From positions 1 through 51,920 of IMG/VR virus record IMGVR_UViG_3300032562_000037: a DNA stretch of 51,920 nt; one strand, written 5' to 3'. This DNA comes from a virus. Shown here piece after piece: positions 1-51,920 of this stretch; the first letter of the stretch is position 1, and each line of letters opens with the position of its first letter. The notes beneath the pieces were generated by a model. The model was not told where the DNA came from, made no database searches, and saw only the letters and a program-made list of their open reading frames with translations. A program made the position numbers and the translations under genes.

Positions 1-372
1 GACCTCGGCGGCTGCGACCTGACGGGCCTGACGCTCCCGACCAGCATCGGCGGCTACCTCGACCTCGGCGGCTGCGACCTGAATGGCCTGACGCTCCCGA
101 CCAGCATCGGCGGCTCCCTCGACCTCGGCGGCTGCGACCTGAATGGCCTGACGTTCCCGACCAGCATCGGCGGCTCCCTCTACCTCGGCGGCTGCGACCT
201 GACGGGCCTGACGCTCCCGACCAGCATCGGCGGCTCCCTCTACCTCAGCGGCTGCGACCTGAATGGCCTGACGCTCCCGACCAGCATCGGCGGCTCCCTC
301 TACCTCGGCGGCTGCATGATCCCCGCCTCAGTCCGGAAGCAAATCAAGATCGAATGGAACGTCTACAACTAA
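1..372 (+). CDS. Leucine-rich 20-residue repeat protein, C-terminal part
   Basis: The frame is open from base 1 to the TAA at 370-372 and holds five exact-length 60-bp units. Each encodes a 20-residue repeat of the form CDLxGLTLPTSIGGxLxLxG, and the protein ends with a short basic-aromatic cap. The Leu/Ile spacing and the LP step resemble leucine-rich repeats, so a solenoid fold is likely. The start is missing here. The gene begins at 51358 at the other end of the window in the same frame, so these are two parts of one gene across the contig junction. Function unknown. Confidence 0.75.
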   Translation, partial: DLGGCDLTGLTLPTSIGGYLDLGGCDLNGLTLPTSIGGSLDLGGCDLNGLTFPTSIGGSLYLGGCDLTGLTLPTSIGGSLYLSGCDLNGLTLPTSIGGSLYLGGCMIPASVRKQIKIEWNVYN

Positions 373-473
373 AGACGAGGCAAAGGCTCCATGAACACAA
401 TGGCCCCATCTATTAATACCTACTATTCCATAGCGGATTAGTAATAGTCCAACCCAATCCAGGAGGGCCCAAC

Positions 474-1325
474 ATGGCCATGAAACGATATCTTCCGGAC
501 GAACTAGCCGAGGCGATTCGGCTACATGGCATGTGGCGACGAAATGATGACGGCGGGGTCCGCGCCAACCTGGGCGGGGCCGACCTGGTCGGGGCCTACC
601 TGGTCGGGGCCAACCTGGGCGGGGCCGACCTGGGCGGGGCCGACCTGGTCGGGGCCAACCTGGTCGGGGCCAACCTGGGCGGGGCCAACCTGGGCGGGGC
701 CAACCTGGGCGGGGCCAACCTGGGCGGGGCCGACCTGGTCGGGGCCTACCTGGGCGGGGCCCACCTGGGCGGGGCCTACCTGGGCGGGGCCAACCTGAGC
801 GGGGCCAACCTGGGCGGGGCCGACCTGGTCGGGGCCTACCTGGTCGGGGCCAACCTGGGCGGGGCCGACCTGGGCGGGGCCGACCTGGTCGGGGCCTACC
901 TGGTCGGGGCCAACCTGGGCGGGGCCGACCTGGGCGGGGCCAACCTGAGCAGGGCCAACCTGGGCGGGGCCAACCTGGGCGGGGCCACTGGCTCAGACCT
1001 TGCCCTGGCCATGGGGATGCATATCCCGCCCGAAGGACCGTTCTGGGGCTGGAAAAAATGCCGGGGCGGCGTGATCGTCAAACTCTTGATCCCCGCCGAA
1101 GCCAATCGCTCCCATGGTGCTGAGCGCAAATGCCGCTGCGAGTTCGCGGACGTGCTGGAGGTGATCGGCGCGGAGACGGGCGAGAGCGACCATACGCCGA
1201 GAATCACCTATCGGGCCGGCGAGCGCGTGACGCCGGATGCATGGGACGAGAACCGCTGGGATATGTGCAGCAACGGCATCCATTTTTTCTTGACCCGGCT
1301 TGAGGCTGAGAATTACAATCTTTAA
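474..1325 (+). CDS. Pentapeptide-repeat protein with a DUF5758-like C-terminal domain
   Basis: Residues about 30-170 are an almost unbroken run of A(N/D/Y)LxG pentapeptides, encoded by near-identical 15-bp DNA units, and should form a right-handed square beta-helix. The C-terminal part (about 180-283) has a WGWKKC segment, a VKLLIP strand, a KCRCEFADVLEV strand and a GIHFFLTRLEAE ending, which I recognise as the DUF5758-type domain that follows phage pentapeptide repeats. The start at 474 has AGGAGG 8 bases upstream; a second ATG at 480 is possible. Some pentapeptide proteins mimic DNA and bind gyrase, but nothing here shows that role. The repeat array is likely to vary in length between isolates. 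Confidence 0.85.
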   Translation: MAMKRYLPDELAEAIRLHGMWRRNDDGGVRANLGGADLVGAYLVGANLGGADLGGADLVGANLVGANLGGANLGGANLGGANLGGADLVGAYLGGAHLGGAYLGGANLSGANLGGADLVGAYLVGANLGGADLGGADLVGAYLVGANLGGADLGGANLSRANLGGANLGGATGSDLALAMGMHIPPEGPFWGWKKCRGGVIVKLLIPAEANRSHGAERKCRCEFADVLEVIGAETGESDHTPRITYRAGERVTPDAWDENRWDMCSNGIHFFLTRLEAENYNL

Positions 1326-1335
1326 GGGAGCAATT

Positions 1336-1554
1336 ATGGCCGCATCTGTTTTTCTCGACCGCAAAGTCCTGAATGTCGCGGAGGACACCAATGGTTCGAT
1401 AATTTTCCAGACTCTCGATGACTGCTTTGGTATGGATCGTATCCGCGCCTGGGCTCACGAGCAGAAGGTAGATCTGCGCCCGGATACCGCAAGGCGTGGG
1501 CATATTAGTTTCACTCGCCGGAAACCCGGCACGTCACTGAAAGGGAAACCATGA
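1336..1554 (+). CDS. Small unknown protein (72 aa)
   Basis: Not recognised. The ATG at 1336 is preceded by AAGGGAG and lies 11 bases after the pentapeptide gene stop; an upstream in-frame TTG is less likely. The protein is mixed alpha/beta in composition, with a DRKVLNVAEDT segment and a basic C-terminus. Its stop overlaps the next start (ATGA), so the two are translationally coupled. Confidence 0.7.
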   Translation: MAASVFLDRKVLNVAEDTNGSIIFQTLDDCFGMDRIRAWAHEQKVDLRPDTARRGHISFTRRKPGTSLKGKP

Positions 1555-2186
1555 AATACATTCCGATCAATCTGCAACCCAAAACGCTACTCCCTGGGAT
1601 GAAGGTCCAGATGGGACCGGATTGGGATAAGTTCACAGGTGGACATAGAAGTATCACTCCCAACTCGATTGGCATAGTTGAGAGCCAATACAAGCATGGA
1701 TGGTTTAATGTTACTTGGGACAATGGCTGTAGTTGCATCTATTGCTATGGGGAAACGGAATGGACTAAACATTTCCAATGCGAGGTCCAGGCAGTAAAAC
1801 CAATAGACGAACCCAAGTTGCAAGGTTCAAGGTTTAAGGTGGGTGATCGAGTCGTGGCGCTCGACAATTGCGGATACACTCCCTGTGTTATTGGACAAAC
1901 CGGAACTATTGTGGACCAAGCGCGTGAGAATTTATTTCTGGTGGACATCCCTTCCTATGGTTCAGCGCTGAATTTTTTCCCTAACGAAATGGTTCTCGCC
2001 CCCGCCGAAACACCCATAGAAGCCGCCCAGGCCCGTATCGACGGCTTTGAAAAGTGCCATACCCAGTGCAAGGAGATCCTGGGTTCGCCCCGCCATAAGC
2101 CACTGTATGACTCCGTGCGGGAATTGGTTGAGGAATTGAATTCACTCAAGGCCCAGATCGCTGCGGCCAAGCAAGCGCTCAAGTAG
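1551..2186 (+). CDS. Unknown protein with a KOW/SH3-like segment (211 aa)
   Basis: Not recognised as a named family. Two beta-rich segments are visible: residues 14-80 and about 94-135, the second beginning FKVGDRVVALDNCGYTP, which resembles KOW/SH3-like modules. Residues about 150-211 are helical and charged and look like a coiled coil, with many Ala, Glu and Lys. The start overlaps the upstream stop by 4 bases. Cysteines near CSCIYCYGE might bind metal, but no clear ligand set is seen. Confidence 0.75.
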   Translation: MKYIPINLQPKTLLPGMKVQMGPDWDKFTGGHRSITPNSIGIVESQYKHGWFNVTWDNGCSCIYCYGETEWTKHFQCEVQAVKPIDEPKLQGSRFKVGDRVVALDNCGYTPCVIGQTGTIVDQARENLFLVDIPSYGSALNFFPNEMVLAPAETPIEAAQARIDGFEKCHTQCKEILGSPRHKPLYDSVRELVEELNSLKAQIAAAKQALK

Positions 2187-2204
2187 GCATTCAAGGAGAA
2201 TTCA

Positions 2205-2486
2205 ATGGACATCAATCTCAGCATCAAAAAAATCTGCGAGGGTGATCCGAGCTATCCATATGGGTATCTCTACCTGTCGGTAACGATGGATGGAGGGTGC
2301 CTTACTGCCCATCGGACTATCCACCACTACGACAAAAACAAGGCCGGAGCACTGGACGCATATCGCGCCAATCTCCTGTCGCTGGAGCGGCAGCTTTCTA
2401 ATGGGATCGAAGAAGTCCGGTCCCTGATTGAAGGATTGCCGGCCAAGGTAGTCGAGGCCGATCTTTTCGGGCCTTCATCGTGGTAA
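2205..2486 (+). CDS. Small unknown protein (93 aa)
   Basis: Not recognised. A good ribosome binding site (AAGGAG) precedes the ATG at 2205. The N-terminal half is beta-rich with a GYLYLSVTMDGG strand. The C-terminal half is helical with a heptad-like pattern around residues 50-80. It overlaps the next gene by 7 bases and lies in the operon leading into the recombination genes. Confidence 0.7.
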   Translation: MDINLSIKKICEGDPSYPYGYLYLSVTMDGGCLTAHRTIHHYDKNKAGALDAYRANLLSLERQLSNGIEEVRSLIEGLPAKVVEADLFGPSSW

Positions 2487-2695
2487 CATACCAGGATGAA
2501 GCCGAGCGACTTTTAGCGCGGTTGATGATCTGGCACAAGCTATACCGATACCACTCAGAGATCGGCGATGTGGATGTTACCCTTCATATCGCTGATCTTT
2601 GGGATTCCGCCGATCAAGCCGCCGTTGATCAATTCGTCGCTGCCCGGAATGAAATCACCGGGCAGAAACATCTTCCGTATGATATGGAGGTCTAA
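2480..2695 (+). CDS. Small acidic unknown protein (71 aa)
   Basis: Not recognised. GTG start at 2480 inside the end of the previous gene; its last base overlaps the ATG of erf at 2695 (TAATG). The sequence is mostly helical with many acidic residues. The tight coupling to erf suggests it is expressed with the recombinase. Confidence 0.6.
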   Translation: MVTYQDEAERLLARLMIWHKLYRYHSEIGDVDVTLHIADLWDSADQAAVDQFVAARNEITGQKHLPYDMEV

Positions 2696-3483
2696 TGACC
2701 GACAATCCGTTGTTTGAAGGTATCGAAACGTCCATCGATAACCCAATAATTATTACGAAGTCCGATCCAATGCCAATCGCCACGTCCACATATACCCACA
2801 CTCCCATGGGATTAATCCAGATGGCCGTTGAGCGTGGTGATGCGCTGGACAAGCTCGAAAAGCTCATGGACTTGCAGGAGCGCTGGGAGGAGTCGGAGGC
2901 ACGCAAAGCGTTCAATCGGGCATTCGCAGCATTCAAGGCAGAATCCGTCCAGATTGTGAAGAACATCACCGTGACGGACGGCCCGCTCAAGGGCAAGAGG
3001 TATGCGGACCTATTCGCCGTGGTAGATTCCATCACGCCTGCCCTGTCCAAGCACGGTCTGAGTTGCTCATGGAAACTCAGCAAGGATGACCCGACCTGGA
3101 TGGAGGTGACCTGCTACCTCAAGCACGAGGACGGCCACTGCGAAACAGCGTTCATGGGCGGCCCTCCCGATTCAGGCGGGGCCAAAAGCGCCATCCAGGC
3201 CCGCGCCTCGTCCAAATCTTACCTGGAGCGTTACACCGTCTTGGCAATCACCGGACTGGCGGCCACCGACCAGGACAGCGACGGGCGCGGCCCCGCGCCG
3301 GTCGGGCTTCCGGAGGATGCGTTCCTGGGGCATCTGGCCGCAATCCGTGGTGCAGAAACCATGGACGCGCTCAAGCCCATTTTCGAGAAAGCATGGAAAT
3401 CCGCTGGCCTGGACCAGCCTACTAAGAAGGCTCTCCAGGTGGCCTACGACAAGCGCAAGGGCGAACTGCGAGGTGCGAAGTGA
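2695..3483 (+). CDS. erf: Erf-family single-strand annealing protein
   Basis: This is a recombinase of the Erf superfamily, which binds single-stranded DNA and anneals complementary strands during phage recombination or circularisation. The conserved core is clear: a helical region about 60-85 with RKAFNRAFAAFKAE, a KGKRYADLFAVVDSI segment, and the glycine-rich block AKSAIQARASSKSYLERYTV around 165-185. The length (262 aa) is usual. It is followed, with a 4-base overlap, by a YqaJ-type exonuclease, the usual partner in a two-component annealase-exonuclease system. The C-terminal about 50 residues are variable and probably mediate partner contacts. Confidence 0.92.
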   Translation: MTDNPLFEGIETSIDNPIIITKSDPMPIATSTYTHTPMGLIQMAVERGDALDKLEKLMDLQERWEESEARKAFNRAFAAFKAESVQIVKNITVTDGPLKGKRYADLFAVVDSITPALSKHGLSCSWKLSKDDPTWMEVTCYLKHEDGHCETAFMGGPPDSGGAKSAIQARASSKSYLERYTVLAITGLAATDQDSDGRGPAPVGLPEDAFLGHLAAIRGAETMDALKPIFEKAWKSAGLDQPTKKALQVAYDKRKGELRGAK

Positions 3484-4160
3484 TCAACATCATCAATTGC
3501 GAGCAGGGTAGCATCGAATGGAAGGCGGCCCGCGCCGGACGGATCACCGGGAGCCGCATGGCCGCCGTGCTGGACCGGACCAAGAAGGGCGAGGACGGGG
3601 CGAAGCGCCGCGACCTTAAGGCCACCATTCTCGCCGAGATCCTGACCGGCGAGCCGGAGCCCGATGGGTTCGTCAGTTACGAGATGCGATGGGGAACAGA
3701 TACTGAGCCCATGGCCAGGGCGGAATACGAGGTTCGCACCGGCCTCGTGGTTGACACGGTGGGTTTCATCCTCCACCCGACCAACGAACGGTTTGGCGTC
3801 TCTCCTGACGGCATCATTAATCCCACCGCCACGGTCGAGGGAATCGCCAGCATCGAGGGCATGGTGGAGATCAAATGTCCCAAGACCGCCACGCACCTGG
3901 GTTACATCTTGGCCAATGTGGTCCCCGAAGCCTACGAGCCGCAGATGATGTGGGAGATGGGCAACTGTGACGCCCGGTGGTGCGATTTCGTTTCCTACGA
4001 TCCGCGCCTGCCGGAATACCTCCAATTCTTCACCAAGCGGCTCATGCGTGACAATGCGCGGATCGCCGAACTAGAGCACGAGGCCACAGCCTTCATGGAT
4101 GAGGTAGGCCAGATGATAAAGCGTCTGCCTCAATCCCCGGCCTTTCGTGACACGAAATGA
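3480..4160 (+). CDS. YqaJ-type recombination exonuclease
   Basis: A lambda-Exo/YqaJ-like alkaline exonuclease of the PD-(D/E)XK fold, expected to resect double-stranded ends to give the substrate for Erf. Visible motifs: a GSxEWxxARxGRITGS-like N-terminal block (residues 10-25), the Glu of TEPMARAEYE near 76, SPDG with Asp110, and EIKCPK with Glu130 and Lys132 as core catalytic residues, then an EPQMMWEM helix. The start is GTG, overlapping the erf stop as GTGA. Length 226 aa is normal. Confidence 0.92.
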   Translation: MINIINCEQGSIEWKAARAGRITGSRMAAVLDRTKKGEDGAKRRDLKATILAEILTGEPEPDGFVSYEMRWGTDTEPMARAEYEVRTGLVVDTVGFILHPTNERFGVSPDGIINPTATVEGIASIEGMVEIKCPKTATHLGYILANVVPEAYEPQMMWEMGNCDARWCDFVSYDPRLPEYLQFFTKRLMRDNARIAELEHEATAFMDEVGQMIKRLPQSPAFRDTK

Positions 4161-4414
4161 AGATTAACTGGGATCGTGCAACCCTTGTGCCAATCTACGA
4201 CGAAGCACGTTTCCCATCTCATGTCGTATGTGATGTTTGCAACGGCACGGGAGGATTCGATGGCCGCCCGCGCCATGGTGGAGATCGCATGGAACCAGAC
4301 GATTATTATTGGAACGGTTGCAATGCGTGCGATGAACGAGGTGAGCATTTCAGCGCCACAGCCAAGTCGGTTATCCGAAGTCGTGTCAAGATCGGCAATC
4401 ACCGTGAAATCTAA
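4157..4414 (+). CDS. Small zinc-finger-like protein (85 aa)
   Basis: Contains a CDVCNGTGG block and a later CNACDERG block, a spacing like the DnaJ-type CxxCxGxG zinc-binding repeats. A role in binding nucleic acid or protein is inferred only from this. The start overlaps the exonuclease stop by 4 bases and the 3' end overlaps the next gene by about 11 bases. Confidence 0.75.
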   Translation: MKINWDRATLVPIYDEARFPSHVVCDVCNGTGGFDGRPRHGGDRMEPDDYYWNGCNACDERGEHFSATAKSVIRSRVKIGNHREI

Positions 4415-4736
4415 GCCATCCAAGGAAGAAATTGAACACATGGGCCGGGTTAAAAGCCTGCCGTGCATCATCTGTGAAAGGATGGGATTGCGGCAGGTTA
4501 GCCCAACAGACGCGCACCACATCAAGCGCGATCCCGAAACCGGCGAATCACTGGGGGCGGCGCAGAAAGGTAGCGGGTTCACCACCATCCCCCTCTGTTG
4601 CAAAACGCATCATTGGAATTCCGTCTATGTCACCATGGGGTCAAAGAAATTTGAGCAGCTCCACGGCAATGAATTAACCCTTTTGGCCCTAACCTATGAG
4701 CGGTTGGGTTTGCCATATCCATGGGAGAAGCCATGA
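4404..4736 (+). CDS. HNH-type nuclease, Ref/NinG-like
   Basis: A small HNH-family protein resembling the phage Ref and related DNA-binding nucleases. Residues 21-24 form CIIC, His38/His39 sit in DAHHIKRD, and CCKTHHW (65-71) supplies the second zinc/catalytic cluster. The GTG at 4404 is chosen because it gives the family's usual basic opening (KPSKEEIEHMGRVKSL) before CIIC; an ATG at 4440 is the alternative. It probably cuts recombination or replication intermediates. Confidence 0.8.
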   Translation: MKSKPSKEEIEHMGRVKSLPCIICERMGLRQVSPTDAHHIKRDPETGESLGAAQKGSGFTTIPLCCKTHHWNSVYVTMGSKKFEQLHGNELTLLALTYERLGLPYPWEKP

Positions 4737-4990
4737 GAGAAGATGATTCCCCGAACCTCGAAGGACCGCTTTATTTGGCGCAACAGCGGTTGGCCGAAGC
4801 CGAAGCACAAATTGACCGGCTCTCGGCAGAAATTGCGAGACTAACGGATGCCTATCTTGTGGAAACGCGAATGAGCGAAGACAAAGACACGCTGATCGCT
4901 GCCATGCAAACCGAATTGCGGCAAATCTGTGCGTTATTTGGTCCTGCTCACGATGAAATTCCAAGTCAGCGATGGGGGTGCGGAGCATGA
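4733..4990 (+). CDS. Small coiled-coil protein (85 aa)
   Basis: Not recognised. Residues 14-45 (AQQRLAEAEAQIDRLSAEIA and onward) form a strong heptad pattern typical of a coiled coil. Start ATG overlaps the HNH gene stop (ATGA), and the 3' end overlaps the next start the same way. Possibly an accessory to the recombination operon. Confidence 0.7.
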   Translation: MREDDSPNLEGPLYLAQQRLAEAEAQIDRLSAEIARLTDAYLVETRMSEDKDTLIAAMQTELRQICALFGPAHDEIPSQRWGCGA

Positions 4991-5469
4991 ACGCAATCCC
5001 TGATTGGTTCCTTGCTGACCGATATGCCGCTTTGGTTGTCGCTGCCGACCGAGAATTCCGGCACAGCAGAGAACCCATTCCAGAGCTTCCGGAGTGCCCC
5101 GGTTTCTACACGCCAATGCCCAAAAATACCGCCATGGTCGCTCCAATGCCGAAGCGTGAGCCATTGGGCCATCTCGAATGCAACAGACGATGGCGGGCCT
5201 CCCGGCGGATGAGAAATCGCATCGGCCAACTACCACCAGGGACCGAGATCGAAATGGAGTCAGGTGTCGCTGTGATCATGGCCTACATCGCTCCGGGAGA
5301 TGACCCAATGGCCCCGCTACCGAAGGATACTATGCATAGCCACATGTCGGGGTGTCGTGAGCGTGGCCCTTCACATCTGGCGCGTTACGCCGTCAAGGTT
5401 TGGAATGGCAGGCATTGGCATTATTACTGGCCCAAGGCTGCGACTGTGGATCGGGATTACCGAGGTTAG
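4987..5469 (+). CDS. Unknown protein (160 aa), last gene of the right arm
   Basis: Not recognised. ATGA overlap with the upstream gene fixes the start at 4987. Many Met, Arg and Pro residues; the C-terminus has an aromatic KVWNGRHWHYYW patch. The last about 77 bases overlap a convergent gene on the minus strand (5393-5629). Confidence 0.65.
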   Translation: MNAIPDWFLADRYAALVVAADREFRHSREPIPELPECPGFYTPMPKNTAMVAPMPKREPLGHLECNRRWRASRRMRNRIGQLPPGTEIEMESGVAVIMAYIAPGDDPMAPLPKDTMHSHMSGCRERGPSHLARYAVKVWNGRHWHYYWPKAATVDRDYRG

Positions 5470-5629
5470 AGTTGTGGTAATCGCTATTGGGTTTCTGGCG
5501 TGGATCAAGGGTCGCTTCATAGTCCGCCGCCAGGCGCTCGGACTCCCGGGCCTGGGCCAGTATTCGCTGCCGAATCTTATCCTCCCGGCCACTGGTGGCC
5601 GGGAGGGACTGCTCTTTGCGCTTGTTCAT
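5393..5629 (-). CDS. Small basic protein coupled to the tailspike gene (78 aa)
   Basis: Not recognised. The start overlaps the tailspike stop by one base (TGATG), which supports translational coupling. The first 45 residues are charged and helical (KIRQRILAQARESERLAADY); the rest is rich in Asn, Gln, Ser and Pro and may be disordered. It overlaps the convergent right-arm gene for 77 bases, and a 26-bp palindrome lies in its 5' part. Confidence 0.55.
   Translation of the reverse strand: MNKRKEQSLPATSGREDKIRQRILAQARESERLAADYEATLDPRQKPNSDYHNSNLGNPDPQSQPWASNNANACHSKP
5581..5606. repeat. 26-bp perfect palindrome, possible bidirectional terminator
   Basis: The arms CCTCCCGGCCAC and GTGGCCGGGAGG flank two bases. 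It lies between the convergent right and late arms but inside the small minus-strand gene at 5393-5629. There is no T-run on either side, so a classical intrinsic terminator is not shown. It could end transcription from both arms or be a protein-binding site. Confidence 0.5.
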
Positions 5630-7761
5630 CAGTAGCTCGGATACCATTTGGCGCTATCGAAGGTCATCACCATGGCCTTGCCAACCACGGCGGTTGAGGA
5701 CAGGGCAATGGGGTAGTTGAGCCCCGACTGAACACTACCGGTCGCCAGCGTCCAGGCGGCATCGGGAATCAGCGTTACCTGCCCCGTCCATCCGGCGTAG
5801 GGGATGGTGATCAGGCTGATAGCCCCCGTATTGACGATGTGGCAGATATCGAGATTCGGGGCGATGGTGTTAGCGGTTGCCACACCGTTGCCCACGAGCA
5901 GGGAGCGAGGACCAGCAGCAATCCCCACGCAAAGCCAAGCACGATACTGGACGCGCACGAACTTGATGACCGAGTAGGCCGGAACTACTTGCGTTACCTG
6001 CCCCGGCATGAAGAAGCCATTGGCGCTCACGCCGCCGTGGGTGAATGTCACCGGAGCACTGCCGAGGAAAACCGTGATCTCCTGCCCAATCTCCCCGTTG
6101 AGGAGGGTGCTCAGGGTGATCGGTGCTGAGTTCTGCGCATACATGAGTTCCTGGCCGGTGACGTCCATGGCATCGGCCAGCGTGACGTTGACCGTGCGGG
6201 CGGTATCTGGAGCCGCCAGAAATTTAACCCGGGTACAGCCGAAGGCGTCAATGGCAATCGAGTGCGCGCCGCCATCGTAATTAGGACCGATGACGACATT
6301 AGAAATCTGGTTGAGCCCTGTGGTGACGATTGAGTAATAGGTATTGCCGTTCAATCGGCACTGACCAATATACCCGATGGAAAACTGAGCATCGACATAG
6401 ATACCGTTCTGAGACGCCCACATAAGGCAATTTTGAATGTCGAACCACATAGCATAGCTGCCGGTGATACGGATATTCGCGCCCTTGCTATCGCTGGCTC
6501 CGAGCCCGTTGTTCTCGAAATAGCACTCACCACTGAATGTGAGGCCCTCAACTCCGTTGGCCCAGATACCAGCCGAACCGGGGTTCGTGTTCGGGGTGGA
6601 GACGTTGCCAGTGCATCCAGCTCCCTCGAAGTCACAGTGATCGAAATTGACTCCTAGTATTGTCCCTCCTGGGTTATTCGTTGCCATGTTGATATACACG
6701 CCGTGGGAACCACTCACATAACTTCGGCAGTTCGTAAATTTGAGGTGGTTAACTACACCGGCAGCGCATGGCACCACATAAAATCCGTAGGTGGTGGAAT
6801 TCAGGATCTCCACCCCCTCGAACTGGGCCAGGATGCTGCGGCCTAGAATGGAGAGCCCATAGGGGTAGCCGGTGATCAACACGTGCCGGAACACGTGGTT
6901 ATCATTGATTTGGGTGGTGCCGATGGATGAGATTGCCGGGGTCGTCCCGGTAGCAATCCCCGACGCGTTTGTGAACCCGATCTCTTCAATATGAATGTCC
7001 TGGCACGGTCCGGACAAACTCCCGATACTGATGACAGGGTTGTTGGTGGCAGGGGTGAGTTGCGTGGCGTTTTTCCCCTTCCCCCGGATGGTGATGCTAC
7101 CAGTAGCAATCGAAAAATTGCATTTGATGAGACCGGCTGGTAAATTAATCACATTGCCGAAATAGGTATTTCCACTTATATATCCGAACGATGCAATGGC
7201 TTTGGTAATCAGCGCGGACATGTCAGTGGCCCCGGTCGTATCTACGGTGCCGAAGTCAGCCAGGTCAGCCACCTGAGCGTTTTTGACTGCCTGGGTGCTG
7301 GCCACTGCCCCATTCCAGGGCTGAATCTCCCCCACTAGCGCTGCCCCACCACTCATAGCGAGATCTCCAGGCAGGGTGCCGACGGGGTAGGAGAGGGCGG
7401 GGTTGAACCCAATCATACCCTGCCCCAGAGACGCCGAAGTGGTAGATGCAAGGGCGGCGGCTAGATTGGAACCATAACCAGAGATGTTGTCAATCGGGAA
7501 ATTGGCTTGCTGGACGGAATTAACATCGAGTAGATTGAATTTGTATGCATTCTGCCCCAGCCATATCGCAGCGGTCCCAAAGGCATCAAGGATAATCGGA
7601 TTGGTGTTTGGGACGGTCAGTGTCGAATCGGTATAGGTTGCTTGCGGGATTAGTGTTCCAGCCTGATAGGTAAAAAGCTGACCCCCTGCAAGCGGATTCC
7701 CTTCATTGGAAAGCGCCTGGAACCTGGGATACGTGAAAATCGATGCGGTGGAAGTTGCCAT
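5629..7761 (-). CDS. Tailspike, beta-helix receptor-binding protein
   Basis: A virion protein that attaches to and probably degrades a surface polysaccharide. Residues 1-110 are the particle-binding adapter typical of podoviral spikes, with PLAGGQLFTYQAGTLIPQAT, an NPIILDAFGTAAIWLG strand and ANFPIDNI. Residues about 180-520 are short repeating strands rich in Asn, Gly and Ile, typical of a pectate-lyase-like right-handed beta-helix. The C-terminal about 180 residues form a separate beta domain. The adapter is closely related to that of the next gene upstream, so both fibres probably share one docking site. AAAGG precedes the start. Confidence 0.85.
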   Translation of the reverse strand: MATSTASIFTYPRFQALSNEGNPLAGGQLFTYQAGTLIPQATYTDSTLTVPNTNPIILDAFGTAAIWLGQNAYKFNLLDVNSVQQANFPIDNISGYGSNLAAALASTTSASLGQGMIGFNPALSYPVGTLPGDLAMSGGAALVGEIQPWNGAVASTQAVKNAQVADLADFGTVDTTGATDMSALITKAIASFGYISGNTYFGNVINLPAGLIKCNFSIATGSITIRGKGKNATQLTPATNNPVISIGSLSGPCQDIHIEEIGFTNASGIATGTTPAISSIGTTQINDNHVFRHVLITGYPYGLSILGRSILAQFEGVEILNSTTYGFYVVPCAAGVVNHLKFTNCRSYVSGSHGVYINMATNNPGGTILGVNFDHCDFEGAGCTGNVSTPNTNPGSAGIWANGVEGLTFSGECYFENNGLGASDSKGANIRITGSYAMWFDIQNCLMWASQNGIYVDAQFSIGYIGQCRLNGNTYYSIVTTGLNQISNVVIGPNYDGGAHSIAIDAFGCTRVKFLAAPDTARTVNVTLADAMDVTGQELMYAQNSAPITLSTLLNGEIGQEITVFLGSAPVTFTHGGVSANGFFMPGQVTQVVPAYSVIKFVRVQYRAWLCVGIAAGPRSLLVGNGVATANTIAPNLDICHIVNTGAISLITIPYAGWTGQVTLIPDAAWTLATGSVQSGLNYPIALSSTAVVGKAMVMTFDSAKWYPSY

Positions 7762-7775
7762 TTGTTGCCTTTCGT

Positions 7776-8951
7776 TTAGCCGAGCACTGAAATAATCGCG
7801 TTGGACACAGTGAATGAAGATGAAGTCCCTGCGCTAACGCTTATTTTTACATCTAGTGTGTTGGAAACCGTGGTATTGACAACCGTTATACCTGCATCAG
7901 ACCCTGCGTTGACTGGGTTCAACCCAAAACTAGACCCACCGGATAGTTGGACAGAAGTGTAAAGTGAACCACTAGCCCCGGTTGCATAACAAGACATAAC
8001 AACTTCGAGTTTCACTCCGTATGTTCCAACGGCTAGAGTAGGAGTAACAGAAGGAAGAGATGCCGATCCTACCAACGGGAATAGCGTTACAACGGCAGAT
8101 GTTCCATTACTTATCGTCCCATAGACTTCTATTTTGATGGTTTTCCCAAGCACAAGGAAATTAGCAGGGATAGAAAGGGACCCATTGAAGTTACTCCCGA
8201 AACCTTGGATCAAGGAGTAATTGGTTGAGGTTGCCGCGATATTGACGGTGTATCCAGTCACCTTAGACACGGCCAGCGCACCACCCTTGTAAACCTTGAC
8301 CAGATTAGCAGTTGATGCCCCTTCATTCACGCAAAGGGTCTGCTGGGTTGTATCCGTCCACATATCGCCCAGAGCGGGGGACGAATCAGTATAGAGGTTG
8401 AAGTTTACCTTGTTGAAGTTTGATCCGATGGCAAGGTTATTCAGGGTATACCCGACCGTCCCAGCCGCGTATGCGTTCCCGCTGGAATAGCCCACAAGGC
8501 CCGCGCCGTTTGTGGCGAGGGTAGTGAGCGGCAGATTCGTTTCAAGCACCCCTGCCGCATCCAGCGCGCTCCCAACAGTGCTTGCGGAGTGCGATCCTGG
8601 CGTGTATCCGACGATGCCAGCGCCATCGGCTCCGAGGGTTGCGGAAGCAAGCGCTGCCAGTGATGCGTTGCCCCGGATATTGTCGATTGGGTAGGGACTC
8701 TGCTGCACCCCGGCAGCATTGAGCAACTGGAATCGATAGGGGCTAGAACCAAGCCAGAATTGTGCCTCACCATAGTTGTTGAGGATAATCGGATTCGGCA
8801 TGTTGGTGGCAAGGGATTGGCTAGTATAGGTCGCCAGTGGAGTATTGGTTCCGGATGCATACGTATACAGCAGGCCGCCTGCCAGCGGCAGGCCCGTCAC
8901 GTTGTCAACCGCAGAAAAGACCGGAGCCGTAGCCAAAGAACCGCTAGCCAT
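7776..8951 (-). CDS. Second tail fibre with tailspike-type N-terminal adapter
   Basis: Residues 10-95 repeat the tailspike adapter plan: GLPLAGGLLYTYASGTNTPL, NPIILNNYGEAQFWLG and PYPIDNIRG. After a linker with LGADGAGIVGY and NGAGLVGYSSGN repeats, the body (about 185-391) is rich in Ser, Thr, Val and Gly and beta-structured. There is no clear enzymatic motif, so it is a non-catalytic receptor-binding protein or fibre. GAGGG lies upstream of the ATG, preceded by a late promoter-like site. Confidence 0.8.
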   Translation of the reverse strand: MASGSLATAPVFSAVDNVTGLPLAGGLLYTYASGTNTPLATYTSQSLATNMPNPIILNNYGEAQFWLGSSPYRFQLLNAAGVQQSPYPIDNIRGNASLAALASATLGADGAGIVGYTPGSHSASTVGSALDAAGVLETNLPLTTLATNGAGLVGYSSGNAYAAGTVGYTLNNLAIGSNFNKVNFNLYTDSSPALGDMWTDTTQQTLCVNEGASTANLVKVYKGGALAVSKVTGYTVNIAATSTNYSLIQGFGSNFNGSLSIPANFLVLGKTIKIEVYGTISNGTSAVVTLFPLVGSASLPSVTPTLAVGTYGVKLEVVMSCYATGASGSLYTSVQLSGGSSFGLNPVNAGSDAGITVVNTTVSNTLDVKISVSAGTSSSFTVSNAIISVLG

Positions 8952-8959
8952 AAATGAAT

Positions 8960-8976
8960 CCCTCTATTGAATTATA
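8960..8976 (-). promoter_or_regulatory. Late promoter-like element, variant
   Basis: Minus-strand TATAATTCAATAGAGGG, 9 bases upstream of the second tail fibre start. It matches TATAAT and the downstream ATA-GAGG but departs from TATAATANATA in the middle. The GAGGG also serves as ribosome binding site. No good -35 hexamer is apparent. Confidence 0.5.
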
Positions 8977-9004
8977 CGGTAGGCGGTAAAGCCCCGATTA
9001 CGGA

Positions 9005-9307
9005 TTAGTATTCCTTGAACCCGCTATTCTTTTTGCCCATAGCCATGCTCTTTTTGTGGATGCCCATGATGGCCTTGTCAATGGATTTGTCGCCCTTGCT
9101 TCCTTCGGGCAGACCGTGGGCCTTGTCGATCATCCTGTCAGCAGCCTTCACGTGCGGAGGAGCGGACTCAGGGATGCCAACTTCCTTCTTACTGACTTTG
9201 TCGGAATCAGACTTCCCCTTATGGGCGTTATAATTTTTGCCCTTACCGACCGTTGCAGCTCGGCCAATATCGGATTTGAATGCACTATCATTCTTGGGCT
9301 TGGCCAT
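9005..9307 (-). CDS. Lysine-rich small protein ending in GFKEY (100 aa)
   Basis: Not recognised. Very rich in Lys, Ser and Gly with no hydrophobic core, so probably disordered. The start at 9307 is preferred over 9310 because AGGAG is then 5 bases away. It begins MAKPKN and ends SGFKEY; the next gene upstream begins MAKVKN and ends GGFKSY, so they share terminal signatures. Its place among head and connector genes suggests an internal head or DNA-associated protein. Confidence 0.7.
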   Translation of the reverse strand: MAKPKNDSAFKSDIGRAATVGKGKNYNAHKGKSDSDKVSKKEVGIPESAPPHVKAADRMIDKAHGLPEGSKGDKSIDKAIMGIHKKSMAMGKKNSGFKEY

Positions 9308-9315
9308 CATATCTC

Positions 9316-9597
9316 CTAGTAGGATTTGAACCCGCCGCCATTGGATTTTTTGGGCGGGGCGGCATTGGTTGACTTCGCGGATGCCTTCGATTTGGCGTTG
9401 CTATCGTTGATGGGCTTTTTCACCTTCGGGACGGCAGGGGCCGATGCCGGGTGCCCGAGGCCCACCTTGGCATCAGCATACGAGTGTTTGAGGGGAGGCT
9501 TTACCTTGGGGACAGCGGGAGCCGACGCAGCAATACCATCTTCGCCCTTGGACGCAATGGCGGTGCTATGCTTCGTGTAATTCTTGACTTTGGCCAT
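9316..9597 (-). CDS. Lys/Ala/Pro-rich small protein ending in GFKSY (93 aa)
   Basis: Not recognised. It carries two copies of a SAPAVPKVK segment (residues about 26-34 and 52-60) and is low-complexity, basic and probably disordered. Its C-terminal GFKSY resembles the end of the neighbour at 9005 and of the scaffold (GFQEF). Probably a virion or head-assembly accessory; function unknown. Confidence 0.7.
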   Translation of the reverse strand: MAKVKNYTKHSTAIASKGEDGIAASAPAVPKVKPPLKHSYADAKVGLGHPASAPAVPKVKKPINDSNAKSKASAKSTNAAPPKKSNGGGFKSY

Positions 9598-9598
9598 G

Positions 9599-9835
9599 CT
9601 ACTTCACCTTCTTCATGGGTTTAACGGTCTTTACGGGGGCCTTGATTTTCGACGGAGCCACAGCAACGGCAAAATTCGGCTTCGTCGCATGGTAGGTCGT
9701 TTCGTGCTTGTATGATCCGTCCTTACCGCTGGACGAATGATGAACCAGAACACCATTTTTGATCTGTTCGATTCGGAACGTTTCATTCTCGGGCAGAAAC
9801 GGCTGCGGAGATTCCTTCATCTTAGCCTTCATCAT
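9599..9835 (-). CDS. Small basic unknown protein (78 aa)
   Basis: Not recognised. A central beta-like segment (ENETFRIEQIKNGVLVHHSS) is followed by a Lys/Pro/Val tail (KIKAPVKTVKPMKKVK). The ATG at 9835 overlaps the upstream stop as ATGA; an ATG three bases further on has equal claim. Confidence 0.65.
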   Translation of the reverse strand: MMKAKMKESPQPFLPENETFRIEQIKNGVLVHHSSSGKDGSYKHETTYHATKPNFAVAVAPSKIKAPVKTVKPMKKVK

Positions 9836-10011
9836 TTTCCCCACTTCTTCGCATTCTTGGCGAACACGATGCGCTTTTTTTCTGCGGGCGAAGCATTCTT
9901 TTCAGCCGCGTTGAGTTTCTTGGCCGGGATCTTCTGACCCTGGGGAACTCCAAGATCCTGATGCAAGAGTCCCTTGTGTGATGGTTTGATATGGATTCCA
10001 CTCTTGGCCAT
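9832..10011 (-). CDS. Small conserved phage protein, HIKPSHKG type (59 aa)
   Basis: I recognise the pattern IHIKPSHKGLLHQDLGVPQG followed by KIPAKKL and a C-terminal KRIVFAKNAKKW as a small protein seen in many tailed phages near capsid genes, with no assigned function. GAGGTGATC precedes ATG 10011. Basic and mostly helical, probably binding DNA or a head protein. Confidence 0.75.
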   Translation of the reverse strand: MAKSGIHIKPSHKGLLHQDLGVPQGQKIPAKKLNAAEKNASPAEKKRIVFAKNAKKWGK

Positions 10012-10018
10012 GATCACC

Positions 10019-10330
10019 TCAACTATTGATCCAGACGGATATTGCGCCGCCCGAAAGGCCAGTAACGTTTACCCGGTAGAAGTTGAACCGAACGATGGAA
10101 GACGAATAGAACTGAGCCACATTGCCCGTTCCAGAGGTGAAGGTAAGGCTATTGATCGTAGTCCAATTCTGACCAGAGATAGATCCCTGGAAGTTGACTA
10201 CGCCGGCCACGGTCGAAACGGACCCGCAAGCCTCGAAGTGCACAGTATCACCTCCAGGGTGCGGGCAATTCCCCTGAGTGCCACCAGTGCCATTGAAAAT
10301 ACCCAAAAGGTTGGGAGTGCCGGACATCAT
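10019..10330 (-). CDS. Beta-rich small virion protein (103 aa)
   Basis: Not recognised by family. The sequence alternates short strands and glycines (VNFQGSISGQNWTTINSLT), a pattern seen in phage decoration or fibre-like domains. AGGAG lies 5 bases before the ATG. The location between the gp4-like connector gene and the small basic genes supports a structural role, which is inference. Confidence 0.6.
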   Translation of the reverse strand: MMSGTPNLLGIFNGTGGTQGNCPHPGGDTVHFEACGSVSTVAGVVNFQGSISGQNWTTINSLTFTSGTGNVAQFYSSSIVRFNFYRVNVTGLSGGAISVWINS

Positions 10331-10339
10331 TTGTCTCCT

Positions 10340-11320
10340 TTAGATGCGGACTCTGCCGCGTGACTCTGCCGCCCAAGAATTGCCCCGGCGACCGCCCCAA
10401 ATGCCATCGTATCTCATTACAGGGATACCTTCGTTGATGTTGTCAATCGCGTTTCTGGCTGCCAGTGCTTTCGCATGGAAGTCAGGGGAAAGCGCCCGCT
10501 CAAAGTGCAGAGCGAGGTATTCGGCCAAGGTCAATTTCATGGCCATGGCATAGCCGGGAGGGGCAAAAATGATCTGGTCCAGACCAGAGAGTGCGCTTAG
10601 CTGCTCCCAAATATACAGGGTGCAGTTGGCGGCATTGGCAGGGATGGGCCAGAATCGAAGGTTGCGAAACGGGAATGCATCATCGTCGTAGCAGAACAAC
10701 GGCCAAAGACTATTCGTATTCTTGGCTGGAATCCCAACCCATTCCTCCAGCGGAATTAGGGGAATCTCAATCTCGACCGGCTGGCTACTTCCGTTGGGAT
10801 ACTGAATGCTGATTTTCTCGATCTTTACTGGACGCGGAATGTTCCAGTTGTAATCCTGGTTCGACCCGCCATACATCGTATTGGTTCCCGGTGCCACGTA
10901 AGAGCAGAGGCCCGCTTGGACCTGGGTAATAGGGCCTGGTGCAGTCCAGTTGAGGGAATATTGGTTCCCCCCCACAATTCCAGTAATGTAAGTGTCTGCG
11001 GGGACGCCTGGAGCGATGAGGCAATTCCCGATACCGACCGTGGGATTACCAGAAACAACGGTCATGACGTTGTTGAGGACATTACACACAAACGGGTTGA
11101 GGGACCCCAATTGATAGGTCTGAATGCCATTCTGGAACGGAAAGGTATATGGTGTATCGGAGTAAACCAAGAGGTTCTGGTTGTCCCAACTATCCAAAAG
11201 ATCAACCAGAGTGGTCAATCCAAGTTGGGTTTCAAACGGAATAAGCGGGCTGGTTTGATCGAAAATGCCGATGAGCGACATTGCCGATTGAATCACGTCC
11301 AACGCCGTCATTGTGGCCAT
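10340..11320 (-). CDS. P22 gp4-like head-completion/tail accessory protein
   Basis: Members of this family bind below the portal and close the DNA-filled head. The family pattern is clear: ALDVIQSAMSLIGIF at 7-20, a DLLDSWDNQNLLVYSDTPYTF segment, EIPLIPLEEWVGI, a FRNLRFWPIPANAANCTLYI strand, PPGYAMAMKLTLAEYLAL, and a C-terminal helix with a NIN motif. Between about 80 and 145 an extra beta-rich segment (GNPTVGIGNCLIAPGVPADT) looks like an inserted module. The start overlaps the upstream stop as TAATG. Confidence 0.85.
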   Translation of the reverse strand: MATMTALDVIQSAMSLIGIFDQTSPLIPFETQLGLTTLVDLLDSWDNQNLLVYSDTPYTFPFQNGIQTYQLGSLNPFVCNVLNNVMTVVSGNPTVGIGNCLIAPGVPADTYITGIVGGNQYSLNWTAPGPITQVQAGLCSYVAPGTNTMYGGSNQDYNWNIPRPVKIEKISIQYPNGSSQPVEIEIPLIPLEEWVGIPAKNTNSLWPLFCYDDDAFPFRNLRFWPIPANAANCTLYIWEQLSALSGLDQIIFAPPGYAMAMKLTLAEYLALHFERALSPDFHAKALAARNAIDNINEGIPVMRYDGIWGGRRGNSWAAESRGRVRI

Positions 11321-11574
11321 TACAGAACCGCCCTCTTGATTTTCACGGTCGCCCGCATCCCCTCAATCGTCTTGTCCTTTTCGGCAAGCTCAGATTCGAG
11401 GTTCTTAACTAGTTCGCGGAGTTTCTCGCATTCGGCGCAGAACTTCACCTTGGATGGACGCCACGGGGTTTCCTGCCAAAGCGCCTTGTCCTTCATGTTG
11501 TCGAAATGATCAGCCGTCTCAAAGAAAGCAGCTACCCCATCCCCACGTCTGTAAAGCCAAGTCGGAAATACCAC
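11320..11574 (-). CDS. Small protein with a PxWLYR motif and a coiled coil (84 aa)
   Basis: The opening FPTWLYRRGDG followed by ETADHF and LWQETPWRP matches a small conserved phage protein type that usually sits near capsid and connector genes; its function is not known. Residues 45-75 form a coiled coil and two cysteines (CAEC) could bind metal. GTG start at 11574, downstream of a late promoter-like site. Confidence 0.7.
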   Translation of the reverse strand: MVFPTWLYRRGDGVAAFFETADHFDNMKDKALWQETPWRPSKVKFCAECEKLRELVKNLESELAEKDKTIEGMRATVKIKRAVL

Positions 11575-11582
11575 TAGTCACA

Positions 11583-11600
11583 CCTCTACCTTATATTATA
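11583..11600 (-). promoter_or_regulatory. Late promoter-like element
   Basis: Minus-strand TATAATATAAGGTAGAGG, starting 26 bases upstream of the GTG at 11574. TATAATA is intact but the following ANATA part is shortened. A 12-bp hairpin lies directly upstream. No -35 element is evident. Confidence 0.55.
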
Positions 11601-11604
11601 ACTA

Positions 11605-11638
11605 TCGCCACCCATTTATTATTTACAATGGATGGCGA
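11605..11638 (-). terminator. 12-bp hairpin at an operon boundary
   Basis: On the minus strand TCGCCATCCATT and AATGGGTGGCGA pair over 12 bp (one G-U) around a 10-base AT-rich loop. It follows the gene at 11656-12399 and precedes the late promoter-like site. There is no U-run after it, so it may be a weak terminator or a 3' end stabiliser. Confidence 0.5.
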
Positions 11639-11655
11639 CAGTCTGTTACCCGTGG

Positions 11656-12399
11656 TTAGCCGAGAATCCCGACAGCCAAGAGAGCCGCCGTAATCGCCTG
11701 AACCTGCTGGTAAAGCGCCTGGGCCTGAGCAGCAGTCGCGTAAGCAGCGGTGCCGGCAGCATAGGCAATCAGGGGAGCGAAGTTCGGATTGACCATGATC
11801 GGATTGGGCAGGTAGGGATTCGCGCTCGAAGCCTGGGGGATCGGGAGGGGATCCACATAAGCGGCCTGAGACAGGGTGATAGCCTCGCCCGCAATCGTGC
11901 CCGTAGCACCCGACAGCAGATAGGTGGACGAAACAGCGTTGTTCGCGCCAGTGATGCCAGCAACGACGATCAGACCACCAAGAGGCAGGCCCGCGCCAGT
12001 GACAACCTGCCCAACAATCGGGAAGGTAAGGCCGCCAGTGGCCGCGACGGTCAGGGTCATAACCCCGATCCCAGCCGCGTTATTGGCGAACGAAGCGGAA
12101 GCGCCAGTGGATCCGGCAACGAGGGTAGCAGGGCCGGTGGCAAGGTAAACCGCGCCAACAGTATTGGCGACGCCATTGCCGAGCGGAGCAGCCTGGAGGG
12201 TGCCGGTGGTGCCGTAGTTCACGCCACCGACTGCCGCGATGCTGTAATACTGGTTGGCAACCATCAGGTTGGCAAGCTGTTGCCCCTCACCATAGAAGGT
12301 GAGGGTGTCAGTGATCGACTGGCCAACAATCGCGCCAGGGGCAAGAGCCGTCTGGAGCGGGACCGATGCGGTATAGGGCTGGGAGGTATAGGAGGTCAT
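11656..12399 (-). CDS. Ala/Gly-rich putative virion protein (247 aa)
   Basis: Not recognised. Located immediately downstream of the coat gene, where many phages place decoration proteins. The N-terminus (VPLQTALAPGAIVGQSITDT) and centre are beta-rich with Gly, Ala and Thr; a short helix rich in Ala and Gln (AYATAAQAQALYQQVQAITA) closes the protein. A role as head decoration or spike protein is inference from position. Confidence 0.6.
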   Translation of the reverse strand: MTSYTSQPYTASVPLQTALAPGAIVGQSITDTLTFYGEGQQLANLMVANQYYSIAAVGGVNYGTTGTLQAAPLGNGVANTVGAVYLATGPATLVAGSTGASASFANNAAGIGVMTLTVAATGGLTFPIVGQVVTGAGLPLGGLIVVAGITGANNAVSSTYLLSGATGTIAGEAITLSQAAYVDPLPIPQASSANPYLPNPIMVNPNFAPLIAYAAGTAAYATAAQAQALYQQVQAITAALLAVGILG

Positions 12400-12423
12400 G
12401 TTTCAATCCTAAAAGAATAGGCC

Positions 12424-12456
12424 AAGGGAAAGCTGGGGAGGGGTTACCTCCCCAGC
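12424..12456 (-). terminator. Terminator-like hairpin after the coat gene
   Basis: The minus strand reads GCTGGGGAGG, a 5-base loop and CCTCCCCAGC (10-bp perfect stem), followed by TTTCCCTT. It lies 8 bases past the coat gene stop. The U-tract is short, so partial termination or read-through to adjust coat expression is plausible. Confidence 0.7.
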
Positions 12457-12463
12457 GGTTTGT

Positions 12464-13771
12464 TTAGTGGACGACCTTGGTAAGGAACCCAGTCCGGAGG
12501 GGAGCCGCGTTGTAGAGCGCGTCCAGCCGGAACAGGAGCTTATGGTTGTAGCCGTCCAGCCAGAACAGGGTAGAAGCACGGAGCCCGGTCTGGGGATCCT
12601 TCATCCGCTTGGACAGAGAGAACGCACCCGAAGCGCCACCAAGACCAGCGGTATCAATCAGGTCGGCCATACAGAAGGCAATGGCTTCCTCGTGGAACAC
12701 GGCGGAAACCTGGAGAACCTGGCCGGTGCCCGCAGTCAGCGCGGAAGCGGTAGAGAAGCCCCAAGGGTTGATCGTGGGGGTGCCGGTAGGAAGCTGGTTG
12801 ACGTTCTGGAGCGGGCCGCTAGTGATCATCGGGGGGAAGTAGTTGACGGTGGTGCCAACCTGCGAGGTAACCACGAAATGCTTCAGCTCTGCCTGGACGC
12901 CCTTGCCCATCGGGTTGACCGCATTAACGCTAGTGACCGTGAAGCACTCGCCGGGGTTAAAGGTGCCGGTCATACCGGAAACCACCATCGAAGTCCCGCC
13001 GTTGGTCGCACCGGAGGCGTAAAGAATGGTGCCGCTCCAGGTGCCGAGGGTCTGAGAAGGGGCGTTCGCGGTGTTGCAGATATCCATGCCCGCACCCTTA
13101 GCGACCGTGCCGTTACGCCACCGTTCGGCAACTTCGGTCTGAGGATTAAACAGAGTGGTCAGACCCTGCCAAATGCTCGCATCAACATGGGGGTTCAGAG
13201 CCGCGCTGATCCGGTCGTCCTGGAACACGCCGGATTGAGTTTTCATGACAGCGTAACCGTCAACCAGCGGAACCATGGAGCTGATCGGCTGCCCGATGCC
13301 ATTGGTGCCAGTGGAAGTAAACGGCTCATTGAACTGATTGAAACCGTTGTTGGTCGGACCCGTGATCAGGGTATTCCAAATGGACTGGTCCATCTGCTGC
13401 CAGAGGGTCTGAGCCATGGGATCGACGATGTTGGTATAGAACTCGTCAACGTTCAGGGTCTGCTGAGCAACAGTGACCTCGATATCAACGCCGCCCTGGA
13501 ACAGCTGCACCGGGGTGTAGTAGTCCTGATAGGCGCTGGGCGCAGCGGTAGCACCCGAACGGTAAGTCGGGAACCAAGGGGTGCGGATATTCAGGGTATC
13601 GCCGATCTTGCCGCCATCCGGGCCACCGTTGGCAGCACGGAAGGAACCGCTAAAATCGCCGTCCCATCGGCGGGCAACGCGGGACACCATGACCAGGTTG
13701 TTCTTGACCTGCTTCAGCGCCTTGGCGGTGATAAACGCCTGGTTGTTATAGACATTCTGGATACCGGGCAT
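12464..13771 (-). CDS. Major capsid (coat) protein, P22 gp5-like
   Basis: Shell-forming protein of the HK97 fold in the P22 coat group, chosen on content and position directly after the scaffold gene. An N-terminal helix with LKQVKNNLVMVSRVARRWDG is followed by GDTLNIRTPWFPTY and a QQTLNVDEFYTNIVDPMAQ segment. Residues about 245-330 are Gly/Thr-rich and beta-structured, consistent with an inserted Ig-like domain, and HEEAIAFCMADLIDTAG near 375 is the conserved late strand-helix unit. Length 435 aa is close to P22 coat. Confidence 0.85.
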   Translation of the reverse strand: MPGIQNVYNNQAFITAKALKQVKNNLVMVSRVARRWDGDFSGSFRAANGGPDGGKIGDTLNIRTPWFPTYRSGATAAPSAYQDYYTPVQLFQGGVDIEVTVAQQTLNVDEFYTNIVDPMAQTLWQQMDQSIWNTLITGPTNNGFNQFNEPFTSTGTNGIGQPISSMVPLVDGYAVMKTQSGVFQDDRISAALNPHVDASIWQGLTTLFNPQTEVAERWRNGTVAKGAGMDICNTANAPSQTLGTWSGTILYASGATNGGTSMVVSGMTGTFNPGECFTVTSVNAVNPMGKGVQAELKHFVVTSQVGTTVNYFPPMITSGPLQNVNQLPTGTPTINPWGFSTASALTAGTGQVLQVSAVFHEEAIAFCMADLIDTAGLGGASGAFSLSKRMKDPQTGLRASTLFWLDGYNHKLLFRLDALYNAAPLRTGFLTKVVH

Positions 13772-13788
13772 TGCAAACTACCTTTCTG

Positions 13789-14664
13789 TTAGAACTCCTG
13801 GAAGCCGAAATTCTTAACTCCGGCAGTGGAGTTGGTTTTGGTTGCTTTCACTGGTTTAATGGGGGGAGGAAGGGGTTTCTTCGCCTTGACGGGTTCAGGA
13901 ACAAGTTCGGGGATAGCAAGCCGCGCTTCGATCTTGCCAATTTCCTTGGCGGTGCGCAGCGGGTCCATGGAAGCGATGCGGATTGCTTCATCAGAATTGG
14001 CCAGGAGATAATGCCAGAGATCACCGGAAACATCGGAATCCTGGATGAGCCGAACCACAGTGGGATTGGCGGTCTGAATGCCACTCGCCACACGTTCCCG
14101 GTCCATTTCAAGCAATTCCGGCATATCGGGGAATTTCTTGACCATTTCCTGCTGCTGGGCCTTGAACGCCTGCTGTTTCTGCTGTCGGTCCCGCTGGTAG
14201 AGCTTGACATCAACCTTGTAATCAATGTCCTTCTCACCTTCGGGATAACTGGCTGGGTTGGGGGCATCCGGATCAACCGGAGGTTCCCCAGGCGTTTCTA
14301 CCCTCTGTGTCTGTCGAATAGCATCGAGTTGGCCCCTGAGCCGTTCTCGTTCCCTAATGAGCTTTGCGATTCGGGCCTCAGCCTTAGTATCGCGGTGCTT
14401 GTCGGGCTTGGTTTCTTCTTCCTCGGTCAAAGTCTGATTTTCGGCTTCTTCCTCGGTTTGCTCGGATTCTACGGTTTCAGTAGTTTCAACTTCCTGAGTT
14501 TCAACCGTTTCTTCCGTCTGTTCTGGAGTAACAATTTCGGGTTCTGGCTTTTGCGCAGTAGCAGGGTCCAACTCGCCTTCTCTAACCCCCTGTTTCAGCA
14601 CATCATCAAGGTTCCCCGCTTCTCCAAAGGCACCGTCTAGCTTGTTCTGGTATTCACTTGCCAT
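13789..14664 (-). CDS. Scaffolding protein
   Basis: Internal scaffold that directs procapsid assembly. Typical properties: 291 aa, very acidic middle (residues 40-90 are mainly Glu and Thr), a helical coiled region with ARIAKLIRERERLRGQLDAI, and a basic C-terminal part (VKAKKPLPPPIKPVKATKT) like the coat-binding tail of P22 gp8. It ends FGFQEF, similar to the GFKEY/GFKSY ends of two small proteins. AGGAG precedes ATG 14664, with a 62-base leader after a late promoter-like site. Confidence 0.85.
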   Translation of the reverse strand: MASEYQNKLDGAFGEAGNLDDVLKQGVREGELDPATAQKPEPEIVTPEQTEETVETQEVETTETVESEQTEEEAENQTLTEEEETKPDKHRDTKAEARIAKLIRERERLRGQLDAIRQTQRVETPGEPPVDPDAPNPASYPEGEKDIDYKVDVKLYQRDRQQKQQAFKAQQQEMVKKFPDMPELLEMDRERVASGIQTANPTVVRLIQDSDVSGDLWHYLLANSDEAIRIASMDPLRTAKEIGKIEARLAIPELVPEPVKAKKPLPPPIKPVKATKTNSTAGVKNFGFQEF

Positions 14665-14726
14665 TAGTTCTCCTCATGACATATGAAGTGTCAAGTCTCA
14701 TACATGGTTTTAAAGAGGTCCAAGAA

Positions 14727-14743
14727 CTCTTATATGTATTATA
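14727..14743 (-). promoter_or_regulatory. Late promoter-like element before scaffold-coat
   Basis: Minus-strand TATAATACATATAAGAG. Its TAA is the stop codon of the portal gene (14739-14741). It would start a transcript for the scaffold and coat genes, the products needed in greatest amount. Confidence 0.65.
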
Positions 14744-16907
14744 ACGATGCCCCAAAATTCACCGGCTGCATGTTCGCACCCTGAGATAATGGGGCGGTGG
14801 GAGCCGCAGCCTGTTCGGGTGGATTCGTAGCCTGCTGAATCGCGGCCTGATGAACTGCCTGATCCTTGGCCATCAAGTGCTTGGAAATGCCCATTAGCAT
14901 TTCGTGCGACTGTTGACCCTTGAGCTTCAATTCCTCCATCTGCGCCTGGAGCAAAGTCTTGTTTGAATCATGGTCCATTTGTGTCTGATGCTTGGTCAGT
15001 TCGGTCTGGGCCTGAATCTGAGCGATCTGGAGGCGCGTTTGTTCGGTATTGGCCAGATCGGTTTCCTTCTGGAGAGTGGCCGAAAGCTGCTGAATCATCT
15101 GTTGAGCCTGGCCAAGTTGGGCCTGCAACGCCTGGGGATCGGGCTTGTTTTTCTGATCAATCGGCTGGAGCGCGGGAGGCAGTAGCTTTTCAAGCCGCTT
15201 TTTCAACTCGGCAGATTCCGGGAAGTCCATAAGCCCGACAATCAGGTCCATGCAGTAATTGGAAATCGCCGGATTCTTCATGGCAAGCTGAGTAAGCTGG
15301 TTCAGGTTTTCCTGCCGTTTGGTATGGTAGGACGGGCCGGAATCTACAGTAACGGCATATTCGCCCGTGGACAGGTCAAATACCTTCCCAACTGCCGCCA
15401 GTTCCCCGCCGTCCTCCGGCTGGGCAGCGCCATTGACCCCGACAGATTGATACTTCCCGCCCAGCCCAAGAATGCGGATCACTTCCGGCTCGGTCATGGT
15501 CTTGCGGATCAAGTCCAGGAGCTGCTTGCCAAGCACTCGGATGGCCCGGGTCAGGTTGTCGCTAAAATTGTAGTGCGCGACATTGCCCGCATTCTGGAGC
15601 GCCTTGATCGCAACTCCAGATTGATCGTTCGCCATCTTTTCGCCCAGCGTAGGATCAAAGATTGCGCTGGTCGCCTTGATATCATTGTCGAGCATCTGGG
15701 CGACGGCCATCATCCCCTGAATTGGGGGTTCTGCGCTCTGCCGCTGGGGAATCGGAAGGGGGATCTCGGACCCTTCAACCTGGGTTTTATAGGTCAAGTA
15801 AGGAAGGTCCAGGACGTTTACCGATGCCCAGTCGTCCTTGTGGTCATCAACAGAACCCTCCGCAACCAACCATGGATTTTTGGGAGCCCGGGCGATCATC
15901 TCCAGGATAACCGTCTGGATAGTGTTTAACATGACCTGGGTTTCTTTGGTGTTCCGGACCAGACCGCTGTAAACCCTATTGCCATTATCTAGGATCGAGT
16001 CCCCAAAGATGGGGATGATCGGGATATCCTCACCGATCCACTCCGTTTCCTCAAGAATCTCTCCGGGGGCACAAAGCTTATACCACTTCACCACCAGGCG
16101 GTAATCGTCGCGCTCGATAGGTTTCCCATCGGGGTCTTTGGAAATCTGCTTCAGTTGACGGGGAGTGCAGTCGGCCTTGTCCATGACCGTTCCGTCTTTG
16201 AGCTTGCAGAGGGTATATTTTTCGTGCGTCTTGACGTAATATTCCACAACCATAGCAGACTTGGTATCGGAGTCAAACCAGTTGGGGAACTTGGATGCAA
16301 TATTGAGCCAAGACTGCCAAGACCGGCAAGCCAGATCGGATTCCGGGTATTCCTCTACAAATTCATCATGGCTCAGGAGGTCCATAACGAAGGCATAGGT
16401 GATATCCGAGCCGTCAACCTCACGGAATGCTGGATCGATGTAGACCATGAATGGATTCGGGACCGCCTGGATTTTGATTTGCTGGTCGAACGATCCCGGC
16501 TTGTATTCGGTCATGAGCCGCATGAATCCGATGCCGCCCTGAACCGCATGTTCAAATCCGGTATCATAGGCAAGGTCTGCCCGTGACTGGTATTCGATAT
16601 GTCGGGCGATCCCCTGGAGAACGTCCGCAGTATCAGCATCGGCTTGGGTGTTTACAGCGTGGTAGCAGATCGCAGGGCGGTTGTCGCGCTGCTGATTGCA
16701 TATCTGCTTCACCTGAGCATTCAAGCGATCTGAGGCGATTGTAGGCTTGCCTACGCGGGCCGACTTGGCATCTTCCGGCCACTGATTCGCCGGGGAAAGA
16801 AAGTTAATTTCTTCAATAGAAATTTTATATTGATCTTCCCAAGATTCAATTGTATATTTCAAACGCTCACAAACGGTATCTTCAAAAGACTTTTCGGCAG
16901 CGGCCAT
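14739..16907 (-). CDS. Portal protein, P22 gp1-like
   Basis: Dodecameric head vertex channel. 722 aa matches the P22 portal size. The N-terminal helix is followed by FLSPANQWPED and RPAICYHAVN, then the RHIEYQSRADLAYDTGFEHA helix, a beta wing with NPFMVYIDPAFREVDGSD, and a WIGEDIPIIPIFG strand. The C-terminal about 140 residues are Gln-rich helices (QLGQAQQMIQQLSATLQKET), equivalent to the P22 barrel. The start has GAGGG upstream, placed between a terminator-promoter pair and the coding region. Confidence 0.9.
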   Translation of the reverse strand: MAAAEKSFEDTVCERLKYTIESWEDQYKISIEEINFLSPANQWPEDAKSARVGKPTIASDRLNAQVKQICNQQRDNRPAICYHAVNTQADADTADVLQGIARHIEYQSRADLAYDTGFEHAVQGGIGFMRLMTEYKPGSFDQQIKIQAVPNPFMVYIDPAFREVDGSDITYAFVMDLLSHDEFVEEYPESDLACRSWQSWLNIASKFPNWFDSDTKSAMVVEYYVKTHEKYTLCKLKDGTVMDKADCTPRQLKQISKDPDGKPIERDDYRLVVKWYKLCAPGEILEETEWIGEDIPIIPIFGDSILDNGNRVYSGLVRNTKETQVMLNTIQTVILEMIARAPKNPWLVAEGSVDDHKDDWASVNVLDLPYLTYKTQVEGSEIPLPIPQRQSAEPPIQGMMAVAQMLDNDIKATSAIFDPTLGEKMANDQSGVAIKALQNAGNVAHYNFSDNLTRAIRVLGKQLLDLIRKTMTEPEVIRILGLGGKYQSVGVNGAAQPEDGGELAAVGKVFDLSTGEYAVTVDSGPSYHTKRQENLNQLTQLAMKNPAISNYCMDLIVGLMDFPESAELKKRLEKLLPPALQPIDQKNKPDPQALQAQLGQAQQMIQQLSATLQKETDLANTEQTRLQIAQIQAQTELTKHQTQMDHDSNKTLLQAQMEELKLKGQQSHEMLMGISKHLMAKDQAVHQAAIQQATNPPEQAAAPTAPLSQGANMQPVNFGASL

Positions 16908-16913
16908 TCAACA

Positions 16914-16932
16914 CCCTCACATATTTATTATA
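16914..16932 (-). promoter_or_regulatory. Late promoter-like element before portal
   Basis: Minus-strand TATAATAAATATGTGAGGG, 6 bases before the portal ATG, in a true intergenic space and downstream of an intrinsic terminator. The GAGGG is the ribosome binding site, so the 5' leader would be short. Confidence 0.7.
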
Positions 16933-16969
16933 GCGGGTGGGGTGTTTTGTTATTTTTACTAGCGCAACG

Positions 16970-16997
16970 AAAAATCCCCCGCCGCCAGACGAGGGAT
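16970..16997 (-). terminator. Intrinsic terminator before the portal operon
   Basis: The minus strand forms ATCCCTCG/CGGGGGAT (8 bp, one U-G) with an 8-base loop, followed by TTTT. It ends the cargo/lysis operon (17190-21359). The about 190 bases between this hairpin and the gene at 17190 contain nothing I can assign, apart from an AT-rich stretch around 17030-17110. Confidence 0.7.
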
Positions 16998-17189
16998 CGA
17001 AAATATTTCATCCGGCGTGGTCACAGATTAATATTCTCTCAAGGTAATTATACACATCAGGAAGGGCCGCGCAAGAACTATTTTAAAAAAGATCGTGCAT
17101 GGTTAAATTTACCCCGTGAAGTCGGTCGCCAGGTTCAAAATGCCGACGGCGAGATTAAACGTTGCGAGTATTGGATTCATGGTTCCGTC

Positions 17190-17555
17190 CTAGACGAGTT
17201 TACAAGGAATCTCTGCGTCTTCATTGAACGCATAAACTGCGCACATGCGATGATATCCATCCGCGATGACCAGATCATTCCCATGTCGCACCATAAGTAT
17301 AGGCGAAAGAGGGTCGCCGTGTCGGATTTTTTTGATGTTTTTCTTGACGTGGGAATTGCTCACCCCAAGCAAGGAAAGCCTGGATGCACGGAAAATATCT
17401 TTGGCATTGAAGTGCCGCATTGGCGCATCCATGAGCGCCTGGATTGCGTGCCGAGCATAAACATCGCTGCCCACGAGGCACAGGTATTCATATGCAGCGG
17501 GATAATCGTGGGGCTGAGGTTCGACCCGCCACTTGATTTCGATTTTGTTTTTCAT
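17190..17555 (-). CDS. ParB/Srx-fold small protein (121 aa)
   Basis: Carries the ParB-N/sulfiredoxin-like signature: IRHGDPLSPILMVRHGNDLV followed by IADGYHRMCAVYAF, with the DGYHR turn where ParB proteins bind nucleotide. An upstream KDIFRASRLSLLGV segment is typical of a conserved stand-alone version found in phages and bacteria. There is no DNA-binding HTH, so a partition role is unlikely; a nuclease or phosphotransfer role is unproven. Confidence 0.75.
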   Translation of the reverse strand: MKNKIEIKWRVEPQPHDYPAAYEYLCLVGSDVYARHAIQALMDAPMRHFNAKDIFRASRLSLLGVSNSHVKKNIKKIRHGDPLSPILMVRHGNDLVIADGYHRMCAVYAFNEDAEIPCKLV

Positions 17556-17556
17556 A

Positions 17557-17646
17557 TCACTCCCAGAAGGTCAGAACAAAGACTACCACAATCAGAGCCA
17601 CAATGCACCAGGGATATTCAGCGACGAAACGAACAAACCATTTCAT
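17557..17646 (-). CDS. Membrane micropeptide (29 aa)
   Basis: ATG at 17646 overlaps the stop of the upstream gene (ATGA) and its TGA is one base before the next start. The peptide has a basic N-terminus (MKWFVRF) and one hydrophobic segment (CIVALIVVVFVLTF) ending in Trp-Glu. It could be an accessory holin-type or membrane-stress peptide; function unknown. Too small for routine ORF calling. Confidence 0.6.
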   Translation of the reverse strand: MKWFVRFVAEYPWCIVALIVVVFVLTFWE

Positions 17647-17885
17647 GACTCAATCTCCCTCACTGCAATTTTGACTTTGGCCGGGATTGGCTTAGGTTTA
17701 GGAATTGATACCATGTCGCACTGAAACGAATCATACCATCGGAGCGCGGCAAGCGCATGACGGGCTTCGGTTTCGTCCCACGACTGGAGAACTGTTGATG
17801 CGATATCTCCGTCTTCATCCAGTTTCAAAATGTTCCAACTAGATTCGTCATCGTCGTCTAGTTTTTCCAGCCTCCACTCGCTCAC
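17643..17885 (-). CDS. Small acidic protein (80 aa)
   Basis: Not recognised. Acidic N-terminal half (LEKLDDDDESSW) and a Lys/Pro-rich C-terminal segment (IPKPKPIPAKVKIAV). The start overlaps the metallophosphoesterase stop as ATGA. Confidence 0.65.
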   Translation of the reverse strand: MSEWRLEKLDDDDESSWNILKLDEDGDIASTVLQSWDETEARHALAALRWYDSFQCDMVSIPKPKPIPAKVKIAVREIES

Positions 17886-18949
17886 ACAACCTCCGTCTCG
17901 ATTTTGGTTGGATGCTCTACCTCAAAATACCGCCTACGTTCAACCGCGAAGTTCCGGACAATGTCTTTGCCTGCAATTTCCCACGAAAGGATCAATCCAC
18001 CTAGCGCGGGTTGACCGCCCAGCCGCTTAGAGAATGCGGAACCGCTGGCCTGAAATGTAGGACAAAGGACAGCAAAAACTCCGCGGTCCTCTACCACTGC
18101 AAACTGATGGAGATGGCCGGCCAGGCAAATATGTGGCTTCTGGCCAGCCCCATATGATTCCACGTGTTTCTGTAGCTTATAGGATTTACTATAGGCAGCG
18201 CCGCCTAATGGGTGCCAAAGCTCGATGACCGCGCCCAGTATGGACAAGAACGCGCCACAGGTGCCGTAGAACCGGATATCATTCCGTCCATGTTCGCGGA
18301 AGTATCCAACGATGAATGCGCCCACATTGACGCCGCTGGCCGAGTGGAAAGTCTCACAGTGATTCCCTGTGATTGCGTGGTAATTCAATCCAGACAGTCG
18401 CGGCAACGTTTCATACAGGTCTTGAGTCTGATCCTCAAGGCCCGTGTGACTTAACTCGAAAATACCGTGCTGATAACATCCATCCAGCAAATCGCCGGGA
18501 ATCAGAATATGCCGGATCCCGCGTGAATACATGTGTTCGACGCAATCCTGGATTTGTGCCCGGAGGCAATACTTGGACCCGAGATGAAGATCGGAAATGA
18601 CACCGATTATCTGACGTTCACCGTTGGTGGGCTGGATCAAGGTATCTTGGACGGTGCGGATTTGTTCATTGGGAGACAGGAAGATATGGTCATTGCCTAT
18701 CTGTAGGTCAATGCCACGATCCTTGGCATTCGTCATGAGGTTCCGCACAACAGACGGAGACTTCCCCAGTTTGTCGCACAGGGCCTCGAATTCGATAGGC
18801 TTGCGAGTCGCGGCAATGAGCGACTGGATATCAGCGTTCAACTTGCCCGACTGTTCAGTATTCGTGAATGGTGAAGATTTATGAACAGCGGCCCGTCGTG
18901 CCCGCTTTGTGGCATTCCATCGGTCTCTGGCCTCCCTCGTGTTTCCCAT
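17882..18949 (-). CDS. Calcineurin-like metallophosphoesterase with N-terminal helical domain
   Basis: Residues 114-340 hold the metal-binding motifs of the superfamily: SDLHLGS (Asp120, His122), PGDLLDG (Asp153), GNHC (Asn196, His197) and AGHLH (His279, His281). The N-terminal about 110 residues look like a small winged-helix/HTH domain (EALCDKLGKSPSVVRNLMTN). Phage homologues are often called DNA phosphoesterases, but the substrate is not known. TAATG junction with the upstream pseudogene. Confidence 0.85.
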   Translation of the reverse strand: MGNTREARDRWNATKRARRAAVHKSSPFTNTEQSGKLNADIQSLIAATRKPIEFEALCDKLGKSPSVVRNLMTNAKDRGIDLQIGNDHIFLSPNEQIRTVQDTLIQPTNGERQIIGVISDLHLGSKYCLRAQIQDCVEHMYSRGIRHILIPGDLLDGCYQHGIFELSHTGLEDQTQDLYETLPRLSGLNYHAITGNHCETFHSASGVNVGAFIVGYFREHGRNDIRFYGTCGAFLSILGAVIELWHPLGGAAYSKSYKLQKHVESYGAGQKPHICLAGHLHQFAVVEDRGVFAVLCPTFQASGSAFSKRLGGQPALGGLILSWEIAGKDIVRNFAVERRRYFEVEHPTKIETEVV

Positions 18950-19327
18950 TAGACGATCCTATCAAGAGAGTCCACTACCTCAACCTTGGGCCAGTAGTGG
19001 AACAGGTTTTCTGGCTTGCCAATGACGATGATCCGTTTCCCTAGCGCTAATGCAATGCCAAATTCAACATGCCGACCCCCTCGGGGAGGTTGGTTCCCCT
19101 GGGGCTCGGCAAAGAACACGAGCGCATCGCAACTGGAAAGTTCCTTGATGTCCCGAACTGCAAGATCCCGCAGGGCATCATCGGACAATTCTCCAAGTTG
19201 AACGGTCGGAAGGTAAACCTCCTGGTGCCAAGTGGACACAACATCATGCCCTCTTGACTCCAGTATTTCCGCCGCTTCCCAGACGGAAACCTTTTTTCGA
19301 GTAGGCAGCGGCGACGTAAATTTTCAT
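18949..19327 (-). pseudogene. Nucleoside 2-deoxyribosyltransferase-like gene split by a frameshift
   Basis: The gene opens at ATG 19327 (ATGA overlap with the upstream stop) with MKIYVAAAYSKK, the usual start of this family, then runs into a stop at about 19244. In the next frame the expected continuation VSVWEAAEILESRGHDVVST leads on to a GGRHVEFGIALALGKRIIVI block and FHYWP, the conserved nucleotide-binding end. The frames meet at an A6 tract (plus T6, 19292-19297); five A would restore one 125-residue protein. Either a sequencing or assembly indel, a true inactivation, or a +1/-2 slip site. Confidence 0.8.
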
Positions 19328-19524
19328 TCGTGGTCCGATTCGTCCGCGCTGGTGGTCTCTAGCGATTCAGGGTAGAAAATTTCATCGACACTGTTCCTGG
19401 AATATCCGGCAGCAAGCAGGACCGGAACCATGAGATCATCGACAACATCTTCAACTGTGAAATCTTCTTCAGGGATTTCAACCGAGTAGACCCCATAACA
19501 ATTTTCGAGCGTGAGCTTGGTCAT
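19324..19524 (-). CDS. Small acidic protein (66 aa)
   Basis: Not recognised. The ATG at 19524 follows AAAGGTTGATC and lies 2 bases after the upstream stop; a longer in-frame start is less likely. The protein begins with a beta strand pair and has an acidic C-terminal tail (SLETTSADESDHE). Confidence 0.65.
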   Translation of the reverse strand: MTKLTLENCYGVYSVEIPEEDFTVEDVVDDLMVPVLLAAGYSRNSVDEIFYPESLETTSADESDHE

Positions 19525-19526
19525 GA

Positions 19527-20012
19527 TCAACCTTTCAGCCTGTGGAGAACTTTGCCTGGCAGAATCCATGAAAGGAACGGGGTGATCCTGTTCACTTCAT
19601 CTGCATCGTAGGATTCGTGATGGCCTTTCATGTAACACATTGTTTCCGCTTCCGAACAGAACCACTTGTCGGGGCTGGTCCAGTTCCGATGGAAAAGGAA
19701 TCCAAAAATCCCTAGCGTGTCATAGGGCAAACCCTCGGATTCTACATTGGGATACTTCGGGTCATACCCGGTCTGTTCCCTGAACCACTGGATTGCCAGA
19801 TCAGGCCGGGAGCACGGCTTGGCCTTGGACACGACAACCGAATTGTCACGGAGGAACGATTGGAGCCTAACCCTTCGGCACTTGGGGTAGCGGGCCTCAT
19901 TGACCCATTTGCCATTGGGCTCAAGAACCGCAACGTGGCTATACGGAGACCACGTAAAGATCCGGATGGCCCAAGAGATTAGGGTATTAGACCGGGCATA
20001 GAGTGAAATCAT
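19527..20012 (-). CDS. Permuted NlpC/P60 (YiiX-like) papain-fold hydrolase
   Basis: Shows the permuted papain-like arrangement: His26 in PYSHVAVL first and the Cys in KWFCSEAE (Cys119) later, with a Tyr-rich PYDTLGIFGF strand between. Members hydrolyse amide or ester bonds in peptidoglycan or lipids. Position inside the lysis region suggests a second wall- or membrane-active enzyme. Start overlaps the holin-like gene stop (ATGA). Confidence 0.75.
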   Translation of the reverse strand: MISLYARSNTLISWAIRIFTWSPYSHVAVLEPNGKWVNEARYPKCRRVRLQSFLRDNSVVVSKAKPCSRPDLAIQWFREQTGYDPKYPNVESEGLPYDTLGIFGFLFHRNWTSPDKWFCSEAETMCYMKGHHESYDADEVNRITPFLSWILPGKVLHRLKG

Positions 20013-20296
20013 CGGCCATCCCCGTTGAAAACACTGTGGACCATGGTGGAGAACAGGACTAAGACACCGGTCTCAAGGCTCTTGAATAGGTCCAACTGCT
20101 CAGCTGGGATTCGGTGAGTCGCCAGGAGGCAGGTCATCAGGATAAGCAGGGCCAGAGTCCCCGCCGCCAACCACGCCGATGGACGACTGAAAATCACCGT
20201 CCAGGCAGATCCAGTTGAGCCCTGCGGAATAGGGATCTGGGGCGTAGGGATCTGCGGGATCGCCCCACTGGTAGGGAAATCAGGCACGGTTCCCAC
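20009..20296 (-). CDS. Holin-like membrane protein (95 aa)
   Basis: A Pro/Ile-rich N-terminal segment (residues 5-28) is followed by two hydrophobic segments, AWLAAGTLALLILMTCLLA and a weaker ETGVLVLFSTMVHSVF. Size, topology and the adjacent endolysin fit a holin or antiholin. The start is GTG 20296; a GTG at 20287 with GGTGGG upstream is an equally good choice. Confidence 0.6.
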   Translation of the reverse strand: MGTVPDFPTSGAIPQIPTPQIPIPQGSTGSAWTVIFSRPSAWLAAGTLALLILMTCLLATHRIPAEQLDLFKSLETGVLVLFSTMVHSVFNGDGR

Positions 20297-20298
20297 CG

Positions 20299-20568
20299 TT
20301 AGGCCGCCGGGGTAGGGGCCGAGGCCGAAAGCGCGGTAACGGCATTCTGAAGCGCAGTGACGAAGGGGGCCGTATCGGTCACGGCCAGCTTCAGGAACGC
20401 CTCAGCCACGAGCAGATTGGCCGCGAGGGTGGCCATCACCGGGGAAGTCGCGCCAACAGCAGCGAGGGACGACTGGAGCGCGGTGATCTGGGTAAGGATG
20501 GTGTTCAGTTCGGCCTCGCCCTTGATAGCGAAGTTTTCGATACCGACGAAGAAACTAGAAGCAGACAT
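20299..20568 (-). CDS. Small Ala-rich helical protein (89 aa)
   Basis: Not recognised. Good AGGAGG before the ATG. Residues 10-85 are amphipathic and Ala/Leu/Thr-rich (LLVAEAFLKLAVTDTAPF), and the end is SAPTPAA. It sits between the endolysin and holin-like genes; similar small Ala-rich proteins accompany lysis genes in some phages, but no role can be assigned. Confidence 0.6.
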   Translation of the reverse strand: MSASSFFVGIENFAIKGEAELNTILTQITALQSSLAAVGATSPVMATLAANLLVAEAFLKLAVTDTAPFVTALQNAVTALSASAPTPAA

Positions 20569-20583
20569 TGGCCCTCCTGGGCG

Positions 20584-21102
20584 CTAGGTTGGGATTGCGG
20601 AAGCCCTACGGAGCCAGCCAGAAAGGAATGGTTGGTCGTTAGGGTGTTGAGCGGCGATACTTTCGTAATGCGCCGTAGAGACGGATACCAGAGCATTCAT
20701 GAGCTTGCCGGGGTCACAGCTATTGATTGCGGATTCGGTGGCGGGGCCGTAGCTGTCGTCAACCGCAACGGGATATCCGCACTGGACAAGGGATTCCTGG
20801 GCCAATTTAATGCCACTCGGGAGCCCGTTATTAACGTCCATGTCAAACACCTTGGTTGCGATCACCTGACTGGCCACTCCATCAAACTTCCAATATCCTA
20901 GTCTATAGAATAGACTAATCTGATCGGGTGTCAAGGCCCAAGTACCTCCCGGAAAATTTAATTCAGGGTGACGCTTATTGAAGTCGGCCAACGCGGATGT
21001 TGAGACTCCGCAGTTCGTCCGGCCCCCAGAATCTCCCACGAGGTTGCATTTACCACCTTCCCATCCGAGGATAAACGGGAGCGCCCGGAGGAAGTCGGCC
21101 AT
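20584..21102 (-). CDS. Endolysin, GH108-type N-acetylmuramidase
   Basis: Cleaves the glycan strand of peptidoglycan at the end of infection. The N-terminal domain has the family signature ILGWEGGKCNLVGDSGGRTN with Glu15 as catalytic acid, then GVSTSALADF. Residues about 110-172 match the C-terminal peptidoglycan-binding 3 domain, ending NDQPFLSGWLRRA. Length 172 aa is typical. No signal peptide or SAR segment, so export depends on a holin, as expected for a Gram-negative host. Confidence 0.92.
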   Translation of the reverse strand: MADFLRALPFILGWEGGKCNLVGDSGGRTNCGVSTSALADFNKRHPELNFPGGTWALTPDQISLFYRLGYWKFDGVASQVIATKVFDMDVNNGLPSGIKLAQESLVQCGYPVAVDDSYGPATESAINSCDPGKLMNALVSVSTAHYESIAAQHPNDQPFLSGWLRRASAIPT

Positions 21103-21104
21103 CC

Positions 21105-21359
21105 TCAGCGCCTATCGCCCTTGCTGTTCTTGAGCAACATATCGATCTTATCGTCCATCTTGCTGAGCACAGCCATCATTTCTTGCCGATTCTGCTGCAA
21201 CTCCTGAATCTGGACGCTATGTTCAGTGAGCTTCGATTCCACGCTTGCACTCGTATTGCCATACCAAAGCATGACTGAGCCTATTACCGAAATGGCCATA
21301 ATGATAGACCCAAACGGAACCGTGCGGTCAAGGCTCCACCCTTCTTTGTGCTCAGTCAT
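21105..21359 (-). CDS. Membrane protein with coiled coil, spanin- or holin-like (84 aa)
   Basis: A short cytoplasmic N-terminus (MTEHKEGWSLDR) is followed by one membrane segment (about 17-36, FGSIIMAISVIGSVMLWY) and then a long coiled coil to the end. This is the layout of an i-spanin; no separate o-spanin lipoprotein is visible. It starts the lysis operon just after a late promoter-like site and AAGGAG. Confidence 0.65.
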   Translation of the reverse strand: MTEHKEGWSLDRTVPFGSIIMAISVIGSVMLWYGNTSASVESKLTEHSVQIQELQQNRQEMMAVLSKMDDKIDMLLKNSKGDRR

Positions 21360-21367
21360 GCCAATCT

Positions 21368-21386
21368 CTCCTTACTATCTATTATA
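21368..21386 (-). promoter_or_regulatory. Late promoter-like element before lysis genes
   Basis: Minus-strand TATAATAGATAGTAAGGAG, whose TAA is the stop codon of the 90-residue gene at 21382. The AAGGAG serves the lysis gene at 21359. Full match to TATAATANATA. Confidence 0.7.
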
Positions 21387-21654
21387 CTCCAGACAAACCC
21401 ATAGCCGGGGACGCGCTGCCTGCGGGAGTGGGGGGAGCACCGCCCGCACCGGATAGTCCGGGCGACTTGACCGCGCTATGGACCTGAGTTCCGATCCTCT
21501 TGGGAGTAACCTTCTCATGGATGGGGGAATTGCCGGTTGCAGGTCCATTGAACCCGGCGGTTGGAGGAATGGGGGAACTAAAATTACTACCCATCATTGC
21601 ATGAAACGCCTGCTGATGGGCGATGGGGGCATGGACCCACGGCATAGACGTCAT
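21382..21654 (-). CDS. Pro/Gly/Ser-rich small protein (90 aa)
   Basis: Not recognised. Low complexity and probably disordered (SGAGGAPPTPAGSASPAMGL), with a His-rich N-terminus. ATGA overlap with the ejection protein gene suggests a virion or ejection accessory. Confidence 0.55.
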   Translation of the reverse strand: MTSMPWVHAPIAHQQAFHAMMGSNFSSPIPPTAGFNGPATGNSPIHEKVTPKRIGTQVHSAVKSPGLSGAGGAPPTPAGSASPAMGLSGV

Positions 21655-23666
21655 GGTTTCACTCCTGGGGCACCGCTGATGGACTGGTATGGTTGACCGC
21701 TCGGCATCGCATCATATTCTTCCTGTGACTTGGGATGATGCAACCCTGATGCGAAAGGATAGGATGCTCCGGAAATCTTGCCGATCTGTTCTGCAAGGTT
21801 CTCTAGTTCTGGCCCCGCAGGGATTTGAGAAGCATATTGGAGAGTCTTTTGTGTGGCCGGGTTCTGTAGTAGTTTCCACATCAAACCAGGTCCCGTGAGC
21901 GCGGGATATTTCAATGCAGCCGCTCCAGCTACGCCGCCAGTAATGGCATTCCCGTGTTCCCCAAGTGCAGCAGCGGTCCCAATGTTGGCGAGCATCCCGG
22001 CCCATTTGGATGTCGATGCCACATTGGCCAGGCCATGAAAAGCGGCGGCCATTTCGGGATCTGCAATCTGGTCTACGGCTGGCATCGCCTTGTTAATTGA
22101 AGTCAGGAATGAACCCGGATTTCCATTTGCCTGCCTGTTCGCCGCATCCAGCATACTGAAAAGCAGAGGGTCGGCACTGGATCCCTTGGCAATGATTCCA
22201 ACCTTGTCAGATCGCATTCTGGCCAGAGATCCCTGATCCATGGATTTGATCAAATCATTGGGTGTTGGAGTGTCTCGCAACTGGGTAAGATACTGCCCTC
22301 CTTCTGATTTATCAAAAAGCGGAACAACCTGGGTAGCGAAAACCTTTCGCGCAGCCTTCGCATCATCGGCCAAAGCGGGATTAGATTTGGTCATCGAATC
22401 CATCACGGAATCACGGACATCGCCCAGCATCCCGCGAGCTTCGCTATCGCCATGGACCTGAGCCAGCGTCCTTTGCGCAGCTCCGAGCTTCTTGATCACA
22501 TCAATGGCCCCACCGAAGTCATTGCTCACATTCCCTTCTGGATCGCCCGCTTCCTGAAGATCGCCCAAGAGATTGGACAGAACCTCCTTGCGAGCATCAG
22601 GCATCGCCATTGGGGGACGCTTCTGCCCAATACCAAGGAGGGACTGCAACTTATCAATGGCGGGGGAGTAGTCCATTTCGACATTCGGAGCCTCCGCGTC
22701 AACGGGAGCAACAGCCTTTTTGTATTGGTCCCAAGCGTCATTATATTTGTTGATGGCATCATCTTGGAGCGCCACGCCCGGGGTTTTCCCACCAAGTCTA
22801 GATTCAAGTTCGTCCAAAACGCTTTGAACAGACCGGGCCCGAATCGATTTTGCCACTCCCTTGATACCATTAATACTCTCTCCCAGCGCAGAAAGTCCAC
22901 CTGGGACGGCTCCCCCCATAGCCATGGCCCCTTGAAGATTCCCGGCCATATGCTGCCCGTAGGACTGGCCTTGTTCTGGGGGAGTGGTAAGTCCAGCCTG
23001 AACACCATACGGGACCGCAGAAGCCACGCCAGCGCTGCTAGCCTGCCCTATCCGGCCAAGGGCAGTCGTGGCGGGTTCGGCAAACGTCCCGGCCTGTTCC
23101 GCGAGCCCAGCGGTAGGCAGTAGTTGCGCTAATCCAATCTGGGATGCGGTTTCCCCAAGATTAGACCCGGCCTGCGCCCATCCATGCGTCCCTTGGGTTA
23201 GTCCCTGTCGATACTGCGCCTGGCTCTTGGCAAAATCTGCCGCTTCCTGGCTCCATGGGAGATTGAAACCAGCGTGTTCGGCCAGCGCATTGCCGAGACT
23301 CCCGTATGCCCCAATGGCTGACAGAACAGGAGTGGTGGCACCCCCAATGGTCCCGAGCACGGTTTTGCCTGCGGTTTCGCCAACCCCGGCACTATAGGGT
23401 TGGCCGGGAGCATCTCCGGCCCTATTCCCCTTGGCATCAAACCATCCTGCCTTCCCGGTGTTACCCTGATCTGGGCCATACCAAACGGCTCCGTCAGAAC
23501 GCTGGACGGATTGCTTGCCGTTGAACGTGGGGACGGGCTTTACCTGGGATTGCCAGTCCTGCCCAGCGGGGGGATGATACGCGATGGTTGATCCGGGTGG
23601 GAGATCGGAATATTGGCCCGGGTCAGAAACGACAGTGGCACCATCTGGGATATCAGAATATGGCAT
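21651..23666 (-). CDS. DNA-ejection protein (internal virion protein, 671 aa)
   Basis: By size, position and composition this is a P22 gp16/gp20-type ejection protein carried in the head and released into the host envelope ahead of the DNA. The N-terminus repeats YSDIPDGATVV/YSDLPPGSTI and KGNRAGDAPGQPYSAG, followed by long Gly/Ala-rich, partly hydrophobic stretches (TVLGTIGGATTPVLSAIGAY; ANIGTAAALGEHGNAITGG) that could insert in membrane. Low sequence conservation is usual for this class. Confidence 0.75.
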   Translation of the reverse strand: MPYSDIPDGATVVSDPGQYSDLPPGSTIAYHPPAGQDWQSQVKPVPTFNGKQSVQRSDGAVWYGPDQGNTGKAGWFDAKGNRAGDAPGQPYSAGVGETAGKTVLGTIGGATTPVLSAIGAYGSLGNALAEHAGFNLPWSQEAADFAKSQAQYRQGLTQGTHGWAQAGSNLGETASQIGLAQLLPTAGLAEQAGTFAEPATTALGRIGQASSAGVASAVPYGVQAGLTTPPEQGQSYGQHMAGNLQGAMAMGGAVPGGLSALGESINGIKGVAKSIRARSVQSVLDELESRLGGKTPGVALQDDAINKYNDAWDQYKKAVAPVDAEAPNVEMDYSPAIDKLQSLLGIGQKRPPMAMPDARKEVLSNLLGDLQEAGDPEGNVSNDFGGAIDVIKKLGAAQRTLAQVHGDSEARGMLGDVRDSVMDSMTKSNPALADDAKAARKVFATQVVPLFDKSEGGQYLTQLRDTPTPNDLIKSMDQGSLARMRSDKVGIIAKGSSADPLLFSMLDAANRQANGNPGSFLTSINKAMPAVDQIADPEMAAAFHGLANVASTSKWAGMLANIGTAAALGEHGNAITGGVAGAAALKYPALTGPGLMWKLLQNPATQKTLQYASQIPAGPELENLAEQIGKISGASYPFASGLHHPKSQEEYDAMPSGQPYQSISGAPGVKP

Positions 23667-25982
23667 TTATTCCCACCCATTCGCAGTCTTGGTTTTGGTC
23701 GTCCCGTCCTTCATCGTAACTCTGGTTCCAATGGGTGCGACACTTGCGACATTAGGCTGGGTAGACGGCGTAACCTGAGCTTGCGGAGCAAACTTCCCAG
23801 CAAGTCCCTTGGCCGCAGGCGTAAGCAGGTTGGTATCAGAAAGGTGCTTCCCCGCCGCATTGTAATAGGCTTGGTCGAATGGCTGCATCTTGCCGACCAC
23901 GGCGTTATCCAGAATATCAAACGCTCCCTTGGCTTGGGCGGGAGACATGCCATAGTTGAGGTTATGCGCCCAGGTTTTCGCGCCGCCTTCCGTTGGGTTG
24001 TTGCCGCTGAATGCTTTATCGACTTCACCAGCATAAACCGATGCCATGTTATCGTAGGTTGTCTTCGCGGATCCGCCCACTTCTGCCCCGAGTGAACCGG
24101 CCAGTTTATTGAGAGTGGGAATATCCCCATTCTGCATAGCATCATAAGACTGCCGCAAAAGCTGGGTATGTTCGGCAATTGCGCCAAGAGATGCGATAGC
24201 CTTCCCAGACGTGCCATTGGGTGCAAAATCTGTGATGGTCTTTTTCTGTTGGGCGTTCATACTCGGGTTCCAGTCCGGATGCTGCCCAATAGTCCAAGCC
24301 AGAAGTTGAGTTTTGGGAACCTGCCCGAGACCAGTCCGCGCCGGAAGGTCGCTCAACTGAAGTTGCCCAGAAGCGAGTTTATCCACAATCCCCTGATACT
24401 GAGATGGAACAGGCAATCCCGAACCGGATCCTGCTAGCCAGGCCGATTCCTGCTTTGCCTTGGCCGCATCAGCAAGGGCCTTGGCTGCCTCGGCTTGGTT
24501 CAACCCGATCTTACTAGGGACTTCGGAAACCTGCGCACCCTGCAACTGAGCCGCTGCCTGTGCCTTGAGCGTGTCATTGGCGTTCTTCGCCACGGCAAGA
24601 CTGGCGGTTCCAGTCGCCGCATCTGCCTGCGCCGCTTTGTTTAGATAGTCAAGTTTGACCTGTCCCTCGGGAGTGCTTAGGTCAGTGCCTTGGAGCGAGC
24701 TAACGTCAAGACCTTGAGCCTTAGCCTGCTTGAGCATGAAGTCAAATGCTGCCTGCTGATGGGCCGGAGCGGCATTGGCCACGATCGAAACCAAACCGAG
24801 CAGCTGGGAAGTTTTGGCAACCTTGGCCTGAGACTTGGTCAACTGGTCGGCAGCATCCTGGGTCGTCCATTGACGCTGGAGTTGATTTGCCGCGTCGGCC
24901 AGCCTAGGGTTCTTCATCAGTTCATCGATATAACCCTGCCGATCAAATGTATTATGTGTTACCTTCCCGCTGGTGGGATCAACCGAATCGAAGGTATGGG
25001 TTGCGGCAAACGTAGGGTTGTCTCTAACGGAGTCAGACGTATCCGCACTGTTGGGAACCTTGGCCAGTGTGGATGACACACTGGCGATTACCGGAGTTGG
25101 GCTGGCACTCGTCTGGAGCGACCCCTTGTAGTGGGCCAGAAGATCCTGCTCATTCACGGGCGGAAAAGGTTTAGATGTGGTCTTGATCCGGGGAATCGAT
25201 TGATCAAGTGAGCCACCCGGAGCATATTCGCGCTGGTGGATCAATGTTGCGGCGGCATCTGCATCTTGTGGGTTGTCATATTTCCCCATATGCTGCCCGG
25301 TATCAAGGTAGTGCTGCCATGCTTCTTGGGGAGTATGTGTCTTACCGTCAAAAATAGTAGGGACAAGCACTTCCTTCCCGTCCTGTGTGAAAGAAACGCT
25401 ATATTCTGATCCTACTTGGCCTTTCCCCATGTCAATCAATGGGCGTCCCACAAGCGGTATATTCCCTGGTTCTACAAGACCCTTGCTTATTAATGATGGA
25501 TCAATATTTTGGGTCGTGAATTTTCCCACTGTGGGATTAACAACAGAAGCCGTAGATGTTGCTCCAGTAGGGGGCGCTGAAGCCGCTACAGATGGCTGGG
25601 CAGGACCCTGGCCCTGCATAACCGGGGATGGGTTGGCAGTCGTCTGTGAGGTAGGGGTCACGGCAGCCGTTGGCTGGGCAGGCTGATCAACACTGGTAGT
25701 GTGATGGCGCATATAAGCATCGGCGGCGAACTGGTTGTCTGCCTTGGCCTGCTGATCTTCATCCATCGAGCCTTGGGTCTGTTGAATGCCCATCTGCCCG
25801 CGTTGGATGGCCTGCTGAGACAGCACGTTCTGATTCGCGGCACTCTGCGCCTGGATCGGCATATTCTGCTGATTCATGGCCGAAAGGCTGTTGTAGTATC
25901 CAGCCCTAGACCTAGCATCTGCCTGATTGGCAAGGCCGGTATACATTCCACTTAGAGTTGATGCAATATTTATATCGTCCAT
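23667..25982 (-). CDS. DNA-ejection protein (771 aa)
   Basis: Second large internal virion protein. Residues about 170-260 carry a widespread phage block: GNIPLVGRPLIDMGKGQVGS, then SVSFTQDGKEVLVPTIFDGK and HYLDTGQHMGKYDNPQDADA. The rest is helical and Gln/Ala-rich, consistent with an extended rod. The ATG at 25982 has GAGGA 6 bases upstream; the ATG two codons earlier would abut the Shine-Dalgarno. Confidence 0.75.
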   Translation of the reverse strand: MDDINIASTLSGMYTGLANQADARSRAGYYNSLSAMNQQNMPIQAQSAANQNVLSQQAIQRGQMGIQQTQGSMDEDQQAKADNQFAADAYMRHHTTSVDQPAQPTAAVTPTSQTTANPSPVMQGQGPAQPSVAASAPPTGATSTASVVNPTVGKFTTQNIDPSLISKGLVEPGNIPLVGRPLIDMGKGQVGSEYSVSFTQDGKEVLVPTIFDGKTHTPQEAWQHYLDTGQHMGKYDNPQDADAAATLIHQREYAPGGSLDQSIPRIKTTSKPFPPVNEQDLLAHYKGSLQTSASPTPVIASVSSTLAKVPNSADTSDSVRDNPTFAATHTFDSVDPTSGKVTHNTFDRQGYIDELMKNPRLADAANQLQRQWTTQDAADQLTKSQAKVAKTSQLLGLVSIVANAAPAHQQAAFDFMLKQAKAQGLDVSSLQGTDLSTPEGQVKLDYLNKAAQADAATGTASLAVAKNANDTLKAQAAAQLQGAQVSEVPSKIGLNQAEAAKALADAAKAKQESAWLAGSGSGLPVPSQYQGIVDKLASGQLQLSDLPARTGLGQVPKTQLLAWTIGQHPDWNPSMNAQQKKTITDFAPNGTSGKAIASLGAIAEHTQLLRQSYDAMQNGDIPTLNKLAGSLGAEVGGSAKTTYDNMASVYAGEVDKAFSGNNPTEGGAKTWAHNLNYGMSPAQAKGAFDILDNAVVGKMQPFDQAYYNAAGKHLSDTNLLTPAAKGLAGKFAPQAQVTPSTQPNVASVAPIGTRVTMKDGTTKTKTANGWE

Positions 25983-25997
25983 TACCATTCCTCTTTG

Positions 25998-26795
25998 TTA
26001 AACAATGGCTGCGGCATCAGAGAACGCGGCATCAGAAAGGACAGAACCAGAAGCTGCTGCGTCACCGCCAAATGCGCTAGCCCCAGCGCTTGATTCGCCC
26101 AGCGCCATCGCGTTATTATCGGTCTGGGCCATGCCTGAAGAACTGGCCCCTGAACCGAACATGGACGACAACCCCTGCATTATCCCAGACATGGAGGTCC
26201 CTTGGTTCGCCTGAGCCGTCTGCCCGGAAGAGCCGAACGCAGAAGCAAAAGCGGCTGCCTTGCCCAGCGTCTCGCTAGCCTGAGAATTGCCCATGCCTGC
26301 CTGGAGATTGGCCATCTGGGCAGAGTAATTACTGCCCAACTGGGCCAACCCAGACGTAGCTGAAAGCCCCTGATTCCCAAGTGACGAGAGTTGGCCCTGT
26401 TGGCTGGCAAAACGGTTGTATGCATTCTGGTATTCATTGGATGCGTTCTGTTGGGCGTATCCACTCAGTGCCTTCTGTGCCCCACCAGAAAGCGCACCGC
26501 CGCGAACAGACTGAGAGTTATTAATTGCGTTCAACCCCTGCTGCATATTGAATGCATATCCAGGGTCTTGCTGAAAATTGCTCAGGCCAAAACCATTCGT
26601 GGCCATCTGGGTTGCCTTATTATTGGCTGTAATCCCATTCTGGATAAACGGCTGATAGTTGGGAGAATTGGCGTTGTAGGTATTTTGGACCGTATTTTCG
26701 GCATTTTGGATGGCCGCCTGCTGCTGTTCTCCAGCGGTTACAGCGGCCTTACCGCCAATAATCGCAGTAGCCACCGAATCAATGATGCTTCCCAT
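25998..26795 (-). CDS. DNA-transfer protein, P22 gp7-like
   Basis: Third ejection protein. Conserved landmarks: YQPFIQNG, FQQDPGYAFNMQQGLNAINN with following SQSVRGGALSGGAQKALSGY and EYQNAYNRFASQQGQL. These define the DNA transfer/injection protein family of podoviruses. The C-terminal third is Ser/Gly/Ala-rich. It follows a late promoter-like element by 8 bases. Confidence 0.85.
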   Translation of the reverse strand: MGSIIDSVATAIIGGKAAVTAGEQQQAAIQNAENTVQNTYNANSPNYQPFIQNGITANNKATQMATNGFGLSNFQQDPGYAFNMQQGLNAINNSQSVRGGALSGGAQKALSGYAQQNASNEYQNAYNRFASQQGQLSSLGNQGLSATSGLAQLGSNYSAQMANLQAGMGNSQASETLGKAAAFASAFGSSGQTAQANQGTSMSGIMQGLSSMFGSGASSSGMAQTDNNAMALGESSAGASAFGGDAAASGSVLSDAAFSDAAAIV

Positions 26796-26802
26796 TCGTC
26801 TA

Positions 26803-26818
26803 CCTCTTATATATTATA
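26803..26818 (-). promoter_or_regulatory. Late promoter-like element before ejection genes
   Basis: Minus-strand TATAATATATAAGAGG; its TAA is the stop codon of the GNAT-like gene (26814-26816). The GAGG is the ribosome binding site for the gene at 26795. Confidence 0.7.
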
Positions 26819-27263
26819 CTTGGTAAAAGTGAACATCCTTGCCATGGGTGATCCCGTCTTTGAGCCACCCGCCCTTGTCATGATGGTGATAGGTGAATCC
26901 GATTTTGCCGAGGAACAGCTTCGCCAGAGCGTTGTATGGGACAATCGATGCCCAATATCGCCGATACTCTGGCATATTGTATTTGAGCCAAGCAAGACAA
27001 GCTTTTCCGAGCGCTTCGGTCTGGCCATAAGCGTTTGGCAGAAATGCGATATGAAGGCTAATATCCGCAGGGCCTCCGGGAAGACCCATGATGCATCCCA
27101 CAAATTCTCCATCAATATAGCAGCCCAAGAAAAGCCAATCATCATTATACGGGATCTTAAATGAGCCCTTGTAGTTGTCATCATGTGCCCAGTTGATATT
27201 ATTGGGCGAATGAAATGCCTCATTTGCCATGGTTGCATCGGTTAGAATTTCAAAAGTGAACAT
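26814..27263 (-). CDS. GNAT-fold head-assembly protein, P22 gp14/DUF2824-like
   Basis: An acetyltransferase-like fold is suggested by GCYIDGEFVGCIMG, DISLHIAFLPNAYGQTEALG and RRYWASIVPYNALAKLFLGK followed by IGFTYHHHDKGG. The same class of protein, named gp14 in P22, lies next to gp7-type genes and is involved in head assembly; whether it acetylates is not established. The ATG at 27263 overlaps the upstream stop as TGATG. Confidence 0.7.
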   Translation of the reverse strand: MFTFEILTDATMANEAFHSPNNINWAHDDNYKGSFKIPYNDDWLFLGCYIDGEFVGCIMGLPGGPADISLHIAFLPNAYGQTEALGKACLAWLKYNMPEYRRYWASIVPYNALAKLFLGKIGFTYHHHDKGGWLKDGITHGKDVHFYQV

Positions 27264-28381
27264 CAACCAATCCTCCAGTTTGTTCCATCAAAAAAAACAG
27301 GCATAACATTGGTTCCACCACCAGCCACGATTGAGTTAAATGTGGCTGCATTGGCGTTATTAACCATGGCTCGCTGCCCTTGAACTCCGGCAGGAAGTGA
27401 GGCTACGGCATACACGGCGGTTCTGACTGGGCCAGTGAACGTAGCGCTCTGATCCTGATCTATCGTCAACGCTGTAGTTAGCGTGGACGATCCATTAGGA
27501 ACCGTCTGGAACACCATCTTGGTCCCGACTGTTGACGATGAATAATTCTGCGTTGAATAACAACGGATCGCTGCGCCAGCAACGACATCGTCAGATGTAT
27601 CGACCGATCCGCCAAACTCGAACGACCCAACTCTGTTTCCGCTAGTGACTGCTGATCCTGTCGGAATATACATCAGACCAACAGTTACGCCACCAGTGAT
27701 GCTCTGGGTTGGATTAACATTGTGGAAATGTGCAGTAACGCCACTGGCAACGTAGAATTCATAGCTCGCATCCAGCGGATTGGATCCTCTAGGCCCAATT
27801 TCCATGTTGGAGTTGCCGCCGTAACCGATGGGGTTATAAAAGAAATTGGCGTTGTCTTGAGCCAGCGCACCAGCCGCGCCGGCGAACATGATGCTTCCCT
27901 GGGTTAGGGTGGTGGCAATCGTGATGGCTGGGGTGCTAGTAGGCGTTGCCACAGACCCCGTAAATCCATTTGTGGCGACAACCGAAACAGAACTGACCGT
28001 GCCAAAAGACGATGGCAATGGGTGGGAATGATCGGCCCGCGCCGCATCAGTCTTAACCCCAGTGGAACCGAGTGCCGTATCTACAGCGGGGACGACGGTG
28101 GAGAGTCCGGTGATTCCGTTAAAGGAAGTCCCGGTCACAATCCCAAGACTGAACGTCAATGACACAGTGTTGCCATTCTGGGACTGGGCAATACCGATGC
28201 CATTCTGTCCCGTCGTCTGGATATCACTGACATAGCTCGCCCCAATCAGGTTCACCTTGGGACCAAGCAACTGGTGGAAAAATGATGTCCACGCGGGCGT
28301 ATGGAATCCCCTGCCATCAACAGCAAGTATGGCCGGAGACGGCGGAAATATATTGGTGGCAATCAGACTAGGCGTGCTCAT
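27263..28381 (-). CDS. Fibre-like virion protein (372 aa)
   Basis: Repeats typical of phage fibres: SVVATNGFTGSVATPTSTPA at about 135-155, ARADHSHPLPSSFGT, and a C-terminal motif ASLPAGVQGQRAMVNN leading to GGGTNVMPVFFDGTNWRIG. Lies between the gp10-like and gp14-like genes, where P22 places the tail needle gene gp26, so it may form a central needle or side fibre; this is inference from position. Confidence 0.7.
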   Translation of the reverse strand: MSTPSLIATNIFPPSPAILAVDGRGFHTPAWTSFFHQLLGPKVNLIGASYVSDIQTTGQNGIGIAQSQNGNTVSLTFSLGIVTGTSFNGITGLSTVVPAVDTALGSTGVKTDAARADHSHPLPSSFGTVSSVSVVATNGFTGSVATPTSTPAITIATTLTQGSIMFAGAAGALAQDNANFFYNPIGYGGNSNMEIGPRGSNPLDASYEFYVASGVTAHFHNVNPTQSITGGVTVGLMYIPTGSAVTSGNRVGSFEFGGSVDTSDDVVAGAAIRCYSTQNYSSSTVGTKMVFQTVPNGSSTLTTALTIDQDQSATFTGPVRTAVYAVASLPAGVQGQRAMVNNANAATFNSIVAGGGTNVMPVFFDGTNWRIG

Positions 28382-31300
28382 CGCGGCGAGTTCTCCGCAG
28401 CCTTCACGTCTATTTCGGCTCCCAATAGGTTGACCAGAACCGGATCAAAACAAGTGACCTTGAACACCATGTCACGGACGCCGCCCTTGATCTTGCGCCA
28501 AATCAAACGCTGGAGTCGATTCCCGATGGGTCCGAGCGAACAATACCGTTCGGCAGAAAATGTATATCCGCCGTCATAACTATAACTCAACCCGATTTGT
28601 GGGTTTGTCCCGGTATATTCATAGATTGGGGTTCCCTGCATATATTGGAATGTGGCCATGTATTCAGTCGGCAGCAATTGTGGAGCCGTGGCAGAAAATG
28701 TGCTGGTGATAACTGCGGCGGGTTGGACTACGGTGAGGGCAGTATTCTCAACCTCGGCGAACGGCGGAATCTCGAAGGCCAGCAATCCCTGATTAGCGGT
28801 ATAGGTGACCTGGTCATAGGCGGATGCCCCAACCGTCTGGATCAACGGCAACAGCGCCGACTGGGGGCCAATCTGGCATCCCCAGACCCCAACATAGGCC
28901 GATCCGTTCCCTGGGTAAGTCTCAATGAGAGGGAATCCAAAATCAGCGATGCCCGCATCTATCAGTTTGACATAAGCCGATGGCTGGATGCTCGTTCCGG
29001 TTGCGGTCGATACCGTAGTGGTGCTGGGAGTGCCAAACTGGACCAATGAATTGCTGAATGGGCACGGCGCGGACAGGTTGTAAACCGATCCAGTCTGGTT
29101 AATAGTCCCGGACGCCAGCGAAAGGACGGTGATACTAGTCGAAACACCGGCCACCCATAGCGTTGATCCAATCGTAACGGCCCCGAACGTGGGGGGGATC
29201 GCCAACGTCATCTGATTAGCGGTTCCCGTTGCCGCTGCGCCTACTGTTAAAATCGTCCCGGTCGTGTTCGTTTCCACATAGGTAATGGAGCATCTGTATA
29301 CGTTGGGGAACCCCGCGATAGGAGTCATGATTGGGGTGCAATTCTGAGATAGGATGATGGTCCCGGCTTGAAGATTGAAAAGCGCGGATGCCGCTCCTGC
29401 CTGGCCCAAACCAAGGGACAACTCTAAATATCGCTGGTCCGTCCGAGCAGCAGTGAAAATTGATTGTCCCTGATTTGTCACCCATCCAGGGGAACACTGA
29501 TAGGTTGACCCAACCGCGCCGAGAATCCCACCGATCAGCGCCGTGAGCGTCTGGTCAACGATGGCCAAGTCGATTAGGGACACCACGTCTCCAAGCGCCA
29601 GAGTCCCATTGGTTGGGAGGACATTGAGCGTCATCGTGTAGATGATGGACGGTGCAGTCCCTGATGTCGTAAATGTGGCCTGGCCGCCAGTCAGCGTCAC
29701 GCTCGTAATTGTTGATTCGGCGGTTGCATAGATGGAAAGATTGGTTGTCTGGCCAGAAACAACAGCATAGGGGATCGACATACCATGAGGATTGCATGTC
29801 GAATCCTCAGTTAGGAATGTTCCGGCTTCTGATTGCGCATAGTCGGGGGTAAACCAGTTTTGCCCATTGGGAACAGCATTATACATCGTCCAACCCTGGG
29901 CAAAATCATATGAATTGATGCAGAGGTTGGTATCCTTGGCTGGGGCCTGTTGTTGGAGATTGTTCCCGCGCCAATCATTGACGTAGATTTGTGCCGTGGC
30001 TGCGGCTGGGTAGATATTGGGAATTTGGAAATCAACTTCGGTCCCGTTGCCGGTGCCGATAGTGACCAACCCGGAGGTCAGAGGTGCCGGATTGATCGTC
30101 ACTTGGTTCCCAATCGTGGTATAAGACCCTGACCAGTTGGAAACCGCACCGTTTGACGTAACCGTAACGCTGCCCACTGGGGTCTGCGGAGTGCCGTCAT
30201 TCCCCACTAGGGTATAGGTGGGGCCATTCCCGCTCATCAATACGTTCGTGGCCGTATGGAGAGTCGGAGTGCCTGTCCCTATCTGGATCGGCAAACCCAC
30301 GCCATCTAACCCTGTGCCTGCCTGAACATCGAGTTGCAGTTGCGGGTAAAACATGCGCTTGTATGCCGCCGATTGGTGCGGGGCGATACGGGTCCGCACG
30401 ATGGGAGCGCCGTTATGCGTGAAATTGGTTGAATCGATTGAATATATATTGCCGTTCTGGTAATCGCCTACGAGATGCAATTGCCCATATCCGGGAATGA
30501 ATACATTGGTATGGAAGTTGCCCAAATCACGGGAGTAAGCACCGTTTGAGAAATAGGCCCGCTCGTGCCATTCCTTGTGTGCAATGTCATAGGCCCAGCT
30601 GGTGGTTGATGTTGGGCTATTCAGGATATACCACGAATGGCCTTCTTCCTGGTATGCCCACGCGATCACCTGGCTAATATCGCCTTGGTTCTGGAGCCAG
30701 ATTTCAACAGCATGGTTCGAGACCCGCATGGGACGATAGCCAAACGCCATGGCAACCTCGCCATAGCCATTATTATCGTTGATGACCCACAGGAGCTGCC
30801 CGCCGACCTGGGCCACACTCCAAGGGGCCGCACAACCGGTTGGAGCGGTCGCACCCGGAATCTGCTGAAACAGGTTGGTAGTCGCGGAACCGCCGGTGTT
30901 CTGCCAAACACTCAGAGATCGATTGCCAAGCACCCATACGATATCGTGGTCTGATATGATTCTTGAAACATTGTCGTTATTGATGTTGGCTTCAAACGTG
31001 TTCGCGTCATTGATGTTTTGGGGATCAGCAGCATAGTAACCGCTGATGGTGTCGGGCTGAGAAAAAAGGAAAAACCCATCCTGGAATGACACAAAATTGG
31101 AACCGGCGAAACCAGTCCCGTCGTTCATCTGATAAACCTGGGTGGTCCCCTCTTGGAAAACATAACCAGTAGACGACCCATCGACAACTACCACCTGGTT
31201 GATGAGCCCGGTATTTGCAACACCCTGATACTGGTTGGGAATTCCATCGATAATGGACACAAATCCACTGGAGGTGGTCAGATATGCCAACAGAATATGA

Positions 31301-31587
31301 GACCACGAGAGCACGCCAGCGGACACGGTGGGAACCAACTGGAATAGGCCATTCCCGGCCACGCAATAGACATAATTGTTGGCGGTATGGAATAATCCAC
31401 GAATGGCGTTGCGCGGCAATGAGTGCTGGAGCGTATACCCAGACGTGGGAGCCAGCATACAGGGCTCCTGTTCTTTTCCTGTCTGGACCTCATCAAATTC
31501 GGGATGCCAGTTGATGCAACGCTGCGAATCGTAATTGATTGATTTGAGGGCGTATGTCGGCCCGAGAAACGATTTTAGTTTGCTCAC
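28378..31587 (-). CDS. P22 gp10-like connector with large insertion (1069 aa)
   Basis: The N-terminal about 430 residues match the packaged-DNA stabilisation/tail hub family (RCINWHPEFDEVQTGKEQEP, DGFFLFSQPDTISGYYAADP, VWVLGNRSLSVWQN, KEWHERAYFSNGAYSRDLGN, YKRMFYPQLQLDVQAG). The last about 90 residues are the family C-terminus (SYSYDGGYTFSAERYCSLGP, RLQRLIWRKIKGGVRDMVFK). Between about 430 and 975 are some 540 residues of Thr/Ser/Gly-rich beta domains not present in the roughly 470-residue P22 gp10. The insertion probably projects from the tail hub. GTG start with GAGGG upstream. Confidence 0.85.
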   Translation of the reverse strand: MSKLKSFLGPTYALKSINYDSQRCINWHPEFDEVQTGKEQEPCMLAPTSGYTLQHSLPRNAIRGLFHTANNYVYCVAGNGLFQLVPTVSAGVLSWSHILLAYLTTSSGFVSIIDGIPNQYQGVANTGLINQVVVVDGSSTGYVFQEGTTQVYQMNDGTGFAGSNFVSFQDGFFLFSQPDTISGYYAADPQNINDANTFEANINNDNVSRIISDHDIVWVLGNRSLSVWQNTGGSATTNLFQQIPGATAPTGCAAPWSVAQVGGQLLWVINDNNGYGEVAMAFGYRPMRVSNHAVEIWLQNQGDISQVIAWAYQEEGHSWYILNSPTSTTSWAYDIAHKEWHERAYFSNGAYSRDLGNFHTNVFIPGYGQLHLVGDYQNGNIYSIDSTNFTHNGAPIVRTRIAPHQSAAYKRMFYPQLQLDVQAGTGLDGVGLPIQIGTGTPTLHTATNVLMSGNGPTYTLVGNDGTPQTPVGSVTVTSNGAVSNWSGSYTTIGNQVTINPAPLTSGLVTIGTGNGTEVDFQIPNIYPAAATAQIYVNDWRGNNLQQQAPAKDTNLCINSYDFAQGWTMYNAVPNGQNWFTPDYAQSEAGTFLTEDSTCNPHGMSIPYAVVSGQTTNLSIYATAESTITSVTLTGGQATFTTSGTAPSIIYTMTLNVLPTNGTLALGDVVSLIDLAIVDQTLTALIGGILGAVGSTYQCSPGWVTNQGQSIFTAARTDQRYLELSLGLGQAGAASALFNLQAGTIILSQNCTPIMTPIAGFPNVYRCSITYVETNTTGTILTVGAAATGTANQMTLAIPPTFGAVTIGSTLWVAGVSTSITVLSLASGTINQTGSVYNLSAPCPFSNSLVQFGTPSTTTVSTATGTSIQPSAYVKLIDAGIADFGFPLIETYPGNGSAYVGVWGCQIGPQSALLPLIQTVGASAYDQVTYTANQGLLAFEIPPFAEVENTALTVVQPAAVITSTFSATAPQLLPTEYMATFQYMQGTPIYEYTGTNPQIGLSYSYDGGYTFSAERYCSLGPIGNRLQRLIWRKIKGGVRDMVFKVTCFDPVLVNLLGAEIDVKAAENSPR

Positions 31588-31593
31588 AGTTTA

Positions 31594-31610
31594 CCCTCGT
31601 ATATATTATA
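31594..31610 (-). promoter_or_regulatory. Late promoter-like element before gp10
   Basis: Minus-strand TATAATATATACGAGGG, 6 bases before the GTG start and downstream of an intrinsic terminator. CTCGTATA and TATACGAG also make the site a near-perfect palindrome. Confidence 0.75.
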
Positions 31611-31631
31611 CGAGAAATGAGGCCCTGAAAT

Positions 31632-31652
31632 AAAAAAGCCCCCGAAGGGGCT
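31632..31652 (-). terminator. Intrinsic terminator ending the terminase operon
   Basis: Minus-strand AGCCCC-TTCG-GGGGCT followed by TTTTTA: a 6-bp GC stem with a stable UUCG loop and a U-tract. A strong rho-independent terminator placed directly before the gp10 promoter-like site. Confidence 0.9.
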
Positions 31653-31672
31653 TCATCTCTTGCTGTTATGTT

Positions 31673-31885
31673 TCAAACCCCAAATAACATAATTACCCGC
31701 TTAAACATCCGCGCCATGTTCCGGTCACACAGAAACAGGCAGGCCCGCAGTTCGCCCTCGGTTGCCCTGGATTTCAGGAACTGTTCCGCTGGTTTGAGGC
31801 TGGTCCTATACCACGGATAGCAGCCCGAGGCGCTGCGTTTATGGATTTCGGTGTAGGTTGCTTCTGCTACCTTATGGTTGTGCAT
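31673..31885 (-). CDS. Small basic protein (70 aa)
   Basis: Not recognised. TTGGAGG precedes ATG 31885. Predicted helical with RSASGCYPWYRTSLKPAEQF and KSRATEGELRACLFLCDRNM. Last gene before the terminator. Confidence 0.6.
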   Translation of the reverse strand: MHNHKVAEATYTEIHKRSASGCYPWYRTSLKPAEQFLKSRATEGELRACLFLCDRNMARMFKRVIMLFGV

Positions 31886-31913
31886 TTCTATCCTCCAATT
31901 TCTACATTAGTTT

Positions 31914-32096
31914 TCAGTAGCCGTAGCCGTAGCCGTTGCCGTTGCCGTAGCCGTCGCCGTTGCCGCAGCCGCAGCCGTCGCCGTCGCCGTTGCCGTTGCC
32001 GTAGCTGTAGCCGTTGCCGGTGCCGTTGCCGTTGCCGTAGCCGTCGCCGTAGCCGTCGCCGTTGCCGTAGTTTACGATTAATAGATTCTTGGCCAT
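31914..32096 (-). CDS. Gly-X dipeptide-repeat peptide (60 aa)
   Basis: After MAKNLLIVNY the sequence is a run of about 25 Gly-X dipeptides with X mainly Asn, Asp or Tyr, ending GYGYGY, encoded by hexanucleotide repeats. A single CGCG breaks the pattern. The start follows GGTGG and lies one base after the upstream stop. Such a chain should be unstructured or form a Gly/Tyr-rich hydrogel or fibre-like material. No family recognised; the DNA repeat is likely unstable in length. Confidence 0.65.
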   Translation of the reverse strand: MAKNLLIVNYGNGDGYGDGYGNGNGTGNGYSYGNGNGDGDGCGCGNGDGYGNGNGYGYGY

Positions 32097-32097
32097 A

Positions 32098-32489
32098 TTA
32101 CCACCCGTTAATGACGTTGATCTGCGCAATCGGAGTGCATCGAACTACGCCGTAGGGGTCGGCTTTGGTTTTGCCAGCGATAGGCCCGTTGATCAGTTCT
32201 CCGAGTCCATGGGTGGTTCCCCAGTTGCGGATATTCTGGGTATTCCGGATGGTCACACTCCCGTCATCATGATCCTCGCAGTCGCCCACGAATCCGCGAC
32301 GATGATCCGCTTGCTACCGGTGCCCTTCTTGACGTATTCGATGCCGTTGATGCTGATGGTTTCGACGGTGGTATCCATGTCGCCCACGAATATCCATCCG
32401 CGATCCGCGACGATGATCCGCTTGCTACCGGTGCCCTTCTTGACGTATTCGATGCCGTTGATGCTGATGGTTTCGACGGTGGTATCCAT
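32098..32489 (-). pseudogene. Small phage protein gene broken by tandem duplication and frameshift
   Basis: The gene starts at ATG 32489 (AAAGGGG upstream) with TVETISINGIEYVKKGTGSK, IIVADRGWIFVGD, then starts the same 37-residue unit again. In the second copy 13 bases are missing after IIVAD, so the frame shifts and stops at 32253. The original frame continues in the same DNA as GDCEDHDDGSVTIRNTQNIR with a C-terminal GLGELINGPIAGKTKADPYG and stops at 32098. Without the duplication the gene would encode about 97 residues of a small conserved phage protein type of unknown function. Possible assembly artefact. Confidence 0.75.
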
Positions 32490-32490
32490 G
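32292..32490. repeat. Tandem duplication, 111-bp offset
   Basis: Bases 32292-32379 and 32403-32490 are identical over 88 bp. A flanking 13-base GTCGCCCACGAAT also recurs (32281 and 32379) at an offset of 98, giving the 13-base difference that shifts the frame. Perfect identity means a recent event or an assembly artefact. Confidence 0.9.
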
Positions 32491-32566
32491 ATGATTTCCC
32501 CTTTCGCGGGATGAGGCACGATGCCAATCCAATTGTGCGGCATCCTTTCCGAGTGTCAAGGGGAAA

Positions 32567-33931
32567 TCAATGCATCCATGAATTCGGCCCAGCGATCATG
32601 GCCGCCAGGTTCTGCCGGGCGATTGAGTCCGGGACGCGCCGGATGGGATGGCCCAGCATGTCTAGTTGTTCCATCTCTGCGGGCGGATCGATTTTTTGCT
32701 TGAACCCTAGAATTAGTGGCTCAATCGCGTAACGGATACTGTCAACGGCATCGTCTTTGCAGCTTAGCCGCTCCCCTTCCTCTGTCACTACCTCGCGCCG
32801 CTGTTTGGCATCAATCTCGGGCAAAACGTTGCCGGTGTGCGGATCGACCCGGTATCTGAGCGAGCGCAGCTCGGCATAGGTATATGGGCATCGCGGGTGG
32901 ACATATATGTCATAGAGGGATCGTAGATAATCTACACCGTCCATGTCGCATCCTGGCCATTTGCGGGATGCCATCATGCGTTTGTATCCGTTGCGTCGGC
33001 AGTAGTTGATAAGCTCGGGCCGGCTGCTATCGGCCCGAACCACGTTTGCCCCCGCGTCCGGGATGGTGTCAAACCAGACGGGAATCATGTCAATCTCACA
33101 ATGGAACTGGACGGTTTCATGCTCGACATACAGCGCATGATTCGGGGCATCCAGCCAACATTTGATCATCACGGTAGGATCACCACTATATCCCCAATCC
33201 GTGCCAAACAACCTAGACCAGTGAGGCGCTGGCACAAACTCTTGGAGGTGCAGTTTCGCCCGGTCGAAAACTACATCATTGGACCGATGTTTTGTCTCGC
33301 CTAGCCAGATATGGGCATATTCGTCGTAATCCGATGCCTTGAGCCGTTCCATTTCTGATCGCAGCACCTCCGGGAACCATGGATTGTCCGACGCGTTGAT
33401 CTGGATCACCACAATGTCGTCTAAGCTGTGCTGGTGTTTAATGAACCGGACGTAGGTTGGATCATCGTCATGGACTGGGTTCATCGTCACGATGATTTCA
33501 GAGCCAGGTGCCCGGATGGTTGGGACCAATAGACTCCATGATTTCTCACTGACCGTCTGGCCTTCCTCAACCCAGCATTTCGTCACCTTTTCGTAGGATT
33601 TGATGCTCTCAACCGTGTTTGTGGCCAGGCCAGTGAAAATAAACATGCTGCCCGATTCGCTGCATCGAATCTCATCCCGTGTCACCTCGAATCTATTACC
33701 CAGCCCCATGAGTTGAATCTGGTCCCCAATCAACCGGTGGACGGAATCACGAATGGACCGCTGCACCTCGCGGCAACACAGGATGCGCTCTCCGGATGAC
33801 AGAGCACAGATGATCAGATATCGAGCCACACTCCAGGATTTCGAACTACCACGGCCTCCGTGTAGGATTTTATATCGATGTGGTTCCCATAATGGGAAGA
33901 GTTTGGAGGGCAGGTCTAGTTTGATATCCAT
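32567..33931 (-). CDS. terL: Terminase large subunit
   Basis: DNA-packaging motor of the Terminase_3 (PBSX/P22-related) type. ATPase: GGRGSSKS Walker A (residues 25-32) and CWVEEGQ Walker B region (119-125). RNase H-like nuclease: FGTDWGYSGDP (Asp245), RADSSRPE (Asp301) and CKDDAVDS (Asp393/Asp397). Length 454 aa is typical. Followed by small accessory genes rather than by portal, unlike P22. The ATG at 33931 has no strong Shine-Dalgarno, only GGGA. Confidence 0.95.
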   Translation of the reverse strand: MDIKLDLPSKLFPLWEPHRYKILHGGRGSSKSWSVARYLIICALSSGERILCCREVQRSIRDSVHRLIGDQIQLMGLGNRFEVTRDEIRCSESGSMFIFTGLATNTVESIKSYEKVTKCWVEEGQTVSEKSWSLLVPTIRAPGSEIIVTMNPVHDDDPTYVRFIKHQHSLDDIVVIQINASDNPWFPEVLRSEMERLKASDYDEYAHIWLGETKHRSNDVVFDRAKLHLQEFVPAPHWSRLFGTDWGYSGDPTVMIKCWLDAPNHALYVEHETVQFHCEIDMIPVWFDTIPDAGANVVRADSSRPELINYCRRNGYKRMMASRKWPGCDMDGVDYLRSLYDIYVHPRCPYTYAELRSLRYRVDPHTGNVLPEIDAKQRREVVTEEGERLSCKDDAVDSIRYAIEPLILGFKQKIDPPAEMEQLDMLGHPIRRVPDSIARQNLAAMIAGPNSWMH

Positions 33932-34014
33932 TTATAAGATTCCCATCTCACCTAAAGTCTCAACCCCGGCTTGGGGATCATTTTGGGGTGAATTACAATT
34001 AGCTATTCCTAGAT

Positions 34015-34090
34015 TGGCTGGGGATGCGGGACTCGAACCCGCGACACCCGGCTTAACAGGCCGGCGCTCTACCAACTGAGCTAATCCCCA
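34015..34090 (-). tRNA. tRNA-Asn (GUU)
   Basis: Minus strand: acceptor TGGGGAT pairs with ATCCCCA; D-arm with AGCTCAGTTGGTAGAGC; anticodon stem CCGGC/GCCGG around CTGTTAA, anticodon GTT; T-arm GCGGGTTCGAGTCCCGC; discriminator G and encoded CCA. All stems pair. 76 bases, between terminase and a micropeptide gene. Confidence 0.97.
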
Positions 34091-34098
34091 ATATTGCA

Positions 34099-34206
34099 CT
34101 AAATGCCCTGGATCACATGCCAAATCATAGATGCTACGCCAACAACCATGGCCAGCGTCCCCGTCACAACAACAATGCCCAGGCAGACATTCATCAACGC
34201 CATCAT
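34099..34206 (-). CDS. Membrane micropeptide (35 aa)
   Basis: ATG overlaps the upstream stop by one base (TGATG). One hydrophobic segment spans most of the chain: LGIVVVTGTLAMVVGVASMI, then WHVIQGI. Function unknown; one of several coupled membrane micropeptides in this genome. Confidence 0.55.
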   Translation of the reverse strand: MMALMNVCLGIVVVTGTLAMVVGVASMIWHVIQGI

Positions 34207-34619
34207 CAGATATGCTCCTTATCGGTTGCGGGCTGTTCCACGGGAACAATTGCCAGGATGATATGCCCAGCCGCGTTGTAGATTGCCACTCCACTGGGGC
34301 GTTGCTTGACCGTGTATTGCTTCCCGTCCACTGTGGCACGTTGGATACCGGATGCGGGCAATGGATCGTCTACGGGCCTCTGGAACGCATAGAATTTGAT
34401 ATTGCCACTGAACCGAATGACCAGGATTACGTGCCCTTTGCCATTGAGTAGAGCAACGGCATCCCCGCTTCTGTCAATGGAATACCGCTCGCCCTCCAGC
34501 GTCCATTCGCGACCTCGCGGGCTAACCGGCATGGTAGCCAGAGTCCGGGCAGGCGTGGGAAACTGATAGACAATCGCTGGGACTGGGATATAGACACGCG
34601 GAGGCGGGGCCTGGATCAT
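34206..34619 (-). CDS. Unknown protein with an internal duplicated domain (137 aa)
   Basis: A Pro-rich start is followed by two related units of about 40 residues: WTLEGERYSIDRSGDAVALL with NGKGHVILVI, and ATVDGKQYTVKQRPSGVAIY with NAAGHIILAI. Both have a beta-hairpin pattern ending in (N/K)xxGHIIL. Function unknown. It follows the terminase small subunit with an ATGA overlap. Confidence 0.7.
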   Translation of the reverse strand: MIQAPPPRVYIPVPAIVYQFPTPARTLATMPVSPRGREWTLEGERYSIDRSGDAVALLNGKGHVILVIRFSGNIKFYAFQRPVDDPLPASGIQRATVDGKQYTVKQRPSGVAIYNAAGHIILAIVPVEQPATDKEHI

Positions 34620-34921
34620 AGCTTCTCCTTTGGGGCCGGGGATACGTAGTTAATTGAGACACGGATTGGTTCTGACCTATCCCCGCCGCCTGTGAGTTCG
34701 GCCCGGGACAACTTAGGCACGTGGTATTCCAGCATATCGAGGAAACAGCGAAATGCCTTCTCTGCCCCTTGTGTTTCTGCGATCTCATCTAGCCAGCCCT
34801 GGAGCCTGTCAGCGTTGCCGTCAATCAGAACGGCCAATGCCTCACGAGCGTTGGCCGTTGCCTTGTTTGGGCACCCTTTACGGGAGCCTCCACGGGGTTT
34901 CTGTTTGGTCTTATTAATCAT
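34616..34921 (-). CDS. terS: Probable terminase small subunit
   Basis: Basic opening GGSRKGCPNKATANAREAL (DNA-binding type), helix LQGWLDEIAETQGAEKAFRC and FLDMLEYHVPKLSRAEL. Proteins with this pattern are commonly found before large terminases and are thought to recognise the packaging site. 101 aa is short for the class. No strong ribosome binding site visible before ATG 34921. Confidence 0.7.
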   Translation of the reverse strand: MINKTKQKPRGGSRKGCPNKATANAREALAVLIDGNADRLQGWLDEIAETQGAEKAFRCFLDMLEYHVPKLSRAELTGGGDRSEPIRVSINYVSPAPKEKL

Positions 34922-34942
34922 ATGACGGCACTTTGCTAAATA

Positions 34943-35098
34943 TTAGTCGCTCTGGCTCACATTGAGCCGGTCCATTTCTTCCTCATTGGCCAGGACGGGG
35001 CATCGCCGATTGGAGATGATCCGCGCGGGCTGTCCACTCATCTCATCGGGCATCCATTCCCCGTTGCAGGTATATCCTCGGTAGCCTAAACCATCCAT
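34943..35098 (-). CDS. Small protein (51 aa)
   Basis: Not recognised. The ATG at 35098 lies inside the end of the upstream gene in another frame (13-base overlap) and TAA is at 34943-34945. MDGLGYRGYTCNGEWMPDEM and a C-terminal EEEMDRLNVSQSD; uniform coding-like composition and the tight packing support it. Too short for routine calling. Confidence 0.5.
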   Translation of the reverse strand: MDGLGYRGYTCNGEWMPDEMSGQPARIISNRRCPVLANEEEMDRLNVSQSD

Positions 35099-35394
35099 GG
35101 GCCCTCCATTACTTTTTCATCGCATTCCTCCAGTGCTAGGGTGTATCCAGATTCAAACGCATCAGCCGGGCTAAATGACTGATACCCATCGTCATGCTGG
35201 ACGAAATAACCTCCAGGACGCGGACGGTGCTTGTTTAAAAACTCCTGACTCAATTCGATAGTCGCATATCGAAATCCCACTAGCTCGATGAGAATTTTCG
35301 ACGCAATCCCATCAAACCAGATGCGCTCGATTTTTGCAGCGCTGACTTCCTTGTGGCACTTGTAGCGTGGGAGTCGGATTCCGCTAGTGGTCAT
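35086..35394 (-). CDS. Conserved phage protein with a DGYQSFSP motif (102 aa)
   Basis: The pattern YKCHKEVSAAKIERI ... PRPGGYFVQHDDGYQSFSP and ADAFESGYT belongs to a small protein seen in many tailed phages near terminase or early genes. Its function is unassigned. It overlaps the upstream gene by 11 bases. Confidence 0.75.
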   Translation of the reverse strand: MTTSGIRLPRYKCHKEVSAAKIERIWFDGIASKILIELVGFRYATIELSQEFLNKHRPRPGGYFVQHDDGYQSFSPADAFESGYTLALEECDEKVMEGPWMV

Positions 35395-35677
35395 GATCTA
35401 CTCCATCAATAGTGAGTCTGCCGTTTGCATCGGCAGTGGCCTTGATTCGGGTATTCCCGTGGCCAGTGCGGGATTTCTCGCGCCGTGCATCTACCATATT
35501 CCCGAATTCCAGAGCGGAGCCACTACCTGCCACAGTCACAATGCCCGGGGCACATACAGATTTCTCGAACGTCTCCTGAGCGCACATGGGACAGATCGTG
35601 ATGGTCCCCTGATCAACCCATTCGATGCGGTCGATTTCGACATGGTCGCAATTGTTACACCATCGGTCAAACAGCAT
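35384..35677 (-). CDS. Zinc-ribbon protein (97 aa)
   Basis: CNNCDH at residues 7-12 and CPMCAQ at about 29-34 form a CxxC...CxxC zinc ribbon; the C-terminal part is Gly/Asp/Thr-rich. Possibly nucleic acid-binding. The ATG follows GCGAGG within a late promoter-like element, so it may head a late transcript. Confidence 0.65.
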   Translation of the reverse strand: MLFDRWCNNCDHVEIDRIEWVDQGTITICPMCAQETFEKSVCAPGIVTVAGSGSALEFGNMVDARREKSRTGHGNTRIKATADANGRLTIDGVDHDH

Positions 35678-35682
35678 TGATA

Positions 35683-35699
35683 CCTCGCTATGTATTATA
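35683..35699 (-). promoter_or_regulatory. Late promoter-like element before the packaging operon
   Basis: Minus-strand TATAATACATAGCGAGG; its TAA is the stop codon of the RNA ligase (35695-35697). The GAGG is the ribosome binding site of the gene at 35677. It shares CTCGTATAATA with the gp10 element. Confidence 0.7.
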
Positions 35700-36228
35700 C
35701 GAGTTTTGATTTGGGGGATTCATCGCCCTTGATCGTTTTTTTGAACATGGTCCCCGCTGCCTCATGATAAATTACAATGCCCTCGGGGTCCATCCATCCC
35801 GGGGCCGCGCGGCTGCCCTGTTCCGCCAGCATATCGATCAGCCCTCTAATCGCGGTCGTATCGAATTCACCCCGATAGAGGATCGGAACCACATGACAGC
35901 ACGAGGGCACATTATCAGGGTTCCATTTGTCCACATTGAATAGGCTGAAGCGTTTTTCGGTCAGCCCATATTTTCGCTGAATACCCTGCCCCCACCATTC
36001 GCCATAATGATGGCCGGGCCCGAGCAACATCAATTCGTCCGCGTGATCAGTCCCCCAGCTCGCAAACCCATAATTGTCATTCTGTGGGGTGATCCAACGA
36101 GTTCGGGAGCCAAAATGCATATGCCCATCATCGTCAATGAATACCTGGGCATTGGTGCCGTCGATTTTTTCGGTAACCGTGCAGTTTCGGCTCAGTCGAG
36201 CGATTTTGGGGAATGCGGCGAAATCCAT
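35695..36228 (-). CDS. RNA ligase family protein (Rnl2-like)
   Basis: Nucleotidyltransferase motif I is EKIDGTN with Lys21 as the likely adenylation site; later motifs are WWGQGIQRKYG, EGIVIYHEAAGTMFKKT and KKTIKGDE. 177 aa is short, so it may lack a C-terminal domain. Phage RNA ligases repair host or phage tRNAs cut by anticodon nucleases; the two phage tRNAs make that a reasonable guess. AGGAGG precedes ATG 36228. Confidence 0.85.
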   Translation of the reverse strand: MDFAAFPKIARLSRNCTVTEKIDGTNAQVFIDDDGHMHFGSRTRWITPQNDNYGFASWGTDHADELMLLGPGHHYGEWWGQGIQRKYGLTEKRFSLFNVDKWNPDNVPSCCHVVPILYRGEFDTTAIRGLIDMLAEQGSRAAPGWMDPEGIVIYHEAAGTMFKKTIKGDESPKSKLV

Positions 36229-36243
36229 GTTTCCTCCTGTGGG

Positions 36244-36579
36244 TTAGTTTTCATCAACCAGTGTATCGCCATTCAGTTGCACATTCCTGGCGAAATATTG
36301 TGACTCGCGTCTGACAAAATTCCACTCAGCGTACCGGAGATAGGTCGTGATCCAGGAGAACAGCCGAGTTTTTTTCTCCGGGCGGTATCGTTGGATGGCA
36401 TGAACCAGATATACCTGATACTCACCCTCCAGGTCGTCCCATTGTGTGCCATATGGATATTTCAGCCGGGCTTTGGCTAGGGTCGGGGGAATGCAGCACA
36501 TGGCATACACGATGCAATCATCCAATTTGCCACTCGATAGGAGGGATTGAGCATGGGTTTCATTAAAATAATTCGCCAT
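36244..36579 (-). CDS. Sigma-70 region 2-like protein, candidate late sigma factor
   Basis: Residues 38-95 read as sigma-70 region 2: RLKYPYGTQWDDLEGEYQVY, then LVHAIQRYRPEK and RLFSWITTYLRYAEWNFVRR, matching the DDL-E-L, YxP-K and TYLR--RR positions of core-binding and -10-binding helices. The protein is 111 aa and there is no room for region 3 or 4. A sigma that reads only a -10 element resembles T4 gp55. It is driven by its own host-type promoter, with the ATG only 5 bases after the -10, so a leaderless message is possible. Inferred to drive the TATAATANATA sites. Confidence 0.75.
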   Translation of the reverse strand: MANYFNETHAQSLLSSGKLDDCIVYAMCCIPPTLAKARLKYPYGTQWDDLEGEYQVYLVHAIQRYRPEKKTRLFSWITTYLRYAEWNFVRRESQYFARNVQLNGDTLVDEN

Positions 36580-36584
36580 GCCTC

Positions 36585-36613
36585 AGTATATGGCAATCCG
36601 CTATGAGGTGCAA
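36585..36613 (-). promoter_or_regulatory. Host-type sigma-70 promoter for the sigma-like gene
   Basis: Minus-strand TTGCAC, 17-base spacer, TATACT. The -10 ends 5 bases before ATG 36579, with GAGG between, so transcription would start at or near the A of the start codon. Confidence 0.75.
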
Positions 36614-36647
36614 TATAAATTTTCTGAAAATATTTTGAAATTTCCCC

Positions 36648-36676
36648 TTGCGTCATCTTTCAGGATGACCGATACT
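36648..36676 (+). promoter_or_regulatory. Candidate promoter for the small plus-strand cluster
   Basis: TTGCGT, 17-base spacer, GATACT, followed 20 bases later by ATG 36697 with GGAGG before it. Divergent from the sigma promoter; the hexamers are weaker. Confidence 0.5.
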
Positions 36677-36696
36677 TTTGGCATGGAGGCAACACC

Positions 36697-36879
36697 ATGA
36701 CCATGCTCACCATCCCCCAGGCAATCGTAATCTGCAAGGCTCACTCAATGGAAACATTCCTCGCCGAAGGAATCCTCATGGTGCTGGAAGTTGGCTACAC
36801 CATGGATGGAACTGACGTGAGCAACTGGGTTCCGTGCCCGATGCGCCGCTCTGATTTGTTCGCATGGCTCGGTTACTGA
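36697..36879 (+). CDS. Small unknown protein (60 aa)
   Basis: Not recognised. GGAGGCAACACC precedes the ATG. N-terminal helix (LTIPQAIVICKAHSMETFLA) and a C-terminal basic-aromatic end (PMRRSDLFAWLGY). First gene of a short coupled plus-strand cluster. Confidence 0.65.
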   Translation: MTMLTIPQAIVICKAHSMETFLAEGILMVLEVGYTMDGTDVSNWVPCPMRRSDLFAWLGY

Positions 36880-36950
36880 TGCGCTACTTCTGGCATTTCG
36901 CCCTCGGATTTGCCATCGTGGCCTTTATCACTACTTTACTGTGCCAATAG
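36879..36950 (+). CDS. Membrane micropeptide (23 aa)
   Basis: ATG overlaps the upstream stop (TGATG). MRYFWH followed by a single hydrophobic span FALGFAIVAFITTLLC. Function unknown. Confidence 0.5.
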   Translation: MRYFWHFALGFAIVAFITTLLCQ

Positions 36951-36958
36951 GGGTTCCC

Positions 36959-37051
36959 GTGTTCACAGCGTTGTATTACCTCTCTGCCATGGTCGTATTC
37001 TGCGGCGCATGGGTCATGTCCTCAATTATTGATTGGATGGAGTCGAAATGA
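36959..37051 (+). CDS. Membrane micropeptide (30 aa)
   Basis: GTG start 8 bases after the upstream stop; stop overlaps the next ATG. Hydrophobic span ALYYLSAMVVFCGAWVM, then SSIIDWMESK. Function unknown. Confidence 0.5.
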   Translation: MFTALYYLSAMVVFCGAWVMSSIIDWMESK

Positions 37052-37284
37052 ATCTAATCATGTCCTACATCGCACTACAGATGGTCCCTGGATGGATCAC
37101 TCAGCCCCGAGTTGACCGCCTGGCTAATGTCCCAGAGACCGCCAAACTCATGGTCTGTGGCGACGAAAAAACAGGCAGACGTTTTGGCCAGGCTAAATGC
37201 CGCGAGGGCAAATGCGCCAAAATCGGATCGGGGGGCCGGAATCCGGGCGGCAAACCCTATCAGGTATGGGCAGTGTGGGAGTAG
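37048..37284 (+). CDS. Small basic unknown protein (78 aa)
   Basis: Not recognised. ATGA overlap fixes the start. Hydrophobic N-terminus (MNLIMSYIALQMVPGW), then a basic Gly-rich region with CREGKCAKIGSGGRNPGG. Two cysteines might bind metal. Confidence 0.6.
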   Translation: MNLIMSYIALQMVPGWITQPRVDRLANVPETAKLMVCGDEKTGRRFGQAKCREGKCAKIGSGGRNPGGKPYQVWAVWE

Positions 37285-37286
37285 AC

Positions 37287-37364
37287 ATGTCTATTATGTG
37301 CCAGAGACTACTCGGGACCGCAATTGGGATTGTCCTAGGATTGCTGCTTTACATACTGTTCTAG
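37287..37364 (+). CDS. Membrane micropeptide (25 aa)
   Basis: ATG 37287, 2 bases after the upstream stop. MSIMCQRL followed by LGTAIGIVLGLLLYILF, a single membrane segment. Third micropeptide of the cluster; converges on the minus-strand array. Confidence 0.5.
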   Translation: MSIMCQRLLGTAIGIVLGLLLYILF

Positions 37365-37400
37365 GCCATCTCATCATGGCGCGATCCTGAACAGGTGAGA

Positions 37401-37586
37401 TTAGAAACGGATTCCGGGTTCGGTGTGCCAGCAGATGCCGCCAGCGATCATCTCGCCCAACCAGCTCCGGTTGGCCTCGGGGTTGGCGCGGTGCCTCCAC
37501 AACCAGCGGAGATCACGGTCCTGGGCCACAGTGCCTCGGTTGGGGCGGCCAGTCTGGCGGCGAATCCATTTCGGTGTTCGGCTCAA
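37401..37586 (-). CDS. Small basic protein (61 aa), TTG start
   Basis: Not recognised. TTG at 37586 with CCAGGAG 7 bases upstream. Arg/Trp-rich: TPKWIRRQTGRPNRG, then RWLWRHRANPEANRSWLGEM. Last gene of the leftward early array. Confidence 0.55.
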   Translation of the reverse strand: MSRTPKWIRRQTGRPNRGTVAQDRDLRWLWRHRANPEANRSWLGEMIAGGICWHTEPGIRF

Positions 37587-37694
37587 GGTGTACTCCTGGA
37601 CATTCGTTAAAAAATCTGGATGGCGGTCGGGTTGCTTGTCTCCGCTCTTAATCGTCCCCGCTCCGTTGTTGCCTCTGGATCATCCTGGACAGCC

Positions 37695-37877
37695 TCATTC
37701 GGGCTGCAATTCGGTTTCGAGTTCTCGGGTTTCGTAGGTGTCATACCCGCTGAGCATGTGGTCCCTGTCCGTCCATTTCACGTAGAGGATTTTGTCGGTC
37801 ATGGGCGATTTCCCGGTGACGGTACCCACTCCGCGCCATGCGTTCATGGGGTCTCGGACTCGGTCTCCAAGGTGCAT
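37695..37877 (-). CDS. Small KOW-like protein (60 aa)
   Basis: Not recognised by name. LGDRVRDPMNAWRGVGTVTG then KILYVKWTDRD, a pattern like small KOW/SH3-type domains. GGAG precedes ATG 37877; ends ELQPE followed by a CTGTCCA junction. Confidence 0.65.
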   Translation of the reverse strand: MHLGDRVRDPMNAWRGVGTVTGKSPMTDKILYVKWTDRDHMLSGYDTYETRELETELQPE

Positions 37878-37904
37878 TGGAATCTCCAGGGGATGGAAAG
37901 CTAG

Positions 37905-38207
37905 CTAGGGGTTGAGGGCGGCGCGGGCGATCTGTGAAGGTGTAGGGAGTCCTCCCTTTTCCACTCCACCTCCCCAGCGCCCAGCGGCGATCTCCTCCAG
38001 GGCCTCCCGGTAGTGGTCACGCTCCACGGACAGGGCGCTGGCGTCCCGATGCATGGCCAGGACGGACGCCTCCAGTTCCGTGACCCTGGCTTCCGCCTTG
38101 ATGCGTCTTTTGCGCTCGGCATTCCGTTCCTCCTGCATCTCGGTCATACGTTCGTCGGCGCTCTCGATCTGTGTGATGGCTTCGGTGGTTTCAAACCAAC
38201 GACTCAT
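37905..38207 (-). CDS. Coiled-coil protein (100 aa)
   Basis: Not recognised. Residues 8-75 are a continuous helix with heptads (EERNAERKRRIKAEARVTEL). The ending REALEEIAA ... IARAAL is common in small phage coiled-coil proteins. AGGAGG before ATG 38207 (in-frame upstream starts are not needed). Confidence 0.7.
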   Translation of the reverse strand: MSRWFETTEAITQIESADERMTEMQEERNAERKRRIKAEARVTELEASVLAMHRDASALSVERDHYREALEEIAAGRWGGGVEKGGLPTPSQIARAALNP

Positions 38208-38229
38208 GGGGCATTCCTCCTGGACAGCC

Positions 38230-38511
38230 TTATTCGAGCTGCGAATTGATTTCGATGCAGATGTCGAAGTAGTCACCCCCGTCCGTTTCGTGGTCGGGGT
38301 TCGCGGGATCACCGCAGAGGCAGCAAACCCCATGCTCGGGGCAGTAGCCTGGCACAGCATCAGCGGGGACAGCGGAGCACCCGCAGGGGTAGGTCCGGTA
38401 TTCCGCCGCGACCTGGACGATCAGCACGTCATCGATCTGCTGGGGCGGTGCCAGCAGGTCCAGGTTGACCACGCCGCTGGGCGTTTTGACGGTGAGCATT
38501 TTGGGGTCCAA
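38230..38511 (-). CDS. Cys-rich probable zinc protein (93 aa)
   Basis: CGCSAV, YCPEHGVCCLCGDP with His between suggest zinc ribbons. TTG at 38511 has AAGGAGG 7 bases upstream; ATG 38499 is the alternative. Ends NSQLE followed by the CTGTCCAGGAGG junction. Function unknown. Confidence 0.6.
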   Translation of the reverse strand: MDPKMLTVKTPSGVVNLDLLAPPQQIDDVLIVQVAAEYRTYPCGCSAVPADAVPGYCPEHGVCCLCGDPANPDHETDGGDYFDICIEINSQLE

Positions 38512-38533
38512 GGTTTCCTCCTTTTGGACAGCC

Positions 38534-38740
38534 TCATTCGGCTGCAATGTCTTTCATGTAGGATTCGATTTCGGCGTGGGGATCAAGCCCGTCAGAGATG
38601 GCTTTCAGCCCGATCATCGCCAGTTCAGGGGTGTATCCGTCCAGCCCATGATTGCACTCGATCCGGTAGCAGCTTTCGGGATAGCCGTTGGTCATGCACT
38701 TGATGTAGTTTTTGAGGTCTTGGTCGGCGTCCTGGTTCAT
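38534..38740 (-). CDS. Small acidic protein (68 aa)
   Basis: Not recognised. CCCAGGAGG before ATG 38740. Contains CMTNGYPESCYRIECNHG and a C-terminal helix ending KDIAAE. Downstream comes the GCTGTCC junction. Confidence 0.65.
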   Translation of the reverse strand: MNQDADQDLKNYIKCMTNGYPESCYRIECNHGLDGYTPELAMIGLKAISDGLDPHAEIESYMKDIAAE

Positions 38741-38758
38741 GGGTGTTCCTCCTGGGCA

Positions 38759-38926
38759 TCAGCGAAAAATATGAACGGAGTGAGTTTCGAGGAATTGTTT
38801 GAGGGTCAGCCCGTTTCGTTGTCGGAACCTGCCGACCCATCCCATCCGGCGAAGTCGTGCCGGGTGGCACCAGCGCGGCGCACCACATCCCTTGTCATGA
38901 CGGAGCCATTTGATATTGCAAGCCAT
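38759..38926 (-). CDS. Small Arg/Cys-rich protein (55 aa)
   Basis: Not recognised. MACNIKWLRHDKGCGAPRWC, then basic MGWVGRFRQRNGLTLKQFLE. The start is chosen because the same hairpin leader also precedes the gene at 39649. Stop at 38759 is directly before the next Shine-Dalgarno. Confidence 0.5.
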   Translation of the reverse strand: MACNIKWLRHDKGCGAPRWCHPARLRRMGWVGRFRQRNGLTLKQFLETHSVHIFR

Positions 38927-38935
38927 GGGATTTCA

Positions 38936-38965
38936 CTTTCTGCCGGAGCTTCCGGCGAGTGGACA
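38936..38965 (-). promoter_or_regulatory. Conserved hairpin leader, copy 1
   Basis: Minus-strand GTCCACTCGCCGGA-AGC-TCCGGCAGAAAG; GCCGGA/TCCGGC form a 6-bp stem. Same flanks as copy 2 at 39656 but a different loop and inner base pair, suggesting that the structure is conserved. Confidence 0.55.
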
Positions 38966-38968
38966 TGC

Positions 38969-39295
38969 TCAAGCATGGGTGGTGGGGATAAGGGAGGCTT
39001 TGACTTCGAGGGCGGCCATGGCCTCCCTGATGCCATTCCCGAGGTAGTGGTCCGCACGCTCCACCGCCAGCCAAAGGGCGATCAACTCCGGCGCAAGGGT
39101 GCGAAGGGTGGCGATGAGGACCGTGTCACCCTTGGGGCGTTCGGTGGGGCACCCATCCGGGAACAGGGCGAGGTTCATTCCGCCTTTGGGCTGCGTCACC
39201 CCCACATGCCATTCGTCGTATTTGTGCTTGTAGAAATGGGTCCAGGGCGCAGGGGATGCCTTGGCTTCCATGGCTCTCAGGTCGAACACGTTCAT
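38969..39295 (-). CDS. Unknown phage protein (108 aa)
   Basis: ASPAPWTHFYKHKYDEWHVG and later VLIATLRTLAPELIALW and ERADHYLGNGI follow a pattern of small conserved phage proteins (SPxPW type); no function assigned. GGAG before ATG 39295. Confidence 0.65.
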   Translation of the reverse strand: MNVFDLRAMEAKASPAPWTHFYKHKYDEWHVGVTQPKGGMNLALFPDGCPTERPKGDTVLIATLRTLAPELIALWLAVERADHYLGNGIREAMAALEVKASLIPTTHA

Positions 39296-39337
39296 GGCGG
39301 ATCTCCAGATGGGACCAGACGTGATCCTGGACAGGTG

Positions 39338-39649
39338 CTACAGGACTGCCCGGAGCCATTGCTCGGACAGGTGGTAATCGGTTTCATCATCGCGCCGGAT
39401 GGAGATGGGGTTTCCTGCCCGCACCAGCCGCTCAATCATGCGTTCCGTGACCTGGGCGCGAAGCCGATCCTCCATCTTGGGTGCGGGAACGGGGAGGGTA
39501 AGGTCGAGGTCGGCGCTGTTCAGCCGGTCGTCATCCCAGTAGATGGAGATCCGCAGACTATATGCCTCCCCCTCTGTGGTCTTGCAAACTTCCGGTCGGA
39601 TGCTCAAGTGTTCCTCGAGGCAGTCTTTGATTAGGTCAGAAAATTCCAT
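39338..39649 (-). CDS. Unknown protein (103 aa)
   Basis: Not recognised. A strand-rich first half (EAYSLRISIYWDDDRL) and a helical second half (RLRAQVTERMIERLVRAGNP). ATG 39649 follows AGAAAGG and the conserved hairpin leader. Confidence 0.65.
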   Translation of the reverse strand: MEFSDLIKDCLEEHLSIRPEVCKTTEGEAYSLRISIYWDDDRLNSADLDLTLPVPAPKMEDRLRAQVTERMIERLVRAGNPISIRRDDETDYHLSEQWLRAVL

Positions 39650-39655
39650 TTCAGC

Positions 39656-39685
39656 CTTTCTGCCGGTGGTTCCGGCGAGTGGACA
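39656..39685 (-). promoter_or_regulatory. Conserved hairpin leader, copy 2
   Basis: Minus-strand GTCCACTCGCCGGAACCA then CCGGCAGAAAG; GCCGG/CCGGC 5-bp stem. See copy 1 at 38936. Confidence 0.55.
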
Positions 39686-39690
39686 GGTGT

Positions 39691-39885
39691 CTACAGGTCG
39701 GTCCAAGCGATGCCAGTGGGAACGCCCTTCGCGTCCCGGGTTTCGATTTCGAGAAGTCCCATGTCGTCACCTGCCTCGATGGCGGCGATTTCGGTGGGGG
39801 TCAGGGTGGCAGCGCCCTGGACGGCGTTGATGATGTTCTTGATGTGTTCCTGCACGGTGGAAGCGGGGATGGATCGTCCAAACAT
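39691..39885 (-). CDS. Small acidic protein (64 aa)
   Basis: Not recognised. Helical N-terminal half (VQEHIKNIINAVQGAATLTP) and acidic end. AGAAGGG before ATG 39885. Confidence 0.6.
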   Translation of the reverse strand: MFGRSIPASTVQEHIKNIINAVQGAATLTPTEIAAIEAGDDMGLLEIETRDAKGVPTGIAWTDL

Positions 39886-39926
39886 CGGATGCCCTTCTCG
39901 TTGGGGTCCAGGCTGCACCTGGACAG

Positions 39927-40109
39927 TTACGGTTGAGTGGCGCGAATCTCGACAAGCAAGGCTTCCATGGCGGCGTCTGATTTATCCGATGCCTCCCGGC
40001 ATTTCCTGTCGCTGGAATATTCCCTGGCATCGGTCATGCCGTGGGAGTAGGCAGCGTTCTGAATCCGATAGACGAGTTTTTCGACAAGGCTAAGTTCGGG
40101 CTTGGGCAT
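39927..40109 (-). CDS. Small helical protein (60 aa)
   Basis: Not recognised. Charged helices (LSLVEKLVYRIQNAAYSHGM). CCAGGAG before ATG 40109. Ends ATQP. Confidence 0.65.
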   Translation of the reverse strand: MPKPELSLVEKLVYRIQNAAYSHGMTDAREYSSDRKCREASDKSDAAMEALLVEIRATQP

Positions 40110-40127
40110 TCTGGCTCCTGGACAGGC

Positions 40128-40391
40128 TCAACGCGCAGACGCGTCGATAAAACTGAGGGGGTTGCCGGAATAGCAACCGTCAGGGTCATTGGGGATGAAT
40201 AGGGCAACGGTCAGGCGCAAGCCGCTCTGCTCCATCGCTCTGACACGTTCTCGAATTTCGGCTTCGGCTTGCTCATGGGTTCCGTAGATCACGATGGCGA
40301 AGTCACCCGCGCCATTCGCGCCAATCGCTTGCCCACATGGGCGGCGATGCCCGTTGGTGGAGTAGGCGAAGATCCCGCCGATTGGTTTCAA
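40128..40391 (-). CDS. Unknown protein (87 aa)
   Basis: Not recognised. An alpha/beta pattern: FAIVIYGTHEQAEAEIRERV then LRLTVALFIPNDPDG. AAAGGAGG before ATG 40391. Confidence 0.65.
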   Translation of the reverse strand: MKPIGGIFAYSTNGHRRPCGQAIGANGAGDFAIVIYGTHEQAEAEIRERVRAMEQSGLRLTVALFIPNDPDGCYSGNPLSFIDASAR

Positions 40392-40413
40392 TGGGTCCTC
40401 CTTTTGGACAAGA

Positions 40414-40767
40414 TCAGATTTGGTAGTCGAAGGTCGGAATTTCCGGCTTGGGAAGCATCTTTTGCTGCGCTTCCCTCACCAATTCCTTCATGGATCTGGG
40501 ATACACGTTCGCGGAATAGCCGGGGATGCTTCCGTATTCGAGGCTGCGCTTGAACTCAGCGATGGGCTTGACCTCGATTTGATCCAGATCCCAGGTCCAG
40601 TGGTCTTTGTCCACCGACTTCTGCTTGTGGAGATACCACACATGGAAGGCATCGGCGGCAACCACTAGATAGATGGGATAGAACATTTCATGCCAGTAGT
40701 CCCCAGGCTCCGGGTGCGTGGCGTGCTGTTCCGCCTTCTGCATTTCTGCCTTGGCATCATAGGCCAT
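40414..40767 (-). CDS. Unknown protein (117 aa)
   Basis: Not recognised. N-terminal helix (DAKAEMQKAEQHATHPEPGD), aromatic centre (WHEMFYPIYLVVAADAFHVW). CCAGGAG before ATG 40767; the longer upstream frame (to 40884) is probably non-coding. Confidence 0.65.
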   Translation of the reverse strand: MAYDAKAEMQKAEQHATHPEPGDYWHEMFYPIYLVVAADAFHVWYLHKQKSVDKDHWTWDLDQIEVKPIAEFKRSLEYGSIPGYSANVYPRSMKELVREAQQKMLPKPEIPTFDYQI

Positions 40768-40800
40768 GGACATCTCCTGGACAGATTCGGCCCTCGTTGA

Positions 40801-40836
40801 GCCCGGCGCGGGACGGGCCTGAACCCGCGCCAGGGC
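40801..40836. repeat. Strong GC hairpin
   Basis: GGCGCGGG (40805-40812) and CCCGCGCC (40824-40831) pair around 11 bases; the outer GCCC/GGGC extends the stem past a one-base bulge. It lies in the leader of the gene at 40767. No U-tract; possibly an RNA structure that limits read-through. Confidence 0.55.
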
Positions 40837-40888
40837 TTCGTTCCATGGTTTGGCTCCCGGAATAGGATCGGAACCTAAACACATGTTT

Positions 40889-41137
40889 TTATGGCCTTTT
40901 TACTGCATTCCGAGTCGCAACCCACGCAGGTAACGGCAACCCGAGGTCAGGAGCGCGGGGCGGCAATTCGTCTTCCCACAGACCTACTCCGTGATGCAGC
41001 AGCGCCCGAATGATGGCGACTTCCTCCCTCAAAAACATATCCATGTGGCCACTCTTGGCTTCTCTCTGCCCAATTCTCCGATTCAGCCGCTCAACCACTT
41101 TGTGGGCCGATTTGATTGCACTCTCCATAGATCTCAT
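40889..41137 (-). CDS. Small basic helical protein (82 aa)
   Basis: Not recognised. Helix AIKSAHKVVERLNRRIGQRE and a Pro-rich end. ATGA overlap with ninB and GGGAGG before ATG 41137. Confidence 0.65.
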   Translation of the reverse strand: MRSMESAIKSAHKVVERLNRRIGQREAKSGHMDMFLREEVAIIRALLHHGVGLWEDELPPRAPDLGLPLPAWVATRNAVKRP

Positions 41138-41550
41138 CTGGCACCTCCCGTTGGCTCAATGTCCTCAACCAGTGTAATTCCTAATTCGCAAGATGCAAAC
41201 ATTTCTACACGCAAAACATATTCGGCAAATTCTGCTGTGTTGAGTTTTGCAGATGACTCCGCCATTGAACTGCCACCGGGGATATCGATGATCCCGATGA
41301 ATCGCCGCTTGAAAAAATCGTGCCAAATTTCTGCGCTGTATTGCCTACCCTCAATCCAGCCTTCCTCGCTGATCTGATTGAGTATCGCCCAATATCGCCG
41401 GTTCGCATGACTGGACCGAGTGGCCTTGGCATCCGTGATCTGGACGGCCAACGGTTTGCCCTGTTTCGCCATCGACTCCCAGTTCTGGCGGAGGAATGCC
41501 CAGAGATATTCGGCGTTTTTCTTCTCACGGAGGATGAAAAGCTTGATCAT
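41134..41550 (-). CDS. ninB: NinB-family recombination protein
   Basis: NinB (lambda Orf) binds SSB and single-stranded DNA and helps recombination at gaps. Signature: KPLAVQITDAKATRSSHANR, RYWAILNQISEEGWIEGRQY, AEIWHDFFKRRFIG, a GGSSMAESSAKLNTAEFAEY block and a late RVEMFASCELGITL. 138 aa is typical. It lies far from the Erf cassette, in the replication arm. Confidence 0.85.
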   Translation of the reverse strand: MIKLFILREKKNAEYLWAFLRQNWESMAKQGKPLAVQITDAKATRSSHANRRYWAILNQISEEGWIEGRQYSAEIWHDFFKRRFIGIIDIPGGSSMAESSAKLNTAEFAEYVLRVEMFASCELGITLVEDIEPTGGAR

Positions 41551-41645
41551 GGATTCCTCGAAGTAGGCCCGCTAATCCCGGAAACAATAGCAACCAAGAC
41601 GAACGCCAGCCACACGCAAGCAATCAACAGAATGGTAACCATCAT
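41547..41645 (-). CDS. Membrane micropeptide (32 aa)
   Basis: Coupled at both ends: ATG overlaps the zinc-ribbon stop and TGA overlaps the ninB ATG. TILLIACVWLAFVLVAIVSG is a single membrane span. Function unknown. Confidence 0.55.
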   Translation of the reverse strand: MMVTILLIACVWLAFVLVAIVSGISGPTSRNP

Positions 41646-41770
41646 CGCCTCCCGCACATTGGGCAGACATACCCTCCGCGAGGGAGCCGTATAACACGTT
41701 CTCCGCAGCCATGGCAGAACCCGAGGGCGTGGCAGATTCTGCGCCAGTAGTATCTTAATTTATATTTCAT
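41642..41770 (-). CDS. Zinc-ribbon micro-protein (42 aa)
   Basis: CHGCGE (residues 19-24 region) and CPMCGRR near the end form a treble-cleft or ribbon CxxC pair; N-terminus MKYKLRYYWRR is basic. Too short for routine calling. Likely nucleic-acid binding. Confidence 0.6.
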   Translation of the reverse strand: MKYKLRYYWRRICHALGFCHGCGERVIRLPRGGYVCPMCGRR

Positions 41771-41781
41771 GGATGAACCAT

Positions 41782-42129
41782 TTACTTGAGAGTTTCCTGC
41801 GCGAGGCCAATCCTCTCGTCCAATTCAATCCTAATCGACTCTGGGCTAAAACAATGGCACATTGGCATCCCGCAACCACACCCATCACCAATAGGAACCG
41901 CTATATCCATAAGCACCTGCCGATATTTGGTTACGTCGGCCTTGAGTTCATCGTTTTCTTGGATTAGGGTGACTATTTTTTGCACACTTTCGCTCTGTGG
42001 CGCGTCCGAGTCGTATGGATGTCGGTTTACCCGTCCGAGTATATTCAACGCCTTCCATGGGCCTTCATGCGCAAGGGCGGGGCATCCTTGACGGTTGTCG
42101 AACAGTGGGTTTTGTGAACCAAGGCTCAT
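41782..42129 (-). CDS. Unknown Cys-rich protein (115 aa)
   Basis: Not recognised. Start at 42129 is fixed by ATGA overlap. Helix (QKIVTLIQENDELKADVTKY) precedes a DGCGCGMPMCHC cluster that may bind metal. Confidence 0.6.
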   Translation of the reverse strand: MSLGSQNPLFDNRQGCPALAHEGPWKALNILGRVNRHPYDSDAPQSESVQKIVTLIQENDELKADVTKYRQVLMDIAVPIGDGCGCGMPMCHCFSPESIRIELDERIGLAQETLK

Positions 42130-42341
42130 TCCGCCACATCCGTAACTTCCCGCTTCGCCCAAAACGCGAACTGTTTGATCCGCTGCCATCTGGTCTCGCC
42201 CATCGCGGGAATGTTGGCCTTGTTCCCTGTCCCCCGGCTGGCCTGGCGGAATAGCAGGTTGGGCCATTCGATTTTGACCACCTCTCGTCGCTGGCCACAA
42301 GAACCCTCAACCACGATGCCAGGTTCAATGCCTAGTTTCAT
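42126..42341 (-). CDS. Small basic protein (71 aa)
   Basis: Not recognised. A beta-rich first half (GIEPGIVVEGSCGQRREVVK) and basic end. ATGA overlaps at both ends. Confidence 0.65.
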   Translation of the reverse strand: MKLGIEPGIVVEGSCGQRREVVKIEWPNLLFRQASRGTGNKANIPAMGETRWQRIKQFAFWAKREVTDVAE

Positions 42342-42577
42342 TTCGATCCTCCAGCGGGCCTCGGCCCGAATCTACGAACAGTATCGCTCATTGCGAGTGA
42401 CTTTGCCATTGTTTCTTGAATCCCGGCGTCTGCCCACATAATTGCCATCCGTTCTTTCGCTAGATCATCCCATGATGCCCTATCTAATTGGATTTGCAGC
42501 GGGGCGACTGGGCTAAACGCCCTATCGGTGAGATTTGACGGAGGGGTGCTTTCAGAAAATACAGCGGTGGTGCGCAT
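42338..42577 (-). CDS. Small unknown protein (79 aa)
   Basis: Not recognised. DRASWDDLAKERMAIMWADA suggests a helix pair. GGGAC lies before ATG 42577. Follows the initiator gene. Confidence 0.6.
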   Translation of the reverse strand: MRTTAVFSESTPPSNLTDRAFSPVAPLQIQLDRASWDDLAKERMAIMWADAGIQETMAKSLAMSDTVRRFGPRPAGGSK

Positions 42578-42635
42578 GTACGTGTCCCAACAATGATTTC
42601 TTCTATGGAAAAGGGAAAAGATGGGGCTTCTGTCC

Positions 42636-43061
42636 CTAGGGATGGGACGTAAAGCTCCCTTCCCTTCCTTGATCCCTTCCTTGATCCCCCGACGACACTT
42701 CGCGAGGATTCGCGAGGATTCGCGAGGATTCGTCGGGGTCCGGTATTTTTGACTTACTTGGTTTATCTATTTTTTGGTGGGAAAGCCAGTTGCATATTTT
42801 GATATAAGAATCTCCGCCTATTTTGTAGTGAATAATACAACCTTCAGCCTCCAATTCGGAAAGCCATGAGTCGATAGACCCTCGCGAATCATCGTCATAG
42901 GGAAAAAGAAGGCTCGCGAGCATTCGCGAGGACCCTCGTAATTTCCCCCCGTCATCCGCCAATGTCCAAAGTAGGATGAATGTTAACCGAGCATCCCTGG
43001 AGACGCGACCCATACTTTCGGACTGGGGAAATTCCGGTTTAATAGTGCGAATCCTAGCCAT
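42636..43061 (-). CDS. Phage replication initiator-like wHTH protein
   Basis: MARIRTIKPEFPQSE opening, SRDARLTFILLWTLADDGGK and LFPYDDDS, then GCIIHYKIGGDSYIKICNWL and HQKIDKPSKSKIP: the winged-helix replication organiser/DnaA-N-like family (related in role to lambda O). The C-terminal 40 residues are encoded by repeated TCGCGAGGAT units that probably form an origin. It directly follows primase and helicase genes. Confidence 0.8.
   Translation of the reverse strand: MARIRTIKPEFPQSESMGRVSRDARLTFILLWTLADDGGKLRGSSRMLASLLFPYDDDSRGSIDSWLSELEAEGCIIHYKIGGDSYIKICNWLSHQKIDKPSKSKIPDPDESSRILANPREVSSGDQGRDQGREGSFTSHP
42699..42929. repeat. TCGCGA repeat cluster, putative replication origin
   Basis: TTCGCGAGGA occurs three times in tandem with 10-bp period (42699-42728), and further TCGCGA hexamers at 42882, 42914 and 42924, all inside the initiator gene. 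An AT-rich stretch (42743-42775) follows, as in lambda ori inside gene O. CTTCCTTGATCCC is also repeated just to the left (about 42664-42690). Confidence 0.65.
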
Positions 43062-43246
43062 TAGTCCAATCCTCTCCCTATTTCTTCCAGCTTACGGGCA
43101 GCGCGGCGCAGAAACATGGCCCAGGTATGCGCTTCGATTTTCGTCTCAGGATTAAGGAACACAGATTCTGTTGTATCGGATATAAATATACAATCAGGGT
43201 AGAGAATAACCTCGACGCCTTCGAGGTGAAATTTTTCAGCAGCCAT
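43061..43246 (-). CDS. Small unknown protein (61 aa)
   Basis: Not recognised. LEGVEVILYPDCIFISDTTE and helix AHTWAMFLRRAARKLEEIGR. GGAGG before ATG 43246; TAATG junction with the initiator gene. Confidence 0.65.
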   Translation of the reverse strand: MAAEKFHLEGVEVILYPDCIFISDTTESVFLNPETKIEAHTWAMFLRRAARKLEEIGRGLD

Positions 43247-43358
43247 ACGGCCTCCGGGGTCCTGCCCCATGGATCCTGGTGGCACTCTCCGCACTGGAGA
43301 CAGGATTATGGGGCAGGATGGGTGAAAAAGATTTTATCAAACGGGTGCCACCCCGAAG

Positions 43359-44282
43359 TTACTCATTATTATTATAACGTGCTCCCCATACATCGCAAAA
43401 ATCATTGTCAACAATTTCAGGGAGAACCACATCAACGTCAATCCCCTTGATTCTGAGTTTCCGTGCCAATTCGTATGCAGCAGCTTGCCCAGTGAAACTG
43501 GCGTCATTGTCCCCGCAGACCAGAACAGATTTACATCCATCGGGAGGCTCCCATTTTTTCATCCCGTCTGCGCTGATTGCGGCCCAGCAGGGCAGCCCAA
43601 ATAGTTTTCCCGCACAGATTGCTGTCTCGATCCCCTCCGCGATTCCCAGCCGCTCCTGGGCCGGCCCAAGGCGCACGGATGAACCCTCCAGTGGAAGGCA
43701 CGAGACGATTTTCCGCACAGGGTCAACCGGGGCCTTCTGTCCTTCCAGTGTCAGAAACGTCCGATGGAGAGATGCCCCTTTCCCATCTGGATAACGGATC
43801 ACCGCCAGCATTCCCGGCCAAGTCCCTTGATCGTCCGAGTGTTTGAGTTTGTGGTGGCTCCGCAGGTCGGTGCAAACACCGCCAGGATCACCGCAACGGA
43901 TATTTAGGTAGATCCATGCGGGAGAATTGGGTTGAAGCTTCCTGGATGATTTCAGGAGTTTCCGCACATATTCCACCTTGTCAGCATCTGGGATTGTTTT
44001 TGACATGGGATCAATGGATACATTGCCGATGATGGCATCAACCTCAAAGGCAGCACGAGGGAATCCCCATCCATGGAAGGCCATGAGCAATTGCATCCCT
44101 GTTCCAGCTCCGCATTGGGAACAAAAATAAGACCCGCTGCCATCTTTGTTGTCGAATCTAAACCTATCTTTCCCGCCACATAGAGGACATGGACAATGTT
44201 TTCCGTCCAAACATGCGGGACCAATCCCAAGCGCAGTCAAAATTCCATGCCATCGTCCTGCCGCCGCCTCAATGGTTTTCAT
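43359..44282 (-). CDS. DNA primase (zinc-binding and Toprim)
   Basis: N-terminal zinc-binding domain (HCPCPLCGGKDRFRFDNKDG with SYFCSQCGAG: CxxC...CxxC) and C-terminal Toprim-like domain (LGIAEGIETAICAGKLFG, and SVLVCGDNDASFTGQAAAYE). P4-alpha-like but without a fused helicase; helicase activity is encoded by the next genes. Start ATG 44282 (AAGGGGG) overlaps the upstream gene by 14 bases. Confidence 0.85.
   Translation of the reverse strand: MKTIEAAAGRWHGILTALGIGPACLDGKHCPCPLCGGKDRFRFDNKDGSGSYFCSQCGAGTGMQLLMAFHGWGFPRAAFEVDAIIGNVSIDPMSKTIPDADKVEYVRKLLKSSRKLQPNSPAWIYLNIRCGDPGGVCTDLRSHHKLKHSDDQGTWPGMLAVIRYPDGKGASLHRTFLTLEGQKAPVDPVRKIVSCLPLEGSSVRLGPAQERLGIAEGIETAICAGKLFGLPCWAAISADGMKKWEPPDGCKSVLVCGDNDASFTGQAAAYELARKLRIKGIDVDVVLPEIVDNDFCDVWGARYNNNE
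43362..43376 (-). promoter_or_regulatory. Late promoter-like element in the replication arm
   Basis: Minus-strand TATAATAATAATGAG overlaps the last codons of primase. The only such site in the early arm; it could raise expression of the initiator. Confidence 0.4.
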
Positions 44283-45765
44283 GTGCCCCCTTTGATTTAG
44301 CATATCGAATTTGTTCTGAAATCAACCAAGACTTTAATGGACCAGAGATGGGTTCGATATGATTGGGGTCCATCCCGCGAGGCCAAACATCAAAAATGGT
44401 TCGGTATTTCTGCGCAATCCAGCCGTCCTTATACCCCTTGGAGCGAGCATATCCAAGCAACTGTGCATAGATGCGAGGTTTGCCGAATTCGGCGAGAGAT
44501 GGGAGTGCTTTGGTTTTTGGGGTCAAAGGAACCAGTTCACCATCACTCAAAATGATTTTATTGGGTCGTTTGGATTCAAACCCACAGTTTGGGCATTTAG
44601 GTGTTTTTGGAGGTTTCATAAATTTGCATTCCGGGCACACTTGGGGCAGCGCCTCGGCTTCTTCATTCTCATTTGCCTTGGGTTTTTTAGGTGTCCCATC
44701 ATCTAGTTGCTGGCCAAAATAATCCCACGGAAAACCAATCCGCTTAACTACTCCGCTGTGATCAATAATACATGCGATGGATTTTCCAGGGTAGGGTCTC
44801 AGCACTCGCCCCGCCATCTGGAGGTATCGAATCAGTGACTTTGTGGGCCTGGCCAAGATCAGGGTTTTACATGCAGGGAAATCCCATCCTTCGGCAAGAA
44901 TTGATACATTGCTGATAACTCTGGTTTGGCCAGAAGTAACCCGTTCCAAAATAGCAATCCGTTCGGCATCTTCCGTATAACAATCAACGTGTTCCGCCGT
45001 GACTCCAGCACGGATGAATTGTTCCACGATGTGCTTGGAATGGCTAATGTTGGTTGCAAAAACCACAGTTGCCGTATCATTGGCAATCTTGAACCAGTGG
45101 GAAACAATATCCCCAACCAGGGTAGCCTTATCCATGGCTTTCCCAAGTTGTTCCTCGTTATAATCCCCTGCAACTACCTTAACGCCCGTCAAGTCAGGAT
45201 CAGCAGGAGCCCAAACGTCCGCGCTAACTAGGAACCCTTGATCGATTAAGTCCTGAATCTTGGCCGCGATGATGACCTTTTCAAACAACGGGCCGCCCAA
45301 GGAATCATATTTCTTTCCTAACCCTTTGCTGTATGGAGTCGCCGTCAAACCAATCACATATTTACCTGCCATAATTTCACGATATGCTTGTGTCCCGGCG
45401 CAGGCATGGGCTTCATCCATAACAAACAAATCGATATCCTCTGGACACCCCCTACTTTTGAGTGTTTGGATGGTGCAGACCAATAGGTTTTTCCATGGGG
45501 AGTGCGTATTGGCCCCCTGGATCAGGCCATATTCAAAACCGGCTTGATCCAACCTCCTGCATGTCTGGTCCACGAGCCCAACCCTATTGGCCACGAAGGC
45601 AACCTTTTTCCCTTTGAGGTGCGCAGATCGGATGAGCTCAAAACCCATCTCTGTTTTGCCAGATCCCGTGGGACTACTTAAAATCACCCGGTGCAACCCA
45701 GAAGCAAGTGCCGACCGTAGCGACTGGACTGCCGCCTTTTGATATTCCCGTAGCTCAAAATTCAT
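44269..45765 (-). CDS. SF2 DEAH helicase with zinc finger
   Basis: SPTGSGKT (Walker A, residues 31-38), DEAH (117-120), LTATP (140-144), SILAEGWDFP and QMAGRVLRP (motif VI). A CPEC...CPNC zinc finger (about 383-403) and a basic C-terminal tail follow. Resembles phage UvsW/Rad3-like or replication helicases; probably unwinds branched DNA or assists replication. Confidence 0.88.
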   Translation of the reverse strand: MNFELREYQKAAVQSLRSALASGLHRVILSSPTGSGKTEMGFELIRSAHLKGKKVAFVANRVGLVDQTCRRLDQAGFEYGLIQGANTHSPWKNLLVCTIQTLKSRGCPEDIDLFVMDEAHACAGTQAYREIMAGKYVIGLTATPYSKGLGKKYDSLGGPLFEKVIIAAKIQDLIDQGFLVSADVWAPADPDLTGVKVVAGDYNEEQLGKAMDKATLVGDIVSHWFKIANDTATVVFATNISHSKHIVEQFIRAGVTAEHVDCYTEDAERIAILERVTSGQTRVISNVSILAEGWDFPACKTLILARPTKSLIRYLQMAGRVLRPYPGKSIACIIDHSGVVKRIGFPWDYFGQQLDDGTPKKPKANENEEAEALPQVCPECKFMKPPKTPKCPNCGFESKRPNKIILSDGELVPLTPKTKALPSLAEFGKPRIYAQLLGYARSKGYKDGWIAQKYRTIFDVWPRGMDPNHIEPISGPLKSWLISEQIRYAKSKGAHENH

Positions 45766-45929
45766 TCTTCACCTTCCACCTTGCTCGCAGTCTCTAAATG
45801 CGCCTTAGCTAACTTGATCGATGCAATCGCAAATGCACGGTGGGCCTGGGCTATAGGATTTTCCAATTTCAGGCCCATGGTCCGATCTAGCGTGACCTGA
45901 ACCAACAACGAGGTGTCTTTGGCGTTCAT
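45762..45929 (-). CDS. Small helical protein (55 aa)
   Basis: Not recognised. LLVQVTLDRTMGLKLENPIA and ALARAF-like amphipathic helices; ends ASKVEGEE. GGGAGAC before ATG 45929; stop overlaps the helicase start. Confidence 0.55.
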   Translation of the reverse strand: MNAKDTSLLVQVTLDRTMGLKLENPIAQAHRAFAIASIKLAKAHLETASKVEGEE

Positions 45930-46234
45930 TTTGTCTCCCTTATCCTGATCCCATGGACCAGTAGCATTAGCTTTCGTTTCAAAACATAGGCGGGGGTGCG
46001 GACGCCCTTAACATCCATGACGACAAACAATCCGTTCTCCCAAAAGACAAAATCGGCCACATAATGCGCGGCACGTTCGCCTAATTGTTTCGGGATGATC
46101 TCAAAGGAAACCTGTTCCTCAAGCCCGCTGATCTTCCCGGCTCGCTGGAGCATCTGGAGTTCAAAGGCTCGCTTGGATTCTGCCGCACTGGCGTAACCAT
46201 TTGTTTTGACGTTGTGGTATTTGGAGTCGGTCAT
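45926..46234 (-). CDS. DUF1064-type endonuclease
   Basis: SKYHNVKTNGYASAAESKRA, an LQRAGKISGLEEQVSFEIIP block, YVADFVFWENGLFVVMDVKG with DxK, and KRKLMLLVHGIRI. This matches a phage Holliday-junction/VRR-like resolvase family (DUF1064), with Asp and Asp-x-Lys as catalytic residues. 102 aa is usual. Confidence 0.88.
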   Translation of the reverse strand: MTDSKYHNVKTNGYASAAESKRAFELQMLQRAGKISGLEEQVSFEIIPKQLGERAAHYVADFVFWENGLFVVMDVKGVRTPAYVLKRKLMLLVHGIRIRETK

Positions 46235-47184
46235 TCGGATTCCGCCCCATCAAACAGCCCCCCATGCTGGGCATTCTCGGCACTGCGCAGATTGCGGCAA
46301 GCCTGGCCCCAGTATGATGCCTTGAGTTCCGCGCCGACGAATTTACGGCCCATCTTGACGGACTGGAACCCCTCGCTCCCAATTCCAGCAAATGGTGACA
46401 AAACAGTATCGCCAGGGTTGCTCCACAGTTCCAGCCCACGCTGTATAACTTGTAATTGTAAAGGACATACGTGTCTTTCGTCGTTTTGCTCGCGGGCGGA
46501 TTCCTTTTGCAGGGTATCGCTCGGGTTGATATCCATCCATATCGGGCTGGCATATTTCTGCCAGAGTTCGACCGGGAAGATTTGGCCGGAGTGATCATCG
46601 AAACTAAGTCCTTCCTTGGTGCAAACTTCGCGGCATTCTTTGGCATCCCGGAAATGACGGATCGGTTCGGGATTCTCCCCATGCTTGCGCATAGTCACCA
46701 GGAAGTCAGGGATGCCCTGTCTGGACATACTGGAATCTTTGCGGATCGTCTTATGGAGCAGGCCCAGCGCCTTGGTCCGCTGCATGGCTGTGACAGGATC
46801 TTTCCAGATGCAGACCTCTGAATGGAATATAAACCCGGCGTCCTGAAACATGCGGATTAAGTCGCCACGGAAGTCACGGATACCAATGAACCCATCGCGT
46901 TCCTTGGAAACAGGTAGGTTCATGACGTGGAAACTCAACAGACGGCCCGGCATCATCACGCGATGCAGTTCCTTGATAAGGAAGATGAAGTGCTGGTAAA
47001 AAGCATCCGCATCCCGGCAGTTACCCATATCACGGTCGGAGGCAGAATACGTGTAAAGTGATGCAAATGGGGGACTAAAGATACTGTAGTGGATGGAGTT
47101 GTCCGGAATGTTCGCCACGATAGGCACGGCATCCCCATGATACATTGCCCAATCTTTGCCGAAGTCTTGATTTATGATTTTCAT
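46231..47184 (-). CDS. DNA methyltransferase (N6-adenine or N4-cytosine)
   Basis: Catalytic motif IV is SPPF (residues 37-40) and motif I is LSPFAGIGSEG near the C-terminus, so the order is that of the beta class. No specificity domain is evident beyond the central part. It could protect phage DNA from host restriction. Start 47184 overlaps the helicase stop as ATGA. Confidence 0.85.
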   Translation of the reverse strand: MKIINQDFGKDWAMYHGDAVPIVANIPDNSIHYSIFSPPFASLYTYSASDRDMGNCRDADAFYQHFIFLIKELHRVMMPGRLLSFHVMNLPVSKERDGFIGIRDFRGDLIRMFQDAGFIFHSEVCIWKDPVTAMQRTKALGLLHKTIRKDSSMSRQGIPDFLVTMRKHGENPEPIRHFRDAKECREVCTKEGLSFDDHSGQIFPVELWQKYASPIWMDINPSDTLQKESAREQNDERHVCPLQLQVIQRGLELWSNPGDTVLSPFAGIGSEGFQSVKMGRKFVGAELKASYWGQACRNLRSAENAQHGGLFDGAESE

Positions 47185-49610
47185 ACCACCCTCAACCATT
47201 CAGGAATCACCATTTCGACATGGGGTTCATACAAATCATTGGTCCGCACTGAGCCCCGGATATCTGCCTCGTTCATGTCGCGCATGTGGGAGATCATTTC
47301 CTCAGCCATGCGGGCCGCGTCGGATTCCTTGCGCTGGATATTCGCCACCACTGCGCCCTCGATGTCGGAGGTCACGATGTGGCAGTTGACGGTCTGTTTC
47401 TGGCCGAACCGATAGGACCGGCGCACGGCCTGATAGAACTGTTCGTAGCTGTCGGAGAGGCCCAGGAATGCCACGTTTGCGCAGCGCTGGAAGTTCATGC
47501 CATAGCCGCAGATCGAAGGCTTGGAAACGAGAATCTGCACGTCACCGGTAACGAACCCGAGCATGGCCGATTCCTTGGCACTGTTGGAGTCCGAGCCAGT
47601 GACTTCCACCGCGCCCGGGATCATGGCCGAAACCGTCTCGGATTCGTTGTTTAGGTTGCACCAGATCAGCCATGGCTCCCCGGGCTTCTGTGCAACCAGA
47701 TCAGCTACGGCTTGGCAGCGCTCCTGGGTGGTCCCCTTGCGGGCCTGTTGCCGTTCCTGGAGGGTAGTGGCCTCCAGGGCGAACAAGGCCCCCTCGGGGG
47801 TGCTGAGCGCTTCCACAATGTGCTGATGCATCACAAGTGGGGGCAAGGTGAACTCGCCATCGTCATAGCCCAAGTCAGAGGGCTTCCTAATCATGACCGC
47901 CCAAGAGCAGACCCACTGCCAGAAGTCACGCTGCGCATGTCCCTTAAGCCTCCATTGGGAGGTATCCCCGCCATCATGGACGAAGAACGTAGACAGCATC
48001 TCGGTGCGGCTCAGGATGCCGAAGAACTCCGCATGGTTGCCGAGTTCCATGTGATCGTTTGGGGCCGGCGTTGCGGTGCAGGCCAACTTGAACGGGGTTT
48101 CCCGGAACGAATCGATGATCTGGTTGCGAAACTTGCCATCGTAGGATTTGAGGATGCTGGACTCGTCCAGGACGATGCCTGTGTAGTCGGCGGGGTTGAA
48201 ATGTTCCAGCATCTCGTAATTGGTGATCGTGATCCGGGCATTGGATGTTGACCGGGCATAGGCCACGTCAATCCCGAATTTCTGGCCTTCGCGGCAAGTC
48301 TGCTGGGCCACAGCCAAAGGCGCGAGGATCAGCACCCGGCCAGGAACCTGATTGGCCCATGAAAGCTGCATCGGGGTATTATGGGTGACGATGCAATGCT
48401 CAGTAACATAGAGATGGTCGGGCGAATCAATTGCAATACATACTGTTTCCTGCATGGACTCAAACTCAATTGAATCAATCCACCGGCCCAGCCCTCGGGA
48501 TGTTGGCTTGTAGTGATCCGCCTTGCGGGGCAGAGCAAATGGGTTCACGCCAGGCGGGAGACTCATGGTTACACGCCATACCCTATCTCCATGGCTCACT
48601 TTGCCCTTGTAGGTGCAGCGTGGATCAACCTTTTCGGTAATATGGCCAGTTCCACCTAGTGACTCAACAATCCAAACCACCGCATCGGCCAGCGCCTTTG
48701 ATCCGTTTGAAAACTCAGGAGTTGGAGTGCCGCAATAACCGTCAGTGTCCATCAGTCCCTGTAGGAGAGCCAACCTATCAGCGGGACTTCCCATAAGGTA
48801 GGACTTTGGGATGAATTTTCTTTTCCCAGTAATTCCGCTTAACTTGAGGTTGTCCAATGCGGCCATTACGGGGTTCCTTTTGTGTGCATTTTTGGGGAAA
48901 TTAGTAATACCCCAATACCTGCAACTTTTAACACCAATCTTTCTGGGGCGAATAATAACCCCTTCTGGAAGCATCCGTTCCACAGTATCAATGATCCAGT
49001 CATCCTCCCCATGAATTAGTGGCACCCCACTCATGGACCCATCGCCCAAAAGGACTCCAAGCAGATATGGGTGGATCACATAGCTAGGCTGAGGGTTCAA
49101 GTGGATTGGGTCCACCATCGGAATATTCCACATCCTAGACTGACCATTTGCCCCATATCGCAACTGGGAAGCGAGTAAATCAGCGGTTGACATATCCCGC
49201 CATCCATTCCCTCGGGCTAAGTCATTGGGTGACTTAACCGACCAAATATGGGCAGAATCACAGACGATGTCTGTTCCATCGGAAAATTTGACCCGATATG
49301 TGTCTTGAATACCCCTTTTAAATACCGCAGTTACAGAGTGCGATAGGCCATCTTTTCCAATGATTAGATCGCCCGTCTCTACTGATCCGATTGAGACCCA
49401 TCCATCGGGGCTCAATACCTTGGTTGATGGAGGTAATCCCTTCCCCAGCCCACAATCAGCGAAGATGGCAGCGCGGCCCCGTCGCAACGCCCACTTCACG
49501 ATGTCCCGCTGAAACGGGAACAGCATTGACGGCGGTTCGGCAGGGTTGGGCAGTCCAGTCGGCACAGCCCGGATAGCCTTGGAGTCCAGGAATGATGCAT
49601 AGTCGCTCAT
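47181..49610 (-). CDS. SNF2-like helicase interrupted by an intein
   Basis: The host protein (809 aa including intein) starts MSDYASFLDSKAIRAVPTGL; the P-loop FADCGLGK ends the N-extein and the C-extein resumes at TPMQLSWA. Later motifs: VLDESSIL (DExx box), CTATPAPNDHMELGN, SKPSICGYGMNF and QAVRRSYRFGQKQTV. A phage SNF2/DEAD-like ATPase, active only after splicing, probably in replication or transcription. ATGA overlap with the MazG-like gene. Confidence 0.88.
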   Translation of the reverse strand: MSDYASFLDSKAIRAVPTGLPNPAEPPSMLFPFQRDIVKWALRRGRAAIFADCGLGKGLPPSTKVLSPDGWVSIGSVETGDLIIGKDGLSHSVTAVFKRGIQDTYRVKFSDGTDIVCDSAHIWSVKSPNDLARGNGWRDMSTADLLASQLRYGANGQSRMWNIPMVDPIHLNPQPSYVIHPYLLGVLLGDGSMSGVPLIHGEDDWIIDTVERMLPEGVIIRPRKIGVKSCRYWGITNFPKNAHKRNPVMAALDNLKLSGITGKRKFIPKSYLMGSPADRLALLQGLMDTDGYCGTPTPEFSNGSKALADAVVWIVESLGGTGHITEKVDPRCTYKGKVSHGDRVWRVTMSLPPGVNPFALPRKADHYKPTSRGLGRWIDSIEFESMQETVCIAIDSPDHLYVTEHCIVTHNTPMQLSWANQVPGRVLILAPLAVAQQTCREGQKFGIDVAYARSTSNARITITNYEMLEHFNPADYTGIVLDESSILKSYDGKFRNQIIDSFRETPFKLACTATPAPNDHMELGNHAEFFGILSRTEMLSTFFVHDGGDTSQWRLKGHAQRDFWQWVCSWAVMIRKPSDLGYDDGEFTLPPLVMHQHIVEALSTPEGALFALEATTLQERQQARKGTTQERCQAVADLVAQKPGEPWLIWCNLNNESETVSAMIPGAVEVTGSDSNSAKESAMLGFVTGDVQILVSKPSICGYGMNFQRCANVAFLGLSDSYEQFYQAVRRSYRFGQKQTVNCHIVTSDIEGAVVANIQRKESDAARMAEEMISHMRDMNEADIRGSVRTNDLYEPHVEMVIPEWLRVV
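48378..49439 (-). mobile_element. Class 3-type intein with LAGLIDADG endonuclease
   Basis: 354 residues between K and T of the Walker A motif. Residue 1 is Gly instead of Cys, Ser or Ala. Block B holds DSAHIW (Trp66), block F has ETVCIAID (Cys334) and block G ends IVTHN (Thr352, His353, Asn354): the Trp-Cys-Thr set of class 3 inteins. +1 extein residue is Thr. Two LAGLIDADG motifs: YLLGVLLGDGSM and LLQGLMDTDGYC. Confidence 0.85.
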
Positions 49611-49891
49611 GCATCCAACCGCCTCTCCAGCCGCGCCAACTTCGCGGCGACGGCCGCATCCACATCCTCTGCCCCGAAGATCAGCCGCAACTGGCCGCAC
49701 ATGATGGTCATGTCGGCAATCTCTCCGGCCACGTCCTCATTGGTGCAACGGCCCCGGCGATGGTGCTGGAGGGCCTGGATCAGTTCGGCGGCTTCCTCTA
49801 CGGCCATGTCAATTTGGGAGGAGTGACCCCAAATGGATAGGGCAGCGAGATATATGGATTCCAATGAATATTTCAATCCTGGTTGGCTCAT
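49607..49891 (-). CDS. MazG-like nucleotide pyrophosphohydrolase
   Basis: IDMAVEEAAELIQALQHHRR followed by VAGEIADMTIMCGQLRLIFG gives the EExxE...ExxD metal-binding set of all-alpha NTP pyrophosphatases. 94 aa. Likely hydrolyses dNTPs or ppGpp-like nucleotides; first enzyme of the early operon. ATG 49891 overlaps the upstream stop. Confidence 0.85.
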   Translation of the reverse strand: MSQPGLKYSLESIYLAALSIWGHSSQIDMAVEEAAELIQALQHHRRGRCTNEDVAGEIADMTIMCGQLRLIFGAEDVDAAVAAKLARLERRLDA

Positions 49892-50049
49892 TGTTTCACC
49901 ACGAATCCGAGGGAAATCATGAGCAAAAATGTACCCCATCCCGCGAGACAGAAGAACGCTAATTTAAGCAGAGCGTTGAAGTTTTCTCTACTCCATATGA
50001 GAGCAAAGAACCAACACATGATAGTCATGGTGGTGAGATAGGGGATCAT
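49888..50049 (-). CDS. Two-span membrane micro-protein (53 aa)
   Basis: ATG 50049 has GGAGG upstream. Two hydrophobic segments, YLTTMTIMCWFFALIW and LAFFCLAGWGTFLLMISLGF, separated by a short charged loop. First gene of the leftward early operon, 41 bases past the -10. Function unknown; could be superinfection exclusion. Confidence 0.6.
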   Translation of the reverse strand: MIPYLTTMTIMCWFFALIWSRENFNALLKLAFFCLAGWGTFLLMISLGFVVKQ

Positions 50050-50089
50050 TGTTTATCCTCCGGCCTCATGTGGGCCGCGCCAATGACAG

Positions 50090-50117
50090 AGTGTAATCCG
50101 CGAGATCGATGTGTCAA
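50090..50117 (-). promoter_or_regulatory. Early leftward promoter
   Basis: Minus-strand TTGACA, 16-base spacer, TACACT. Perfect -35. Drives the replication arm. Confidence 0.8.
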
Positions 50118-50185
50118 CCCAGAAATCACTGAGACTTTGTATCAATCGTCCGCTCAAAAAAAGTTTCCAGCTCGAAAGATTTTTC

Positions 50186-50214
50186 TTGACAGGCGCTTGG
50201 TGAGGGATTACCTT
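50186..50214 (+). promoter_or_regulatory. Early rightward promoter
   Basis: TTGACA, 17-base spacer, TACCTT. Perfect -35, weaker -10. Reads into tRNA-Tyr and the right arm through the junction. Confidence 0.65.
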
Positions 50215-50296
50215 GAATGTCAGAGAGCAACCCTGATCGTTGACAAGTCCTAAAAGGACACACCAAATGACTGGAGGAAATAAACCGTCGAACCAT

Positions 50297-50383
50297 GCCG
50301 ATCCCGCCTTACTGAACTTGGCACTAGACTGTAAATCTAGCGTGGGCAACCATAAGGGGGTTTGATTCCCTCGGTCGGCACCA
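50297..50383 (+). tRNA. tRNA-Tyr (GUA)
   Basis: Acceptor GCCGATC pairs with GGTCGGC; anticodon stem CTAGA/TCTAG around CTGTAAA (anticodon GTA); a 15-base variable arm (TGG-GCAA-CCA) as in bacterial tRNA-Tyr; T-arm GGGGGTTTGATTCCCTC; discriminator A and encoded CCA. 87 bases. Bases 8-9 are CC instead of UA, which is unusual. Confidence 0.92.
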
Positions 50384-50588
50384 ATTTTCCACGTCCCAGA
50401 CTTCGCAAGTGGATGCCAGCGCCATGGGATACGGGCGATCTGGCCCTGTGATGCAGAGTTATCGGAAGACGCCACGGCACAGTTCGGAATCCTCAGCACC
50501 GCCGTTGACAGGCCGGAAATAAGAGACGGCCAACCCAATATGGCACACAACCCGCCGCCTACGATTAGACGGCACACAGGAGACCGCA

Positions 50589-50771
50589 ATGGCCGCCAAA
50601 TCCAATCAGCCCCCGTCCTCCCGTAAGGCGCTCAATGGCCAGCCCAGCTTCGGCCAGGTCAACCGTTCCGCGCTGCACCTCACGCGGGCCAAGACGACCC
50701 CGATCAGCCGCACCGGCCAGAGCACGATGGGCCGGGTCAAGGCGCATGGGCAGCACTACAAGCACGTCTAG
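50589..50771 (+). CDS. Small basic protein (60 aa)
   Basis: Not recognised. GGAG precedes ATG 50589. Arg/Lys/Gln/Ser-rich, probably disordered, with PSFGQVNRSALHLTRAKTTP. Between tRNA-Tyr and this gene (50384-50588) only very short ORFs are seen. Confidence 0.5.
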   Translation: MAAKSNQPPSSRKALNGQPSFGQVNRSALHLTRAKTTPISRTGQSTMGRVKAHGQHYKHV

Positions 50772-51111
50772 GCAATCCTCAACCCCTGCGAATCACCAGC
50801 TCTGCTATTGCAACCTGGACAGTCTTGGGCGGATAGACGGTGGGCAACCACGCCGGATGACGTAACCGGCTCCAATCACCGGATGTCCGACCATGAGCAA
50901 TCCGGGAGGGAATGGAATAGCAGTAAAAGGGTCGCGACACCGCCCGCTGCCATCCGGATAAATTCGGGCCAGAGGACACCTAACTCGCGGAGTAGGCGCA
51001 ATCCTGCGGAAACTGGCCCGATTCAAATCATACGCACGGCAAGCAGAAGGTATGCGCGATTTGCGACCGTAGCCCCAGGCTGCGAACCCTCAAGCCGACG
51101 CACGGCAGCGT
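50772..51111. other. 340-base stretch without a clear gene
   Basis: Only short, conflicting frames are open. A frame without a start codon ends HGKQKVCAICDRSPRLRTLK just before 51112 and looks like the end of a zinc-ribbon protein. No promoter or terminator is recognised. Confidence 0.4.
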
Positions 51112-51357
51112 GTGATACCCCATCCTGGGCAACGGCTAGCCTTGCTAACGTGCCCGCTGTATCCACTAGATGAGGCACGTGGACAGTCCCAGGATAACCC
51201 ACCAGAAACAGACGGTGTATCCGTCGATTCCCACCGCGAGGCGAGGACAGAGCGAGAACCTGGTGGCCCCATCTGTAATACCAACGCCGGAAAGTGCAGC
51301 CAACAGGATGCGCCGAAGACATTCCAAAAATCACCTCCCACGAAAGGGGAACCTTGA
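51112..51357 (+). CDS. Uncertain small protein (81 aa)
   Basis: GTG at 51112 overlaps the stop of the upstream zinc-ribbon-like frame, and its TGA abuts the ATG at 51358 (TGAATG). Composition is Pro/Thr/Glu-rich without obvious domains; the opposite strand is also open. Weak evidence. Confidence 0.3.
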   Translation: MIPHPGQRLALLTCPLYPLDEARGQSQDNPPETDGVSVDSHREARTEREPGGPICNTNAGKCSQQDAPKTFQKSPPTKGEP

Positions 51358-51920
51358 ATGTGTAATTTCCTTAGCGGCGTTGTCACCATCGGGAAACACC
51401 CGAAAATCCTCTGCCAGGACCTCATGAGCCACGACAAAACGATCACGGCCCTGAGACTAAAACCCGAGACTTACAGGGAGTGGGAATGGACCAGCGAGGA
51501 TACCGGGGATTCGCTGGATGTGCGGGTGATCAAAGGGGAAGACGCCAACGAGTTCAAGAGCGCCATCCTGGCCCAGTTCCATAACAGGAAGGAAGCGGTT
51601 ATCGAGTGCATCCGGCAGATGGCTAAGGGTGGCCGCAACTGCGACTATGACCTCAGTGGCTGCGACCTGAATGGCCTGACGCTCCCGACCAGCATCGGCG
51701 GCTCCCTCTACCTCCGCGGCTGCGACCTGACGGGCCTGACGCTCCCGACCAGCATCGGCGGCTACCTCGACCTCGGCGGCTGCGACCTGACGGGCCTGAC
51801 GCTCCCGACCAGCATCGGCGGCTACCTCGACCTCGGCGGCTGCGACCTGAATGGCCTGACGCTCCCGACCAGCATCGGCGGCTCCCTCGACCTCCGCGGC
51901 TGCGACCTGACGGGCCTGAC
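51358..51920 (+). CDS. Leucine-rich 20-residue repeat protein, N-terminal part
   Basis: AAAGGGG precedes ATG 51358. About 100 non-repeat residues (KTITALRLKPETYREWEWTS, then a helix AILAQFHNRKEAVIECIRQM) lead into 60-bp repeats encoding DLxGLTLPTSIGGxL units until the window ends in mid-codon. The last about 126 bases before 51894 are identical to bases 1-126 in the same frame, so the gene continues at 1-372. Confidence 0.75.
   Translation, partial: MCNFLSGVVTIGKHPKILCQDLMSHDKTITALRLKPETYREWEWTSEDTGDSLDVRVIKGEDANEFKSAILAQFHNRKEAVIECIRQMAKGGRNCDYDLSGCDLNGLTLPTSIGGSLYLRGCDLTGLTLPTSIGGYLDLGGCDLTGLTLPTSIGGYLDLGGCDLNGLTLPTSIGGSLDLRGCDLTGL

Follow-up and report, generated by a model that had tools for sequence, protein, structure and literature searches.

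The T4 late sigma factor gp55 is similar to sigma factors only in domain 2 and reads promoters that have a TATA box and no -35 element (PMC2988020). In the E. coli podovirus phiEco32, gp36 is likewise a sigma factor without region 4; it uses a single promoter element, tAATGTAtA, and transcription starts 6-8 bp downstream (PMC8948821). A region-2-only subunit also forms part of the Bacillus split sigma factor RsoA-SigO. The late genes of lambda and P22 are switched on by antiterminator Q, which affects the elongation of transcripts that start at a single late promoter and occupies the map position between NinB and terminase.

We analysed a window of 51,920 nucleotides, positions 1 to 51,920 of virus record IMGVR_UViG_3300032562_000037, from a P22-like phage. 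It encodes a stand-alone sigma-70 domain 2 protein of 111 aa (P0001; 36244-36579, minus strand, ATG start), which is likely a late sigma factor reduced to domain 2 that reads late promoters consisting of a -10 element only; no transcription data bear on this reading. With phiEco32 gp36 the protein shares the similarity to region 2, the absence of region 4 and a one-element promoter, here a proposed one, before late genes. It differs in length (111 aa against 214), in its motif and in belonging to an unrelated phage genome, and no sequence relationship beyond sigma was detected (hhalign probability 0.2%, a weak test with a single-sequence template). With T4 gp55 it shares the domain-2-only similarity and the proposed use of promoters without a -35 element. 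However, gp55 has 185 aa, a clamp-binding tail and the coactivator gp33, whereas no comparable extension was seen in the small sigma; again, no direct relationship was detected (hhalign probability 0.1%, the same weak test). The first-pass annotation had named gp55 as the known precedent, which is correct but incomplete, as it missed phiEco32 gp36 (PMC8948821).

The late genes of the window, assigned by PHROGs, lie on the minus strand and include those for TerL (32567-33931), a gp10-like stabilisation protein (28378-31587, GTG start), a DNA ejection protein (25998-26795, ATG start), the portal (14739-16907, ATG start), the scaffold (13789-14664, ATG start) and the coat (12464-13771). The sigma gene has NinB and replication genes upstream of it in the window. 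In the records of related phages that span the interval, it lies between the NinB/replication genes and TerS/TerL, and every record of this clade covering the NinB-terminase interval contains it. It thus shares its map position with antiterminator Q of lambda and P22 and, by inference, the role of activating late genes. Q acts on elongation, whereas the small sigma system would comprise several initiation sites.

Three further features of the window are recorded here as observations. An RNA ligase-like gene (PHROG 548; 35695-36228, minus strand) lies directly downstream of the sigma gene, with none seen beside the sigma gene in relatives. The gp10-like protein has 1069 aa and matches PHROG 578 in two stretches, the better covering residues 7-427, and therefore has a large additional part. 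At the left end (1-330, plus strand), tandem repeats of about 60 bp encode Leu/Gly-rich repeats.

A region 2 protein without regions 3 and 4

The first-pass annotation had claimed that the 111-residue protein matches sigma-70 region 2 and has no region 3 or 4, and both claims held. The ORF contains the motifs DDLEGE, YRPEK and TYLRYAEWNFVRR. On its own, P0001 matches Pfam Sigma70_r2 (PF04542) over regions 2.1-2.4 (residues 41-93; 36301-36459, minus strand) with E=0.0016 and 18.6 bits, under the curated cut-off of 24 bits. Known phage sigma factors serve as a yardstick: phiEco32 gp36 reaches 18.3 bits, on par with P0001, and T4 gp55 only 13.1 bits. An AlphaFold (AF2) model built from 8 sequences (pLDDT 84, pTM 0.73) resembles sigma domain 2. 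When this model was submitted to Foldseek, the top 50 matches were sigma factors or RNAP holoenzyme entries in all but two cases (9a7s and 9a50), which are integrative crosslinking models with generic names; the SigE N-terminal domain matched with a TMt of about 0.8. The sigma matches had probabilities of about 1 but their E-values were weak (0.034 at best), which is typical of short helical domains. Structure prediction and profile search, the checks named in the first-pass annotation, thus both returned sigma region 2 similarity and strengthened the observation. The C-terminus of P0001 falls shortly past region 2.4, with no region 3 or 4 after it.

Relatives were reached through portal alignments followed by HMM iteration over the ORFs of the records so obtained, which yielded members in L095, L102, L103, L131, L105, L015, L104 and L100. 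Scanning viral contigs with P0001 alone found nothing and the 8-member family alignment was too diverse for scanning; a later scan with 4 members brought in the new contigs L144 and L146. No related prophage turned up when the genome collection was scanned with the portal, and a tblastn search of phages and plasmids with the 111-aa sequence returned weak matches, many of them to sigma factors. Five P22-like phages taken from the annotated collection have neither the small sigma gene nor a TATAATANATA site. The relatives come from uncultured P22-like phages, and the clade represents a previously unannotated group of such phages.

All family members are short (105-163 aa) and end soon after region 2.4. 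Sigma70_r2 was matched by 8/8 proteins of the first family alignment (best E 5.7e-7), with scores above the curated cut-off in 6 of 17 clade records. The family profile matched only sigma factors in the PDB, and PHROG 351 (RNA polymerase sigma factor) was matched by 7 of 11 members. Regions 2.3-2.4 are retained, and W76 and I77 are nearly invariant. Profiles, structure prediction and the family of relatives together show, by computation, that the core of P0001 is sigma-70 region 2.

The best annotated sequence match, WP_226594885 from a Halobacillus plasmid, is a two-domain sigma factor; it has region 2 in common with the small sigma and differs in carrying a C-terminal HTH that resembles region 4. 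The same difference sets apart the region 2 proteins of three other P22-like phages (L154, L155 and L156, from the records of L023, L134 and L113, respectively), which have 216-282 aa. Their genes lie 4-6 kb upstream of the portal gene, and their region 4-like HTH was read by eye. No TATAATA, the motif discussed below, was found in the examined loci of these phages (L023, L113 and L134), and P22-like phages may possibly harbour other sigma-driven late switches. A second region 2 protein (226 aa; Sigma70_r2 25.9 bits) is encoded in L104 (7063-7740), directly upstream of the small sigma; its extra C-terminal part matched no Pfam family.

The existence of two-domain sigmas in other P22-like phages would fit a view of ORF 36244-36579 as the decayed remnant of a full sigma factor. 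Against this, the short length and the region 2 residues are conserved throughout lineages that share only 24-59% identity, conservation that needs purifying selection, and we regard the remnant hypothesis as all but excluded.

A second alternative is a split sigma factor, in which the domain 2 protein needs another phage protein to supply the flap contact, as modelled by RsoA with SigO in Bacillus and gp55 with gp33 in T4. In its favour, known region-2-only sigmas have partners, T4 gp33 among them (PMC2988020), and a possible partner exists in a small Cys-rich protein with two Cys pairs (35384-35677, minus strand), encoded close to the sigma gene in many members of the clade. Against it, no copy of the Cys-rich gene was detected close to sigma in L104, L105 or L015, and no match to Sigma70_r4 (PF04545) rose above the cut-off in any of the 17 clade records, the record of L144 containing a single sub-threshold match of 13.8 bits. 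The RsoA-SigO system differs in this respect, as it needs a separate region 4 subunit and none was found in the clade records. The split sigma hypothesis is only weakly tested, because gp33-like proteins cannot be found by sequence, and it remains possible. It overlaps with our preferred reading, a late sigma of domain 2 only: the cofactor would differ and the sigma role would be unchanged.

A one-element motif on the late strand

The window contains eight exact copies of TATAATA, all on the minus (late) strand, compared with 1.8 expected for both strands together. The earlier count of nine such sites therefore held only in part, as a ninth requires the inclusion of a variant, TATAATT (8970-8976, minus strand), 25 nt upstream of the ATG of a tail gene (7776-8951). 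Six of the eight exact sites fit TATAATANATA exactly. TATAATA also stands out from the other permutations of its letters (35 in total): it occurs 8 times on the late strand, never on the opposite one and 6 times directly before a start codon, whereas the others average 2.5, 1.6 and 0.5, respectively.

Seven of the exact sites, all on the minus strand, precede genes. Upstream of the ATG of the Cys-rich gene, at a distance of 22 nt, lies the site at 35693-35699, found at the same position in L095 and L144. The site at 31604-31610 is 23 nt upstream of the GTG of the gp10-like gene, and just upstream of it a GC-rich hairpin followed by a T run (31637-31652, minus strand) resembles a terminator. 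At 26812-26818, the motif stands 23 nt before the ATG of the DNA ejection gene, as it does at the same position in L102; at 21380-21386, it stands 27 nt before the ATG of a gene (21105-21359) that is itself upstream of the endolysin gene. Portal and scaffold genes have their sites 25 nt (16926-16932) and 79 nt (14737-14743) upstream of the ATG, the latter at the same position in L146, L097, L100, L102, L104, L105 and L015. After the coat gene, a site at 11594-11600 lies 26 nt upstream of a GTG-initiated ORF (84 aa) that precedes a gp4-like gene; it is in the same place in L102, L104 and L107. The eighth copy (43370-43376, minus strand) lies within the primase gene, at its 3' end, and is uncertain as a promoter. 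The repeat CATAGCGGATT, which is located upstream of the sigma gene and resembles an operator, did not exceed chance, and sigma-70 promoter-like matches in the 32-52 kb region did not exceed the level of shuffles.

Among relatives, TATAATA recurs at the same late genes (portal, scaffold, the post-coat gene, ejection and TerS) with diverged flanks. The clade spans 37-59% GC, and about ten distinct lineages keep the motif at these genes; in the records with 57-59% GC, the late-to-opposite-strand counts are 6:0 (L102), 5:0 (L103) and 6:0 (L131). The nearest relative, L095, has TATAATC rather than TATAATA at the portal and scaffold genes. Of 23 clade loci, 21 have TATAATA at the start of the portal gene; among 111 other P22-like loci, all without a member of the small sigma family, just 1 does. 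As the clade loci are related, the former fraction does not represent 23 independent cases.

Across 32 sites, information is limited to TATAATA, one base before it, about three after it and the ribosome binding site; because sites were selected for TATAATA, its seven columns could not vary. There is no -35 signal, the best TTGACA match averaging 2.875 of 6 positions versus 2.889 in shuffled flanks, and no extended -10 signal was seen, TGn occurring in 2 of the 32 sites. At the post-coat site, a strong hairpin (-25 kcal/mol; 11601-11642, minus strand) fills the -35 region, and hairpins of quite different sequence occupy the same place in L102 (-24), L104 (-19) and L107 (-18). Thus, computation shows a conserved one-element motif on the late strand that lacks a -35 element and co-occurs with the small sigma gene. 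The features of a full sigma-70 or ECF system are absent, in that region 4 was not found and the proposed promoters show no second element beyond what shuffles give.

The motif alone does not prove what reads it, because TATAAT is also the -10 consensus of host sigma-70. One could therefore propose that the sites are ordinary host sigma-70 promoters and that the small protein acts as a regulator, either anti-sigma-like or core-binding, and has no part in reading them; the sequence does not exclude reading by the host factor. Against this proposal, the 32 sites have neither a -35 nor an extended -10 element, other P22-like phages lack the gene and show the motif at the portal start in just the one locus, and the family keeps regions 2.3-2.4 with their near-invariant W76 and I77. 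We consider this explanation unlikely.

The scaffold leader

At the scaffold gene, a small stem-loop, AAGAG-TTCTTGGAC-CTCTT (14713-14731, minus strand), lies where the scaffold/coat transcript is inferred to begin. It starts 6-10 nt downstream of TATAAT in the window, L095, L146, L097, L100 and L102, and further downstream in L104 and L015. Stem bases change in pairs among relatives (for example, AAGAG/CTCTT, AAGGG/CCCTT and ATGGG/CCCAT). These pairs were counted on stems set by hand, because the MAFFT alignment of the leaders did not match their stem-loops structurally, and a free fold of the window leader favours a different pairing. The position of the stem-loop is consistent with a transcript start near it, an inference made from sequence alone. 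A stem-loop of the same type precedes TerS in L102, and such leaders could possibly serve RNA stabilisation or translational control.

The leader also bears on a further alternative, by which the motif, rather than being a promoter, acts in translation or as an RNA element beside the ribosome binding site. The spacing of 20-27 nt to the start codon at most genes would agree with such a role. However, at the scaffold and TerS genes the motif lies 49-87 nt upstream of the start codon, with the stem-loop 6-10 nt past TATAAT in most lineages, and a leader placed at this distance argues against a translation element, which we consider very unlikely.

A proposed late switch and its implications

We propose that the phage makes a sigma factor reduced to domain 2 before its late genes are expressed, the timing being inferred. 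Through region 2.1/2.2, the small sigma would bind host core RNA polymerase, and it would recognise and open the DNA at a single element of the -10 type, [C/G/T]TATAAT(A/C)(T/A)A; both binding and recognition are inferred. It would make no contact at -35, because it has no region 4. Late transcripts would start from several short promoters that mostly precede a start codon by about 20-27 nt, serving the terminase side, portal, scaffold/coat, gp4/gp10 tail, ejection and lysis genes. In this way, the small sigma would stand in for antiterminator Q of lambda and P22, whose map position it shares. The link between the small sigma and the motif is supported by the conservation of sites at the same genes, the lack of a -35 element and the co-occurrence of motif and gene; core binding and transcription from the sites are inferred. 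The earlier suggestion that a sigma without region 4 reads a -10 element only has, to this extent, gained computational support.

A bolder reading holds that a sigma domain 2 on its own, about 105-110 aa long and without region 3 finger, region 4, clamp-binding tail or partner, suffices with host core, turning it into a promoter-specific late enzyme that acts on a near-consensus -10 element and replacing Q in a P22-like lineage. We consider this reading possible but less likely than not.

The first-pass annotation knew of no described P22-like example, and this held: we found no description of such a sigma in P22-like phages in the open-access literature searched, subscription journals being mostly outside our search. 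If confirmed, these phages would be a third lineage found to use a sigma factor without region 4, after the T4-like and phiEco32-like phages, with a protein shorter than either of theirs, and a sigma factor would be shown to occupy, in P22-like phages, the place on the map that belongs to antiterminator Q. A protein of 105-111 aa with a defined set of promoters makes the minimal needs of promoter-specific initiation directly testable. Together, motif and gene allow a set of uncultured phages to be recognised and their late transcription units to be predicted.
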